Shown one piece after another: positions 1-64,000 of a stretch of 64,000 bases of DNA. The DNA comes from Aurantiacibacter sp. D1-12 (lineage in GTDB: Bacteria > Pseudomonadota > Alphaproteobacteria > Sphingomonadales > Sphingomonadaceae). The stretch is taken from positions 558,001-622,000 of the forward strand of contig NZ_JAPJZJ010000001.1 in the NCBI RefSeq assembly GCF_028858515.1, written 5' to 3'. The translations under genes were made by a program, and so were the position numbers. How positions within the stretch are numbered: position 1 is the first letter of the stretch; each line of letters begins with the position of its first letter. The notes below the pieces were generated by a model. The model searched no databases. It was not told the origin of the DNA and saw only the letters and a list, made by a program, of their open reading frames with translations.

Positions 1-836
1 TTCTCGCCCAGCAACAGCGCCATTAGCGCCTTGGCATTAAAATGAGCATCACCGCCGCGAATGTCTTTGACCGAAGCGCGGGGAAGGCCAGCATCATCGG
101 CATCGACACGGCGCATGCGCACTTCGCGCCCAAAAATGTCGGCGACTTCGTTGCCTTGGTCGAGGCTGAGCTCATCAAGACCTTCGTCCCCCGAAACGAT
201 AAAACTGCGCTCTGTGCCAAGCCGCGCCATCGCCTCTGCGTAGATCGGAACATAGGCCGGGCGGGCAATGCCAATGAGCTGGCGGCGCACGCGTGCAGGA
301 TTGGCGAGCGGCCCCATGAGATTGAAGATCGTGCGTTTGCCAAGCTTCTTCCGGATAGGAGCCATGTGTTTAAGTGCAGGGTGGTGATGCTGGGCAAACA
401 GGAAACAGATGCCGATTTCGGAGAGTGTCTTCTCGGCTGTGCGCCCGGCGGCTTCCATGTCGAGCCCCAGAGCCTCAAGCGTGTCTGCGGCACCGGACTT
501 GGAGCTCGCCGCGCGATTACCGTGTTTCGCCACAGGCACGCCGCACGCCGCGACTACGAGAGAGACGGCAGTCGAGACATTGAGCGTGTGGTGCCCGTCA
601 CCGCCTGTTCCGCACACGTCGATGGCATTGTCCGGCGCTTCAATCGGTATCACGCGATCGCGCATGGCGCGGGCGGCCCCGGCAATTTCAGTGGAGACTT
701 CGCCACGATCCGAAAGGTCGGATAGGAAACGCTCGATATCCGCATCGCTCGTTTCGCCATCCAGCATGGCGCTGAAGGCGGCTTCAGCCTCGGCTTCGGT
801 CAGCGGCACGTCGGTTGCGGGCAGGGACGTGGTCAT
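1..836 (-). CDS. trpD: Anthranilate phosphoribosyltransferase, C-terminus cut by window edge
   Basis: TrpD transfers the phosphoribosyl group of PRPP to anthranilate, the second step of tryptophan synthesis, in the cytoplasm. About 278 codons are present, starting at an ATG at 836. The PRPP-binding CGTGGDG motif is followed by HHTLNVST, and the order of conserved blocks fits the family from the N-terminus onward. The 3' end lies outside the window. The start overlaps the trpG stop by 4 nt (ATGA), so the two are probably translationally coupled. Family assignment is clear from the motifs and the neighbours. Confidence 0.95.
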
Positions 837-1447
837 GCTGGCAACGTCGAATCGATGCCGCAAATGCCAAGGAAATTGGCGAGCAGCTTGTGGCCATGTT
901 CTGTCGCAATGCTTTCCGGATGGAACTGCACACCATGGATTGGCAGCTCCTTGTGGCGGAAGCCCATTACGCTGCTGCCGTCCAGCCCGGGTGTCTCGCT
1001 CGTCGCATTGACATGCAGGCAGTCGGGAATGTTCTCGACAATCAGCGAATGATAGCGCGTGGCCATGAAGGGCGAGGGCACGTCTGCGAAGACTCCGCTT
1101 CCGTCGTGCGTCACGGGCGAGGTCTTGCCGTGCATCAGACCGCCACGCGTTACCGTTCCGCCAAAGTGCTGCCCAATGGATTGGTGACCGAGACATACTC
1201 CGAGAAGCGGCATCTGCGCATCGGCACAGGCAGCGACAAGATCAAGCGAAATGCCCGCTTCATTGGGTGTGCACGGACCGGGAGAGATCAGAATGCCTTT
1301 CGCACCGCGAGACAGGGCTTCAGCCGCGCTCAAGGCATCATTGCGCTCAACAACAACATTCGCACCCAGCTCCATCAGGTAATGGACCAGGTTGAAGGTG
1401 AAGCTGTCGTAATTGTCGACAACGAGAATGTCGGGGGGCGTGCTCAT
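833..1447 (-). CDS. trpG: Anthranilate synthase component II (glutamine amidotransferase)
   Basis: TrpG is the class I glutamine amidotransferase that supplies ammonia to TrpE for anthranilate synthesis. The 204-residue protein starts [15 protein letters not shown], has the nucleophile Cys about residue 85 in GVCLGHQ and the catalytic His/Glu in the QFHPES motif near residue 180. Length is normal for a stand-alone subunit. It lies upstream of trpD with a 4-nt overlap and about 48 nt downstream of a prolyl iminopeptidase gene. A dual role as PabA (folate synthesis) is possible, as in many bacteria, but cannot be read from sequence. Confidence 0.95.
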
Positions 1448-1495
1448 GAATGTGCCTTTGCCTGACGCGCGGATGCAATCAAGCGTCTAGTTCCT

Positions 1496-2449
1496 TTACT
1501 TTCCCGTCAGTTCGTCGGTCGCGCGGACAAGACCGTCGGTTATACCCGGCTCCATCGCGCTGTGACCGGCATCGTCGACGATGCGCAGGTCGACCTCCGG
1601 CCAGGCCTTCTTGAGCTCCCAAGCCGAGACCGGCGGACAGCAGATGTCATGGCGGCCCTGCACGATAATACCCGGTATGCCTTTGAGCTTGTCCGCATTC
1701 GCCAGCAGCTGGCCTTCTTCCATGAAGAAGTCTTCGAGGAAGAATTTGGCGCAAATGCGGGCAAAGGGCACTGCCTTGGAAGGATCCGCGAAGCTTGCGA
1801 GCAGATCGGGGTTGGGCAGCAGCGTAGCCACTGTGCCTTCCCAAAGCGACCACTGCTCCGCAGCTGCGAGCCGGGTAGCTTCATCATCGCTGGTCAGCCG
1901 GTCATAGTAAGAGCGCACCAAATCGCCGCGCTCGCTTTCGGGGATAAGGCCGATGAACGAATCCCACTGTTCGGCCATGATCTCGCTGGCGCCGCACTTG
2001 TAGAGCCACGCTTTTTCCTTCTGGCGGCCAAGGAAGATCCCACGCAGGACAAGCTCGCTCACCCGCTCGGGGTACTTCTGCGCATAGGCGAGAGCGAGAG
2101 TCGAACCCCAGCTACCGCCAAAAACCTGCCATGTCTCGAAGCCGCACATTTCGCGCAGCTTCTCCATGTCTTCCACAATGCGCCAGGTGTCGTTGTTGTC
2201 GATCTCAGCAAAGGGAAGTGACTTCCCGCAGCCGCGCTGGTCGAACAGCAGCACGTCATAAAGCGCCGGGTCCCATTGGCCGCGCAGCGTCGGACTGACC
2301 CCGCCACCTGGTCCGCCGTGGAGCATCACCGCAGGCTTGGCGCCTCTGGTGCCCACGCGCTCCCAGTACAGCGAGTGGCCTTCGCCAACGTCGAGCATGC
2401 CGCTCTCGAATGGTTCGGTAATCGGATAGTGCTGGCGATATTCGCTCAT
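1496..2449 (-). CDS. pip: Prolyl iminopeptidase (alpha/beta hydrolase)
   Basis: This enzyme removes N-terminal proline from peptides. The 317-residue protein has the family hallmarks: the oxyanion motif HGGPGGG at about 44-50, the nucleophile in GGSWGS with Ser about 113, an Asp in the GRHD segment near 266 and a catalytic His in DDAGHS near 295. No signal peptide is seen, so it should be cytoplasmic. Its ATG overlaps the upstream lipoprotein stop by 4 nt, placing it inside the trpE-trpG block, although it has no known role in tryptophan synthesis. Confidence 0.93.
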   Translation of the reverse strand: MSEYRQHYPITEPFESGMLDVGEGHSLYWERVGTRGAKPAVMLHGGPGGGVSPTLRGQWDPALYDVLLFDQRGCGKSLPFAEIDNNDTWRIVEDMEKLREMCGFETWQVFGGSWGSTLALAYAQKYPERVSELVLRGIFLGRQKEKAWLYKCGASEIMAEQWDSFIGLIPESERGDLVRSYYDRLTSDDEATRLAAAEQWSLWEGTVATLLPNPDLLASFADPSKAVPFARICAKFFLEDFFMEEGQLLANADKLKGIPGIIVQGRHDICCPPVSAWELKKAWPEVDLRIVDDAGHSAMEPGITDGLVRATDELTGK

Positions 2450-3234
2450 GAAGCGTCCTCTTGCATGGTGACGACAATTAGTGGGCCGATGGGCTGCCCG
2501 GTATCAAGCCGCCCGTCAGCCGGGTCCCACATCTGCGATACGGTCCCGTCTAGATAGAGTGCATTGCGCACGTTCAACACATCGCGGAAGTAACGGGCGA
2601 GCTTGCCGAAACTCACAGGTGCCTCGCTCATCACGAAGTGCGCGCGGCCAAAGCCGTCCACGCCCACTGCATTGCGGATGCGAAGCGATGTCCCGTCCGG
2701 ATTGATCTGCGGGTGCAGTTCTCCGTTCACAACAAGCATCGGGCCGGATTGCGTCGCGAAATAGGGGCGCTCGCCACGCTCGGCAAAACTATCGGTATCC
2801 ATCACATCCCAGGGTCCGGTCGGGCTTTCGCCGAAGAACACCCCGTTCGGGAGCAGATGGAAATTGCCAGGGCCTTCGTTCTGGTTGAGCACGGTCAATC
2901 GATGGCCGTGCTCGACAAAGTATCCGATAGGCATGCCATCATCATCGAACATGCCGCCGTTGGTCGCAAACACGATGGGTGGCGTTTCAAAGGCACGGTC
3001 GCTCTCCGAAAGCGCCCTCAGCGAGCGGAACGGGGCATCCTCGCCCTCTGCCCGCAGGTCCATGTCGATAGCGTGTTGCGCCGGGTCGGCGGTGCATTGC
3101 GTAAACGGCACTTCCTCGAACATGACCGGTGAGCAGATCGACGTAAGGTCTTCGGCCGCATCGCGTTCAAAGTGGATGTCGCAACCGGTCAGGGCCGCTA
3201 TCAAGGCTAGTGAAAGCAGGGTGCGCCCGTTCAC
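2446..3234 (-). CDS. Phosphodiester glycosidase-family (DUF2233/NAGPA-like) lipoprotein
   Basis: About 262 residues from a GTG start at 3234 that overlaps the trpE stop (GTGA). The N-terminus is a lipoprotein signal: a hydrophobic stretch ending in a lipobox LTGC with Cys18. The body resembles the NAGPA/DUF2233 fold (NGGMF, PNGVFF, SGPML, LYLDGTVSQMW), a family linked to exported phosphodiester glycosidases such as YigE-like proteins. Substrate is unknown. A longer reading frame starts at 3414, but that extension lies antiparallel-free within trpE and lacks a signal sequence, so the GTG was chosen. Function in an envelope role is inferred from the lipobox. Confidence 0.82.
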   Translation of the reverse strand: MNGRTLLSLALIAALTGCDIHFERDAAEDLTSICSPVMFEEVPFTQCTADPAQHAIDMDLRAEGEDAPFRSLRALSESDRAFETPPIVFATNGGMFDDDGMPIGYFVEHGHRLTVLNQNEGPGNFHLLPNGVFFGESPTGPWDVMDTDSFAERGERPYFATQSGPMLVVNGELHPQINPDGTSLRIRNAVGVDGFGRAHFVMSEAPVSFGKLARYFRDVLNVRNALYLDGTVSQMWDPADGRLDTGQPIGPLIVVTMQEDAS

Positions 3235-4730
3235 TGGCCGAATTCCGGTTCGCTGGCGATGTGCATCGCCTCCTTTGCAGCCGCGATCAGGGCGCCTGCC
3301 TTGTGGCGGCACTCCTCGGCCTCGTAGGCTGGATCGCTGTCGGCAACGATGCCCGCACCCGCCTGAACGTGCATCACACCGTCTTTGACCACAGCGGTGC
3401 GAAGTACGATGCAACTGTCAACCGACCCGTCGGGCGCGAAATAGCCAACGCCGCCAGCATAGGCGCCGCGCGTCTCGGGCTCGAGTTCGGCGATGACCTC
3501 GCAGGCGCGAATCTTGGGGGCACCGCTGACCGTGCCCGCCGGAAAACCTGCAAACATGGCGTCGAGCGCATCCTTGTCATCGGCAAGTTGCCCTACGACA
3601 TTGCTGACAATGTGCATGACGTGGCTGTACCGCTCTATAGTAAAACTGTCGGTCACGGTCACGGTGTTACCTGCTGCCACGCGGCCAACATCGTTGCGCC
3701 CCAGGTCGAGCAGCATGAGGTGTTCAGCGCATTCCTTGGGGTCAGCCAGAAGTGATTTTTCGTTCAACCGATCTTCACTTTCCGATGCCCCACGAGGGCG
3801 GGTGCCGGCAATCGGGCGGATGGTAACTTCCCCGTCGCGCACACGGACCAGAATTTCCGGGCTGGAGCCGACAACGGCAAAGCCGGGCATGTCGAGGAAG
3901 TAGAGGAAGGGTGAGGGGTTCACCCGCCGCAATGCACGATAGAGTGCGATGGGTGGCAAGGGGAAGGGGCAGGTGAAGCGCTGGGCCAGCACAACCTGGA
4001 AAATGTCTCCCGCGGTGATGTACTCCTTCGCGCGCAGCACCATGTCGGCATAAGTGGCATCGTCCAGAACAGGCGTGAGTCCCGCTACCGGAGGAGCATC
4101 CAGCCGAGAGGCGTCAGGGACTTTCTCGCCGAGCTTTCGCAGGGCTTCGTCAATCCGTTCTGCTGCCCGTTCGACCTTGCCCGCCGGCTCACCCTCATCA
4201 GCCCAAAGAGGGGCGATTACAAAGAGCGCATCTGTAAGTCGGTCAAAAACCAGTACCAGCGCCGGGCGGGCGAACAGCATGTCGGGCACTTGCAGCGTGC
4301 TCTGCGGCGCACGCGGGAGCTTCTCGACAAGGCCAATCGTCTCGTACCCGAAGTAACCGACGAGACAGGCGAGGGCCGGTGGCAGTTCTTTCGGAACATC
4401 GATCCGGCATGACTGCGCGAGTGCGCGCAACTCCTGCATCGCGTTACCATCCATCTTGTCGAAGGCAGCACGGTCATGCCGCCAGTTGCGATTGACTTCG
4501 GCCGCATCCCCGGTAGCGCGAAAGATCAGGTCGGGATCGAGCCCCAGCAACGAATAACGTCCGCGTATTTCGCCACCTTCGACCGACTCCAGCAGGAAGT
4601 CCCCGCGACCTTCTTCAATCAGCTTGAGTGCGCCGCCGATTGGAGTCTCTGTATCCGCAACCACACGCCGCCAGATGAGCGTGTTACGGCCCTCTGAAAG
4701 CGCAGCCCGCGCTTCTGGCGCATTGTTCAA
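3231..4730 (-). CDS. trpE: Anthranilate synthase component I
   Basis: TrpE converts chorismate to anthranilate together with TrpG. The 499-residue protein has the N-terminal LLES-type region (about residues 46-50, FLLESVEGG) associated with tryptophan feedback binding, and the C-terminal chorismate-binding core with PIAGTRPRG, LDLGRNDVGR, FPAGTVSGAPK and GAGIVADSDP. It lies 29 nt downstream of a peptidyl-prolyl isomerase gene and overlaps the next lipoprotein gene by 4 nt. No leader peptide rich in Trp is visible immediately upstream, because the preceding gene ends 29 nt before. Confidence 0.96.
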   Translation of the reverse strand: MNNAPEARAALSEGRNTLIWRRVVADTETPIGGALKLIEEGRGDFLLESVEGGEIRGRYSLLGLDPDLIFRATGDAAEVNRNWRHDRAAFDKMDGNAMQELRALAQSCRIDVPKELPPALACLVGYFGYETIGLVEKLPRAPQSTLQVPDMLFARPALVLVFDRLTDALFVIAPLWADEGEPAGKVERAAERIDEALRKLGEKVPDASRLDAPPVAGLTPVLDDATYADMVLRAKEYITAGDIFQVVLAQRFTCPFPLPPIALYRALRRVNPSPFLYFLDMPGFAVVGSSPEILVRVRDGEVTIRPIAGTRPRGASESEDRLNEKSLLADPKECAEHLMLLDLGRNDVGRVAAGNTVTVTDSFTIERYSHVMHIVSNVVGQLADDKDALDAMFAGFPAGTVSGAPKIRACEVIAELEPETRGAYAGGVGYFAPDGSVDSCIVLRTAVVKDGVMHVQAGAGIVADSDPAYEAEECRHKAGALIAAAKEAMHIASEPEFGQ

Positions 4731-4759
4731 TCCCGCGGCCAGATCGGCCTCCTGTTCGC

Positions 4760-6712
4760 TCAGGGTGCTGTGGTATTTCCGGTCAGCAGATCGCGAACCG
4801 CGTTGATACCGTCCTCATTCCGCTCGATCTCGATCGCGCGCTGTGCCGCCTCGACAAACTGTTCGACGTATTCCTCTCCCATTGCGGCAGAGAGCTGCGC
4901 AGCCGTGTTCGCAATAAATTGCTGACCTTCTTCGTCCGAAAGCTCGGCCGTTTCGATCTCGTTCAGCTGGACAACAAACCAGCTGCTGGTCTCGTTCACC
5001 GAAACGCGCTCGGTCGTCCCTTCGGCCATCGAGAAGAAGAGGATTGTTGCGCGATTTACCTGGCCCGACGCAGCGAGTTCCTGCCGGTTAAGGCGCAGTG
5101 TTGTCGGCGCATCGATCGAGGCATCTTCCTCTGCCACAGCGGCGGCAAGCGAAGCTCCGCCTTCAACGCGGTCGAGCACCCGGCGTGCCGCTGCAGCCGC
5201 GCCTGCCATGCCTTGCTCACGTCGCCATGCCGCGGTGACTTCATTGCGGATCTCGGCGAGCGGTGCAGCCGCGCTGCGGGTGATCTGACCAACATCGAAA
5301 ATCATGTAGACAGTGCCCGCCACGATTTCTGTAATCTGCGGCTCCTGCTCGTTAATCTGGAATGCAAAGTTGACGACGCGCGCCAGTTCCTCTGGAGGAG
5401 TGGCCGGCTGCCCGTACACCTGGCCGTTGGCCAGCAATGGCGGTGTTGTCTCAATCTCGACCCCAAGTTCTTCAGCGGCCTGTGCCAATGTCTTGCCGCG
5501 AGCGAATTCGTTCTCGAACCGCTCGGTCAGCTCGTTCATAGCTTCGCGACGACGCTCCTGCGTCAGCGTTTCGCGAATCTCGTCGCTCGCCTGTGCCAGC
5601 GACCGCGCAGGCACTTCCTCGACATTCGTCACACGCAACACGTACCAGCCAAGTGATCCGCGAACCGGCCCGACAAGGCCATTGGCAGGAGCATCAAATG
5701 CAGCTTCTGCCACGGCTTCCGAGGCCGTCGTTGCAAAGTCAGGCTGCTCGACATCGCTTACAGTCGTTGTGGCGAGGCCTTTCGACGTAGCCGAAGCATT
5801 GAGCGACATGCCGCCGTTCACTTCATCAATCACGGCCTGGGCCGCAGCCTGCGTAGGGACGACAAGCTGGGTGAAGCTGCGGCGCTCTGTCGCGCGATAG
5901 AGCACGGCGTCGGCCTCATAACGGGCAGCGATCTGCTCATCGGTCACAGCCGGCAATTCGCCCAGCGCGCTATCATCAAAAGTGGCATAGCGAATGGTCC
6001 GGCGTTCCGGTCGGATATATGCTGCCTGATTGGCCGCATAGTATTCCTGCAATTGCGCATCGCTCGGGCCCTCTGCCGGCGCAAATGCCTCTGCCGGGAA
6101 ACGAACGGCCGTGCCGATGCGCGTTTCGTTGAGCAGTTGGGCATAGGTACGCGCGAAGCTTTCCGGCATGCGGGTCTGGTAAGAGAGCGGTACTACCGTC
6201 TGGCGGGCCATCAGGCTCAGCGCCAGGTCATCGCGGACGATAGCTTCCGAAAGTCCACGCTGGCGAAGCATGTTGCGGAACAGTTCCGGGTCGAATTCGC
6301 CGCCTGCGCCCCGGAAGCTCGGTTCGTTGGTGATTTCGCTATTTACCAGCGTGCGTCCGGCACGAAGGCCCAGCAATTCGCCAAATTCGGCAATCGCACT
6401 ACGACTGATCAACTGTTCGATCACATCTGCCAATCCGCCCTGTTCGATGAAAGCTGGCATCGAAAGTGTGGGATTGTTCTGGCGAGCCTGCTCCAGAGCG
6501 TTGTTGGCATTCTGTGCAAGTTCGGATGTCGAGATCGTGCGATCACCCACAACTGCAACGCGGTCACCACCCGCAACCCCGCCAAACGTACTGTTGTTGG
6601 CCACATCCGAGCTGGCAAAGGCAACCGCGATCAGGCCTAGAAATGCCAGCGTCACAATGATGCCAACCTTGGATTTGAAGAAGCTGCGGAAAAGCTGGAG
6701 CATGAAGATCAA
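4760..6712 (-). CDS. PpiD-like membrane-anchored peptidyl-prolyl isomerase
   Basis: A 650-residue periplasmic folding factor of the SurA/PpiD type. Residues about 14-34 form one membrane anchor, with the short positively charged segment before it on the cytoplasmic side. An N-terminal SurA-like chaperone domain follows (about 45-190). A parvulin (PPIC) domain lies at about 255-370, where FTQLVV, FDAPANGLVGPV and GWYVLRV are typical strands. The remaining C-terminal region is a second helical chaperone part. ATG codons occur at 6712 and 6703; both give the same anchor. It is divergent from tpiA across 227 nt and is followed by trpE. PpiD would be the closest named relative, but sequence identity cannot be judged here. 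Confidence 0.85.
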   Translation of the reverse strand: MIFMLQLFRSFFKSKVGIIVTLAFLGLIAVAFASSDVANNSTFGGVAGGDRVAVVGDRTISTSELAQNANNALEQARQNNPTLSMPAFIEQGGLADVIEQLISRSAIAEFGELLGLRAGRTLVNSEITNEPSFRGAGGEFDPELFRNMLRQRGLSEAIVRDDLALSLMARQTVVPLSYQTRMPESFARTYAQLLNETRIGTAVRFPAEAFAPAEGPSDAQLQEYYAANQAAYIRPERRTIRYATFDDSALGELPAVTDEQIAARYEADAVLYRATERRSFTQLVVPTQAAAQAVIDEVNGGMSLNASATSKGLATTTVSDVEQPDFATTASEAVAEAAFDAPANGLVGPVRGSLGWYVLRVTNVEEVPARSLAQASDEIRETLTQERRREAMNELTERFENEFARGKTLAQAAEELGVEIETTPPLLANGQVYGQPATPPEELARVVNFAFQINEQEPQITEIVAGTVYMIFDVGQITRSAAAPLAEIRNEVTAAWRREQGMAGAAAAARRVLDRVEGGASLAAAVAEEDASIDAPTTLRLNRQELAASGQVNRATILFFSMAEGTTERVSVNETSSWFVVQLNEIETAELSDEEGQQFIANTAAQLSAAMGEEYVEQFVEAAQRAIEIERNEDGINAVRDLLTGNTTAP

Positions 6713-6939
6713 TTCTGTTGTGGCCGGAGCCAGTGGAAATTGGAGGTCAAGTGCCTCTTTGCAATACGAGTGGCGGCTTTATCGCGGCTGCGACTATGCC
6801 GCAACAGGCTCGATATGCTTTCCCGCAATGTGTAAAAGCAGCTTTGACAAGCAGGCAGGGTGGCGATAGCGCGGTTTGACATTACATAAGGCGGTAAGCG
6901 CTTCCGTCTGTTACAATTACTTGAAATATCGGATTATTA

Positions 6940-7698
6940 ATGAGCAACCGTCCTTACATCGTCGGCAATTGGAAGATGCACGGCACCCGTGCAATGCTGG
7001 CCGAAGCTCGGGCAATTGACCGTGCTGCTGAACGACTCATCAAGGTTGAAGTAGCGGTCGCTCCGCCATTCACCCTGATTCACGCCACTCGCAAGGAAGC
7101 GGAACTGATCGGCATTGGCGCGCAGGATTGCCATCCCGCAGAAGGCGGCGCGCATACCGGTGACATCTCGGCGGCAATGGCAAAGGATGCTGGCGCCAGC
7201 TTCACTATCGTTGGCCATAGTGAGCGGCGTGCCGATCACGGCGAAAGCAACACTCTGGTCAAGCAAAAGGCCGAAGCTGCAATCGAAGCCGGAATGGGCG
7301 TGATTGTCTGCGTTGGCGAAACACTGGATGATCGCGAAGCCGGAAAGGCAGAAGCCACCGTCGGACGTCAACTCAAGGGTTCGCTGCCCGAGGGTGAAGG
7401 CGTCGCCGAACAGGTCACAGTTGCCTATGAGCCTGTCTGGGCTATCGGCACGGGCAAGACCCCTACGCCTGAAGACATCGTGGCTATGCACAAGCATATC
7501 CGTGCAAAGCTTGTTGAAGTCTATGGAGAAGACGGAGCGGCCATCCGCATCCTTTACGGGGGTTCCGTGAAGCCCGAAAATGCCGCCGAGATCCTCTCGG
7601 GTAAAGAGGTGGGCGGCGCGCTGGTCGGGGGTGCAAGCCTGACTGCGGAGAGTTTCCTGGGCATCATTATCGCTGCGGCGGGTGATGGCGAGGAATAA
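6940..7698 (+). CDS. tpiA: Triosephosphate isomerase
   Basis: TpiA interconverts dihydroxyacetone phosphate and glyceraldehyde 3-phosphate in glycolysis and gluconeogenesis. The 252-residue TIM barrel has the N-terminal GNWKMHG with the active-site Asn and Lys, the electrophilic His in VGHSERR, the catalytic Glu in AYEPVWAIGTG and the phosphate loop in YGGSVKP. Full length. It is the first gene of a plus-strand run tpiA-secG-pyrG; tpiA next to secG is a common arrangement in proteobacteria. Confidence 0.97.
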   Translation: MSNRPYIVGNWKMHGTRAMLAEARAIDRAAERLIKVEVAVAPPFTLIHATRKEAELIGIGAQDCHPAEGGAHTGDISAAMAKDAGASFTIVGHSERRADHGESNTLVKQKAEAAIEAGMGVIVCVGETLDDREAGKAEATVGRQLKGSLPEGEGVAEQVTVAYEPVWAIGTGKTPTPEDIVAMHKHIRAKLVEVYGEDGAAIRILYGGSVKPENAAEILSGKEVGGALVGGASLTAESFLGIIIAAAGDGEE

Positions 7699-7791
7699 GC
7701 GCCAACCGCATCTGCACTTGTGGATCGGGGCAGTGAAGACTACATGCGCCGTCCGGCACGGTGCCGCAATTGATAGACAGACTGTACTGAC

Positions 7792-8166
7792 ATGACCCTT
7801 TTTCTGTTCCTAACCGTAATCCAGGCCATTGTGGCTGCCGGCCTTGTCGGCCTTGTTCTGATGCAGAAGTCTGAAGGCGGCGGATTGGGAATCGGTGGCG
7901 GCGGAAGCCCGGGCGGTCTGATGTCCGCACGCGGCGCTGCTGACGTGCTCAGCCGCGCAACCAAGTGGTTCGCCATCATGTTTGTAGCCCTGTCGATCGT
8001 GATTGCAGCAGTTGCCATCGATGCTTCGGGCGGCGGCAATGACTTTGGCGATTCGCTCGATCGTTCGACGACAGAGGCCAGCGAAGATCCTGCCATCCCC
8101 GCAATTGGCGGTGAGGGAGATTCCGCACCAGCTGATGAGGACCCGCTGGCTGACGTCGCCGAGTAA
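7792..8166 (+). CDS. secG: Protein translocase subunit SecG
   Basis: SecG is the small non-essential subunit of the SecYEG inner-membrane channel. The 124-residue protein has a first membrane span at about 3-22, the conserved loop (VLMQKSEGGGLG, then a Gly-rich stretch), a second span at about 61-82 and an acidic C-terminal tail. It follows tpiA by 93 nt, the usual neighbour. The Glu/Asp/Ala-rich tail of about 35 residues is variable in the family. Confidence 0.95.
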   Translation: MTLFLFLTVIQAIVAAGLVGLVLMQKSEGGGLGIGGGGSPGGLMSARGAADVLSRATKWFAIMFVALSIVIAAVAIDASGGGNDFGDSLDRSTTEASEDPAIPAIGGEGDSAPADEDPLADVAE

Positions 8167-8223
8167 CAATTTGCCGGCCACTGCGCTGCAATACGCTAGG
8201 CTGGGGACAATCTTACAAAATCC

Positions 8224-9922
<1,699 letters not shown>

Positions 9923-10004
9923 GCCATGGTTACGATCGCTTCAACCAATCGCGAATTTGTGCTTGCGCAAACAGGGCGCTCGGGCCTAGTCGAAACGTAC
10001 GGGC

Positions 10005-10072
10005 ATAGGGGTGCACCCGTCTATTGGCTTGCATGACGTCATGACGTCAGCAGCAGGCGCCAATCCCCCTAT
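10005..10072. other. Nested inverted-repeat structure in the pyrG-hsp20 intergenic region
   Basis: The 332-nt stretch 9923-10254 has no convincing gene. It holds a rod-like nested structure: outer arms ATAGGGG (10005-10011) and CCCCTAT (10066-10072), inner arms ATTGGC (10023-10028) and GCCAAT (10059-10064), and at the centre a perfect 16-nt palindrome made of TGACGTCA twice (10034-10049). This could be part of a non-coding RNA ending at the hairpin at 10198-10225, or a protein-binding site. Direction is unknown. Confidence 0.45.
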
Positions 10073-10197
10073 AGGTTTGATCCTTTAGCTTCACGCCCTG
10101 CGTGTAAGCACGGATACTACGATCTTGCCAACGAAGCTGGCTGTCTTTTGCGACCCGGATAGCCTGTTTCAGAGGCTGGTCGGCGTGCAAACGTCGA

Positions 10198-10225
10198 GGG
10201 GGCGGGCTTTAGCGGGCCCGCCCCC
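10198..10225. terminator. GC-rich hairpin between pyrG and hsp20
   Basis: A 10-bp perfect stem (GGGGGCGGGC with GCCCGCCCCC) around an 8-nt loop, 29 nt beyond the hsp20 stop on the minus strand. The flank on the plus-strand side reads ATACGTTTTA, so it may also end a plus-strand transcript coming from the intergenic region. Neither side has a long T run. Confidence 0.6.
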
Positions 10226-10254
10226 ATACGTTTTACCAGGAATGTGGTGTGGAA

Positions 10255-10725
10255 TTATGCAGCGTTTGCCGCATCATCCTTCTTGTCGCCTTCAACAACC
10301 TTCAGTTCGCTGTCGCCGATCGAAATCTTCTTCGGCTTCATCGCGTCAGGAACTTCACGCAGTAGGTCGATCACAAGCAGGCCGTCCTTCAGATCCGCAT
10401 TTTCGACACGGACATAGTCTGCCAGCTCGAAGCGGCGCTCAAAGCCACGGTTGGCAATGCCGACATGCAGCATTTCGCCATCGTTCACTTCGTCGCGCTT
10501 GCGGCCCTGTACGGTCAGCAGGTTCTGCTGGGCGGTGATATCGAGGTCAGCGGCGGTAAAACCGGCAACAGCAATGGTGATGCGGTAGGCATCTTCATCG
10601 CGACGCTCGATATTGAAGGGGGGATAGTTGTCGCCAGAGTTGCGAGCATTGTTTTCGAGCAGGTCGAAAAGACGGTCAAAACCAACTGTGGAACGACGAT
10701 ATGGGGTAAGGTCAAAACGGTTCAT
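10255..10725 (-). CDS. Small heat-shock protein, Hsp20/IbpA family
   Basis: A 156-residue ATP-independent holdase of the alpha-crystallin family. The start ATG at 10725 (MNRFDLTPYRRSTVGFDRLF) was chosen over one at 10758 because it matches the IbpA N-terminus and has GAGGA 10 nt upstream. The alpha-crystallin domain spans about residues 35-125 (NIERRDEDAYRITIAVAG to the FERRFELADYV strand region, ending with LRE near the conserved I-X-I/V-type beta strand). The C-terminal tail carries a KKISI motif matching the I-x-I oligomerisation signature. The upstream sequence has an RpoH-type promoter and a ROSE-like hairpin, consistent with heat control at two levels. Confidence 0.93.
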   Translation of the reverse strand: MNRFDLTPYRRSTVGFDRLFDLLENNARNSGDNYPPFNIERRDEDAYRITIAVAGFTAADLDITAQQNLLTVQGRKRDEVNDGEMLHVGIANRGFERRFELADYVRVENADLKDGLLVIDLLREVPDAMKPKKISIGDSELKVVEGDKKDDAANAA

Positions 10726-10731
10726 TTGAAA

Positions 10732-10787
10732 CAAATCCTCTTTTGAGCAATTTGACAATTAACGTGGACCCATGATTGGCATCCACG
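10732..10787 (-). promoter_or_regulatory. ROSE-like RNA thermometer in the hsp20 leader
   Basis: On the minus strand the leader folds into two hairpins. The upstream one pairs CGTGGA with TCCACG (10763-10787). The start-proximal one (10732-10754) pairs CAAATTGCTC with GAGGATTTG over an AAAA loop, with one unpaired G opposite the Shine-Dalgarno. ROSE elements are defined by a U(U/C)GCU anti-Shine-Dalgarno with a bulged G, which is what is seen. The element is shorter than the four-hairpin rhizobial ROSE. The structure was derived by hand. Confidence 0.62.
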
Positions 10788-10791
10788 AAAC

Positions 10792-10821
10792 ATAGATGGG
10801 ATCGCCTGACGGGCTGTCAAG
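10792..10821 (-). promoter_or_regulatory. RpoH (sigma-32)-type promoter of hsp20
   Basis: On the minus strand CTTGACA (10815-10821) is separated by 14 nt from CCCATCTAT (10792-10800), close to the heat-shock consensus CTTGAAA-N(11-15)-CCCATnT. A transcription start near 10785 would give a leader of about 60 nt that contains the thermometer hairpins. Confidence 0.6.
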
Positions 10822-10853
10822 CACCTGTCAGACACTTTGAAAGCGAGATTACT

Positions 10854-11117
10854 GTGAGCGAAGTCAAGGTCGAGATGTACTCAAAGGCGTGGTGCCCGTT
10901 CTGCGTGCGCGCCAAGAGCCTGCTCAAGAAAAAAGGCGTCGAAATCATCGAGTATGACATCACCATGGGCGGGCCGAAGCGCGAAGAGATGATGCAGCGC
11001 AAGCCAGACGCGATGACAGTGCCGCAGATATTCATCAATGATCAGGCTATTGGCGGATCGGATGACCTTGCTGTGCTTGATCGCGAAGGCAAGCTAGACG
11101 CGCTGCTGGGCCTATAA
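10854..11117 (+). CDS. grxC: Glutaredoxin 3
   Basis: An 87-residue glutathione-dependent disulphide reductase. The GTG at 10854 was chosen: VSEVKVEMYSKAWCPFC is the usual glutaredoxin N-terminus with the CPFC redox pair at about residues 14 and 17, followed by the TVPQIFI cis-Pro segment and GGSDDL glutathione-binding turn. An upstream ATG in the same frame at 10776 would add 26 residues without similarity and overlaps the hsp20 promoter. Its stop overlaps the next ATG (TAATG). Confidence 0.92.
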   Translation: MSEVKVEMYSKAWCPFCVRAKSLLKKKGVEIIEYDITMGGPKREEMMQRKPDAMTVPQIFINDQAIGGSDDLAVLDREGKLDALLGL

Positions 11118-11944
11118 TGCCGAAAATCGCGCTCCTTCAGATGACATCAGGCATTGATCCGGCTGCCAACGCGGCTGCGATTTGTGATGCAGCGGCAGAG
11201 GCTGCGGAGCAGGGCGCATCAATGCTTTTCACGCCGGAAATGGCCGGGCTGCTGGATAAGGATCGAGCCCGCGCCTCAACGAACATCGTTCCGGAAAGCG
11301 AAAGCCCAGTTCTTGAGAAGGTTTCCACCGCAGCATCGCAGCACGGAATCTGGATCAACCTGGGTCTTCCCGTGGCCCTGGAAGACGGCCGCTGGGCAAA
11401 CCGCATGGTGGTGATTGATCCGGCGGGCAGGGTTGCCGCGCGATATGACAAGATCCACATGTTCGATGTCACTCTGGATACGGGTGAGAGCTGGCGCGAG
11501 TCCGCAGCCTATGCTCCCGGAGAGCAGGTGGTGGATGTCGCGGATACGCCCGTTGGCCGTCTCGGGCTGTCGATCTGTTACGACTTGCGTTTTCCGGCCT
11601 TGTTCGAAGAGCTGGGGCAACGACACTGCGATGCAATCTCTATACCCGCTGCCTTTACGAAACCGACCGGCAAGGCGCATTGGCATGTACTCCAGCGTGC
11701 GCGGGCGATCGAGGCCTCTGCTTTCGTGATCGCGGCAGCACAAGTGGGCCAGCATGAGGACGGGCGCGAGACCTTCGGTCATTCGCTTGTTGTTGACCCG
11801 TGGGGCGAGGTGCTGCTCGACATGGGTGGAGATGGGGCAGGGCTAGGTTTCTGCGACATTGATCTCTCACGCATAGCCGAGGTTCGCAGCCAGCTTCCCA
11901 GCCTTGCCAACAAGCGTGAAATCCCTACATCGCGCAGCCAATGA
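11117..11944 (+). CDS. Carbon-nitrogen hydrolase (nitrilase superfamily, Nit-type)
   Basis: A 275-residue amidase of the nitrilase superfamily. The catalytic triad is visible as Glu41 (FTPEMAG), Lys112 (YDKIHMFDV) and Cys154 (LSICYDLRFP). The KIHMFDV and CYDLRFP sequences are those of the Nit1/Nit2 branch, which includes deaminated-glutathione amidases and omega-amidases; the placement beside a glutaredoxin fits glutathione metabolite repair, but this is inference. One-nt overlap with grxC and 4-nt overlap with the DUF1178 gene imply one transcript. Confidence 0.9.
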   Translation: MPKIALLQMTSGIDPAANAAAICDAAAEAAEQGASMLFTPEMAGLLDKDRARASTNIVPESESPVLEKVSTAASQHGIWINLGLPVALEDGRWANRMVVIDPAGRVAARYDKIHMFDVTLDTGESWRESAAYAPGEQVVDVADTPVGRLGLSICYDLRFPALFEELGQRHCDAISIPAAFTKPTGKAHWHVLQRARAIEASAFVIAAAQVGQHEDGRETFGHSLVVDPWGEVLLDMGGDGAGLGFCDIDLSRIAEVRSQLPSLANKREIPTSRSQ

Positions 11945-12435
11945 TTGTTTTCGATCTTTCCTGTGACAGCGGCCACCGTTTCGAGGGCTGGTTCAGCTCA
12001 TCTGAGGACTATTCGCGTCAACTGGCGGAAGGTCTGCTGTGCTGCCCGACCTGTGGCTCAGGTGCGGTTGATAAGGCGCCGATGGCTCCATCAGTGGGGA
12101 AGAAGGGCAATCAGCAGACCGCCGCCAAACCTGCTGCGCAAACGCCAGAGCATGGACAAGGGGAGGGCGCTCGCCCGGTTTCCAATGCTCCGATGTCGCC
12201 GGAGGTCAAACAGGCCCTCGAGAAGCTGGCTGATGCGCAGAAGAAGGCGCTTAAGGACAGCAAGTGGGTCGGCAAGAGCTTCGCCGAAGAATCCCGCGCC
12301 ATGCACTACGGCGAACGCGATCATCAGGCGATCCACGGTGAAGCCAGCCCGGAAGAAGCCAAAGAGTTGATCGATGAAGGCGTCCCCGTCGCGCCGCTGC
12401 CGTTCCCTGTGGCACCGCCCGAAGACTTGAACTGA
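11941..12435 (+). CDS. DUF1178 family protein
   Basis: A 164-residue protein of unknown function found widely in alpha- and betaproteobacteria. It starts MIVFDLSCDSGHRFEGWFSS, with a rubredoxin-like Cys pair in CCPTCGS at about residues 36-40, then a low-complexity middle (about 55-90) and a conserved C-terminal region with VGKSFAEESRAMHYGE and AIHGEASPEEAKEL. These blocks mark DUF1178. ATGA overlap with the nitrilase gene. No function is assigned. Confidence 0.88.
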   Translation: MIVFDLSCDSGHRFEGWFSSSEDYSRQLAEGLLCCPTCGSGAVDKAPMAPSVGKKGNQQTAAKPAAQTPEHGQGEGARPVSNAPMSPEVKQALEKLADAQKKALKDSKWVGKSFAEESRAMHYGERDHQAIHGEASPEEAKELIDEGVPVAPLPFPVAPPEDLN

Positions 12436-12473
12436 TTGCCAGACTGAATTGCTTTGCTATGGCAGCCAACGGC

Positions 12474-12550
12474 GCGCCCGTAGCTCAGTTGGATAGAGCA
12501 TCAGATTCCTAATCTGGGGGCCACAGGTTCGAATCCTGTCGGGCGCACCA
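12474..12550 (+). tRNA. tRNA-Arg (anticodon CCT), CCA encoded
   Basis: A 77-nt cloverleaf. Acceptor arms GCGCCCG and CGGGCGC pair over 7 bp, the D arm contains AGCTCAGTTGGATAGAGC, the anticodon loop is TTCCTAA giving CCT (decodes AGG), the variable loop is short, and the T arm contains GGTTCGAATCC. Discriminator A and an encoded CCA follow. It sits 38 nt after the DUF1178 gene. Confidence 0.97.
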
Positions 12551-12555
12551 ACAAA

Positions 12556-12583
12556 AAAGGGCGAGCCGCGTGGCCCGCCCTTT
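12556..12583. terminator. Bidirectional terminator between tRNA-Arg and hpd
   Basis: The stem AAAGGGCG/CGCCCTTT (12556-12563 and 12576-12583) with a GC-rich loop is flanked by A residues on the left and TTTATT on the right. It can terminate the tRNA transcript and, in reverse, hpd, whose stop lies 25 nt away. Confidence 0.75.
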
Positions 12584-12607
12584 ATTGTTGGCGTTGCGCA
12601 CGAATGC

Positions 12608-13705
12608 TTACTCGGCAGGCTCAACCTCGAGCGTACCGCGTTTGATCTGGTCGCGTTCCATGCTTTCGAACAGCGCCTTGAAGTTGCCTTCGCCAAAGCC
12701 TTCGTCACCCTTGCGCTGGATGAATTCGAAGAACACCGGACCAACCTGTGCTTCCGCAAAGATCTGCAACAGCAAACGTGGCTGCCCGCCTTCTGTCGTA
12801 CCGTCGAGGAGAATGCCGCGCGCCTTCAGCTCGTTCTCTGGCTCGCCGTGGCCGGGCAAACGCTCGGACAGCATATCATAATAGGTTTCGGGCGGTGCAG
12901 TCATGAACGGCACGCCGAACTCCTTCAGGCGATCCCAGCAGCCGAGCAGGTCGTCACAGATCAGTGCAATGTGCTGGATGCCTTCACCGTTGAACTCCTT
13001 CAGGAACTCTTCGATCTGGCCCTTGCCGCCTTCGCCTTCTTCGTTGAGCGGAATGCGGATCTTGCCATCGGGCGCGGTCAGCGCCTTCGAGGTCAGGCCG
13101 GTATACTCGCCCTTGATGTCGAAGAAACGGATCTCGCGGAAGTTGAAGAGGGTTTCGTAATAGTCCGCCCAGTACGCCATGCGGCCGTTGTAAACATTGT
13201 GCGTCAAGTGATCGATCACGTTGAAGCCTGCGCCCACAGGCCACTTATCGACGCCTTCGATGTATTCGAAGTCGATGTCGTAGATCGACAGGCCGTTCTT
13301 GTTTTCATCGGTGTAGCGATCGATCAGATAGACAATGGCACCGCCGATGCCGCGGATCGCGGGGATGTAGAGTTCCATTGGGCCGGTTTCGACGTCCACA
13401 GGCTCTGCACCGCGCTCGATCAGCTCATCATAGGCCTTCGCCGCATCTTTGACACGGAAGCCCATGCCACATGCCGATGGGCCATGCTCACGCGCGAAAT
13501 ACCATGCTGCGCTGCGTGGTTCGTAGTTCAGGATCAGGTTGATCTGTCCCTGACGCCATAATTGCACGTCTTTGGAGCGGTGGTTGGCAACGTGGGAAAA
13601 GCCCATTGCCTGGAATACAGGTTCAATCACGCCCTTCTCGGGCGCGCAGAACTCGACGAATTCAAAGCCATCAAGGCCGATCGGATTTTCAAAGAGGTCA
13701 GTCAT
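12608..13705 (-). CDS. hpd: 4-Hydroxyphenylpyruvate dioxygenase
   Basis: HPPD converts 4-hydroxyphenylpyruvate to homogentisate in tyrosine breakdown. The 365-residue protein starts [19 protein letters not shown] at the ATG at 13705; a longer frame upstream overlaps the ftsB-like gene antiparallel and has no similarity. Two vicinal-oxygen-chelate halves are visible. In the catalytic C-terminal half the iron ligands fall in [16 protein letters not shown] and [10 protein letters not shown]. The segment [13 protein letters not shown] is highly typical. hmgA is not adjacent. Confidence 0.96.
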
Positions 13706-13819
13706 AGTTTCATATGTAACCTTTTTTGCACCTGCTCGCAAGACGCCAATTGGTGTAACATCAGCGCATAGACCTGCATTATGCTTGAAACCGTGGCGGC
13801 ACTGTGATTCAAGGATCGG

Positions 13820-14140
13820 ATGAACAGGCCGATCAACAAGAAAGACGCCGTGCGAGAGAAGGTGGTCAACGCCGCTGCCTTGCTGGTGCTCATCCTGATC
13901 GGACTTCTGGCCTTGATCGGCCCTTCCGGCCTGCTGGCGTGGAGCGATCAGTCGAGCCAGCTGGAGGCTCATAAGGAACGTATTGCAGAGCTTGAGGAAG
14001 AGCGCGCTGTGCTGGAAAACCGCGTCGATCTTCTCGATCCTGACAACGTCGACGAAGACCTTGCGGACGAGCTCGTTCGTCGTGATCTGGGTGTTGCGCA
14101 TCCGGACGATCTGGTCGTCGAACTGGACGAAGAAGAGTAG
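13820..14140 (+). CDS. FtsB/DivIC-type septum formation initiator
   Basis: A 106-residue bitopic membrane protein. AAGGA lies 5 nt before the ATG. A single membrane span (about residues 17-37) is followed by a coiled coil (about 40-70, with Leu/Glu heptads ending in [26 protein letters not shown]). This layout is the FtsB/DivIC family, which bridges FtsL and FtsQ in the divisome. Alphaproteobacterial members are commonly placed just upstream of pdhA, as here, and this supports the call. Confidence 0.88.
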
Positions 14141-14264
14141 TCTCTTTCGCGCCACTGGTTTCCCCAAAAAACCATTCTAACCACATTGGCGAAATTCGTA
14201 TGCGGAACGTTGCCAGTGGCGTGCAGTTGAGCCTATAGGCCGCACAACAATAAACTGCTTGAAA

Positions 14265-14281
14265 GCTCTGTCAGACAGAGC
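14265..14281. promoter_or_regulatory. Perfect palindrome just upstream of pdhA
   Basis: GCTCTGTC-A-GACAGAGC, 8-bp arms around one base, lies about 4 nt before the AAAAGGGGA ribosome-binding site of pdhA. It could be an operator for a pyruvate-responsive or other repressor, or a short hairpin in the leader. No regulator gene lies nearby. Confidence 0.4.
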
Positions 14282-14299
14282 CGCAAAAGGGGAAATGCC

Positions 14300-15394
14300 T
14301 TGGCAAAAGCCTCCACCTCCGGGAAGAAGAAAACCCCGGTCAAGAAGACGAATACGCCTGCAGCAATGGACGATGCCTTCGCGCTCAAATCGCTTCAGGA
14401 TGCGCTGGACAAGAAGAAGCGTTTCAAGCCCACCAAGGATCAGCTTCTCCATTTCTACGAGCAGATGCTGCTTATCCGCCGTTTCGAGGAAAAGGCTGGC
14501 CAGCTTTATGGTCTTGGCCTGATTGGCGGTTTTTGCCACCTCTACATCGGACAGGAGGCGGTCGCGATTGGCCTGCAATCCGCACTCGATAACGACACTG
14601 ACAGCGTGATAACCGGTTACCGCGATCACGGTCACATGCTCGCCTATGGCATCGATCCCAACGTCATCATGGCCGAGCTGACGGGCCGCGCCGCCGGTAT
14701 TTCCAAGGGGAAGGGCGGCTCGATGCACATGTTCAGCACCGAGCATAAATTCTACGGCGGCCACGGCATCGTGGGTGCTCAAGTGGCGCTGGGCGGAGGC
14801 CTCGCGCTCGCCCATCAATACAACGAAGACGGCGGCCTGTGCCTCGCATACTTTGGCGATGGTGCTGCGAACCAGGGCCAGGTTTATGAGACCATGAACA
14901 TGGCCGCGCTGTGGAAGCTGCCGATGGTCTTCGTGGTCGAAAACAACCAGTACGCGATGGGTACCGCGGTGCGTCGCAGCTCGGCTGAAACCGAGTTCTA
15001 CCGTCGCGGTGCTGCCTTCCGCATTCCAGGCATGAAGGTGAACGGCATGGACGTGCTCGAAGTGCGTCAGGCTGCAGAAATCGCGTTCAAGCATGTGCGC
15101 GAAGGCAATGGCCCCGTCCTGATGGAATGCGAGACCTATCGCTATCGCGGGCACTCGATGTCCGATCCTGCCAAGTATCGTACGCGTGAAGAGGTGCAGG
15201 ACCAGCGCGAGAAGAACGATCCGATCGAACGCGCCAAGGCTGATCTGATGAAACTGAAGGTGAAAGAAGACGCGTTGAAAGACATCGACAAGGCCATCCG
15301 CGCCACTGTCGCCGAAGCCGCCGATTTTGCCGAGAAATCGCCCGAGCCGGAGCCGAGCGAACTCTACACCGATGTTCTGGTGGAGGAGTATTGA
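14300..15394 (+). CDS. pdhA: Pyruvate dehydrogenase E1 component, alpha subunit
   Basis: PdhA with PdhB decarboxylates pyruvate and acetylates the E2 lipoyl group. The 364-residue protein has the thiamine-diphosphate motif GDGAANQGQVYE to VVENNQYAMGT and the E1-alpha loop YRYRGHSMSDPAKYR. The start is a TTG at 14300, 7 nt after AAAAGGGGA; the nearby ATG at 14295 is out of frame. The N-terminus before MDDAFAL is a Lys/Thr/Ala-rich tail. pdhB follows after 3 nt, so they are one operon. Confidence 0.95.
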   Translation: MAKASTSGKKKTPVKKTNTPAAMDDAFALKSLQDALDKKKRFKPTKDQLLHFYEQMLLIRRFEEKAGQLYGLGLIGGFCHLYIGQEAVAIGLQSALDNDTDSVITGYRDHGHMLAYGIDPNVIMAELTGRAAGISKGKGGSMHMFSTEHKFYGGHGIVGAQVALGGGLALAHQYNEDGGLCLAYFGDGAANQGQVYETMNMAALWKLPMVFVVENNQYAMGTAVRRSSAETEFYRRGAAFRIPGMKVNGMDVLEVRQAAEIAFKHVREGNGPVLMECETYRYRGHSMSDPAKYRTREEVQDQREKNDPIERAKADLMKLKVKEDALKDIDKAIRATVAEAADFAEKSPEPEPSELYTDVLVEEY

Positions 15395-15397
15395 GCC

Positions 15398-16771
15398 ATG
15401 GCTATTGAACTCAAGATGCCCGCGCTTTCTCCGACGATGGAAGAAGGCACACTCGCCAAGTGGCTCGTCAAGGAAGGCGACACCGTTTCCGCCGGTGACG
15501 TGCTCGCCGAGATTGAGACCGACAAGGCTACGATGGAGTTCGAGTCCATCGACGAAGGTACCGTTGGCAAGATCCTGGTTGCAGAAGGCACAGAGGAAGT
15601 GAAAGTCGGCACCGTCATCGCCATTCTGGCAGGCGAGGGTGAAGAGGTTTCCGATACCGCTCCCGCTGCCCAAGAAGCTGTTCCCGTTGAGGAAAGCACT
15701 GGCCCCGAAGTTGCTGCCGCTGAAGCTGCAGAAAAGCCCGAAGCTAAAGAGCGTCCTGCCGATCCGGACATTCCTGCTGGCACCAACATGGTTTCGCTCA
15801 CCGTGCGTGAAGCCTTGCGTGATGGCATGGCCGAGGAAATGCGCCGTGACGAACGCGTGTTCGTGATGGGAGAGGAAGTTGCCGAGTACCAGGGTGCCTA
15901 CAAGGTCACTCAGGGCCTGCTCGACGAATTCGGTCCCAAGCGCGTGATCGATACGCCGATCACCGAATACGGGTTCGCCGGCATCGGCGCAGGCGCGGCG
16001 ATGGGTGGCCTTCGCCCGATCGTAGAGTTCATGACGTTCAACTTCGCCATGCAGGCGATCGACCACATCATCAACTCGGCTGCCAAGACGAACTATATGT
16101 CGGGCGGTCAGATGCGTTGTCCGGTCGTGTTCCGTGGCCCGAACGGCGCTGCAAGCCGCGTTGGCGCGCAGCACAGCCAGAATTACGGCCCGTGGTACGC
16201 CAGCGTCCCCGGCCTGATCGTGATCGCGCCCTATGACGCGCAGGATGCCAAGGGCCTGATGAAGGCGGCAATCCGAACCGAAGATCCGGTCGTCTTCCTC
16301 GAGAACGAGCTGGTCTACGGCCAGAGCTTCGAGGTCGCACAGCTGGACGATCACGTGCTGCCAATCGGCAAGGCGCGGATCATGCGTGAAGGTTCAGACG
16401 TTACAATCGTATCGTACTCGATTGCCGTTGGTGTCGCGCTGCAGGCTGCAGAAGAGTTGGCAGAGCAGGGCATCGACGCCGAAGTCATCGACCTGCGCAC
16501 GCTGCGTCCGCTCGATAAGGAAGCCGTCCTGACGTCACTCGCCAAGACCAATCGCGTTGTGATCGCCGAAGAAGGCTGGCCAACGTGCTCGATTGCATCG
16601 GAAATCGTCGCGATTTGTATGGAGGAAGGCTTCGATAACCTCGATGCACCTGTCCTGCGCGTATGCAATGAAGACGTACCGCTACCCTATGCCGCGAACC
16701 TCGAAAAGCTGGCGCTGATCGACAAGGATGGCGTGATCGAGGCGTGCAAGAAGGTCTGCTACGCCGATTGA
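15398..16771 (+). CDS. pdhB: Pyruvate dehydrogenase E1 component, beta subunit with N-terminal lipoyl domain
   Basis: The 457-residue protein is a fusion of a biotinyl-lipoyl domain (about 1-78, lipoyl Lys about 43 in ETDKATME), an Ala/Glu/Pro-rich linker (about 80-130) and the transketolase-like E1-beta (about 135-457, with [18 protein letters not shown] and [18 protein letters not shown]). This lipoyl-E1-beta fusion is typical of alphaproteobacteria. The E2 gene (pdhC) is not in the window, and a terminator follows the stop. Confidence 0.96.
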
Positions 16772-16782
16772 TCCGATGAAGA

Positions 16783-16817
16783 CACCGGTCCGTCCCTAGA
16801 GAGTCGGGCCGGTGCTT
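16783..16817 (+). terminator. Rho-independent terminator after pdhB
   Basis: A 10-bp stem CACCGGTCCG/CGGGCCGGTG (16783-16792 and 16805-16814, one G-T pair) followed by CTTT. It sits 11 nt after the pdhB stop and touches the end of the convergent TadE-like gene. Confidence 0.75.
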
Positions 16818-17512
16818 TAGAGATCGTAAAAAGAGCCGCCAAACTGGTCGCAGCTCGCAACCGGGTCGGGTGCGTTAGTGTCTCGCTGGTAAATTCCTGA
16901 CAGATCGCGATCATCACGGACGATATAGCTGGCAATAGCACTCACATCCTGCTCGCCGAAGGTGAAGGGGTCACCGATCAAGGGCTGGTAGGTGTAAGCG
17001 ATTTCAACGAAGATGACGGCAGCTTCATCGAACGCCATGACTTTCGCGTCGGCTGGCCCCATGCCGGCAGCCACATCTGACCGCGCACCATCTACGGTAC
17101 CGTACTGGCTGGTGTGGGCGAGCGTCCCTGCACAGCGTTGCCAGTGGATATACTGTTCGCCAGTATCCTTATCCACCTGCAGGCTGCTCATGATCACACG
17201 GCCATGGGTGAAGATATCAATCCCTTTGCCGCTCTGGATATGCGCGCCGTAGAACAGGTCATTGATGTCATCTTCATAGATCTTGCGATCTTCCAGAACG
17301 CCGGCTTCGCCAATACGCGACCCGTTATCGGCGATTTGCATCGCAAGCTGAGAAACTTGCATTTCAATCAATGCCCGATTGGCTGTTTCAAGGCCCATCA
17401 AACCAACACCCAGAATGAAGGGGAAGGCGAGGGCGAATTCGGTCATGGCGACGCCAGAGGTGTCGCGAACCAGATTGCGAATGGCAGAGGCAGCCTTGGT
17501 GATCATGCGCAA
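16817..17512 (-). CDS. TadE-like pseudopilin family protein (last of six-gene cluster)
   Basis: A 231-residue protein with the TadE hallmark: a short basic N-terminus, then GVAMTEFALAFPFILGVGLMG at about residues 20-40 (conserved Glu in the hydrophobic helix). The rest is an extracytoplasmic domain with two Cys. TadE-like proteins are minor pseudopilins of Tad/Flp secretion systems. Its start overlaps the stop of the upstream TadE-like gene by 10 nt. Function beyond family membership is unknown. Confidence 0.8.
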   Translation of the reverse strand: MRMITKAASAIRNLVRDTSGVAMTEFALAFPFILGVGLMGLETANRALIEMQVSQLAMQIADNGSRIGEAGVLEDRKIYEDDINDLFYGAHIQSGKGIDIFTHGRVIMSSLQVDKDTGEQYIHWQRCAGTLAHTSQYGTVDGARSDVAAGMGPADAKVMAFDEAAVIFVEIAYTYQPLIGDPFTFGEQDVSAIASYIVRDDRDLSGIYQRDTNAPDPVASCDQFGGSFYDL

Positions 17513-18096
17513 TTTCCGACTGCTTGTACGTCGGCAGTGGAATTGAATGGCTGGTTACGCAAGACCGTGCGGGCCGTGACAGTCACCGTGTCTTCAAAGC
17601 CGATAAGTTCGGCCATCGGGAAGGGCCGGTCATAGCTCGCATTGACCTCGTACAAAACTGCATCGCGCGCACCATTGGAGTCGCTGAGCTCACGCGACTG
17701 GTCCCATGAGCCGTTGCCATTGGCATCAACGAAAGGTTCGTTTTCGTTGCAGGTGCCATCACCGTTGGTGTCGGTAAATTCTTCCGCGCGACCAAAGTCA
17801 GAATAGCGCGAGTAAGCAGACCGGTCGAAGGTCACCGTCGCCGACGGCACCACATTCTGGACTGCATTGCGCACCCGGGTGTCGAGAGCGGTTCCGTTAC
17901 CGGCATATGCTTCAAGTGTAGAATCGCGCGCAGCCTTCTGGATCGCGCCTTCGATCATGGTCTCCGCATAGAAGTTGTACGAAAGATCGAACAACCCCAT
18001 CAACGTTAGAACGAGCACAGGCGAAATCAGGGCGAACTCCACAATCGTGGCTCCCGTTTCGTCCCGAAAGATATCAGCAAAGAGCCGCGGCATCAT
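17503..18096 (-). CDS. TadE-like pseudopilin with two calcium-loop-like motifs
   Basis: A 197-residue TadE-type protein: ATIVEFALISPVLVLTLMG at about residues 16-34 is the pseudopilin helix. About residues 108-132 contain DTNGDGTCNENE and DANGNGSWDQ, Asp/Asn/Gly spacing that resembles EF-hand or dockerin calcium loops; this is unusual for the family. ATGA overlap with the upstream vWA gene and 10-nt overlap with the next TadE gene. The calcium role is inference. Confidence 0.8.
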   Translation of the reverse strand: MMPRLFADIFRDETGATIVEFALISPVLVLTLMGLFDLSYNFYAETMIEGAIQKAARDSTLEAYAGNGTALDTRVRNAVQNVVPSATVTFDRSAYSRYSDFGRAEEFTDTNGDGTCNENEPFVDANGNGSWDQSRELSDSNGARDAVLYEVNASYDRPFPMAELIGFEDTVTVTARTVLRNQPFNSTADVQAVGNCA

Positions 18097-20042
18097 GAGG
18101 AAAGCCTCAGTTCGCTCATGGAACTCGCAATATCCATGAAGGCCTGGTTGAGTTCTTCGGCATTGTTAGCCTGGAACGTGCGGCCCGGCCCGCCACATTC
18201 TTCCATGATCGGGTTCAGGCTTGTGCCGAAGGCAACAACCCACACAGTGATGTTGCGGTTCTTCACCTGCTGGCAGGCAATACGGAAACGGTTCTCGACG
18301 ACCGAGGTGAGAGTTTCCGTGCCATCCGGATCCCATCTGCGCTGATCCAGGCCTTCGATACCATACGAGCTGTAAGAAATGTCGTAAGGTTCGGTCTGGC
18401 CGTCCGTCAGCCAGATCAGGTGGCGACCGCGCGTATCATCCGGACCGCTCGAGTTCTCCGATGCGTACAATCCTGTGGGTGAAAGCAGGCGTCCACCCCA
18501 GATCATGCCAATATCATGGTGTGTCGAGCCATAAGGCACGAGAGTATCGAGGTAGGTATTGAGTTCGTCAGATGTCATCGCCGTCAGCTTCGCTGCCGCA
18601 GGCGGACAGTCCGATGACCACCATGTGCCCGAATTGGCGAATTCGGCAGTCGTGCGAATGTTTCTCGGCGTGAAATCACCCGTGCCGGAAGTGTCGAGCG
18701 AGCGGGCGTAGCTGTTGTCGGTGTAACGCGGACGCCATTGGGTTGCAGAATTGCCCGAAGACGGCACCAGGTCGATGTCCAGATCAAGCGCCCGAGAGAA
18801 GTCGACGTTGTCGTAGTCATCGATGATGTATGTACCGCGTTCCTCGATGCAACCATCCGTTTCGGTACGCCAGTTTGATACATCACGCGAAATCGGCTCA
18901 TAGCTCCAGAGAGTGTGATCTAGGGACGGGAGAACCGTCACTTCCTCAAACGTCTGGATATAGTTCGTGTCCGTGCTCGCTTGAATCTCGCAGGTATCGC
19001 CGTTCAGCACTGTTTGATAGCGCGTGCCATTGTGGACCTTTTCGCCGTCTTTAATCGTGACAATTGCCGGTGGATTGAACTGCACCTCGGTGCGCGCGGA
19101 ATCGTCATCGATGGTTGTGGTAGTATCCCAGGTGTTGCTCGGCTGTGCACCTTCGCATGAGTACCAGCCCGGCTGATCGGGATTGGGTGATTCGTTCCAG
19201 GTTGCCGCATAGGTGGACTCTGCGGTCCAATCAGTGCGGGTACCCGATACATACTGCCAGTTGCGGTAATAGGTGTAGCTGATGTCTTCACCCGGAAGAG
19301 CAAGCCCCGTGTCGCGGCGCCCCTGATAGGTCCAGCTGTCTACTACCCAACTGTCCTGCAAAAGGTGCCCGACATTGACGTTGGCATTGTACGGAACGAA
19401 CCCGTAACGGATAGTAGTCGCAGGCCCTTTGCTGGCATCAAGGGTAGTATAGAAAGTCCTGATGACCGATTTGAGCGATTCCAGTCGGGACTGACTATCG
19501 CCAGCGTTGGTGTGACGCATCGAGCCAGTGACGTCGAGCGCCATCATAACGTCCAGATTCGGGAACGTCTGGATGGAAGAGCAATCAACCGTAACTTCCA
19601 TTTCATCGAAGCCGAACACGCTCATCAGCGTGGTCGGCACATCGACGGAAGCGGATGCCCTGATGGAGAAATCGCCTTCCAGCTGCATCGAAAAGTTGCG
19701 GTTTTCGGTGCCATATGCGCCGTCACGGAAGTTGAGATCAAAGAAGCGGTGCCCTGTCTCGGCCACGTCGCTCGGCATCGTGCCATCAACCGCGGCCTGG
19801 TTTCCCATGCGATTTCGCGCGGCGAGGGTACCCGCATCGCAGGCAGCCTGCAGGCGGGTCTTGGCCAGGTAGCCGCGGCCCATGTCAACTCCGCCGCCGA
19901 CCAGCGCGATCAACGGGAAGATCGATGCAGCGATCATGGCCATGACGTTACCCGACGGATCCCGCGCAAGGCGCGTTAAGATTCCACCGAAATCGTGGCG
20001 AGAAAGGGAATGCGGAACTCTCATTGCACCGCATTTACGCAT
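18093..20042 (-). CDS. TadG-like protein with von Willebrand A domain
   Basis: About 649 residues. The N-terminus has a TadG-like membrane helix (NVMAMIAASIFPLIALVGGG) with the GVDMGRGYLAKTRLQAACDAGTLA segment, then a large extracytoplasmic part. A vWA domain begins near residue 170 with VMMALDVTGSM, a DxTxS metal-ion site, and a later IWLTDGQTE strand. Start candidates are a TTG at 20063, ATG at 20042 and ATG at 20024; no clear ribosome-binding site separates them. Such proteins accompany Tad pili and may act in adhesion. Confidence 0.8.
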   Translation of the reverse strand: MRKCGAMRVPHSLSRHDFGGILTRLARDPSGNVMAMIAASIFPLIALVGGGVDMGRGYLAKTRLQAACDAGTLAARNRMGNQAAVDGTMPSDVAETGHRFFDLNFRDGAYGTENRNFSMQLEGDFSIRASASVDVPTTLMSVFGFDEMEVTVDCSSIQTFPNLDVMMALDVTGSMRHTNAGDSQSRLESLKSVIRTFYTTLDASKGPATTIRYGFVPYNANVNVGHLLQDSWVVDSWTYQGRRDTGLALPGEDISYTYYRNWQYVSGTRTDWTAESTYAATWNESPNPDQPGWYSCEGAQPSNTWDTTTTIDDDSARTEVQFNPPAIVTIKDGEKVHNGTRYQTVLNGDTCEIQASTDTNYIQTFEEVTVLPSLDHTLWSYEPISRDVSNWRTETDGCIEERGTYIIDDYDNVDFSRALDLDIDLVPSSGNSATQWRPRYTDNSYARSLDTSGTGDFTPRNIRTTAEFANSGTWWSSDCPPAAAKLTAMTSDELNTYLDTLVPYGSTHHDIGMIWGGRLLSPTGLYASENSSGPDDTRGRHLIWLTDGQTEPYDISYSSYGIEGLDQRRWDPDGTETLTSVVENRFRIACQQVKNRNITVWVVAFGTSLNPIMEECGGPGRTFQANNAEELNQAFMDIASSMSELRLSS

Positions 20043-20113
20043 AATGACTAAGCCGAATCCCAACAGGATTGGTTAATATATTCATTAATTGTAAAAGGAT
20101 CTGATCGCCGTGA

Positions 20114-20566
20114 TCAGGTAGCAGTCGCCGCGCTATCATCCAGCAGGAATACAGGACGCTCGAAATCCAGTGTCGGGCCATCGATGTCGATGAATTCCAG
20201 CACACTGGTAATGCGATAGGTCACTGTGATCGTCAGCTCCTTTGCCCCCGCAACACGTTGGGTGTCAGCATCGGCAATGGTCATACCAAGACGATCAGGG
20301 TCCATCAGGTAAGGCGCACCCTGCGCGTGGTTACGCCCCCAGGTCCGCAACTGCGAATTCGAGATCGTGTTGCCCGTCTGGTACTGAACCATCGCGTAGC
20401 GGGACACATCGGCAGACAGATTGCGCATCGCGTTGTAACTTTGCAGCCCCATACCAACCTGCAGCACGCCAAGGATCATGACGATAAACGCAGGGCCAAT
20501 CAGCGCGAATTCAATCGCGGCAGCGCCAAGCGTGTCCTGGCGGAGGCGGGAGATGAAGGCGCGCAT
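20114..20566 (-). CDS. TadE-like pseudopilin family protein
   Basis: A 150-residue TadE-type protein: GAAAIEFALIGPAFIVMILGV at about 14-34 with the conserved Glu, then a short periplasmic domain. It lies 6 nt downstream of the next TadE-like gene and 71 nt upstream of the vWA gene, so it is in the same transcriptional block. Confidence 0.8.
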   Translation of the reverse strand: MRAFISRLRQDTLGAAAIEFALIGPAFIVMILGVLQVGMGLQSYNAMRNLSADVSRYAMVQYQTGNTISNSQLRTWGRNHAQGAPYLMDPDRLGMTIADADTQRVAGAKELTITVTYRITSVLEFIDIDGPTLDFERPVFLLDDSAATAT

Positions 20567-20572
20567 TGTCGG

Positions 20573-21031
20573 TTATCCGATCTGAATTGTACGGCTGACG
20601 TTGAAGTCGAAGCCCGAAGTGACGCCGAACTTGGTCCAGACAGGCGTGTAGGTATCGCTGATGTCGACCTTGATAAACTTGTACTCGGTTGCAGAACCGC
20701 AGCTATCGGCCTCGGTTGCGTAGTTCTCGGCCGTTCCGCAGCGGTAGATCTCGTTGACGGTGATTTTCTCGCTCGAAATTCCGGTCGAGGTCGCCAGAAT
20801 GTCTCGCACAGTGGCGCGCTGCTCTGCGGTTTCAGGGATCGTGGCGCGTACAACGGCCGCAGCCTCGGCGGCAGCGCTTTGCAGCTCCGTCTGGCGGGCA
20901 ACCATCGAACTGACTTCGAACCCGCCAAGCGCCAGAACCAGCAGGATAGGCGCAACGAATGCGGTCTCGATAGCCATCGAGCCGTTTTCATTGCGCTTGA
21001 TCCGCGCAAGCCGGGCGAGGGCACGCATCAT
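20573..21031 (-). CDS. TadE-like pseudopilin family protein
   Basis: A 152-residue protein from the ATG at 21031, which overlaps the upstream TadG stop (ATGA); a second ATG follows directly. NENGSMAIETAFVAPILLVL at about 15-34 is the pseudopilin helix with Glu. Two Cys at about residues 98 and 111 could form a disulphide. A frame extension to 21157 is His/Arg-rich and overlaps the TadG gene, so it was discarded. Confidence 0.8.
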   Translation of the reverse strand: MMRALARLARIKRNENGSMAIETAFVAPILLVLALGGFEVSSMVARQTELQSAAAEAAAVVRATIPETAEQRATVRDILATSTGISSEKITVNEIYRCGTAENYATEADSCGSATEYKFIKVDISDTYTPVWTKFGVTSGFDFNVSRTIQIG

Positions 21032-22617
21032 GCGACGAGCCTCACCTTCGCAGCAGTCGATACAATCGTGGTATCTTCGGAAGAACCACCGGGGCAGAAG
21101 GTCGACATATTCGTCGTACCGGTGATGGTGATGGTTGCCGAAGCAATCATCAGACACTGGCTGGTCACGCCGATCGTGCCGGCGAAGTCCACACCACTGG
21201 TCGGGAAATACAGCGCACCGTTGAGCACGGTGTTGGCATTGCCGTTGAACTTGGTCTTGTTGCTGCCTTGCGAGCTGCGATCTTCAAACACCAACATGCC
21301 GGCAAGCTCGTTGGCGTCTTCCTGAGAAACGCCCACAGCCATCAGGTCCGACGCCTGCATGGCGGTCAGGTTCACGTCCGAGCCACCGGTGACGTCGATA
21401 TAGGCACCATCATACAGCACGAACATGACGGCAGAGCCGGTCACTTCGTACTGCCCGGGGATCTTCAGACCGCCGCCAACAATGTTGTAGACGCCAGGAG
21501 CGAATGCGGTGTCACACGAAATCTGTAAATCGGAGTAGGTGCCCGGACGGACGCTTCCGGCCTGCGCGCCCGGGGTGACGATTACGTTATCGTAAGTCGT
21601 ATAGACCGTGGTTGTAACGCGCTCCCACTTCTTGTTCTGGCCGCTACCGCCAAGTTCGCGCCACTGTACCGAGCGGGATTCGACAGTTCCTTCGACTGTT
21701 CCGTTCGGCACGAGTTTCGCCGCCTCGTAGGAAGGCTCGGTGCGGGTATCTTCCTTGCCCGCAGTATTCGCCCATCCTGTCGCGTTACGCGTGTTGGAAC
21801 CCTGATAATAATCGTACTCCACCGCAGTCACAGTGGTGACGTCAGCAGTGGTCGAATCGGGCTCGGCCGAACAGCTGTAGGTCCGTTCAACCTGCGTTTC
21901 ATCAGGGTTCGGCGGCTCCAGTTCACCAAACGGGTCGTAGAGACCTTCCATGTTCTCGAGGATCACGTCGTCGGTATTGTCTTTGAGCCACTGGTCGACG
22001 CCTCCTGCTGCGAGAATCCACCCGGCATCCACCGTTGGGTTACCGTTCACGGAAATAGCTTCCTCTGCGGTAGACAGCGCGGCCAGTCCACAACTCGCAG
22101 TGAGGACCGAGTTACCGCCGATGGTCAGCGCACCGGTTTCATCTTCGTCCAGTGCAACCAGGCAGCTGGTGAAGGTCGCGCCTTCTTCAAAGCTGGCCTG
22201 CGCATAGGCGTAAATCGTAGTGCTGCCACCCATCAGGAAGTTGGTGAAGGGTAGGGTCTTTGTTGCGGTTGCCGACACGGCGACCGAATTCAGATTGCCG
22301 CCGGCATAGTCTGCCAGGCTGATGTTCGGCGCATTGTTAAAGTCATCGGTTGCCGAAAGGTTGGCGTTGAATTCCTGCAAAGCGCGGCGCTGGTATGTGT
22401 TCTCCGTCTCTTCGTCTGCGCGTGCCCAGGCACCGGCAATCGCCGACTGGTCCACTGCAAACTGCAGCTCACGTTTCCACATGTACCACTGGGTCATGTC
22501 GACACCGAGACCGGCACCCCCGATAAGGACGGGCATACCGAGTGCGACGAGAAGAGTGGCGTTGCCGCTGTTGCAGCCCGCCATCTTGGCAATATGTCGA
22601 CGGATACGAGTGATCAT
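21028..22617 (-). CDS. TadG-like Tad/Flp pilus-associated protein (first gene of cluster)
   Basis: About 529 residues from the ATG at 22617. The N-terminal helix (NATLLVALGMPVLIGGAGLG) and the following DMTQWYMWKRELQFAVDQSAIAG are TadG/DUF2134 features. The rest is a large Thr/Ser/Gly-rich exported domain with several Cys. It is the promoter-proximal gene of a six-gene minus-strand block that ends at 16817. Core Tad genes (ATPase, secretin, TadB/C, Flp pilin) are not in the window. Confidence 0.78.
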   Translation of the reverse strand: MITRIRRHIAKMAGCNSGNATLLVALGMPVLIGGAGLGVDMTQWYMWKRELQFAVDQSAIAGAWARADEETENTYQRRALQEFNANLSATDDFNNAPNISLADYAGGNLNSVAVSATATKTLPFTNFLMGGSTTIYAYAQASFEEGATFTSCLVALDEDETGALTIGGNSVLTASCGLAALSTAEEAISVNGNPTVDAGWILAAGGVDQWLKDNTDDVILENMEGLYDPFGELEPPNPDETQVERTYSCSAEPDSTTADVTTVTAVEYDYYQGSNTRNATGWANTAGKEDTRTEPSYEAAKLVPNGTVEGTVESRSVQWRELGGSGQNKKWERVTTTVYTTYDNVIVTPGAQAGSVRPGTYSDLQISCDTAFAPGVYNIVGGGLKIPGQYEVTGSAVMFVLYDGAYIDVTGGSDVNLTAMQASDLMAVGVSQEDANELAGMLVFEDRSSQGSNKTKFNGNANTVLNGALYFPTSGVDFAGTIGVTSQCLMIASATITITGTTNMSTFCPGGSSEDTTIVSTAAKVRLVA

Positions 22618-22935
22618 AGTTGGGCCTGCTTTTTGCAAAAATTGTTATGGCTTTGTGCCGAACTAGCGAATGTTTGGTTTCCGGTGTGTAAAGCGTCAGG
22701 GTTAACAATCCGTCCACCATCACAACCGAGCCGTTGCGCGGAGTGTGAAGAGAAGAAGGTTTGCCGCCCGCACTGAACATGGCGCATCGCGCCCTTACGC
22801 AGTCGGGGTTCTTGATCAGAATCGGGCGACAAACACTTCTCCATGCGTGTGGCCTCTACCAATGCCCCATCAACACAATCGCAAGGAAAGGGGTAAATTT
22901 GCTCCTACCTGCACGCGTCATGTGCACAGGATCGC
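22618..22935. other. Intergenic region upstream of the Tad-like cluster
   Basis: This 318-nt divergent region must hold the promoter of the Tad-like cluster (minus) and of the squalene synthase-like gene (plus). No consensus promoter, operator or structured RNA could be recognised; the small frames in it have no credible protein features. Confidence 0.5.
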
Positions 22936-23628
22936 TTGACGCAAGTGAACGATCACGGCACCCGCGCGGCGATGACCGAAGCGCTTCTCGATACCTTGCC
23001 CCTCTCGCATCGCCTTGCGCTCAGCTATGCGCCGGCGAGGGCACGCGATACTGTGCTTGGCTTGATGGCACTCGATATGCGGTTGGCTGGCATCTTAGCC
23101 GGTGATGGCGAGCCGATGATCGCGCAGATCAAGCTCGCCTGGTGGAGAGACCGGCTTTCCGAAGATACGAGCGACTGGCCCACCGGCGAACCCTTGCTCG
23201 CTTTGTTGAGCACCTTCCCGGGGGATCTGAAAAGGCTCATCCCGCTGGTCGATGGCTACGAAACGCTGCTGGGCGAAGCATTCGATCGCCCCGCTCTCGC
23301 GACCTATCTGCGCGGTAAATCGCAGGCGTGGGCTGCGGTGGCCGATGGTGTTGGCGACGACAGTACGCTTGCCCCCGTTGAACAGGCGGCAAAGGAAGTT
23401 GCGCTCCATGATCTCGCCAACCGCTTGAGCGAGGAGAGCGAGCTGGCACTGGTCAAACAGTCACTGCAGAAGCAACTGTGGAGACGTGCAGCTTTATCGC
23501 GCTCTATGCGCTCGCTCGCGGTGCTCCATGCGCTCTGCAAACGGGCCCGGAACAAAGATCAGGCAGAGCTGCTTGATGGTCCGGGCGCGATGATCGCGGC
23601 AATGAGGGTTGGCATTACAGGACGTTAG
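22936..23628 (+). CDS. Squalene/phytoene synthase-family protein, probably non-catalytic
   Basis: A 230-residue protein with the helical outline of the squalene/phytoene synthase family (LALSYAPARARDTVLGLMALDMRLAGI, then QIKLAWWRDRL). The Asp-rich DxxxD motifs that bind Mg-diphosphate in true synthases are not present, so it looks like the pseudo-enzyme branch related to the mitochondrial complex I assembly factor NDUFAF6, common in alphaproteobacteria. A TTG start at 22936 has AGGA 6 nt upstream; GTG at 22945 or ATG at 22972 are alternatives. Confidence 0.7.
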   Translation: MTQVNDHGTRAAMTEALLDTLPLSHRLALSYAPARARDTVLGLMALDMRLAGILAGDGEPMIAQIKLAWWRDRLSEDTSDWPTGEPLLALLSTFPGDLKRLIPLVDGYETLLGEAFDRPALATYLRGKSQAWAAVADGVGDDSTLAPVEQAAKEVALHDLANRLSEESELALVKQSLQKQLWRRAALSRSMRSLAVLHALCKRARNKDQAELLDGPGAMIAAMRVGITGR

Positions 23629-23656
23629 CGTAGAGTGCGAGACTTGGAGGCAAGCC

Positions 23657-24124
23657 ATGAACCGTATTCTGCTTGGCGCATTTGGCGCTCTGGTGCTCGC
23701 AACGCTCGGTCTGTTCTGGATGCAGGGGAGGGCGCAGGTCGAACAAGCAGCTCCGCCACCCGATCCCGAAGTCGTCGAGGTGGAAGACCCGGATGCTCTT
23801 CCGACTGCCGATGTTGCTGACATGGAGGGCCCGGCTCCGCCTGAAGCGAGCGAGCTAACGCGCGAGCAGCGCCGCTTCTTCCGCTATGATCGCAATCGTG
23901 ACCTCAAGATCACGCGAAACGAGATGCTTTCGACCCGCACTGACGCGTTCCGCAGACTAGATGTCGATGGTAACAATCTGCTGACATTCGAGGAATGGGC
24001 GGTCACAACCTCGAACCGCTTCGAAGAGATGGACGGCAATGACGATAACGAGCTGACCCAGGCTGAATTCGCAACCAGCGCACCCGCACCGCGCCGCAGT
24101 TCAAGACCGCGGTGCAATTGTTAG
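23657..24124 (+). CDS. Membrane-anchored EF-hand domain protein
   Basis: A 155-residue protein from an ATG with GGAGG 6 nt upstream. Residues 4-22 form a signal anchor, then a Pro/Glu/Asp-rich linker (about 30-65). Three calcium-loop motifs follow: [24 protein letters not shown] and [12 protein letters not shown], each with the EF-hand Asp/Asn spacing and final Glu. The C-terminus ends in a short Arg/Cys tail. Its stop shares a TTAG with the convergent trmFO gene. A calcium-binding role is expected from the motifs; the partner is unknown. Confidence 0.85.
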
Positions 24125-25488
24125 GCGGGGACCGTTTCGAGGCCTGACAGCCAGACGCCAAAGTCTTCTTTGGCGCGGGTAGTATAGGCTTCCTTACGCT
24201 GTTTCTTCGGCACGCGTTCAAGGGTCGGGAAAAGCCCGAAATTGACGTTCATCGGTTGAAAGGAGCTCGCCTCCGCATCACCCGTGATGTGGCCAAGCAA
24301 GGAACCCATTGCGGTGGTGGCCGGAGGCGGCGTGAAATTCTCGCCGCGTAGCTCGCTTGCTGCCATCAGGCCCGCCATCAGGCCCACGGCCGAGCTTTCG
24401 ACATAGCCCTCACACCCGCTGATCTGTCCGGCAAAACGGATGTGCGGCGCGCTCTTCAGCCGTAATTGCCGATCCAGCAACGTGGGTGAATTGATAAAAG
24501 TATTGCGGTGCATTCCGCCAAGACGTGCGAACTCGGCATTCTCCAGCCCCGGAATGGTACGGAACAGATCCACCTGCGCGCCGTATTTCATCTTGGTTTG
24601 GAAGCCGACCATGTTCCATAGCGTGCCCAGCTTGTTGTCCTGCCGTAGCTGCACCACGGCATAAGGCCACTTGCCCTGCGGGTGCTCCTCGCTCGTGTCA
24701 TACGGATTATCGAGCCCGACACCCTTCATCGGTCCGTAGCGCAGGGTTTCCACACCGCGTTCCGCCATCACCTCGATCGGCATGCAGCCATCGAAATATG
24801 GCGTGTCTTTCTCCCATTCCTTGAACTCCCCCTTTTCGGCATCCATCAGCCCCTGGTGGAAGGCAAGGTACTGCTCCTTTGTCATCGGGCAGTTGATGTA
24901 GTCGCCGTCTTCGTTGGAGGCATCGGTGCGCTTGTTCCAGCGCGACTGGACCCACGCCTTGCTCATATCGATGGAATCGCGGTGCACGATGGGTGCAATG
25001 GCATCGAAGAAGGCGAGGCGATCTTCACCCGTGGCTTTGACGATACTTTGTGCAAGCGATGCTGCTGTCAGCGGTCCGGTGGCCACGATAGTGAGACCTT
25101 CGGCGGGAAGCTCTTCCACCAGTTCGCGGACAATCTCGATGTTCGGATGGTCTTCCAAGGCCTTTTCGACTTCTGCGCTGAACACGTCGCGGTCCACCGC
25201 CATCGCACTGCCTGCGGGCACACGAGCCTTCTCGCCGGCGGCCATGACAAGACTGTCAAGCCGTCGCATTTCGTGGTGCAACAAGCCAACCGCGTTCTTG
25301 GTGTCATCGTCCGAGCGGAAGGAGTTGGAACAGACCAGCTCTGCAAGGCCATCCGTCTGGTGCGCATCGGTTGACCCGCCGCCACCGCGCATTTCGGACA
25401 GGCGAACCTTCACACCACGCTGCGCGAGTTGCCACGCCGCCTCGCTGCCTGCGAGGCCGCCGCCGATGATGTGAACCTGATGTGTCAT
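24121..25488 (-). CDS. trmFO: Methylenetetrahydrofolate-tRNA-(uracil-5-)-methyltransferase TrmFO
   Basis: TrmFO makes the T at position 54 of tRNA using methylene-THF and FADH2 (instead of SAM-dependent TrmA). The 455-residue protein starts at the ATG at 25488 ([20 protein letters not shown]), whose [10 protein letters not shown] is the FAD fold. Typical blocks follow: [29 protein letters not shown]-like [13 protein letters not shown] and [11 protein letters not shown]. Full length. The longer frame to 25539 adds no similarity. Confidence 0.95.
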
Positions 25489-25566
25489 GCCTGATTTTCC
25501 ATTTGCCGCGCAGATAAGTGCGTTTGCCCGCTGGTGCAATCACCGGCTCATCGCTAGGCAGCAGAA

Positions 25567-26322
25567 ATGCCCCACCGCGCGCTTGCAGAAAAACGACCTT
25601 ATCTGGTGCTGAGCCTCATTGCGGCTTTTGCCTATTACTATCTGCAGGTGAGTGATCTGCCTGGACTATTTCTGGTGCCGATCAAGGGAAGCGCAGTCGC
25701 GTTTCTCGCCATCTATGCCTGGATGCGACACAGCAGCAGGGATGCGCATATGCTGGCGCTCGCGCTGGTGTTTGCCTCGCTCGGTGACATGCTGATCGCG
25801 TCTGCGAGCGGCCTTGTCGATGTCATCCTGCCGGGGCTGGCACCCTATCTCCCGCTCAATTTCGATCTGATCGCCGGAGCCGTAGCTTTTGTCGGCTTCC
25901 ACATAATTGCGTTGCTGGTTTTCCTGCGCAACAAACGAGAGGCACTGGAAGGGCGGGACAGCCTGATGTTCCTCATCCTGCTGCTTGGTACGCCGCTGGT
26001 CGCCTATTTCCTTCCATACGAAGAAAGCATGCGGCCGCTGGTCGCGCTTTACGCGCTGCCGCTTGGCATGATGGCCGCAGGGGCATGGGCGAGCGATTTC
26101 CCCCGGTTGAAAGTGGCCGCCGGCGCAATCCTGTTCGTGATCTCCGACTGGCTCATCTTCAGCGAGCTTGGTCCGTTCTCGGGAACCCGTATCCCTGAAC
26201 TGCTGGTCTGGCCGATCTACTACCTCGGCATGTTCCTCATCACCGTTGGTGTCATAACCACTTTGCGCAAACGCGATCCCGAACTGAGCGTGGTGCAGGG
26301 CGGATTGGAGAACACACAATGA
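25567..26322 (+). CDS. YhhN/TMEM86 family membrane protein
   Basis: A 251-residue multipass membrane protein with about eight hydrophobic segments. VPIKGSAVAFLAIYAW and LALVFASLGDMLIA are conserved YhhN blocks (the charged GD in the helix). The family includes lysoplasmalogenase TMEM86B; the bacterial function is not settled. Its stop overlaps the start of an esterase gene (ATGA). Confidence 0.85.
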   Translation: MPHRALAEKRPYLVLSLIAAFAYYYLQVSDLPGLFLVPIKGSAVAFLAIYAWMRHSSRDAHMLALALVFASLGDMLIASASGLVDVILPGLAPYLPLNFDLIAGAVAFVGFHIIALLVFLRNKREALEGRDSLMFLILLLGTPLVAYFLPYEESMRPLVALYALPLGMMAAGAWASDFPRLKVAAGAILFVISDWLIFSELGPFSGTRIPELLVWPIYYLGMFLITVGVITTLRKRDPELSVVQGGLENTQ

Positions 26323-27371
26323 TTTTGCTGCGTACAATCATCCTTTGCGCACTGGCGCTTTCCCTTCCGGCGACTGCGCATGCACAGATGGGCGAGGGCG
26401 CTCCACATGTCACGGCCACCAGCTACACCGTGCAATCGGAAGTTCTGGGTGGCGAACGCATCGTTACCGTACGCTTGCCGGCGGGTTATGAAGAGCAGCC
26501 CGATATGCGTTTTCCCGTAATCTATCTGCTCGATGGCGGGCCCGAGCAGGATTTCGATCATATTGCCGGGATCGTGCAAAGCCGCGACATGAACTGGAGT
26601 TTCGAACGCTTCATTCTCGTCGGTGTCCAAAGTACCAATCGGCGTCATTTCTTCGCTCCGCCAGCGGCCGATCCGCAGCCCTATGTCGAGGCGCTAGGAG
26701 CAGAGCCGGGCGGATCACCGACCTATCGCCGCTTCTTGCGTGAAGAACTGATGCCGATGGTCAATGCGCAGTTCCGTACCGATGGCCATGATGCGGTCAT
26801 CGGGGAATCGCTTGCCGCGCTGTTCATCGTCGAAACGCTGCTGGAAGACCCGACGTTGTTCGATGACTACATGGCGATTTCGCCAAGCATGTGGTGGGAG
26901 CAGATGAAGTATGGCCGGGAGGCCGCGCGCATGCTCGCCGCGCACCCTAACGATGGTATGCAGAGGCGGTTGTACCTGACGGTAGCCAACGAGGGCGTAT
27001 GGCACCGCGAAGGGACAGAGCGACTGGTCGATGCGCTACGCGCAGGCGCTCCGGCGAACCTCTTGTGGACATTCGTTCCGGTCGAAGACAGCGAAACACA
27101 CGGCAGCATCTTTCACCCCATGGCACTCGATGCCTTTCGCACGCTTTATGGCACCGCAGAGCGCGAGTTTCCCGCACGGCCCCTGATCGGCGGAACATTC
27201 GATCGGGAGCTTACCGCCGAAGAGGAGGTACTTGTGGAGCAGGAATGTACGCGCGAAGAGAGTCTGCGCACCACGCCCGGCGCCGTAGAGCAAGGTCGCG
27301 AAAGGCTGCAGTTCAAATGCGTGTTGCTGGACCTCGGCCCGACGCCGCGTGAAGGCAACCTAGGCGACTAG
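26319..27371 (+). CDS. Secreted alpha/beta-hydrolase of the esterase D (Fes/IroE-like) family
   Basis: A 350-residue protein with a Sec signal peptide (hydrophobic 4-18, cleavage after ATAHA at about residue 22). The esterase D fold is shown by FPVIYLLDGGPEQDFDH, the nucleophile elbow VIGESLAALF and a His in DSETHGSIFHPMAL. Related enzymes include siderophore esterases, feruloyl esterases and S-formylglutathione hydrolase; the substrate cannot be inferred. Cotranscribed with the YhhN gene by the overlap. Confidence 0.85.
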   Translation: MILLRTIILCALALSLPATAHAQMGEGAPHVTATSYTVQSEVLGGERIVTVRLPAGYEEQPDMRFPVIYLLDGGPEQDFDHIAGIVQSRDMNWSFERFILVGVQSTNRRHFFAPPAADPQPYVEALGAEPGGSPTYRRFLREELMPMVNAQFRTDGHDAVIGESLAALFIVETLLEDPTLFDDYMAISPSMWWEQMKYGREAARMLAAHPNDGMQRRLYLTVANEGVWHREGTERLVDALRAGAPANLLWTFVPVEDSETHGSIFHPMALDAFRTLYGTAEREFPARPLIGGTFDRELTAEEEVLVEQECTREESLRTTPGAVEQGRERLQFKCVLLDLGPTPREGNLGD

Positions 27372-27403
27372 AAAGAGGAGGCCAGTGCCTAATCGGCGTC
27401 TGG

Positions 27404-30229
<2,826 letters not shown>

Positions 30230-30519
30230 GAAGAATGTATGTCCATCGCTGTTTCAGATATGCCAGAAATTTAGGGGAAGGGGGCCCGAAAGGCCAATTC
30301 CTGCCCCCTGCAAATGGGGGAGAAACGGCGGTTTTCCACACCTCACAGCGTTTTTTCGACCAGCGGCGGGTTACGGCGTTTTACATTTGCGTTCAATCGT
30401 CATTCAGCGCCATTTTTGTAGGACATATTTGCAATCTCGGGCGTTGTATGAATAACCGCCCTACGAACGACGCGGCGGCAAAAGGCTGCCACAAAGAAGT
30501 TTTTCAGGAGAAGACATTG

Positions 30520-31788
30520 ATGTTTCGCGCTTTGAATTCCGCTCGCCGGAAATCCTCGCATTTTGCACTCGCTATCGCACTCGCTAGCGGAGGCGTTGTG
30601 GCCACCGCTGCTGTGCCGGCGACTGCCGCTGCTCAGGAAGAAGTCGAAGCCTCCAGCGGCTTCACAACCGTCGTCAACCAGGTAATTCCCCTGATCCAGG
30701 GCGAAAGCCAGGATTTCCCGGCCGCGCAGGCCATGATCCCGCAGCTGACGGCGGCAATCGAAAATAACCGCGACCGCGAGCTAGCGGGCCGCGTTATCCT
30801 TGCCATCGGCAATGGCGTCAATGATCGCCAGTTGCAACGTCGCGGTATCGCGATGCGCCTTGAAAGCGGCCTGGCAGAAGCCGACCAGATCGGCGTTCTC
30901 AACTGGTACGCAGGCAATTTCGCGCTTGAAGTCGATGACTACGCTGCATCGCGCCATTACCTCACGGCGGCGCTTCAGGCCGGGTATGTCCCCGAGCAGA
31001 CCGACTTGGTCAACCTGATCGCTCGCACCTATACGGAAGAAGGCAATGATCGCGGTTCGTACGATTTTCTGACCGGCGCGATTGCAGAGGCTGATGCGGC
31101 TGGCAATCCGGTGCCCGAGGCATGGCTGCGCAATACGCTGCAGTTTGTCTACGAAGAAGACATGCTGCCGGAAACGACCGCCAACATTCTCCGCCTCATT
31201 CGTGATTATCCGGGTGAACGCTCCTGGAGTGACGGCCTCCGGATCATGGGCCAGATGCTCGATGCATCGGATGATGCACGTGTCGATCTTTACCGCCTGA
31301 TGGCGCTCAAGGGTGCTCTCGTCGATCGTCCTTACATGACCGACTACATCGAGACGATCGATCCGCGCCTCATGGCAAACGAAGTGCTGGATGTCCTGCG
31401 CATCGGTTTGGAACAGGAAGTATTCTCCACAAGTGGTGATACGTACTTCGATGAGGTGAACGGTATCGCAAATACGCGCGCATCGGCTGATCGCCGCGGT
31501 ATTGGCCAGATTATCTCCGAAGGCCGCAACGGTGACGGTCTTGACGCGAAGAACGCGGGTGACGTGCTTTATTCGCTCGACGATTACGCTCAGGCTGTGG
31601 AGTTCTACACGCTTGCCCGTGATCGCGGCTTCGACGCCGATACGGTCAACACACTGATCGGTATCAACGAAACTATGCTCGGCAACTATGACGCTGCGCT
31701 AGCCAGCTTCGCTGCAGTCGGCGGCGAGCGTGCCCCGATCGCGGCTCTCTGGACTGCACATGTCGAGGAACTGCTGGTAGGCTCGTAA
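30520..31788 (+). CDS. Secreted helical-repeat (TPR-like) hypothetical protein
   Basis: A 422-residue exported protein with no recognised family. AGGAG lies before the ATG at 30520; an in-frame ATG at 30448 would put about 24 polar residues before the signal. The N-terminal signal (SHFALAIALASGGVVATAAV to AAAQ, cleavage about residue 40) is followed by helical repeats such as NWYAGNFALEVDDYAASRHYLTAA and DVLYSLDDYAQAVEFYTLA, which are TPR-like. It is divergent from gyrA across 290 nt in which no further gene or clear promoter was found. A strong terminator follows. Confidence 0.75.
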   Translation: MFRALNSARRKSSHFALAIALASGGVVATAAVPATAAAQEEVEASSGFTTVVNQVIPLIQGESQDFPAAQAMIPQLTAAIENNRDRELAGRVILAIGNGVNDRQLQRRGIAMRLESGLAEADQIGVLNWYAGNFALEVDDYAASRHYLTAALQAGYVPEQTDLVNLIARTYTEEGNDRGSYDFLTGAIAEADAAGNPVPEAWLRNTLQFVYEEDMLPETTANILRLIRDYPGERSWSDGLRIMGQMLDASDDARVDLYRLMALKGALVDRPYMTDYIETIDPRLMANEVLDVLRIGLEQEVFSTSGDTYFDEVNGIANTRASADRRGIGQIISEGRNGDGLDAKNAGDVLYSLDDYAQAVEFYTLARDRGFDADTVNTLIGINETMLGNYDAALASFAAVGGERAPIAALWTAHVEELLVGS

Positions 31789-31813
31789 GGCCCGACACAT
31801 TGCCCAGAAAACA

Positions 31814-31851
31814 GGGGCGGGAAGCGGATTGCCGTTTCCCGCCCCTTTCTT
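31814..31851 (+). terminator. Strong rho-independent terminator
   Basis: GGGGCGGGAA (31814-31823) pairs with TTCCCGCCCC (31836-31845), extended inside by CGG/CCG, and is followed by TTTCTTG. It is 25 nt after the TPR-like gene. Confidence 0.85.
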
Positions 31852-31879
31852 GTGCACCGGGTGGTAATGTGTCGCTGCT

Positions 31880-32782
31880 ATGGGCCATTGCATGCTGAAA
31901 GCACTTGCAGCCTTTCTGATCGTTCTGGCCACGTCGCCCGTGTCTGCCAGCGCCCAAGGCGTGCCGGTGGATGAGATAACTCCGCGCGGTGGCACAATTG
32001 CGCTGCCAGATGCGCAGGCGCAGCTGGAATTGGGCGGACGCTACGACTTTTACGGTCCGGCTGATGCGCGCACGATTATCGTCGATATCTGGGAAAACCA
32101 GCCAGAACAGGCAGAGGGCGTGCTCGGCGTGATCTTGCCCGCCGGTACTTCACCGAGAGACGAGGGCTGGGGCGGTATCGTCACTTATCAGGCGACCGGA
32201 TGGGTCTCCAACGAAGATGCCCGTAGCGCAGACTATGATGCCTTGTTGCGCGAAATGCAGGATCAGGCCCGCGCGGACAATCTGGATCGCCGGGCGCAAG
32301 GACTTCCCGAAGTGGACGTAGTAGGCTGGGCGCAGGCTCCGCAATACGATTCAGTCAGTCATGCGCTGATCTGGGCAAGGGAGCTGGATTTCTCTGACAG
32401 CGAGAGCAATGCGCTCAGCTATGATCTGCGATTGCTAGGCCGCGAAGGTGTGCTGAGCATCAACTTCGTCGCCGATATCGACAAGCTGCCCGCTATTCGC
32501 TCCTCTGCGCGCGAGCTTTCCGAGCTTGCGAGCTTTGATCCGGGCGCACGCTACGAAGATTACGAAGAGGCGAGCGACGATGCGGCCGGTTATGGCCTCG
32601 CCGGGCTGATAGCGAGCGGTGCAGGTCTTGCCGTTGCAAAGCAGCTGGGCGCATTCGCCTTGCTGCTGAAATTCGCCAAACCACTGCTGGTTGGGCTCGG
32701 CATTGCGCTTGCACTCTTCTTCACGCCGATCAGGCGGTTCTGGAAACGACGCAAGGCGAGGGCAAAGCCGACTAAACGTTGA
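31880..32782 (+). CDS. DUF2167 family membrane protein
   Basis: A 300-residue protein of unknown function. A signal peptide (about 1-26, ending VSASAQ) is followed by a periplasmic domain with the family blocks [34 protein letters not shown] and [20 protein letters not shown], and by one or two membrane spans near the C-terminus (about 253-290) with a basic tail. ATG codons at 31880 and 31892 both retain the signal. Its last 11 nt overlap the convergent ychF gene. Confidence 0.82.
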
Positions 32783-33872
32783 ACTTGAAGAGCATCACGT
32801 CGCCATCCTGGACCACGTATGCCTTGCCTTCCTGCCGAAGTTTGCCAGCGTCCTTGGCACCCGCTTCACCTCCCAAAGATATGTAATCGTCGTAGGCAAT
32901 CGTTTCGGCGCGGATAAAGCCCTTCTCGAAATCGGTATGGATTTCGCCCGCGGCCTGCGGTGCGGTTGCTCCGTCCGGGAATGTCCAGGCTCGCGATTCC
33001 TTGGGGCCGGCGGTGAAAAAGGTCTTGAGTCCGAGGAGTTGGTAGCCGGCGCGGATAACACGGGCGAGGCCGCTTTCCTCAAGGCCGAGCTCGGTAAGAA
33101 ATTCGGCGCGGTCTTCCTCATCCATCGCCACCAGTTCTGATTCGATAGCCGCTGAAACAACCACGGCCTGAGCACCCTCGGCAGCCGCCTTCTCGAACAC
33201 CTTTGCCGACAGGTCATTACCGGTCGAAGCTTCGTCCTCGCCGACGTTGCAGACGTACAGAACAGGCTTTGCAGTGAGAAGTTGTGCCTGACGGAAGGCC
33301 TTTGCCTCCTCGTCATCCTTCGGTTCGGTCAGTCGCGCGGGCTTGCCATCGCGCAGCAAATCCAATGCCTGACCCAGTACGCTGGCGAGGATCTTGGCAT
33401 CCTTGTCACCTGCCGTGGCGCGCTTGGCCGCGTTATCGACCCGCTTTTCCAGGCTTTCGAGATCGGCGAGCATCAGCTCGGTCTCGACCACCTCGGCATC
33501 GGCGAGAGGATCCACCTTGTTGGAAACGTGCTGGATGTCGTCATCTTCGAAGCAACGCAACACGTGAACAATTGCGTCCACCTCTCTGATATTACCGAGA
33601 AACTGGTTGCCGAGGCCCTCGCCAGCACTGGCACCCTTCACGAGGCCGGCGATATCGACAAAGCTCAGCTGTGTCGGGATGATCTTGGCACTCTTGGCAA
33701 TGGCCGCAATCTTGTCGAGCCGCGCATCGGGAACGGACACCTGCCCGACATTGGGCTCAATCGTGCAGAACGGATAGTTTGCCGCTTCCGCCGCCTGTGT
33801 TTCGGTCAGTGCGTTAAAAAGGGTGGACTTACCGACATTGGGTAGACCAACGATCCCGCAACGGAATCCCAT
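32772..33872 (-). CDS. ychF: Redox-regulated/ribosome-binding ATPase YchF
   Basis: A 366-residue P-loop protein of the OBG family that hydrolyses ATP. The ATG at 33872 gives the standard [20 protein letters not shown] start; an extension to 33923 has no similarity. Switch segments are [12 protein letters not shown] and YVCNVGEDE (in place of NKxD, as usual for ATP-using YchF). A helical domain and a C-terminal TGS domain ([16 protein letters not shown]) complete it. The stop lies within the 3' end of the DUF2167 gene. Confidence 0.96.
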
Positions 33873-34000
33873 GTGCATTACCTTTGAAAATGGTGTTCGT
33901 TTGGAGGGCGCCTTAGCCGCCACCGCGCTACATTGCCAGCGCCAGAATTATCGGGGCAGGATAAACCGCATTTCAACGAGTTTCGGATAGGCACTGCGGT

Positions 34001-35518
34001 ATGAAAAATGCCCTGAAATCCGTTTCGGTCACCGCCATGGCACTTGCTCTCGCCGCTTGCGGGCTTTCACCCGAAGAGCGGATGGATCGCGCCGAGCAGG
34101 CTTATGCCGATAACCGCTTTGCCGAAGCCCGGCTCGACCTTGCCAGCGTGCTGCGGGAGGACGCAGACAACGTTGCTGCGCTGGAGCTTTTGGCAAGAGC
34201 GCAACTGCAGGGCGGAGACGGGGAGGGTGCAAACTCTTCACTCGCACGGTTGGGTGCGCTTGGCGCACGGCCCGGCGACTATGATGTGCTGATGGCAGAG
34301 GCCACTCTGCTACGCGGCGATTTCGAAGAGGCGCTTACTGCCGGCGAGCAGCTCGGCAGCGCCGAAGGTGCGCGGATTGCGGCGCTGGCGCATATCGGCC
34401 TCGGCGATCCGCGCGCGGCGCAAACTTCGTTCGAAGGCGGATTGGACATGCCGGGCGATCGCTCACGGCTGTTGTCTGACTACGCGATTTTTATGCTCAA
34501 CGCCGGCGATACACAGGCGGCAGACCGGCTCGCCGCACAAGCACGCGTGGCCGATGAAGACGGTCTGGACCCGCTGGTTGCCAGCGCCCGCGTTGCGCAG
34601 GCTCGCGGCGATCTTAACGGCGCACTGGCATACTACACCGCAGCGGTCGGAGAATGGCCCGAAGCACGCGTGGCAGTACTCGGCCGCATCGGCGTGCTTG
34701 GTGATCTTGGTCGCATGGACGAAGCACGCCCGCTAATCGCCGATCTGGCGGATCGTCTGCCAAATGACCCGGATATCACCTATCTGCAGGCTCGCCTGGC
34801 TGCCGAGGAACAGGACTGGGAAGCAGTTCGTCAAATGCTCCAACCTATCGAAGGGCGTGAGGTTGCCAACCAGCAATTGCTCTATGCCCGCGCGCTGGTC
34901 GAGCTCGATCTGCCGGAACAGGCTTTGCCCCGCCTCAACACATTGCTGCGCCGATCACCCAACAGTGCCGCTGTGCGCCGCCTCCTGGCGCAGGCCCAGC
35001 TCGACACGGGCGATGCCGATGCGGCCTACACCACGATACGGCCACTGGCGGTCTCCGCCATAGGTACGGCGCAAGATCTTGCGTTGTTTGCCGATGCCGC
35101 CCGAGCAACCGGGCGCTCGGGCGAGATAGACCAGGCACTCGCGTCAGCGCCCCCTTCAGAGCGCGTTGGAACGCTGCTCGCCCAGGGCGACAACGCCCTT
35201 CGCAACGAGAACTGGCGGGCGGCTATCGATGCCTACGGCGAATTGCGCCGCTGGACCGGCGACAGCAACGCGCTGGTGCTCAACAATCTGGCCTACGCGC
35301 ACGGACAGGCCGGCAATGTGGATGAGGCAATCCGCGTTGCAGAAGTGGCGCACGACATCGCGCCCGATCACGCATCGATCATGGACACGCTTGGCTGGTT
35401 GCTGGTTTCGACTGAGCGCGACCGCTCACGAGGTCTACTCCTGCTTGAGCGCGCGGCAGAGCTTGATCCGGACAACGCGGCAATCAACAGGCACCTTTCC
35501 GAAGCGCGGGGCGGCTAG
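34001..35518 (+). CDS. TPR-repeat outer/inner membrane lipoprotein
   Basis: A 505-residue lipoprotein. The signal ends in the lipobox LAAC with Cys20. The remainder is a long series of TPR-like helical pairs (for example RAEQAYADNRFAEARLDLAS, repeated at about 34-residue spacing, and NALVLNNLAYAHGQAGNVDEA near the C-terminus). It is adjacent to a PEP-CTERM gene, and with a second TPR lipoprotein at 36530 it flanks that gene. PEP-CTERM systems often include a TPR lipoprotein (PrsT, usually longer), so a role in exopolysaccharide or surface-protein export is a reasonable inference. Confidence 0.8.
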   Translation: MKNALKSVSVTAMALALAACGLSPEERMDRAEQAYADNRFAEARLDLASVLREDADNVAALELLARAQLQGGDGEGANSSLARLGALGARPGDYDVLMAEATLLRGDFEEALTAGEQLGSAEGARIAALAHIGLGDPRAAQTSFEGGLDMPGDRSRLLSDYAIFMLNAGDTQAADRLAAQARVADEDGLDPLVASARVAQARGDLNGALAYYTAAVGEWPEARVAVLGRIGVLGDLGRMDEARPLIADLADRLPNDPDITYLQARLAAEEQDWEAVRQMLQPIEGREVANQQLLYARALVELDLPEQALPRLNTLLRRSPNSAAVRRLLAQAQLDTGDADAAYTTIRPLAVSAIGTAQDLALFADAARATGRSGEIDQALASAPPSERVGTLLAQGDNALRNENWRAAIDAYGELRRWTGDSNALVLNNLAYAHGQAGNVDEAIRVAEVAHDIAPDHASIMDTLGWLLVSTERDRSRGLLLLERAAELDPDNAAINRHLSEARGG

Positions 35519-35544
35519 GCCGCTAACTCTTTTCCATTCAAACG

Positions 35545-35583
35545 AAAAAGGGGCGCTGCACCAGGATTGCGACGCCCCTTTTT
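35545..35583. terminator. Bidirectional terminator between TPR lipoprotein and PEP-CTERM gene
   Basis: AAAAAGGGGCG (35545-35555) pairs perfectly with CGCCCCTTTTT (35573-35583). A and T tracts on either side allow termination in both directions; the converging stops are at 35518 and 35606. Confidence 0.88.
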
Positions 35584-35605
35584 GGGTACCTATGAAAACT
35601 GCGCC

Positions 35606-36364
35606 TTAGGCGAAGGCAGGCTGCGGCTGTGCAACTTCGCGACGACGACGGAAGAAACCGAGCGATGCGAGGGCGAGGGCCAGCAGAGCCAGCATGCCAG
35701 GGGCCGGAACAGGTGTTCCGCTGGTTGAAGTCGTGGTGGTCGTAGTGCCACCCGGAGGTGTCAGGCCGCTGGTCGAAGTCTGGCCGCCTGTAGCGGAGCC
35801 TACACCGCCTGCGCCAGTGATGCCCTGATAACGCACGAAGAAGTTGTCGAGCGTGATTTCGCCCGGCGCGGTAGGATCGAAGAACAGCGAAAGCGTGCCG
35901 CTGCCGCTGTCGCCTTCAGCGACACCGCCACCGTTGGAGCACGAGCCGCTATTCGCTGCCTTAAAACAGACATCCACGGCGCCGACCTGGTTCGGATAAC
36001 TCGGGTCGTTGGCGCGCCCGTCCGTCACAAAAGTATAGCTGTATGCGCCGTCAACACTTGCGCCGGCAATGTCCGGGTCGACGTTGAATGCGAAACTTGA
36101 GATGTTCGACGACAGGTCCCCACCTGTCGTGTTGAGCATCTGGTACGAAAAATTGTAGGTATCGCCACTGATGCTATCGAGCGTCAGGATCAGGGTAGCC
36201 GTGAGATCGCTGATGGTGTTCGAGCTATCGCCCGAAAAGCCATCATAATCGATTTGGAAGCTGCTGCCGACATCATCTGCGCTGAGCGAGATCGGTTCCG
36301 CCACTGCAGGTGCGGCAAACGCCGTGGCTGCCAGTGCAGCCAGTGCGGTTAGAAGCTTTTTCAT
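35606..36364 (-). CDS. PEP-CTERM sorting-domain protein (PAPG variant)
   Basis: A 252-residue exported protein. A signal peptide (about 1-22, ending AAPAVA) is followed by a beta-rich domain with one Cys pair (VCFKAANSGSC), a Thr/Ser/Gly-rich linker (about 186-217), then VPAPGMLALLALALASLGFF and an Arg cluster at about 219-243: the PEP-CTERM signal that exosortase processes. Ten extra residues follow the Arg cluster, which is longer than usual. It resembles small Erythrobacteraceae PEP-CTERM proteins (possibly the cistern family; uncertain). No exosortase is in the window. A sigma-54 promoter lies upstream. Confidence 0.87.
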   Translation of the reverse strand: MKKLLTALAALAATAFAAPAVAEPISLSADDVGSSFQIDYDGFSGDSSNTISDLTATLILTLDSISGDTYNFSYQMLNTTGGDLSSNISSFAFNVDPDIAGASVDGAYSYTFVTDGRANDPSYPNQVGAVDVCFKAANSGSCSNGGGVAEGDSGSGTLSLFFDPTAPGEITLDNFFVRYQGITGAGGVGSATGGQTSTSGLTPPGGTTTTTTSTSGTPVPAPGMLALLALALASLGFFRRRREVAQPQPAFA

Positions 36365-36403
36365 CGTCTATTGACCTCAAAATCCTTGGTTGACGCCAAA
36401 CAA

Positions 36404-36420
36404 AGCAACCCCCGTGCCAA
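36404..36420 (-). promoter_or_regulatory. Sigma-54 (RpoN) promoter of the PEP-CTERM gene
   Basis: The minus strand reads TTGGCACG-GGGG-TTGCT, an exact match to the RpoN consensus TTGGCACG-N4-TTGCW with correct GG/GC spacing. It sits about 40 nt before the start codon, leaving a leader of roughly 30 nt with GAGG 9 nt before the ATG. RpoN promoters upstream of PEP-CTERM genes, with the PrsK/PrsR system, are an established association. Confidence 0.85.
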
Positions 36421-36423
36421 TCC

Positions 36424-36442
36424 CTGAAATGCGACGTTTCAG
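36424..36442. promoter_or_regulatory. Palindrome next to the RpoN promoter
   Basis: CTGAAA-N7-TTTCAG, a perfect 6-bp dyad centred about 16 nt upstream of the -24 element. It is a candidate binding site for the RpoN activator or another regulator; classical activator sites lie further upstream, so its role is uncertain. Confidence 0.4.
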
Positions 36443-36529
36443 TGGTTAATAGGCGGCAAGAATTCATGAATCTGTCAAGGAAACCGACGCTTCACCGAAA
36501 ATTTGCAGATTTGTAGTAAAGCGCTTTTC

Positions 36530-37639
36530 ATGAAGAGAATTCTCCTACCTCTGGCGCTGATGGCGGGGTTGCTAGGCGGGTGTTCCGTGTTCGGCTCCGA
36601 CCCGATGGAGGAAGCGCGTGAAGCCCTGGCCGAGCAGGACTATTTCGCTGCCCGCGATCATGCCCTGGCCGCACTGCAGGACGAGGCCGGTAATATCGAT
36701 GCGCTGTCACTGCTGGCCCAGATCCAGCTGACGATGGGGCAGGGTGGGGAAGCCCTGCTGACCCTGGATCGCCTGGACGAAGCTGGAGCTAGCAGCGATG
36801 AAATCACCCGCATCCGGGCCGAAGCGCTGCTGCAGACCGGAGACTTTGCACGAGCCTTCAGCATCCTCGGGAACGACCTGAGCGCCGAGGCATGGCGCCT
36901 GCGGGCGCTTGCTGCTGCAATGGCCGGAAATGACGAGGAAGCCGCACAACATTTCCTCGCCGGGCGCGAAGCGGAAGGGGACAAACGTAAGCTCTTTACC
37001 GCGGCGGCCAGTTTCCACCTCGCACGCGACGATGCCGATGCTGCACGATATGCGGTGGGGCAGGCGCAGCAACTCGCACCCGATACGGTTGAGACATACT
37101 TCGTGTCTGCACGTCTGGCCGAACTTGATGGTCGACCTGATCTTGCATCGCGCGCCTATCTCGCCATTCTGGAACGGACGCCCAATGATCGTCCGGCATT
37201 GCTCGGGGCCATTCGAGAGCTCGACAAGCTTGGCCGTATCGATGTGTTCGCTCCGCTAATCGCACGTGGCCGGGAAGCCTATCCGACAGATCTGGAGTTC
37301 ATTTACCTCGACGCCAGCCTGATGGCATACGAAGGCAACTGGGCGGGCGCGCGCGACCTGTTGCAGCAGCGCGAAAGCGATATTGCGGACTATGATGATG
37401 CACGCGGCCTTTATGGTCAGGCATTGCTTGAGCTGGGTCAGTTCGAGCAGGCGCGGGCACAGATAGCTCCGCTCAACCGTGGCGACCCGAACAATGCTGC
37501 CTATGCCCGCGTTTTTACCCGGATCCTGCTTGAGCTGGGTGAATTCGCACAGGCACGGCGCGTGATTGCCCCTATCCTGCGCGGCCCCGATGCGGCCGAA
37601 ATTGATCAAGAGCTCGCCGAGCGCGCTGCCAACGGTTAG
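36530..37639 (+). CDS. TPR-repeat lipoprotein
   Basis: A 369-residue lipoprotein from the ATG at 36530 (MKRILLPLALMAGLLGGC, lipobox LGGC with Cys18). TPR-like repeats start directly after (EEAREALAEQDYFAARDHALAAL; later RDLLQQRESD and RGLYGQALLELGQFEQARAQ), similar in design to the lipoprotein at 34001. It is transcribed divergently from the PEP-CTERM gene and ends in a TTAG shared with the convergent kinase gene. An in-frame start at 36503 adds nine residues before the signal and was not used. Confidence 0.8.
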   Translation: MKRILLPLALMAGLLGGCSVFGSDPMEEAREALAEQDYFAARDHALAALQDEAGNIDALSLLAQIQLTMGQGGEALLTLDRLDEAGASSDEITRIRAEALLQTGDFARAFSILGNDLSAEAWRLRALAAAMAGNDEEAAQHFLAGREAEGDKRKLFTAAASFHLARDDADAARYAVGQAQQLAPDTVETYFVSARLAELDGRPDLASRAYLAILERTPNDRPALLGAIRELDKLGRIDVFAPLIARGREAYPTDLEFIYLDASLMAYEGNWAGARDLLQQRESDIADYDDARGLYGQALLELGQFEQARAQIAPLNRGDPNNAAYARVFTRILLELGEFAQARRVIAPILRGPDAAEIDQELAERAANG

Positions 37640-38133
37640 AGCCCAGCGAGCCACTCGTCGGTTGCTTGCGGCAATGTCAGGCGGATGACTTTTTCCTCAT
37701 AGTGTGCGAGCAAAGCTTCGGTTCTCGGTCTTGCATTGCTGTTCCAGCGCGCAACATACCACAGGAATTCCGAATCGAAGCGCTCGGGGCAACCCTCAGG
37801 CATGTCCGGCCGCGAGCGACCACGATATTTCCACCACCTTCTGACGATACGAGTCAGGCAAAGTCGGATCGGATAGTCGAGATAAACAATCGTATCCGCA
37901 CGCGGGAGCCGATCTGGCATAGTCGAGCCGTAATTCCCTTCGATCAGCCACCGCTCCTGCGCCACGATGGGCCGAAGCAGTTCGCGCAACTCTTCGTTGG
38001 GAGTGTCGACCCAGCCTTCATTCCACGCGAGCTTGTCCATGTGGAACAATGGCAGTCCGGTGCGCTCGGCCAGTTCAAACGCCAGCGTGGACTTGCCCGC
38101 TCCGCATGGGCCAATGATCATCACGCGCTTCAC
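37636..38133 (-). CDS. P-loop nucleotide kinase-like protein (topology-modulation/adenylate-kinase-like)
   Basis: About 165 residues from a GTG at 38133, 8 nt after the pth stop. The Walker A motif is GPCGAGKST; HMDKLAWNEGW and a D-x-x-LDYP (YLDYPIRLCLTRIVRRW) strand resemble adenylate kinases and the topology-modulation protein family. A Trp/Arg-rich C-terminal half is typical of that family. Substrate unknown. It forms the last gene of the rplY-pth-kinase run on the minus strand. Confidence 0.75.
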   Translation of the reverse strand: MKRVMIIGPCGAGKSTLAFELAERTGLPLFHMDKLAWNEGWVDTPNEELRELLRPIVAQERWLIEGNYGSTMPDRLPRADTIVYLDYPIRLCLTRIVRRWWKYRGRSRPDMPEGCPERFDSEFLWYVARWNSNARPRTEALLAHYEEKVIRLTLPQATDEWLAGL

Positions 38134-38140
38134 CGCGCGG

Positions 38141-38719
38141 TTACTCCTGCATACGCAGGGCAACATCACTCATGAAGCGTGCATCGTCACCCTTGGCGAG
38201 CCAGTCCGCTTCGGCGCTCACGGCAGCGAGCATTGTAGTCAGGTCGTCCATTTCTGACTTGGCATAGTTGCCCAGCACGTGGGCGTGCACCCGGTCCTTG
38301 TGCCCGGGGTGACCAATGCCGATACGGATACGCCGAAAGTCCGCTCCGCAATGGCGATCGATGGACCGCAGACCGTTATGCCCGGCATGGCCGCCGCCGA
38401 TCTTCACTTTCACCTTGAACGGTGCGAGGTCGAGCTCGTCATGGAACACTGTGAGGTCAGCTACTTCCAGCTTGTAGAAGCGCATCGCCTCACCCACGCT
38501 ACGACCACTTTCGTTCATGAAGGTGGCAGGCTTGAGGAACAGGATCTTTTCGCCACCGATGCGACCTTCCTGAATCCAGCCCTGGAACTTCTTCTGGACG
38601 GGGCCGAAATCGTGCATGTCCGCCATGACGTCACACGCCATGAAGCCGACATTGTGCCGCTGCATCGCATAGCGCGGACCGGGATTTCCAAGGCCTACCC
38701 AAAGTTGCATGCCGCTCAT
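38141..38719 (-). CDS. pth: Peptidyl-tRNA hydrolase
   Basis: Pth recycles peptidyl-tRNA released from stalled ribosomes. The 192-residue protein has LWVGLGNPGPRYAMQRHNVGF with the catalytic His about 22, FLKPATFMNESG, HDELDLAPFKVKVKIGGGHAGHNG and the RIRIGIGHPG segment. ATG codons at 38719 and 38710 are both possible. The gene follows rplY, the classical arrangement (rplY/ctc-pth). Confidence 0.96.
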   Translation of the reverse strand: MSGMQLWVGLGNPGPRYAMQRHNVGFMACDVMADMHDFGPVQKKFQGWIQEGRIGGEKILFLKPATFMNESGRSVGEAMRFYKLEVADLTVFHDELDLAPFKVKVKIGGGHAGHNGLRSIDRHCGADFRRIRIGIGHPGHKDRVHAHVLGNYAKSEMDDLTTMLAAVSAEADWLAKGDDARFMSDVALRMQE

Positions 38720-38743
38720 CTAGCCACGAAGCCCCCAAAAGCA

Positions 38744-38769
38744 AACGCCGACCCGTCGGGGCCGGCGTT
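38744..38769 (-). terminator. Terminator/attenuator between rplY and pth
   Basis: On the minus strand AACGCCGGCCC pairs with GGGTCGGCGTT over 11 bp (one G-T) around a 4-nt loop, followed by TGCTTTTGG. It may end part of the rplY transcripts, with pth expressed by read-through or its own promoter. Confidence 0.7.
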
Positions 38770-38801
38770 CACGTGTTTCCAAAGCGGAAGCGAAAGGGCG
38801 A

Positions 38802-39488
38802 TTACTCGCTCTTGTCTTCCTGCTCTTCTGCAGCGTCGGCATCTTCGCCCTGCTCGGTAGCGGGCACGCCATCTGCATCGACTTCTTCCTCGTCGCCTTC
38901 TTCTTCGCTTTCCGAACGCTTGAGAGCGGACGGAGCAACGACGGTTGCGATGGTGAAGTCGCGTTCGATGTTGTTCTCGGCACCTTCAGGCAGCGTGACT
39001 GCGCTGACGTGGATCGAGTCGCCAACTTCGAGGCCGGTAACGTCGATTTCGATCTCGCCGGGGATCTTGTCCGCTGCGCAGCTGAGTTCGAGTTCGTGAC
39101 GAACAACGTTAAGAACGCCGCCCTTCTTGAGGCCGGGGCTATCGTCTTCGTTGACGAAGATAACCGGAATGTTGACGACGATCTTCGCGTCCTTGGCAAG
39201 GCGCAGGAAGTCGACGTGCTCGGGACGATCGGTAACCGGGTGCAGCGACACGTCCTTCGGGAGCGTGCGGTGGGTGTCACCGTCGGCATCGATCATCACG
39301 ATGGAGTTCATGAAGTGGCCGGTGCCCAGCAGCTGGACCAGGGCCTTTTCTTCCACGTGGATCGTGGTGGGTTCTTGCTTGCCGCCATAGATTACAGCGG
39401 GGACGCGGCCTTCGCGACGCAGCGCACGGGAGGCTCCCTTGCCAGCCCGTTCGCGCAGCTCGGCCGACAGTTTAAGAGCGTCGCTCAT
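38802..39488 (-). CDS. rplY: Large-subunit ribosomal protein L25/general stress protein Ctc
   Basis: The 228-residue protein is the long Ctc-type L25 that binds 5S rRNA. The N-terminal L25 domain (about 1-95) contains [23 protein letters not shown]; the C-terminal TL5-like domain (about 96-190) has [19 protein letters not shown] and a Gly/Glu/Asp-rich acidic tail that ends the protein. Length and tail are usual for alphaproteobacteria. Confidence 0.95.
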
Positions 39489-39593
39489 AATACGTGCCTT
39501 TCGAAATGCATGTTATGCTCCCCATCAACCACGCCTCCAGGGATGACCATGGCAGGGGAGGCGCGCGTTTAGCAGCAATCCGGTGAAATGCAA

Positions 39594-40475
39594 CTACTGG
39601 ATGCGGGTCACGGTGTACCCGCGCTCTTCGAGGAGGGCGGGGAGACCATCGAAGCCAAGCATATGCCCTGTACCCACGGCGACAAAGGGCTCTTCCCCAG
39701 CCTCTACCATCCGGACGAGTACTTCCAACCAGGCGAGATTGCGCCGCGTTACCAGCACCTGACGCAGCTCCGATCCTTCCGGCAGATCTTCGAAGGTCTC
39801 CTGCTCGATCGTTTCAAGATCACCAGTCAGCCAGTCTTCTGTCAGCGCGTCAGGATTCTCGTTGCGGGCACGCTCTGCTACGTCAAACAGTAGGTCATTT
39901 TGTGCTTCAAGCGAGAGACCGTCAAACAGAGACAATTGTCCGCGATAGGTCTCGAAGCCCACAACCGGAATGTCGCGATCCTCGGCTTGCGAAATGAGAA
40001 TGAGATCAGCGCCATTTTGCGGCTCGCCCACCGCAAGGGCATTGTTGAGCGAAAGCGCAACTGCCCAGCTCTCCCATTCGGCAAAGTCACGATCAGATAC
40101 ACCTATCCGCTGCATCAACTCGATAAGAGCGGGTCGCTCGTCTGGTTCAAGCCGTAGAGAAAGCCTTGGCTGATCCGGCGATAGGGCAAGCTCGTAGAAA
40201 ATCTCGTCTGCTTCCGTCGGTTGGAGATCGACAATCTCAACTGCAAGAGAATCCGCTGCCACAAATGCCGCCGTGAACTCCGCAGTTTGCCATTCCAAGC
40301 CATCAGGAAGTGAATGCATGGTCCCGAACAGCCAGCCTTGCTGACCCTCCGGGGATGTCACCTCCCAAAGCGCAGGGGAGGGCTCGGGCCACTCCCGCTG
40401 CGGTTCGGATGCGCCAAGGACGCCGCAGCTTGTCAGCCACAGCGCCCCCAGCGTTACGAGAAAAGAACGGATCAG
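39594..40475 (-). CDS. TraB/GumN family lipoprotein, apparent CTG start
   Basis: 293 residues if initiated at CTG 40475, which overlaps the upstream TraB stop as CTGA. This start encodes a lipoprotein signal (LIRSFLVTLGALWLTSC, lipobox LTSC, Cys17), while the first conventional start, GTG 40361, would remove it and begin inside the mature domain (TSPEGQQGWLFGTMH). GGAG lies 11 nt before the CTG. TraB/GumN motifs are GTMHSLP and VGTGHMLG; the family includes metal-dependent proteases. The paralogue just upstream has a cleaved signal. Function unknown. Confidence 0.75.
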   Translation of the reverse strand: MIRSFLVTLGALWLTSCGVLGASEPQREWPEPSPALWEVTSPEGQQGWLFGTMHSLPDGLEWQTAEFTAAFVAADSLAVEIVDLQPTEADEIFYELALSPDQPRLSLRLEPDERPALIELMQRIGVSDRDFAEWESWAVALSLNNALAVGEPQNGADLILISQAEDRDIPVVGFETYRGQLSLFDGLSLEAQNDLLFDVAERARNENPDALTEDWLTGDLETIEQETFEDLPEGSELRQVLVTRRNLAWLEVLVRMVEAGEEPFVAVGTGHMLGFDGLPALLEERGYTVTRIQ

Positions 40476-41407
40476 TATTGGACGCGCTCCGCTGCAATCC
40501 CGCGCTGTTCGAGGAAGTCCTGTACGCTGTACTCACCGGCAAGGTGGCCCGCGCCGACCGCGATGAAAACGGTGCCGGGCTGGTCAAGGCGCTCGTCAAT
40601 CCACTCAGCCCAGGCGTAATTACGCTGGGTGAGCAGGTTGTAATAGAGATGCGGATCTTCGCTCATCGGCTCGTTGATTAGGGTTGCGAGGCCAACGGGA
40701 TCTCCTTCGATCCACTCGCCCACCATGGCGGAGAACATTTCGTTCATCGCGTCCATGTCTTCCATGCCGTCAGTCAGGAAAGCGATTTGCGATTGCAGGG
40801 GCAGTGTGTCGAAGAAGGTCATCTGTTGTTCGATCGTCTCCAATGCACCCCGCTCCTTGCCTTCGATCAGGTGATCAAGTCGGCGCTCCACACCGTCGCT
40901 AGGATCGAGACCCGCTTCCTGAAACATAACCTGCATCATGTTCATTGCGACAAACCACGGCTCGAAACCATCAAATGCCGCCACGGGAATGCCAAAACGC
41001 TCCATGCTGGCTTCATAGGTCGCGCGCTGCTCGTCATTCATCAGGTCGCGCAGGGTGCCGCCGGTTGTCAGCTGCGCCATCTGCGCCTGCATCTGGGCGA
41101 TCTCGATAAGCTCGGGCGGCGGCGGATTACCGGACGCCGGATCATAGTCCGGGATCAGGCTGGTATTGATTTCCGACACGAACTGGTCCGAACCTTCCAG
41201 CGCTGCTGTGATGGTCGGGTTCATGAACTCCGTGCCTTCGGGCAGGATGTGCACGGTGCCGAACAGGTAGATCGTGGTGTCTTCATCGCTGACAGTCCAC
41301 ATAGCCGGGGTTGGTGCGGCGGCTTCATCCTGAGCGTGCGCAACATTTGCAAAAACGCCGATGGCGAGGGCAGCAGCCGAAGCGGTTGTGAGTATCTTAC
41401 GGATCAT
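40472..41407 (-). CDS. TraB/GumN family secreted protein
   Basis: A 311-residue protein from the ATG at 41407 (AGGAG upstream). A Sec signal (MIRKILTTASAAALAIGVFA, cleavage after AHA at about 25) precedes the TraB domain with LFGTVHILPEG near the N-terminus and IAVGAGHLAGEYSV near the C-terminus: two GxxH motifs associated with metal binding in TIKI/TraB proteins. The middle carries Met-rich helices. It is the second of three paralogues in this region. Confidence 0.85.
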   Translation of the reverse strand: MIRKILTTASAAALAIGVFANVAHAQDEAAAPTPAMWTVSDEDTTIYLFGTVHILPEGTEFMNPTITAALEGSDQFVSEINTSLIPDYDPASGNPPPPELIEIAQMQAQMAQLTTGGTLRDLMNDEQRATYEASMERFGIPVAAFDGFEPWFVAMNMMQVMFQEAGLDPSDGVERRLDHLIEGKERGALETIEQQMTFFDTLPLQSQIAFLTDGMEDMDAMNEMFSAMVGEWIEGDPVGLATLINEPMSEDPHLYYNLLTQRNYAWAEWIDERLDQPGTVFIAVGAGHLAGEYSVQDFLEQRGIAAERVQY

Positions 41408-41447
41408 ATTGAGTCTCCTAGGGGGGTAGATGGGATGGGTATGTATC

Positions 41448-41876
41448 TCAGCGCAAGCCGAGTTTTCGTGCGAGATAGGTGAGTGTGCCCACGGCAAGGG
41501 TGGCGATGTAGAGTGTGGTGGCGTGAGGCTCCGTGACCATTCCAAGGTCGTGGAACATGTACCAGCTCGGGTACGCGACTGCGTAGAATACGAACGCCAC
41601 GAGAGTTGCGAACATGTTGTCCTGCTTGTCCAGCTCGTCAACACGGCGGAAATACTCGATGTTGAACCAGATGAAACCGATCAGAGCCAGCGCCCAGAGA
41701 GCGATCACGCCCCAGGCGGGCAATGTCCCATCTTCGTAAAGCGCGCCGACATATCCGGTTGAAAATCCGGCAATCATGGCGACGGCACACCCCAGCGTCG
41801 TGAACAGTACGATACTCTTGCGGCGTGAACGCAGGCGTTCTTCACCGCTCATCTGTGCGTCAGTCTTGTCCGTCAT
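41448..41876 (-). CDS. Small membrane protein of the XRE operon
   Basis: A 142-residue protein starting at the ATG at 41876, inside the 3' end of the XRE gene (17-nt overlap; GAGGAG 8 nt upstream). Four hydrophobic segments are visible (about 24-42, 55-74, 88-105 and 115-132). The N-terminus is charged. Not assigned to a family; it shares its layout with two other small membrane proteins of this operon. Cotranscription with the regulator suggests a membrane partner or target. Confidence 0.75.
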   Translation of the reverse strand: MTDKTDAQMSGEERLRSRRKSIVLFTTLGCAVAMIAGFSTGYVGALYEDGTLPAWGVIALWALALIGFIWFNIEYFRRVDELDKQDNMFATLVAFVFYAVAYPSWYMFHDLGMVTEPHATTLYIATLAVGTLTYLARKLGLR

Positions 41877-42057
41877 CGAAGATCTCCTCGATAGGCATTT
41901 CAAAAAGGCGGGCGATACGAAAAGCGAGGGGGAGCGAGGGATCGTGCTTGCCCGTCTCAATCGCATTCACGGCCTGCCGCGATACATCGAGCCGTCCGGC
42001 GAGTTCCGCCTGGCTCCAGTCACGCATGGCGCGCAGGACTTTGAGCTTGTTGTTCAT
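41860..42057 (-). CDS. XRE-family helix-turn-helix regulator (65 aa)
   Basis: A minimal Cro/CI-type DNA-binding protein: MNNKLKVLRAMRDWSQAELAGRLDVSRQAVNAIE is the helix-turn-helix, with GKHDPSLPLAFRIARLFEMPIEEIF after it, like the YozG/YgzD group. It lacks a sensor domain. The ATG overlaps the upstream membrane gene stop (ATGA) and its 3' end overlaps the next membrane gene, so it is tightly embedded in a four-gene operon. Small XRE proteins beside membrane proteins often autoregulate. Confidence 0.9.
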   Translation of the reverse strand: MNNKLKVLRAMRDWSQAELAGRLDVSRQAVNAIETGKHDPSLPLAFRIARLFEMPIEEIFDDGQD

Positions 42058-42479
42058 GATGCTGTTCCACGAATGCGGTAGGTGAAGTACCCGATCGCCC
42101 AGGAGCCAAGCATGACACCGATCAGGCTGTCGGCGCTCATTTTTCCGAAGACGCTTCCGAACAGGAAGCTCTGACCGAAGAAGAAATGGAACAGCAGGCC
42201 GGTCATGACCGCAATAATCGCGGCATGGCCGATCAGCCCATAGGTATATTCTTCCGAACAGCGACGGTCGATGTCAGCAAATCGTGCAGCCAGAAAGCTG
42301 AGGATCAGCATGAGCACGATGGAAACGCCTGCGGCGACCAAGGGGCGCTCCGGTGCGGCAACCGCTTCAAGATCATCAAAGCTTTCCGCCACAAGCATCA
42401 CAAGCGATGCGATGGCGAGAATGCCGAAGCAAATATCGGCTTTGAGGACACGCCAGTCTCTGGGATTGGTGTTGCTCAT
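42054..42479 (-). CDS. Small membrane protein of the XRE operon
   Basis: A 141-residue protein with four predicted spans (about 16-32, 46-64, 82-100 and 118-135). It starts at an ATG at 42479, ends in an ATGA overlap with the XRE gene and is 11 nt from the upstream gene. No family recognised. Charged ends and the segment DIDRRCSEEYTYGLIGHAA lie between spans 2 and 3. Confidence 0.75.
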   Translation of the reverse strand: MSNTNPRDWRVLKADICFGILAIASLVMLVAESFDDLEAVAAPERPLVAAGVSIVLMLILSFLAARFADIDRRCSEEYTYGLIGHAAIIAVMTGLLFHFFFGQSFLFGSVFGKMSADSLIGVMLGSWAIGYFTYRIRGTAS

Positions 42480-42490
42480 AATAGCTTCCT

Positions 42491-42907
42491 TCAGAACGAG
42501 CCGGTCAGGCGCTTGATGTTGAAAGTCAGGTAGAAGGCCAGCAGGGCGACAAAGCCACCAGCTTCATGGGGAAAGTCCAGTTCGCTTTCGCTGCCGCTGT
42601 GGGCTGAATTAAAGCCGTCATAAACGCCTTCCAGAAAGGGCGCGAAAAGCATCCAGAGAACGATCGCGGCGAAAGCGGCGTTCGCACCAGAGCTCCATAA
42701 CGAAAGCGTATATTCGTCACTCTTGCGGGTGAACCACATGAACGTGAGGATCGCGATCAGGCTCACAATGAGTGTCGCAGAAATCGCGATTGGCGCCCCC
42801 ATTGACGCGGCGACACACACACCGATTGTCACGAAGAGACCGGCAACTCCCATCATGAGATTGGCCGGAGCCCTGTTTCGAGAAGTCTGCGATTGTGAGT
42901 TTGTCAC
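42491..42907 (-). CDS. Small membrane protein, first gene of the XRE operon
   Basis: A 138-residue protein beginning at a GTG (42907). Four spans are predicted (about 17-35, 42-60, 73-90 and 114-130). TRKSDEYTLSLWSSGANAAF resembles the loop of the neighbouring protein (EEYTYGLIGHAA), suggesting the two are distantly related. Function unknown. Confidence 0.72.
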   Translation of the reverse strand: MTNSQSQTSRNRAPANLMMGVAGLFVTIGVCVAASMGAPIAISATLIVSLIAILTFMWFTRKSDEYTLSLWSSGANAAFAAIVLWMLFAPFLEGVYDGFNSAHSGSESELDFPHEAGGFVALLAFYLTFNIKRLTGSF

Positions 42908-42952
42908 TAGTCTTGTCCCGTATTCTAGATCTGGTGCTCGTTATTGCCCTTG

Positions 42953-43003
42953 GGGGATGGCATCGAAGGTCGGGGGGAACCTTTGGGGGGTGACGCCATC
43001 CCC
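42953..43003 (-). terminator. Hairpin after the UrcA gene
   Basis: GGGGATGGC (42953-42961) and GCCATCCCC (42995-43003) pair over 9 bp with a C/G-rich loop. Reading on the minus strand it lies 14 nt after the UrcA stop and before the XRE operon; no T-tract follows, so termination may be weak. Confidence 0.5.
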
Positions 43004-43016
43004 GCGCGACAAGTCA

Positions 43017-43349
43017 TTATGCCTTGATGCTGAATTCCAGCGCGGCGTAGGTTTCGGAACCGGCTTCACCGATGGCGAGGGCAACCGGGCCTGCGAATTC
43101 TGCACTCAGGCTATCGCGGCAGGCTGCTTCGGCGCGGCGCGAGGCGAGGTCGCGGCCACCGCTACGGCAAGCACGGCTGATTGCTGTGTCGATGCGGTTG
43201 TTCAGGCGATCCTGATCGGCGGTATTTGAGAGGTCGAGATCGGAAGTCTGGACCGAGATGGTGATAGTTTCTTCTGCGCTCTCATGGGCCGCTGCAGGAG
43301 CAGCGATCAGGGTGGCGGCAGTGGCGAATGCAATGAGGGTTTTGCGCAT
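43017..43349 (-). CDS. UrcA family protein
   Basis: A 110-residue exported protein. Signal peptide about 1-21 (ending APAAA-HES), then the UrcA pattern: VQTSDLDLSNTADQDRLNNRI, ISRACRSGG and a second Cys in AACRDS, which can form a disulphide. UrcA proteins are small periplasmic proteins of unknown function, common in Sphingomonadales and Caulobacterales. AGGA precedes the ATG and a promoter is visible upstream. Confidence 0.88.
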   Translation of the reverse strand: MRKTLIAFATAATLIAAPAAAHESAEETITISVQTSDLDLSNTADQDRLNNRIDTAISRACRSGGRDLASRRAEAACRDSLSAEFAGPVALAIGEAGSETYAALEFSIKA

Positions 43350-43414
43350 TGTCTGTGTCCTGTTGTCTAGTCGTTTTGTCTTACCAACCTTCCTTCATGT
43401 CAGGTTGCCCTTAC

Positions 43415-43443
43415 TTTATGTCGATAGAACTTTCCTATGTCAA
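43415..43443 (-). promoter_or_regulatory. Sigma-70-type promoter of the UrcA gene
   Basis: Minus strand: TTGACA (43438-43443), 17-nt spacer, CATAAA (43415-43420). The -35 is perfect and the -10 matches 4 of 6. It lies about 65 nt before the start codon. Confidence 0.55.
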
Positions 43444-43571
43444 CAAGACCTGACAAAAAGAAATGGAGACACGACTTTTGCGTAATATGTAGGTTTAAAT
43501 TCAATATGTTATATGATCGCTGTAGCGTGGTAGAGACCGGCTCGAGAAACCAAATCTGAGGCAATCGAAGC

Positions 43572-43658
43572 GAATCATAACGAGCGAATCGGTCGATTCG
43601 GCCCGGATTCGATCAGCGAATCCTTGCCAAGTTCCGCGTTAGTTGATTCGCTCGAATC
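43572..43658. other. Cluster of seven GANTC (CcrM) methylation sites
   Basis: GANTC occurs at 43572, 43586, 43595, 43606, 43618, 43645 and 43654, seven times in 87 bp, where random DNA would give well under one. Sites 2 and 3 form the dyad CGAATCG-GT-CGATTCG. The last two fall in the codons for the C-terminus of the TraB gene at 43639-44622. GANTC is the target of the alphaproteobacterial cell-cycle methylase CcrM. The rest of the 289-nt gap (43350-43638) is AT-rich with no other gene. Confidence 0.6.
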
Positions 43659-44622
43659 CGATGCCACGCTCGCGCAGCTTCACCAACAGCGACACGTCGC
43701 CTTCAAAATGACCTGCGCCTACCGCCACAAGCGTTGTGCCCGGCTGCTCGAGCCGTTCTTCCAGCCACTGTGCCCATTCGGTGTTGCGACGGTCCAGCAG
43801 CAGCTCGTCCAGCGCATCACCAATTGCGCCTTCGCCAAAGCCCAGGCTGAAATCTTCGGCAACCTCGCCGCGCGCCCAAGCGTGTTCGGCTTGCCAGTAA
43901 TCATTGCCCGTGCGTTCTTCGAACTCGGAATTGTAGAAATAGCCAATCGGCTTTCCGTCCCATGCAATCAGGCGGGCTTCCAGATCCTCGATGATCTCTG
44001 CATTCTCGAGCCGCAGCAGCCTGTATGTGACTGCGCCTGAATCCTCGATCACTTCGATAGGGCGGCGGCGAGCGCGGAATTCCCTCTCCAGTATCGTCTC
44101 CACACCGAACGCGCTCAGCGACGTACCCGATCCATCACCCGTCGACCCTAGGCTGAGGAGCGCGAGCATAACCGGCATGGTGTCTATCGATTCAAACGGA
44201 AAGAAGGACTGTTCGACAAGATTACGCCAATGCGCAGCTGCAGCCGGAGACAATTGCTGCGATGTCGGTTCCCGCCGCGCGATGCGGCCGATCAGTTTGG
44301 TGTCGGCATTGATAGCATCGGGCGCCTGGGCATATTCGCTGGTTTCCACAACCAGCACATCCGATTCCTCGATCACTTCGTTGATCCGCGGACTGCGCCA
44401 GCGAAAACCGCGGGGCAGGGCGTGGATCGTGCCGAGCATGTAGATAGTCGTGTCGTCATCACGGATCACCCAGATCGCCGGATCGGGCGCATACTCCTGC
44501 GTGAAAGCATAGCGATCAGCAGCGGCACTATCGCTCGATTGGGCAGCTGCGGGAACGGCAGCGAGAAAAGCGAGCGGGGCAAGCAACAATGCACGCGAAA
44601 ACCTGACAATCATGGCGCGCAT
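43639..44622 (-). CDS. TraB/GumN family secreted protein
   Basis: About 327 residues. The start is ambiguous between ATG 44622 and ATG 44613, both giving a Sec signal (IVRFSRALLLAPLAFLAAV, cleavage after PAAA). The TraB motifs are MLGTIHALPRG and LVAVGAGHFEGDVSLL. Third of three TraB paralogues, and the most distant in gene order. A Glu/Asp/Arg-rich middle region is typical. Function unknown; metal-dependent proteolysis is possible by family. Confidence 0.85.
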   Translation of the reverse strand: MRAMIVRFSRALLLAPLAFLAAVPAAAQSSDSAAADRYAFTQEYAPDPAIWVIRDDDTTIYMLGTIHALPRGFRWRSPRINEVIEESDVLVVETSEYAQAPDAINADTKLIGRIARREPTSQQLSPAAAAHWRNLVEQSFFPFESIDTMPVMLALLSLGSTGDGSGTSLSAFGVETILEREFRARRRPIEVIEDSGAVTYRLLRLENAEIIEDLEARLIAWDGKPIGYFYNSEFEERTGNDYWQAEHAWARGEVAEDFSLGFGEGAIGDALDELLLDRRNTEWAQWLEERLEQPGTTLVAVGAGHFEGDVSLLVKLRERGIGFERIN

Positions 44623-44719
44623 TTGAGGAGGCAATCGTGCCGCATGTCAAGCGCTTCTGATTGCAGCGTGCATCGGCGGCATTGACGCCCCGCATGGCTT
44701 GAGCCATTGCCCGCCGCAA

Positions 44720-45631
44720 ATGACAGACACACCCGCCCGTAACCCGCAAAAGAGCTTTCAGGACATGATCCTTGCGCTCCACGATTTCTGGAGCGCCAAC
44801 GGCTGCCTGATCCTGCAACCCTATGATATGCGCATGGGCGCAGGCACATTCCACACCGCGACCACGCTGCGAGCACTGGGTCCGGAACCGTGGAACGCTG
44901 CTTTCGTGCAGCCGTGCCGCCGCCCGACCGATGGCCGCTATGGCGAAAACCCCAACCGGCTGCAGCACTATTACCAGTACCAGGTGATCCTGAAGCCAAG
45001 CCCCTCCGACATTCAGGAGCTCTACTTGAAGAGCCTCGAAGTGATCGGCATTGACCCGCTCAAGCACGATATCCGCTTTGTCGAGGACGATTGGGAAAGC
45101 CCCACGCTAGGCGCCTGGGGGCTAGGCTGGGAAGTCTGGTGCGACGGGATGGAAGTTACCCAGTTCACCTATTTCCAGCAGATGGGCGGTTTCGACTGCA
45201 AGCCCGTGGCGGGCGAGCTGACCTACGGACTGGAACGCCTCGCCATGTATATCCAGGGCGTCGACAACGTCTACGATCTCGACTTCAACGGGCAGGGCGT
45301 AAGCTACGGAGAGGTTTTCCTCGAGAACGAGAAGCAGATGTCGAAGTGGAACTTCGAGGTCGCCGATACCGATGCGCTGTTCGACCTGTTCAACAAGGCA
45401 GAAGCCGAGTGCAAACTCAGCCTCGCCAACGATGTGCCGATTGCCGCCTATGAGCAGGCGATCGAGGCGAGCCACCTGTTCAACCTCCTCCAAGCGCGCG
45501 GCGTGATCAGCGTGCAGGAACGCGCAAGCTATATGGCCCGCGTCCGCGACCTCGCGCGCGGTTCCTGCGAGAAATATGCCGAGCTGATGACCCCGCAATG
45601 GCAAGAAAAATTCCCGGAGTGGTCGCTATGA
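44720..45631 (+). CDS. glyQ: Glycyl-tRNA synthetase alpha subunit
   Basis: GlyQ is the catalytic subunit of the tetrameric glycyl-tRNA synthetase. The 303-residue protein starts at the ATG at 44720 ([18 protein letters not shown]) and has the diagnostic [54 protein letters not shown] and [13 protein letters not shown] blocks. Full length; an upstream TTG start adds no similarity. Its stop overlaps glyS (ATGA). Confidence 0.97.
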
Positions 45632-47781
45632 GTGATTTCCTCCTCGAACTGCGCTGCGAAGAAATCCCTGCCCGCATGCAGGCAGGCGCACGGGCGGAGT
45701 TGGAAAAGCTCTTCCGCCGTGAAATGGATGCGAGCGGCGTTGCTGTGGGTGAGCTTACCGTATGGTCCACCCCGCGTCGCTTGGCGCTGATTGCGCGCGA
45801 ATTGCCCGAGGCGACTGAAGCCGTATCCGAAGAAGCTAAAGGCCCACCCGTTGGCGCGCCCGACCAAGCGGTAGACGGGTTCTGCCGCAAGAACGGCGTG
45901 ACGCGCGACGATCTGGAAGTGCGCGATGTGAAGGGCCGGGAGACCTATTTCGCGGTGAAGAACATTCCCGGCCGCGCGATGAGCGATCTGCTCGCCGAAG
46001 CGATCCCCGCCATCATTCGCGACTTCAGCTGGCCCAAGTCGATGCGCTGGGGCGCTGCCTCGCTTTCGACTGAAAGCCTGCGCTGGGTGCGTCCGCTTTC
46101 GGGTATCGTCGCAATGCTGGGTAGCGATGTCGTGAAGTGCGAGGTCGATGAATTTGTCAGCGGTCGCTACACCAAGGGCCATCGCTTCCACAGTCGCGGG
46201 CTGATCGAGATTTCGGATGCCGACACCTACGCCGGAAACCTGCGCGAAGCGAACGTGATCGTCGATCATGAAGAGCGCGCTGCGATTATCCGCAAGGGCG
46301 CAATGAAAGCGGCGGAGGCTGCTGGCCTCAAGCTGGTCGAGGATGAAGGACTTGTCGTCGAGAACGCCGGCCTGACTGAATGGCCCGTGCCGCTGCTCGG
46401 CCGTTTCGATGAAGACTTCCTCGGCGTGCCGCCCGAAGTCATCCAGCTCACCGCGCGCGTGAACCAGAAGTATTTCGTCTGCGAGGACGCGGACGGAAAG
46501 CTCGCCGATGCCTTTATCTGCACCGCCAACATTGAAGCGGTCGATCCGGCCGTGGTGGTGGACGGCAACCGCAAAGTCCTCGCCGCCCGCTTGAGCGATG
46601 CGCGCTTCTTCTGGGAACTCGACAAGAAGACCCCGCTGGAAGAGCACGCGAAGAAGCTCGAGCGGATTACCTTCCACGAGAAGCTGGGCACGGTTGCTGA
46701 CAAAGTTGAGCGCGTGGCGAAGCTTGCGCGGTGGTTGGTTGAAGAGGGAATTGTTGGTTCAAATCCCACTCCCGCAACCAAGTCGTCCGTTCGTCCTGAG
46801 CCTGTCGAAGGGCGAGATGGCGAAGCAGGTCAGGTTCGTACTTCGACAAGCTCAGCACGAACGGTTGAGGAATTGGCCGACCTCGCCGAACAGGCTGCGC
46901 GGCTATGCAAGGCAGACCTCGTCACCGAAATGGTCGGTGAATTCCCCGAATTGCAGGGCCTGATGGGCGGCTACTACGCCCGCGCCGAGGGCCTGCCGGA
47001 CGAAGTCGCCGACGCGATCCGCGATCACTATAAGCCGGTGGGGCAGGGCGATAATGTTCCGACTGCTCCGTTGACGGTGGCAGTGTCGCTGGCGGATAAG
47101 TTGGATACGATGTTCTCGTTCTTCTCGGTCGAGTTGTATCCTACGGGTTCGAAAGACCCGTTCGCCCTTCGAAGGGCGATGCTGGGCATCATCGCGACGG
47201 TGCTTCAATCTAAGCTTCGTGTGCCGATTACGCAGATCGCACGGGCGCACTACGACTTGGCCGATGGTCCGCTCGCTTGGTTCTTGGATTTCTTGGATGA
47301 GCGCCTCAAGGTCCAACAGCGCGAGGCAGGCGTTCGCCACGACCTGATTGACGCAGTCTTCGCGCTCGGCGGGGAGGACGATCTCGTCCGTCTGCTCGCC
47401 CGTGTCCACGCGCTCCAGGCCTTTATCGAAACCGACAACGGCACCAATCTCCTCGCCGGGTACAAGCGTGCGGCCAACATCCTCAAGAAGGAAGAGTGGG
47501 ACGCAAACGCAGAGCTTTCCTACACGCCAGAACCCGCCGAAAAGGCGCTGATCGACGCGCTGGATGTTGCGGAACCGCAGGCGGCCACGGCTATCGAGGC
47601 AGAAGACTTCGCCGCCGCCATGTCCGCTCTCGCCAGCTTGCGTGCGCCGATCGATGCGTTCTTTGAGGAGGTGACGGTCAATGATGACGATGCAAACAAG
47701 CGTAACGCGCGGCTCGACCTGCTTGCACGCTTCCGTGCTGCAGTGCACAATGTCGCCGATTTCTCGAAAATCGAGGGGTGA
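45628..47781 (+). CDS. glyS: Glycyl-tRNA synthetase beta subunit with an in-frame repeat insertion
   Basis: The 717-residue beta subunit binds tRNA-Gly. It begins [18 protein letters not shown] and has the usual [14 protein letters not shown] and [17 protein letters not shown] blocks, ending with an anticodon-binding helical domain. Between KLARWLVEE (about residue 373) and [17 protein letters not shown] (about 415) there are roughly 40 residues not expected in the family (including SNPTPATK and RPEPVEG). They are encoded by a tRNA-like 3' end followed by a palindromic repeat. The frame is kept, so the protein is probably functional. The insertion sits just ahead of a highly conserved helix. 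Confidence 0.95.
46756..46864 (+). repeat. tRNA-3'-end-like sequence plus imperfect palindrome inside glyS
   Basis: 46756-46780 reads GGTTCAAATCC then CACTCCCGCAACCA, like the T-loop, acceptor and CCA of a tRNA (similar to initiator tRNA, which ends CCCGCAACCA). After six bases an inverted repeat begins: left arm 46787-46810 (CCGTTCGTCCTGAGCC then TGTCGAAG) and right arm 46841-46864 (CTTCGACAAGCTCAG then CACGAACGG), 24 nt each with two mismatches. The reading frame runs through the whole element. Reminiscent of in-gene palindromic elements of Rickettsia; relation not established. Confidence 0.75.
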
Positions 47782-47840
47782 GACATTTGTCTTCAGGACA
47801 CTGTCACACCTGTCACACCTTGTAGGAAAAGCCACCTGAT

Positions 47841-50495
<2,655 letters not shown>

Positions 50496-50513
<18 letters not shown>

Positions 50514-51266
50514 GCGGCGACCGGTAAGTGTGATGATCTCGAAGGTCTCGGTGACCTTCCCGTCATCATCGGCCATCGCCATGAACGCTTCGCGTGCCTG
50601 AGAGAGACCATCCCGGCTAACGGGCGGTGCGGCAGAGGCAAGCACATTGCCCATCGCCATGTCGCGCAGGTCCTGAACGAGCCGGTCCATCGAAGGGTAC
50701 CGGACTGAGAGCGGATAGCTGTCCACAACCGGATGAGCCCACCCGGCACGGGATAACAGCTGAGGGCAAGAGCGGGGATCGATGAGAGGATGCACGCGGG
50801 CAGCAGGCCGATTCCCATCAGCTTCCAGCATCGCCCGGCGCAGTTTGGTCAGACTGCCGCCACCAACGAAGCACGCGATCGCAACTCCACCGGGAGCGAG
50901 AGCATTGCGCATGTGGAGGAGAGCGCCGGGCAAATCGTTGACCGTGTCCAGCAAGCCAAGATTGGCGATGAAGTCGTATCCATCGAGTGGATAGGGCTCC
51001 TCCAGATCGATCTCCATGTGATCGGAGGAGCCCACGATATCGGCGAGAGTGCAGCCGTCAGGCGCGAGCTGTCTGCCCAGCTGCCTCGTATGGTCGCCCA
51101 CCACAAGCGGCTTTGCCGGTTCGAGCCGCATGAAACCGAGCCGATCTGTAACCTCTTCGATCATGTTGTCGATGATGAAACGCGGTCCGTCATCGCGCCC
51201 AAGCACCCGCAGTCGCCGTGCCATACGTCGCTTGTCAGAGAAGATACGGGGAGGTCGGGAACTCAT
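50496..51266 (-). CDS. Class I methyltransferase-fold protein with degenerate SAM motif
   Basis: A 256-residue protein with the outline of the BioC/NDUFAF5 methyltransferase group: YDFIANLGLLDTVNDLPGALLHMRNALAPGGVAIACFVGG is post-motif I and the motif II-III region. The glycine-rich motif I (usually xLDxGxGxG) is instead PLVVGDHTRQLG, so cofactor binding is doubtful. The C-terminal part has MAMGNVLASA. NDUFAF5 relatives are common in alphaproteobacteria and occur next to comF. Its 3' end overlaps ppdK. Confidence 0.75.
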
Positions 51267-51308
51267 CGGCGCTTGCCTACAGCCGCGCTCGCATGCAGCA
51301 TAGCCCCA

Positions 51309-52055
51309 ATGTCGGTTTCCCGCACCCTGTCAGAGACATTCGCGCCCCTTGTAGACCTCGTCTACCCACCACGCTGCCCGCTATGCGGGGACGGGCTCGC
51401 CGAGCAAAAAGGGCTGTGCACCTCGTGCTGGAGCGAACTGGTCATTCCCGGCGAGCCGTGTTGCGATAGGTGCCATCGCCCGTTTCGGGATGATGGGCCG
51501 GAACACGGCCTGACCTGTGTTGTGTGCATGGAGAATCCGCCTCGGCATGACGGCATTGCCGCTGGTACGCTGTACAATGACACTGCGCGTAAGTTGGTGC
51601 TGACCTTCAAGCACGGGCGCAAGATCGCACTCGCACCAATGCTCGCCGGTATGATGGCGTCGCGGCTCCAGATGCTAGGTGACGATTGGCTGACCGTGCC
51701 CGTTCCGCTCCACCGCTTCCGGTTGTGGCAGCGTGGTTTCAACCAGTCCGCCTTGCTCGCACGTCAGATTTCGGACAAGACCGGAACGGAATTGCTGGTC
51801 GACGGGCTCCTGCGCACGAAATCGACCCCTGCGCTCGGTGGGCTTGGCAAGAAGCAGCGAGCCAAAACGCTTCAGGGCGCTATTGCTGTAAATCCGAAAC
51901 ACAAGGAGCGGATCAAGCAGGCAAACATCCTGCTGGTCGACGATGTGCTCACCAGCGGCGCGACAAGCAATGCCTGCGTATTTGTTCTGAAACGCGCAGG
52001 AGCAGCAAAGGTGAAGATCGCGTGCTTCTCGCGCGTTCTCGATGAAGCAATCTAA
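51309..52055 (+). CDS. ComF family phosphoribosyltransferase-like protein
   Basis: A 248-residue protein with an N-terminal zinc-binding part (YPPRCPLCG, CTSC, CDRCHRPF, CVVC; eight Cys, about residues 20-80) and a C-terminal phosphoribosyltransferase fold with the PRPP loop ILLVDDVLTSGAT. This is ComF/GntX architecture, associated with DNA uptake or nucleotide metabolism; a competence role is not demonstrated in this lineage. The ATG at 51309 is inside the 5' end of the divergent methyltransferase region with no room for a separate promoter beyond about 40 nt. Confidence 0.85.
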   Translation: MSVSRTLSETFAPLVDLVYPPRCPLCGDGLAEQKGLCTSCWSELVIPGEPCCDRCHRPFRDDGPEHGLTCVVCMENPPRHDGIAAGTLYNDTARKLVLTFKHGRKIALAPMLAGMMASRLQMLGDDWLTVPVPLHRFRLWQRGFNQSALLARQISDKTGTELLVDGLLRTKSTPALGGLGKKQRAKTLQGAIAVNPKHKERIKQANILLVDDVLTSGATSNACVFVLKRAGAAKVKIACFSRVLDEAI

Positions 52056-52068
52056 TCCCTAAAGGCAA

Positions 52069-52096
52069 AACGCCCGGGAGGTTAGTCCCGGGCGTT
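52069..52096 (+). terminator. Terminator-like hairpin after comF
   Basis: AACGCCCGGG (52069-52078) pairs with CCCGGGCGTT (52087-52096), 10 bp with an 8-nt loop. It begins 14 nt after the stop. No T tract follows. Confidence 0.6.
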
Positions 52097-52132
52097 CGCG
52101 TGACGATATCGCTGGAACCTCGCATCACCCCC

Positions 52133-52254
52133 CAGTGAACGCGTCAGTTCCAAACCCTCATGATCCGCTGTGCCACTTGGCAGTCCCGGAACCTCCCATC
52201 CCTTGACCGGAATGGTAGACGGCTCGTCCAGCCGAAGACGCGTTCATCCCACTG
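52133..52254. other. Long-range pairing in the comF-hisI intergenic region
   Basis: In the 364-nt gap between comF and hisI, CAGTGAACGCGTC (52133-52145) pairs with GACGCGTTC-ATCCC-ACTG (52237-52254), leaving a 5-nt bulge, and closes about 90 nt that hold smaller hairpins (GGCT/AGCC at 52221-52233 and TGCCA/TGGCA near 52170). This resembles a structured RNA. Strand is undetermined; a 65-codon frame on the minus strand here lacks protein features. The remainder of the gap has no gene. Confidence 0.4.
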
Positions 52255-52419
52255 AAAGGTTGAAAAGCAAACCGTGTTGTCGGGCAGTGATAGATTTTGA
52301 GACGGTATTGTGATTATCGTGCAACAAAACAGTATGCACATTGCAACTGACTATACTCTTCGAAAAGGGCACCCACCATCTCAACGATTGATAAAGAGCG
52401 CGAACAAGGCACTGCCTTC

Positions 52420-52746
52420 ATGCCAAGGTTCGATGCGGCGGGGCTGATGAGCGCCATCGTCCAGGACGCGGCCAGCGGCGAAGTACTGATGGTGGCCTTC
52501 ATGGATGCCGAGGCACTTGCTGCGACGCGAGAGACAGGTGTTGCACACTTCCACTCTCGCAGCCGGGGCAAGCTTTGGAAAAAGGGCGAGACATCCGGAA
52601 ATGCTTTGCGAGTGCAGGAAATGCTCGTCGACTGCGACCAGGACGCCATAGTCCTGAAGTGCGAAGCAGCGGGCCCCGCATGCCACACCGGCGTAACCAG
52701 TTGCTTCTATCGTAAGCTTGAAGGCGAAAGTCTTAAACCCGCTTAG
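52420..52746 (+). CDS. hisI: Phosphoribosyl-AMP cyclohydrolase (start may be upstream)
   Basis: HisI opens the adenine ring of phosphoribosyl-AMP in histidine synthesis. The 108 residues from the first ATG carry [49 protein letters not shown] and [14 protein letters not shown], with zinc-site residues. Related proteins usually have about 10-15 more N-terminal residues, and an in-frame upstream stretch encodes [13 protein letters not shown] with no ATG/GTG/TTG; AAAAGGG sits 8 nt before an ATC at 52378. The true start is therefore uncertain. The stop shares TTAG with the next gene. Confidence 0.9.
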
Positions 52747-53501
52747 CGCGCCTGCTGCTCGGACTCCTTGTAGGCTTCTTCCCATTGCCCGAGTTCTTGC
52801 CGTGCTTCGGTGACGAACGGACTGCGACGCAGATACCATTCAAATCCGCGTGCCAGCCACGTCCCGGGCGCCTTGAGCGGTCTACCCACCTGACACAGCA
52901 GAATGATCCGGGGCTCATCGGTGCGGTTCCAGACTTCATGTTCGTAAGTATCGTCAAAAACGGTCCATTCACCCTCCCGCCAATGTACGTACTGGTCCTC
53001 CACCTGCATGACGCAATTCTGATGATCATCCGGCACGCACAGGCCCAGGTGGGCGGTAAAGAAGCTCTTGGAGACACCGCGGTGACGAATGATATGGGCA
53101 CCGGGAGCAAGGATCGAGAAGAAGGCCGAATTGAGTTGCGGAATGCGCCGGACAAGTTCCGTCGTCCGTGGAGCGCGCGCAATGTTTTCCTCTACGGCGT
53201 TGCCATAGCCAATCAGGAAGAAGCTGCGCCATCCATCATCGGTTGCTATCCGGCGATGGTCAGCGGAAATCTTCCGAAGGGGAGGGATGGCATCTCGATG
53301 CTCGTAGATAGCCAACGCCTCGTCACGGATGGCCTCCCAGTGCACGGCTAGTTCCCGGGCCCAATCGAATTGCGATGGATCTAGCACTGGATCGTTGGGA
53401 ATCAGCGAAAAACGCGCTGCAAGATCATTCAGCTTGAAGCGATACTTCTTTAGCAATCGGTACAGCAAAGGCCGTGTTGGCAACACCTGGCCGGATGACA
53501 T
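52743..53501 (-). CDS. Aspartyl/asparaginyl beta-hydroxylase-family protein (LpxO-like)
   Basis: A 252-residue protein from the ATG at 53501 (GGGGGAA upstream). The dioxygenase core at about 100-205 contains [49 protein letters not shown] and EPRIILL, matching PF05118-type Fe(II)/2-oxoglutarate hydroxylases, which include LpxO (lipid A hydroxylation) and Asp/Asn hydroxylases. The specific substrate cannot be inferred. The N-terminus ([13 protein letters not shown]) is basic; no clear signal or span. Confidence 0.82.
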
Positions 53502-53642
53502 GTCGGTTCCCCCTCGAACACCACAATCTGCGACCCACGACACAAGTGTCGCCGCATTTGCGGAGCTTGGCAAGCCCAAGCCTCCAGACAGCAAGGGCGC
53601 GACTACTGCCGCGCCCCCTATGATGCCAGTATGGCGGTTGTG

Positions 53643-54563
53643 TTACTCGTTCGGAAGGAAATCCGGCACGCTCAGATAGCGTTCGCCGGTGTCATAGTTG
53701 AACCCTATCACGCGTGATCCGGCGGGAAGGTCAGGCAACTTCTTCGCTATCGCTGCCAGCGTTGCGCCCGAGCTGATGCCCACGAGCAATCCCTCTTCAG
53801 CGGCGCAGCGGCGTGCCATCGCCTTGGCCTCTTCCGCATCGACCGGAATCGCCCCGTCGATTGACTGGGTGTGCAGGTTGCCGGGGATGAACCCTGCTCC
53901 GATTCCCTGGATCGGGTGAGGACCGGGCTGCCCGCCCGAGATAACCGGTGAAAGTTCCGGCTCGACGGCATAGGCCTTCATGCCGGACCAGCTGCTCTTG
54001 AGCTCTTCCGCACAGCCCGTCAGGTGCCCGCCGGTACCAACTCCGGTAATCAACACATCGATGGGCGCATTGGCAAAATCGGCGAGAATTTCCTTCGCCG
54101 TCGTGCGCGCATGCACTGCCGGGTTAGACCCGTTTTCGAACTGTTGCGGCATCCATGCATTGTCGAGCTCATTCACCAGCTCCTCAGCGCGCTCCAGCGC
54201 GCCCTTCATGCCCTTTTCTTTCGGCGTGAGATCGAACGTCGCACCATAGGCAAGCATCAGGCGGCGACGCTCAAGGCTCATGCTTTCCGGCATCACCAGG
54301 ATCAGCTTGTAACCCTTGACCGCCGCGACCATCGCAAGGCCAATGCCGGTGTTGCCGCTGGTTGGCTCGACAATCGTGCCACCGGGCTTCAGAGCGCCCG
54401 AGGCTTCCGCATCTTCCACCATTGCCAGCGCAATACGATCCTTGATCGAACCACCCGGGTTCGACCGTTCGCTCTTCACCCATACCTCATGGTCGGGGAA
54501 CAGGCGGGAGAGGCGGATGTGCGGCGTATTGCCGATAGATTGCAGAACGTTGTCAAACTTCAT
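53643..54563 (-). CDS. cysK: Cysteine synthase A (O-acetylserine sulphhydrylase)
   Basis: CysK makes cysteine from O-acetylserine and sulphide using PLP. The 306-residue protein has the PLP lysine about residue 41 (NPGGSIKDR), the substrate loop [13 protein letters not shown] (about 66-78), [14 protein letters not shown]-type phosphate loop and the C-terminal [28 protein letters not shown]. Length is normal. It lies 3 nt downstream of an MFS exporter gene, so the two probably form an operon. Confidence 0.94.
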
Positions 54564-54566
54564 GGG

Positions 54567-55868
54567 TCAGGTCCCTTCTTTGGCGGACTCTTGGTTAGAT
54601 TGTGTGTGATCCTCTTCTTGCAACTCCTCAGGCGGATCGAAGGTCCGCGTGGTGCGCAAAACAGGGAAGAGCCAGGCCCACAGGCCAACGGTCAGCACGG
54701 CTCCTGCTCCGCCGATTGCAACGGCGGCCACAGGCCCGAGCAAGAAAGCAAGGCTGCCGGAGAAGAAATCGCCGAATTCATTGCTCGCACTGATAGTGAG
54801 ATGGGAAACGGAGGACACCCGGCCACGCTTCTCGTCAGGTGTATGCAGAAGGATCAGCGACTGGCGGATATAGACAGAGAACATATCCGCCGATCCCACC
54901 ACGAAAAGCAGCCCAAGGCTGAGCACCATCGAGCGCGAAAAGGCAAAGCCGATCGTGGCAAAGCCGAACACCGCAACCGCGATCAGCATCAGGGGGCCAA
55001 CGTTGGTCTTGAGCGGCCGAAAGCTGAAGAAGAGCGCAGTAGCAGTTGCACCAACCGCGGGTGCCATTGCCAATTGGCTGAGGCCAGTTGCCCCGACTTG
55101 CAGGATATCTCTTGCGAACACCGGAAAAAGCGCTGTGGCACCGGCGAGGAATACGGCGAAGAGATCAAGCGTGATGGTGCTCAACACCATCTTGTTGTGG
55201 CGTACATAAGCGAGGCCATCGCGGACCTGCTTGACCGGTGATTCCTTCGGCGCAGGTTCCCGCGGAGGCAGGTTCCTGATGAGCGTGATGCCGATCAGCG
55301 CGATCACGTAAAGCCCGCATGCGACAGCATAGGGAAGGGCGGGCGATACGACATAAAGATACCCGCCCAGTGCCGGCCCGATTATGCTGCCCGTTTGCCA
55401 GGCGATCGAGGATAGCGCGATGGCTTGCGGAAGCAATTTGGCCGGCACGAGGTTTGGGGCGAGGGCGGAATAGGCTGGCCCGGCAAAGGCGCGGACCACG
55501 CCAAGCACTATCGCGACGCCGTAGAGCAGCGGGAGAGTGATTCCATCCTGCCATGTCGCGAAGGCAAGAACGCCAGCACAGACGATTTGTCCGAGGACCG
55601 TGAGCCGTGCAAGATTTCGTCGATTGAACAGGTCTGCAACCAGCCCTGTAACCGGCGTCAGGACGAACAAAGGCACGAACTGCAAGAGGCCGATCAGCGC
55701 GAGCTGGCCCGACGCCTCGCCCACGCTCATCCCGCCATCGCGCGCCAGATTGTAGGTCTGCCACCCGATGATCAGCATCATCGCATACTGCGCCAGCATC
55801 GCGGAGAAACGCGACGCAACATAGGCGCGGAAATTGGCGATGTGGAAGGGGTGGGTGGGCTCGCTCAC
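54567..55868 (-). CDS. MFS transporter (MFS_3, EntS-like)
   Basis: A 433-residue, twelve-span major-facilitator protein. A GTG at 55868 gives VSEPTHPFHIANFRAYVASRFSA, which fits the MFS_3 N-terminus; a TTG at 55904 would add 12 residues. The motif LVADLFNRRNLAR marks the loop between spans 2 and 3. MFS_3 members include the enterobactin exporter EntS and many drug or metabolite exporters. Cotranscription with cysK could suggest a thiol-related substrate; this is only a guess. Confidence 0.85.
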   Translation of the reverse strand: MSEPTHPFHIANFRAYVASRFSAMLAQYAMMLIIGWQTYNLARDGGMSVGEASGQLALIGLLQFVPLFVLTPVTGLVADLFNRRNLARLTVLGQIVCAGVLAFATWQDGITLPLLYGVAIVLGVVRAFAGPAYSALAPNLVPAKLLPQAIALSSIAWQTGSIIGPALGGYLYVVSPALPYAVACGLYVIALIGITLIRNLPPREPAPKESPVKQVRDGLAYVRHNKMVLSTITLDLFAVFLAGATALFPVFARDILQVGATGLSQLAMAPAVGATATALFFSFRPLKTNVGPLMLIAVAVFGFATIGFAFSRSMVLSLGLLFVVGSADMFSVYIRQSLILLHTPDEKRGRVSSVSHLTISASNEFGDFFSGSLAFLLGPVAAVAIGGAGAVLTVGLWAWLFPVLRTTRTFDPPEELQEEDHTQSNQESAKEGT

Positions 55869-55931
55869 GCAAAGCCCAATGGCAGCGCACGCAGCGCTTG
55901 CCAAGCTAGCTTCAATTTAACGGTGTAAAGT

Positions 55932-56270
55932 TCAGCCGCGACGGCGCAATGCTGGATTCGGCTGCATTTCCTGGATCATTGTCTGGAAATCATCGAGGCG
56001 GATGATCCGTTCGAACTGGAAGCCAGCTCGGTCCTCGGTCACCCATATGCAATAGGCTTCGATGCGACCTACGGCAGGCAAGCGGATAATCAAACGATCA
56101 CCACGGCCGATATTCTTGATCTCATCAATCATAAAGCCGTGCGCGGAGATGTTGGAAACGTGCAGTTTCACATCACCATGCATCAGGTGTTCGGCGATAA
56201 CCGAATAGTCGACCGGATGCCGCGAAGCGCGGCGCATGTCGGTTACTGATAGTTGTGCGCCCCCAGCCAT
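55932..56270 (-). CDS. PilZ domain protein
   Basis: A 112-residue, single-domain c-di-GMP receptor candidate. The ATG at 56270 has GGGAGG upstream; a TTG at 56318 would add 16 residues. The N-terminal arginine motif is RRASRHPVDYSV (about 13-24) and the second motif is SNISAHGFMI, as in PilZ (RxxxR and D/NxSxxG). Stand-alone PilZ proteins modulate motility or polysaccharide synthesis; the target here is unknown. Confidence 0.88.
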   Translation of the reverse strand: MAGGAQLSVTDMRRASRHPVDYSVIAEHLMHGDVKLHVSNISAHGFMIDEIKNIGRGDRLIIRLPAVGRIEAYCIWVTEDRAGFQFERIIRLDDFQTMIQEMQPNPALRRRG

Positions 56271-56338
56271 ATGCTGCTGACCTCCCGATAGTTCGTTAGG
56301 AGACCCGTTTGCCAGCAAATGGTGGATTTTTTGTAAAA

Positions 56339-57571
56339 TCAGCCCGATTGCAGGATCGCGTGCTTCTTTTTTCCGAGACTTAGGCGGAATTCTGCGTCTA
56401 CGTCGGCAAGAATTAGAAAACCCGGATCTGACACGGTTTCACCGTCCAACTTCACCGCACCTTCGGCAATTTTGCGCTTTGCCTCACCATTCGATGCGGT
56501 GAAACCGAGCTCGGTAAGTACCGCACCGACACGCATGCCTTCTGCCGGAATGGCGAGCGTTGGCAGGTCTTCTCCCTTGCCGTCACCAGCAAAGGTCTGT
56601 TCGGCAGTCGCCCGGGCCGAAGCTGCCGCTTCTTCTCCGCGCACAAGCTTCGTCACTTCATCGGCGAGAATGATCTTTGCCTGGTTGATCTCGCTGCCCT
56701 CTAGCGCTTCGAGGCGGGCAATCTCATCCAGTGGCAAGTCCGTGAAAAGCTTCAGGAAGCGACCGACATCACGATCATCGGTGTTGCGCCAGAACTGCCA
56801 GAAGTCATAGGCGGGCAGCTGTGCTTCATTGAGCCATACCGCTCCAGCGGCGGTCTTGCCCATCTTCGAACCATCGGCAGTGGTGAGTAGCGGAGTCGTC
56901 AGACCATACAGCTCCCGGCCTTCCATACGGCGACCCAGCTCCATACCGTTGACGATATTGCCCCACTGATCGCTACCGCCCAACTGCAACTGGCAGTCGT
57001 AACGCCGTGCCAGCTCGACAAAGTCGTAGGCTTGAAGGATCATGTAGTTGAATTCGATGAAGGTGAGCGGTTGTTCACGATCAAGCCGCAGCTTCACCGA
57101 ATCGAATGTCAGCATGCGGTTCACGGTGAAATGCGGACCCACATCGCGCAGCAACTCGATGTAGCCGAGCTGGCTCAGCCATTCGTCATTGTTGACCATC
57201 ACCGCATCGGTCGGGCCATCTCCGAATGTCAGCAGACGCTCGAATACCGTGCGGATACCGGCGATGTTGTCGTCGATATCCTGCTCGGTCAGCATTTTCC
57301 GGCTTTCATCCTTGCCGGAGGGGTCGCCGATCTTCGTGGTGCCACCGCCCATGACTACGATAGGCTTGTGCCCCGTTTGCTGGAGTCGACGCAGCATCAT
57401 GATCTGCACGAGCGATCCGACATGCAAAGAGGGGGCCGTGGCGTCAAAACCGATATATCCGGGCACGGTTTGTCGCGCAGCGAGGGCATCCAGTCCCTCT
57501 GCGTCGGTCATCTGGTGGACATAGCCTCGCTCATTGAGCAATTGCAGCAAATCGGAATCAAACGTCGTCAT
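56339..57571 (-). CDS. tyrS: Tyrosyl-tRNA synthetase
   Basis: TyrS charges tRNA-Tyr. The 410-residue class Ic synthetase has the HIGH-like PSLHVGS (about 48-53), [18 protein letters not shown] and the KMSKS-like GSKMGKT motif, then a C-terminal S4 domain ([27 protein letters not shown]). Full length. The gene reads away from the DOMON gene (divergent, 61 nt) and is followed by PilZ after 68 nt. Confidence 0.97.
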
Positions 57572-57632
57572 ATCGGGGGAATTGGCGCCTTGGTTGTTGG
57601 ACTGTGGGGGCGCGTAGCACGGGGAACTCTGC

Positions 57633-58178
57633 TTGCAAACGCATGAACTGGCTTACCACGCCGCACACCCGCCACTGGCCATCCGCCGTGTCGAAGCGCG
57701 GGTGCTTTCTCTTACAGATCAGTGGCTCCGCGTACGCTGGCGCATCGATGGCCCGGGAAAACTCGTAATTCCCCCATTCGCAGGGAGAGGACGGGCCGAC
57801 AATCTCTGGCAAACGACATGCTTTGAACTCTTCATCATGCCGAAGGACGGGACGCCGGGCTATTCCGAGTTCAATCTCTCCCCTTCGGAGCGTTGGGCCG
57901 CCTACGATTTTACCGGCTATCGTGAAGGAATGAGCGAACGCGATTTTGCGCGCGAACCCGATTGCACCATGCGCACAGGGCAAGCGATGGCGATCTTCGA
58001 TGCTTCGTTGCCGCGCGTCCAGATGCCGGGTCCGCCATGCGCAATCGGCCTCGCCGCCGTGCTGGAGGAAGAAGGCGGAGTGAAGAGCTACTGGGCGCTC
58101 TCCCACACAAAGGACAAACCGGATTTTCACGATCCCTCTTGCTTCACAGCCGGACTTGCGCGAACCCGCGCTGCATGA
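57633..58178 (+). CDS. DOMON-like (MurB-associated type) carbohydrate-binding protein
   Basis: A 181-residue protein related to the DOMON/CBM9-like group that occurs next to cell-wall recycling genes. Features are [33 protein letters not shown] and [18 protein letters not shown]. The start is a TTG at 57633 with GGGGAA 8 nt upstream; the nearby ATG is out of frame. No signal peptide. ATGA overlap with the NamZ-like gene shows cotranscription and suggests a shared role with muropeptides. Confidence 0.8.
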
Positions 58179-59377
58179 AATTCGGAATTGATCGTCTCCT
58201 GACAGAACCCGATCTGCGCGCGAAGCTGGATGGCAAGCGCGTGGCTCTTGTCGCCCATCCTGCATCGGTGACCGCCGATCTGACGCACAGCCTTGATGCG
58301 CTGATTGCAGCGGGCGTGAACGTCACTAGCGCGTTCGGCCCGCAGCATGGGCTCAAAGGCGATAAGCAGGACAACATGGTGGAGACTGCGGACGAGACCG
58401 ATCCTGTCTATGGCATCCCCGTGTTCAGTCTTTATGGAGAGGTACGACGCCCGACCGGACAGATGATGTCGAGCGCGGATGTCTTCCTGTTCGACCTGCA
58501 GGACCTCGGCTGCCGCATCTACACCTTCGTCACCACACTGCTTTACCTGCTGGAGGAGGCCGCGAAGCACGGTAAATCAGTGTGGGTGCTCGATCGCCCC
58601 AATCCTGCGGGCAGGCCGGTGGAGGGCACTCTGCTTTTACCGGGGCACGAAAGTTTCGTCGGCGCGGCTCCCATGCCCATGCGGCACGGTTTGACGATGG
58701 GCGAAATGGGTCACTGGTTCATTCGCCACTTCGGTCTCGATGTCGATTACCACGTCGTCACCATGCATCACTGGCTACCCGAGGGGCCAGGGCATGGCTG
58801 GCCGGAGAGCCGCATCTGGATCAATCCCAGCCCCAATGCCGCGAACGTCAACATGGCGCGCGCCTATGCCGGCACGGTTATGATAGAAGGCGCGACACTG
58901 AGCGAGGGCAGGGGGACTACCCGCCCGCTCGAGGTGCTATTCGGTGCACCCGATATCGATGCCAAGACAGTCTTGGCCGAAATGGAGCGCATTGCGCCAG
59001 AATGGCTGGCCGGGTGCGCTCTACGCGAATGCTGGTTCGAACCGACCTTTCACAAGCACTCAGGCCAACTGTGCAGCGCATTGATGGTTCACGCAGAGGG
59101 CGCGCATTACGATCACGAGGCCTTCCGGCCCTGGCGCCTGCAGGCCCTGGCATTCAAGGCTATCCGGTCACTCTATCCTGACTACGAAATCTGGCGCGGT
59201 ACGGATTTCAGATACGAATACACCAACAATGTGCTGGCGATAGACGTCATTAACGGTGGTCCAGCCTTGCGCGAATGGGTGGACAACCCCAACGCGACCC
59301 CAGAAGACTTGGATGCAATCGCATCGTCTGGCGAGGCAAGCTGGCGCGATCAGGTAGCCGACCTGCTCCTCTACTGA
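58175..59377 (+). CDS. Exo-beta-N-acetylmuramidase NamZ-like (DUF1343)
   Basis: A 400-residue DUF1343 protein. Typical blocks: VALVAHPASVTADLTHSLDAL, SAFGPQHGLKGDKQDNM, VPVFSLYGE-type IPVFSLYGEVRRPT, FDLQDLGCRIYTFVTTL, LDRPNPAGRPVEG and EGTTLSEGRGTTRP-like EGATLSEGRGTTRPLE. NamZ of Bacillus, of the same family (GH171), releases terminal MurNAc from peptidoglycan fragments. No signal peptide is seen, so action on imported muropeptides is more likely. It follows the DOMON gene with a 4-nt overlap. Confidence 0.88.
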   Translation: MKFGIDRLLTEPDLRAKLDGKRVALVAHPASVTADLTHSLDALIAAGVNVTSAFGPQHGLKGDKQDNMVETADETDPVYGIPVFSLYGEVRRPTGQMMSSADVFLFDLQDLGCRIYTFVTTLLYLLEEAAKHGKSVWVLDRPNPAGRPVEGTLLLPGHESFVGAAPMPMRHGLTMGEMGHWFIRHFGLDVDYHVVTMHHWLPEGPGHGWPESRIWINPSPNAANVNMARAYAGTVMIEGATLSEGRGTTRPLEVLFGAPDIDAKTVLAEMERIAPEWLAGCALRECWFEPTFHKHSGQLCSALMVHAEGAHYDHEAFRPWRLQALAFKAIRSLYPDYEIWRGTDFRYEYTNNVLAIDVINGGPALREWVDNPNATPEDLDAIASSGEASWRDQVADLLLY

Positions 59378-59428
59378 CAGCATACCACTCAGCAACCGCG
59401 GTTAACCCTCTCTTGCGCAATTTCGGCT

Positions 59429-60349
59429 ATGCGCGAGTCCATGAGCGAGCAAACCGCCATTGCGGCCGAGAACGGCCTGAGTGTTCCCTGCAATCTGTGC
59501 GGGGCGAGCGAGCACGAGCACCTCTTCACCAAGAAAGGCTATCACCTCGTTCGGTGCAACAGTTGCGATCTCGCCTACATTGCCAACCCCCCAGACGCAG
59601 AGGGGATCAAGGCGATCTATACCACCAGCTCGAATTACCACGAGCAATTGCTCGATTCGGGTTCGGAAGAATACCAGCGCCAACGCCGTGCTGCGCATCA
59701 GCATATGCAGATGCTACGCCACTTCCGACCGGACACGTCGGGACAACTCCTACTCGATATCGGATGCTCCTCCGGGATATTCCTCGGAGAGGCTCGTTCG
59801 ACCGGGATGGTCTGCATGGGCGCCGAGCTCTCGCCAGAGACCGCCGACTTCGCCCGGCGGCATTTTAGCTTGCCAGTTCATCAAGGCGACTGGCGCGATG
59901 CTGACTTCGCCGATGAAAGCTTCGATGTCATCACACTGTTCGACGTGATCGAGCACCTTCTCGATCCGCAGCAAGAACTCAAAGATCTGCTCCGGCTTCT
60001 GAAACCGGGCGGATTGCTGTTGCTCTCGACGCCGGACATCGATGGGCTCTTCCCGCGCGCGTCATACCCTTTGGCAAAGAAGCTCGACTACTGGCCGCAC
60101 CCGGAGCCGCCGCATCACCTGTTCCAGTTTTCGCAAAAGACCCTGTCGGCGATGGTTGGGAACGCGGGCTTCAATGTCGAAGGCGCCAAGCACACCTCGA
60201 TTGATCTCAGCTACAATTTCGGCACTCCCGAAAGCTGGAAGCAGAGCCCGAAGATGCTCGCCTACGCCGCGCTGTTCGCTCCGATAGCAGTGCTGGGACA
60301 GGCGATTGGGAAAGGTGACTGGCTTTACCTCGCTGCCACAAAACGCTGA
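59429..60349 (+). CDS. Zinc-ribbon class I SAM-dependent methyltransferase
   Basis: A 306-residue protein. An N-terminal four-Cys ribbon (CNLCG and CNSC, about residues 21-46) precedes a methyltransferase fold with motif I LLDIGCSSGIFLGEAR, FDVITLFDVIEHLLDP and LLKPGGLLLLSTPD. This domain pair is common among enzymes that methylate sugars of surface polysaccharides or natural products. ATG codons at 59429 and 59441 are possible. The target is unknown. Confidence 0.85.
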   Translation: MRESMSEQTAIAAENGLSVPCNLCGASEHEHLFTKKGYHLVRCNSCDLAYIANPPDAEGIKAIYTTSSNYHEQLLDSGSEEYQRQRRAAHQHMQMLRHFRPDTSGQLLLDIGCSSGIFLGEARSTGMVCMGAELSPETADFARRHFSLPVHQGDWRDADFADESFDVITLFDVIEHLLDPQQELKDLLRLLKPGGLLLLSTPDIDGLFPRASYPLAKKLDYWPHPEPPHHLFQFSQKTLSAMVGNAGFNVEGAKHTSIDLSYNFGTPESWKQSPKMLAYAALFAPIAVLGQAIGKGDWLYLAATKR

Positions 60350-60355
60350 AGCTGA

Positions 60356-61648
60356 TTACTGGCCCGCTGCCAGACCAATTGCCCTAGTCGAAAGCAGATC
60401 AAATTGGGACTGCTCCAGGCTGGCCTCGGGATTGTTCCAGCCCATCGAGACGACCCACCACTCACCGGCTTCATTGCGCAGCAGCCAGCTAAGGTTGAGC
60501 ACTCCGGGTTCGGAGCCTCCCTTGAAGCCAACGTAGTCCCAGTTCTCAACAGCGCCTGCATTCAGTGAAGGGCTGACCCCCATCACACCAAGCAGCGTAT
60601 CGTCGTTCGCGGACACAATGCGCTCGAACAGGCGTTCGATATCTTGGGCCGAAGCAAACCATTCGATATCAATGGCATTTGGGCCGCCGGTGAATGCGGC
60701 CATCATCTGACCCAGATCACGCTCGACACCATCAAGCGCCGCCAAAGCGGTACGACGTTCATCTTCGTCCATTGCGCGAAACGCTTCGACGTCAGCCTCG
60801 TCGCCGGACTTCAGCAGGAACATCTCGCGCGTGAACATCATCGGGAATGTCGCAGAGGGCTCGGAGTGTCCCGTGGCGACCACTTCTTCCTCGACCGTTT
60901 CACGGCCAAGCTCTGCCATCAATTGATCGGTCGCCGTGTTGTCGCTGATCGAGATCATCAGTGTTGCAAGGCTGTGCAGGGTGATCGGTGAACCCTCTGG
61001 CCAATCCTGCAACATGCCGCTCGGAAAACTCTCCTGATCGAGCGCAACAACATCGTCCCACGACCGCTCGCCTGCAGCGATGGACTGCGCAAGGGCAGAC
61101 AGAACATAGAGTTTGAAGGTGGACCCCAAAGCCATCTGGCTGTCGGTATTGTGCGCCAGCAGCGGCTCATCGGCGCCAAGACGCGTGATCAGCAGATTGG
61201 TCTCGCCGGGCAGGGCCTGAATATCCGCAAGCAGGCTATCCGCATCATCATCAACGGGCTGAATATCGTTGAGCAGGAAACCCGTAACTGCATGAGGTTC
61301 AGCTTCCTGCACGCTTACGTTGCCGCCAACCAGAGCCCGTTCAAAGCGGAAGCGAACGCGTGCGGCGGTGGGGGAAAGCGCCTCGACAGAATCCACTCCC
61401 AGATAGCTTCCGAACTGGCCCTCCAGCTGCCCAAAAATGGTCAGGAATTGCGCCTCTGGCACCGAACTACGGAAGACATCTGCAAAAACATCCGCATAGG
61501 GCAGGTCGCCACGCATAGCGGGGATCAGATCATCAATGCGTTCGACAACAGGTTCAGACGCACTCGTCGCTTCTTCCTGCGCATCCTGAGCAATGGCAGT
61601 GGCGGGAACAAGGCAAAATGCCGAAGCCGCAAGCAGAGTACGATACAT
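60356..61648 (-). CDS. Secreted class A beta-lactamase-like serine hydrolase
   Basis: A 430-residue exported protein. Signal peptide about 1-20 (ending TAIA-QD). An N-terminal domain (about 50-130) resembles the ORF12-type nuclear-transport-factor fold, then a serine hydrolase with Ser176-x-x-Lys179 (STFK), SDN at 235-237 and KGG later in place of KTG (FKGGSEPGVL). The architecture is closer to ORF12/Cpe-like serine hydrolases than to true class A beta-lactamases, so resistance activity should not be assumed. It converges with the methyltransferase gene at a 6-nt gap. Confidence 0.85.
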   Translation of the reverse strand: MYRTLLAASAFCLVPATAIAQDAQEEATSASEPVVERIDDLIPAMRGDLPYADVFADVFRSSVPEAQFLTIFGQLEGQFGSYLGVDSVEALSPTAARVRFRFERALVGGNVSVQEAEPHAVTGFLLNDIQPVDDDADSLLADIQALPGETNLLITRLGADEPLLAHNTDSQMALGSTFKLYVLSALAQSIAAGERSWDDVVALDQESFPSGMLQDWPEGSPITLHSLATLMISISDNTATDQLMAELGRETVEEEVVATGHSEPSATFPMMFTREMFLLKSGDEADVEAFRAMDEDERRTALAALDGVERDLGQMMAAFTGGPNAIDIEWFASAQDIERLFERIVSANDDTLLGVMGVSPSLNAGAVENWDYVGFKGGSEPGVLNLSWLLRNEAGEWWVVSMGWNNPEASLEQSQFDLLSTRAIGLAAGQ

Positions 61649-61740
61649 GATGGAAATCCCCCAGATTTGGCCGGTTTCGGAGGAGCTTGAACGCTGTCAG
61701 GCGCAGGGTCAATTCGGCAATCGCCAAACAACCAAGAGAT

Positions 61741-62817
61741 TCAGACGGACTTCTTACGCACGGACCAGACGAAGCCATCATACCAGAAGTGCAGCAGCGA
61801 GCAGGCGAGGAATGGCACCAGCATCAGGCGCGAATCCATCTTGGTTGCCAGATCATAGCCGAGCGCAATCACCGCAGTGAACAGTACGAATGCTGCAAAG
61901 GCCGCGCGGGTCGAAAGGCGGGTGAATTCGGTAATCCGCTTACCTTCCTGCACCCACACGATCACATAGTACTGGACCGCGTGGTGGATGTTGATCGTCG
62001 CAAAGGCGATCAGGGGTGGGAGGAAGCCCCAGGCGAGGAACGTCACCGCACCTGTCCCGGCTATCAGCGCGACTTTGTGCGGCGGGATCTTGTATCCCTG
62101 TCGTACGGCATTTCCGTAATTCACTACAGCCCAGACAATCCCGACAGCCCAGATGCCAAGAGCGATGTTGCGCAGCGGAGCATGCCCGGCCTCAAGATAG
62201 CCCGGAGCAGTCGCAAGAACTGTTAGCGGAGTGTCGGCAAAACCGGAAAGCTGGTCTGCATGCAAAACGAAGGACGCGCCGACAAAGATCGGCCCGACGT
62301 AGAGCATCCAGTTGAGCAGAAGGTCCGTCCGGCGGAGAAAGGTAGGTCCGTTACCCGCCTTGAAGTCGTAGATTCGGGCGATACCAAACGTCTGCATGGC
62401 AGAGTGGTGCACGTCCCAGAAGAAAGCCACGATCCCTGCAATGATGAAGACGGTCGGCGAAACGGCCAGCGCCGCGATCAGCACAACGGGGACCACCGTC
62501 AACCGGAAGCGATTGGCTGAAAAAACGTCCTGATTGAGGTAGGCGCGCGGCACCACGGCAACCAGATGGCCGTACGTGATCATCGTTGCGAAAAGAAACG
62601 CATAGACCGCGACTTCGGAAGAGCTGGCGCCAAGCGCAAGCTCGGTGCCTTTCAACCACAGCGCAAGGAAGCACAGTACAGCAACCGGAGCGCCCCAAAG
62701 GAGGAACGCGTCGGCGAAAGGCGTGGCAATCGCGCGTTTCGGATCGGCAAGCTTCGCAAGTGTGCGCTCTGCTGTCGCACCGTCCTGATTGTCGTTCTCG
62801 AATGGCCGCGATGCCAT
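61741..62817 (-). CDS. Multipass membrane protein with conserved His motifs, unknown function
   Basis: A 358-residue protein with about nine spans. Histidine motifs occur in YGHLVAVVPRAYLN, FWDVHHSAMQTFGIARIYD, INIHHAVQYYVIVW and LLHFWYDGFVW. Pairs of His within or near spans recall membrane di-iron hydroxylases or carotenoid oxygenases (Brp/Blh), but the exact motif spacing does not match those families as I know them. Not assigned. It lies between a serine hydrolase and DUF817. Confidence 0.8.
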   Translation of the reverse strand: MASRPFENDNQDGATAERTLAKLADPKRAIATPFADAFLLWGAPVAVLCFLALWLKGTELALGASSSEVAVYAFLFATMITYGHLVAVVPRAYLNQDVFSANRFRLTVVPVVLIAALAVSPTVFIIAGIVAFFWDVHHSAMQTFGIARIYDFKAGNGPTFLRRTDLLLNWMLYVGPIFVGASFVLHADQLSGFADTPLTVLATAPGYLEAGHAPLRNIALGIWAVGIVWAVVNYGNAVRQGYKIPPHKVALIAGTGAVTFLAWGFLPPLIAFATINIHHAVQYYVIVWVQEGKRITEFTRLSTRAAFAAFVLFTAVIALGYDLATKMDSRLMLVPFLACSLLHFWYDGFVWSVRKKSV

Positions 62818-62885
62818 AATCTCTCACCCCCGGTGAACCAATCACGGTTGGGGATAGGCAGGTTTGGTAAACAGAGAGTTTATAT

Positions 62886-63749
62886 TTAGCTTCGCTCATC
62901 AGGTGCCTGCGGACGCGAAACGAGTGTGACGAGCACGAAAGAGATAAACATCAGCAGTGCCCATGACCCGAATTTGGCGACCGAAACCATCTGCCAACCG
63001 TCTTCCTGATCGGGATAGGCCCAGGCATTGGCAAAGGTGGCGATGTTCTCCGCAAACCAGATAAACAGTGCGACCAGCAACCAGCCTATGATCAGCGGCA
63101 TCCAGCGCGGTTCGCGCCATACCGTAAAGTAAATGCGCGAACGCCAGAACAGCGCCCCGATAATGCCGAACAGCACATATCGCATGTCCGGTATGTAATG
63201 ATGGGCAAAGAAATTGACGTAGATTGCTGCAGCAATCGCCCAGGTCATCCATGTTGCCGGGTAATGGGTGAACCGGAAGTCGAATATGCGCCAAACGCGG
63301 GCGATGTAGCTACCCACGGCGGCATACATGAAGCCCGAGAACAGCGGGACTCCGCCGATCCGCAGCATCGCTTCCTCCGGGTAAACCCATGATCCCACAG
63401 CCGTCTTGAATATCTCCATCACCGTGCCGACCACGTGAAACGCAAGGATAACCTTCGCCTCGTCCCAGGTCTCCAACCGGAAAGCCAGCATCGCAATCTG
63501 GATGCCAAGCGCGGCGAGGGTCAGGAAATCGTAGCGGTGAAGCGGCGCATCGTCCGGATAGAACAGATGCGTCGCCATCAGCAGCGCGAGCATCAGCCCG
63601 CCAAACAGACACGCCCACGCCTGCTTGAAGCCGAAGAGCAGGAACTCGTAGAACCAGCTCGCAGGGCCGCGGGAGGGCTCGAAAGCCTCAAGCCGCGCAC
63701 GGATGGCAGCGAAGCGGGTGTGCGACGGCCTTGCGTCTTCAACCGTCAC
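62886..63749 (-). CDS. DUF817 family membrane protein
   Basis: A 287-residue protein with about eight spans. FGFKQAWACLFGGLMLALL, LETWDEAKVILAFHVVGTVMEIFK, GSWVYPEEAMLRIGGVPLFSGFMYAAVGSYI and AHHYIPDMRYVL match DUF817, a family of unknown function. The GTG start overlaps the parE stop (GTGA). Confidence 0.85.
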   Translation of the reverse strand: MTVEDARPSHTRFAAIRARLEAFEPSRGPASWFYEFLLFGFKQAWACLFGGLMLALLMATHLFYPDDAPLHRYDFLTLAALGIQIAMLAFRLETWDEAKVILAFHVVGTVMEIFKTAVGSWVYPEEAMLRIGGVPLFSGFMYAAVGSYIARVWRIFDFRFTHYPATWMTWAIAAAIYVNFFAHHYIPDMRYVLFGIIGALFWRSRIYFTVWREPRWMPLIIGWLLVALFIWFAENIATFANAWAYPDQEDGWQMVSVAKFGSWALLMFISFVLVTLVSRPQAPDERS

Positions 63750-64000
63750 GCGTCGATCATTTCGCGATCAATCTCACCTGCACGGTTCTGGATGAAGTTG
63801 AAGCGGTGCTCGGGATTGCGGCCCATCAGCTGGTCGACAAGTTCCTTCACTGCGAAGCGCTGTTCGTGCTGGTCGGGCAGGGTGATGCGGATCAGGCTAC
63901 GGGTCGCCGGATCCATCGTCGTTTCGCGCAATTGGCCGGGGTTCATTTCGCCGAGACCTTTGAAGCGGCTGACTTCAACCTTCTTGCCCTTGAACTGGTT
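63746..64000 (-). CDS. parE: DNA topoisomerase IV subunit B, C-terminal 84 residues (cut by window edge)
   Basis: The partial protein contains KGLGEMNPGQLRETTMDPATRSL, the C-terminal TOPRIM-end motif shared by ParE and GyrB, and a short RFNFIQNRAGEI tail. ParE is preferred over GyrB because of the short tail and the neighbours, but the complete gene is needed to be sure. Confidence 0.75.
   Translation of the reverse strand, partial: NQFKGKKVEVSRFKGLGEMNPGQLRETTMDPATRSLIRITLPDQHEQRFAVKELVDQLMGRNPEHRFNFIQNRAGEIDREMIDA

Follow-up and report, generated by a model that had tools for sequence, protein, structure and literature searches.

The glycyl-tRNA synthetase beta subunit gene (glyS) in the window, by which we mean the whole 64-kb stretch of DNA analysed here (G000:C4:558001-622000, from a genome of 2.57 Mb labelled G000), carries an inserted piece of repetitive DNA that leaves the reading frame open, and in many related genomes the same place in the gene holds palindromic repeats of different families. 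The insert is very probably a REP dimer with a captured tRNA-Met 3' end, lying in a permissive loop of GlyS and tolerated as a disordered extension, and the loop a recurrent landing site whose fillings are gained, replaced or lost. In the course of events that we propose, a head-to-head REP dimer and a tRNA-Met 3' end would have entered a surface loop that joins two helices and lies after about residue 374. The tRNA piece may have been helped in by short matches of its variable loop or T-stem to glyS codons. The insert would be translated, adding some 36 disordered residues to the enzyme at nearly no cost. In other members of the family, REPs of different families and several tRNA 3' ends would likewise have been gained, replaced or lost in this loop, much of the filling probably by separate insertions.

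The gene has a single match in its own genome, and its identity follows from its top PDB match, 7yse_C, a glycine--tRNA ligase beta subunit (E 2.4e-102). The alignment with this structure covers residues 3-384 and 420-715 of the product as separate blocks, and most of the insert stays unaligned. The nearest named matches of glyS are from Erythrobacteraceae-like Sphingomonadales. The first-pass annotation had described two 24-nt inverted arms with two mismatches inside the gene, read through in frame as RPEPVEG and TSTSSARTV, and both the arms (Table 1) and the open frame were confirmed. With a gap of 3-100 allowed, they are the sole pair of such quality in the window, and no comparable pair arose in three mononucleotide shuffles of it. 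An inverted-repeat search of the window at seed 9 missed the palindrome; at seed 7 it returned arms at 46787-46815 and 46836-46864 that are 86% complementary. The RNA of positions 46780-46870 folds at -49.2 kcal/mol (z -6.31), and 0 of 200 shuffles folded as low. The extent originally proposed, 46787-46864, is right for the palindrome; the insert itself begins about 34 nt further left.

Table 1. Parts of glyS and of its insert (positions in the window), and further copies of the window's repeat in the same genome (contig coordinates)
Feature	Position	Strand	Basis
glyS, glycyl-tRNA synthetase beta subunit, 717 aa	45628..47781	+	reading frame, PDB match, genome search
tRNA-Met(CAT) 3' end: T-arm, acceptor strand, CCA	46753..46780	+	27/28 nt identical to G000:C6:188328-188355
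Spacer AGTCGT between tRNA end and palindrome	46781..46786	+	read from sequence
Left REP unit (family D), read as RPEPVEG	46787..46810	+	CCGTTCGTCCTGAGCCTGTCGAAG
Stretch joining both REP units, partly paired	46811..46840	+	fold, inverted-repeat search
Right REP unit, inverted, read as TSTSSART	46841..46864	-	CTTCGACAAGCTCAGCACGAACGG
Right flank, conserved glyS resuming	46865..46905	+	alignment with relatives
Repeat copy	C4:49400		genome search with arms
Repeat copy	C4:206655		genome search with arms
Repeat copy	C4:171239-171344		genome search with arms
Repeat copy	C8:18175-18266		genome search with arms
Repeat copy	C6:~207065-207170		genome search with arms
Repeat copy	C5:175667		genome search with arms

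The insert is composite. Its order in glyS is the tRNA end (read as GSNPTPAT), six nucleotides, a REP unit, a loop, the inverted REP unit and then conserved glyS; the left boundary, at about 46753, is uncertain by a few nucleotides, and its GTT also fits a glyS Val codon. Between the alignment anchors the protein has 86 residues, against 50 at empty sites of congeners, a gain of 36. When the insert region was searched against its own genome the tRNA match stopped at CCA. The source gene, tRNA-Met(CAT), we take from its sequence to be of the initiator type. A second copy of the tRNA-Met end, 24 nt long, lies at C6:190203, 1.9 kb from the tRNA-Met gene, and shares with the glyS insert an AGT after the CCA, which weakly favours a DNA source over the mature tRNA.

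Some further observations were made around these sequences. At C6:188279-190226 (L003, L010, L023), the tRNA-Met(CAT) gene and the 24-nt copy of its 3' end resemble the ends of an integrated element, with one ORF of at least 100 aa, measuring 430 aa, between them. On the minus strand of glyS, an antisense ORF at 46266-46781, probably spurious, contains VAGVGFEPT, the peptide that antisense reading of a tRNA T-arm gives, and this can serve as a quick sign of a hidden tRNA end. An Rfam scan of the insert gave nothing beyond a sub-threshold resemblance of 46789-46862 to AaHKsRNA41 (23.6 bits against a cut-off of 97, on both strands), a model that may in part cover repeats of this sort.

The arms are indeed repeated in the genome, as the idea of a small inserted element had supposed, and a genome search located six clear further places (Table 1). 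Judged from the reading of ORFs, five of these are intergenic or upstream of likely starts and one is in rnpB. A seventh match, at C5:381276 within a 560-aa ORF (L014), is weak (E 0.10) and may be due to chance. The unit in rnpB is a single one (G000:C5:175667-175700) inside the RNase P RNA gene (L015 1477-1915, RF00010, 259.6 bits), where its additional bases are accommodated in a helix loop close to the 5' end of that RNA. Several congeners have many matches to the window's repeat, for example at least 25 rows in one genome (G002) and at least 33 in another (G455), tRNA matches included, so that its family is a common one in the genus. The inserts of two other congeners are likewise repeats of their own genomes, with 23 rows in G008 and 102 in G010 at E <= 0.001, counts that include the glyS copy and reverse-strand rows. 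Two imperfect palindromic units of 20-40 nt in inverted orientation make a REP dimer, and the several dispersed, mostly extragenic copies are as expected of a REPIN or BIME. No match to the Y1 (RAYT-type) transposase, PF01797, was obtained in the genome, and one of six relatives had one; as a control the same profile was found in 5 of 14 named genomes, and a very divergent enzyme could be missed.

Relatives show the same site both empty and filled. We searched 18 congeners, of which 16 had a glyS match, and in 10 of these 16 the site is empty, with 49-50 aa between the anchors. Together with the arm copies elsewhere, these insertion-free congeners bear out the proposal that a frame-keeping palindromic element was inserted. 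Counting the window's own genome, 7 of the 17 parsed genomes of the genus are filled, and with several different elements. Our first wider set had 107 parsed loci, with L111 and L054 left out as unparsed and some genomes present twice (the insert of L031 is also that of L057). Because this set is ranked by similarity, an even sample of the family was drawn, comprising 99 genomes from 90 genera, 96 with a glyS match and 89 parsed. The seven matches outside the parser were read by eye: L218 and L232-L235 are without an insert, L230 has a few extra residues and L164 is out of frame. Between the anchors, 37 of the 89 parsed genomes have a region of 71-100 aa, 11 have 57-61 aa and 41 have 47-51 aa. 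Eleven genomes from other families of the order (L043-L053) have 47-57 aa and no long insert, which makes the empty site the older state within this sampling.

The longer inserts of the 107-locus set show several palindrome families at the same codon: A (CGTCATTCCCGCGAAGGCGGGAATCC-like), B (CGTCACCCCGGACTTGATCCGGGG-like), C (CCCTCCCC...GGGGAGGG-like), D (the window's type), E (CCTCCCCGGAACGGGGAGGGGGACC-like) and F (GTGTCGAGCGNAGTCGAGACAC-like). In the even sample five or more families share this one glyS place; labelled by motif and by eye, its 37 long inserts comprise 10 of family C, 9 of A, 7 each of D and E, 2 of F and 2 others. A fold z below -3 was obtained for 33 of the 48 regions of at least 57 aa, 32 of them long (out of 37) and one short (out of 11); not every filling is therefore a clear palindrome (10 of the short and 5 of the long regions did not reach this z), and the short extensions are mostly not palindromes. 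Over 79 loci, we counted 22 strong palindromes in 15.0 kb of the site, 38 in the remaining frame (170 kb) and 77 in the flanks (447 kb), a density at the site about 7 to 9 times that of the other two, in a comparison biased by the choice of the site for its inserts and by a frame that extends back to the previous stop codon. A CGTC target tag, from the glyS codons ATCGTC, was considered and the counts of the two sets disagree: in the 107-locus set the tag precedes the insert in 17 of 39 filled loci and is present at the site in 7 of the 35 empty ones, and in the even sample the figures are 8 of 37 for long inserts and 12 of 40 for empty sites.

Other parts of glyS also bear palindromes in some species. 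A second cluster, not seen in the window's glyS, lies 95-111 residues before the frame end in 12 loci (L087, L103, L104, L106, L107, L114, L115, L119, L125, L131, L134 and L135), and two loci have a strong palindrome near residue 345 of their own glyS. In Sphingomonas parapaucimobilis YK209 (L136, NZ_CP155756.1 23298-29303), the annotation places the glyQ-glyS-ppdK cluster on a replicon of 197 kb that is labelled a plasmid, and this glyS has a long insert at the same place.

In the glyS frame every one of the 37 long inserts is open, compared with 19 and 13 of the 37 in the other two forward frames; this excess points to selection for an open frame, the preservation being partly built in since the parser needs both anchors in one frame. 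Translational bypassing was dropped as an explanation because every long insert is open. One of the 96 genomes (L164, G432:C100) has a collapsed insert region and glyS out of frame, perhaps an assembly error at the hairpin. An AlphaFold2 model from a 32-sequence alignment has a mean pLDDT of 87.8, with residues 380-408 below 50, and helices at 356-372 and 413-426, within blocks above 90, flank the low stretch. The insert is likely a floppy, disordered loop between these two helices in the model.

The tRNA end of the window has counterparts in other lineages. Among the 86 distinct sequences with a region of at least 51 aa, six have a T-arm and CCA at the exact glyS place, and the six ends at the insert start come from five different tRNAs. 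As judged by a search of six genomes, ARAGORN on the matches and reading, they include tRNA-Asn(GTT) in L080, tRNA-Met(CAT) in L069, tRNA-Arg(CCT) in L167 and tRNA-Arg(CCG) in L169, the last a tRNA end alone, without a palindrome; that of L171 is by eye a tRNA-Met with 2 differences in 28, whose gene was found through the L069 fragment. A seventh end, in L087, looks by eye like a decayed tRNA-Met, and its fragment matched only the glyS itself, and no tRNA gene, at E <= 0.01 in its genome. T-arm-like regex matches in L075, L157, L203 and L223 are left out of the count. The tRNA homology starts in the variable loop or the T-stem, at a point where a few bases of glyS match, and stops no more than 3 nt from the CCA end. 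In the genomes searched for tRNA sources, no match runs on into the tRNA genes' own downstream DNA further than about 3 nt after the CCA. Since tRNA 3' ends make up an estimated 0.05% or so of such genomes, random capture looks unlikely.

Among the matches listed from 31 genomes of the genus, none joins the tRNA end and the repeat in one source. Matches listed from nt 1 of the insert stop at nt 28-31 and the others start at nt 24 or later, with one exception that starts at nt 4 and stops at nt 28; a match on the S. parapaucimobilis plasmid seemed to reach the tRNA part and proved on reading to be without a tRNA end. A pattern for the glyS-tRNA junction, too strict for counting the phenomenon, matched in 3 of 396 genomes of the order, namely the window's own and two of another family. 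A bolder reading of these ends is that the glyS site is a trap for fMet, Met, Asn, Arg-CCT and Arg-CCG ends, each running from about the T-stem start to the CCA and caught in separate lineages, that REPs then land beside the CCA, and that a tRNA-end process (tRNA-primed or RNA-templated DNA synthesis, or tRNA-type integrases) feeds both into genes and disperses transposase-less REPs. We regard this as unlikely, and if it were true the missing dispersal route of REPs without a transposase could be explained.

How far the fillings are independent was judged on a quick single-gene GlyS tree (LG+G4, insert left out), in which 19 of 86 inner branches are starred. It requires 28 changes for the presence or absence of a long insert and 23 for family among insert-bearers; when only starred branches are counted, family C still needs 7 changes, A and E need 6 each and D needs 5. 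The genus g66 has one genome with C (L146) and another with A (L150). The labels are as scattered on the tree as shuffled ones (46 changes against a shuffled mean of 45.3), and with a tree weak in places and shuffled-like labels gain, loss and replacement are not distinguishable. Replacement does happen: the inserts of L065 and L075 begin with the first bases of family C (AAGCCCTCTCCC and AAGCCCTCTACC) and continue as D and B. By eye, the flank reads LAD[LQ]AE..AARL in most insert-bearers, and most empty sites are GADPD- or NCDPA-like.

This last pattern and the traces of replacement would both be expected if there had been one ancient insertion followed by turnover, with later elements landing in or converting the earlier repeat, because repeats recombine with repeats. 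Such a history is possible, and we hold it somewhat doubtful: in the genus ten of 16 congeners are empty and the six filled ones hold several different elements, L169 has its tRNA end without any palindrome, and families A, C, D and E each need several changes on the starred branches. That the palindrome is kept for a function, as an mRNA hairpin tuning glyS expression or as a useful loop, seems to us quite improbable. RNA structures do regulate several aminoacyl-tRNA synthetase genes, and strong hairpins are present in 32 of the 37 long inserts, but sequence, peptide and length vary from one lineage to another, the site is empty in 41 of 89 genomes, and in some species other places in glyS bear such repeats. 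Ancestral protein sequence that is palindromic by chance would account for the open frame and for nothing else, and is scarcely credible: the insert's likeness to genomic copies and tRNA genes is at the DNA level, the alignment with 7yse_C skips just this part, and L043-L053 lack a long insert. The insert residues appeared in none of the distant GlyS sequences compared.

The insertion as such is an already known sort of event, and what is new is the recurrent filling of one glyS loop by repeat families and tRNA ends. One place in an essential and widely sequenced gene thereby records repeated insertions of many repeat families. It is a natural assay of how transposase-less REPs move, how often and with what junctions, so that their movement, still unsolved, can be studied, and it shows the amount of new disordered protein that an essential enzyme accepts. 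Among the open-licence papers listed in literature searches, judged by title and abstract, PMC3733652 alone dealt with this subject, and none described a single glyS loop being filled repeatedly or tRNA ends with REPs.

Conserved genes with REP monomers or dimers inserted in frame were described by Di Nocera, De Gregorio and Rocco (2013, PMC3733652), who in the relevant passages name tRNA synthetases of E. lithoralis (their spelling) and S. alaskensis as hosts. The suggestion that the glyS element would newly extend a phenomenon known from Rickettsia did not hold, because these in-frame REPs of sphingomonad synthetases had already been published there; the first-pass annotation was correct in what it observed and is partly supported in its interpretation, which was right in kind and incomplete in content. 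The glyS insert shares this in-frame position with the GTAG and CGTC REPs of that paper. The paper reports different REPs at roughly one position for recB of two Xanthomonas only; the word glycyl is absent from its main text, and tRNA ends from the passages concerned. CGTC REPs are described there as apparently without a dedicated transposase, their movement being left open, and the tRNA ends offer a concrete, testable clue to that mechanism. By its text, a CGTC REP has the CGTC tag, a stem of 8-9 bp starting with A/T pairs, a loop of 4-5 nt and a CCA-like tail. Compared with this description alone, the window's unit, with CGTC followed by CTGAGC, does not seem to fit; the family A inserts of relatives (CGTCATTCCCGCGAAGGCGGGAATCCA) fit by eye and resemble CGTC-1, which the same source equates with RPE-6.

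The insert shares with REP dimers, BIMEs and REPINs its two inverted, imperfect palindromic units and the mostly intergenic position of its other copies; it differs in lying inside a coding region, and in the lack of a Y1 transposase match in its own genome and five of six relatives. Integrative elements usually duplicate a tRNA 3' end up to the CCA. The piece copied into glyS is just such an end, with a second 24-nt copy 1.9 kb from the gene, but at glyS the frame runs on directly on both sides with no element, integrase or paired att copies flanking an element found at the insert, and five tRNAs are represented at one place.

A behavioural parallel is the RPE of Rickettsia (Ogata et al. 2000, 2002, as cited in PMC3733652 and PMC2229807), also an in-frame palindromic repeat in conserved proteins. 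RPEs are reported by Delihas (PMC2229807) in proteins, tmRNA and RNase P RNA, with a guanylate kinase that is active despite its insert, and the window's repeat has a unit in its own rnpB as RPE has in Rickettsia RNase P RNA. The window's repeat has few copies, and several families sharing one place do not figure in the RPE accounts as given in these sources. By analogy, and likened in behaviour rather than claimed as a member of the RPE family, the glyS insert may be said to work as an RPE insertion does.
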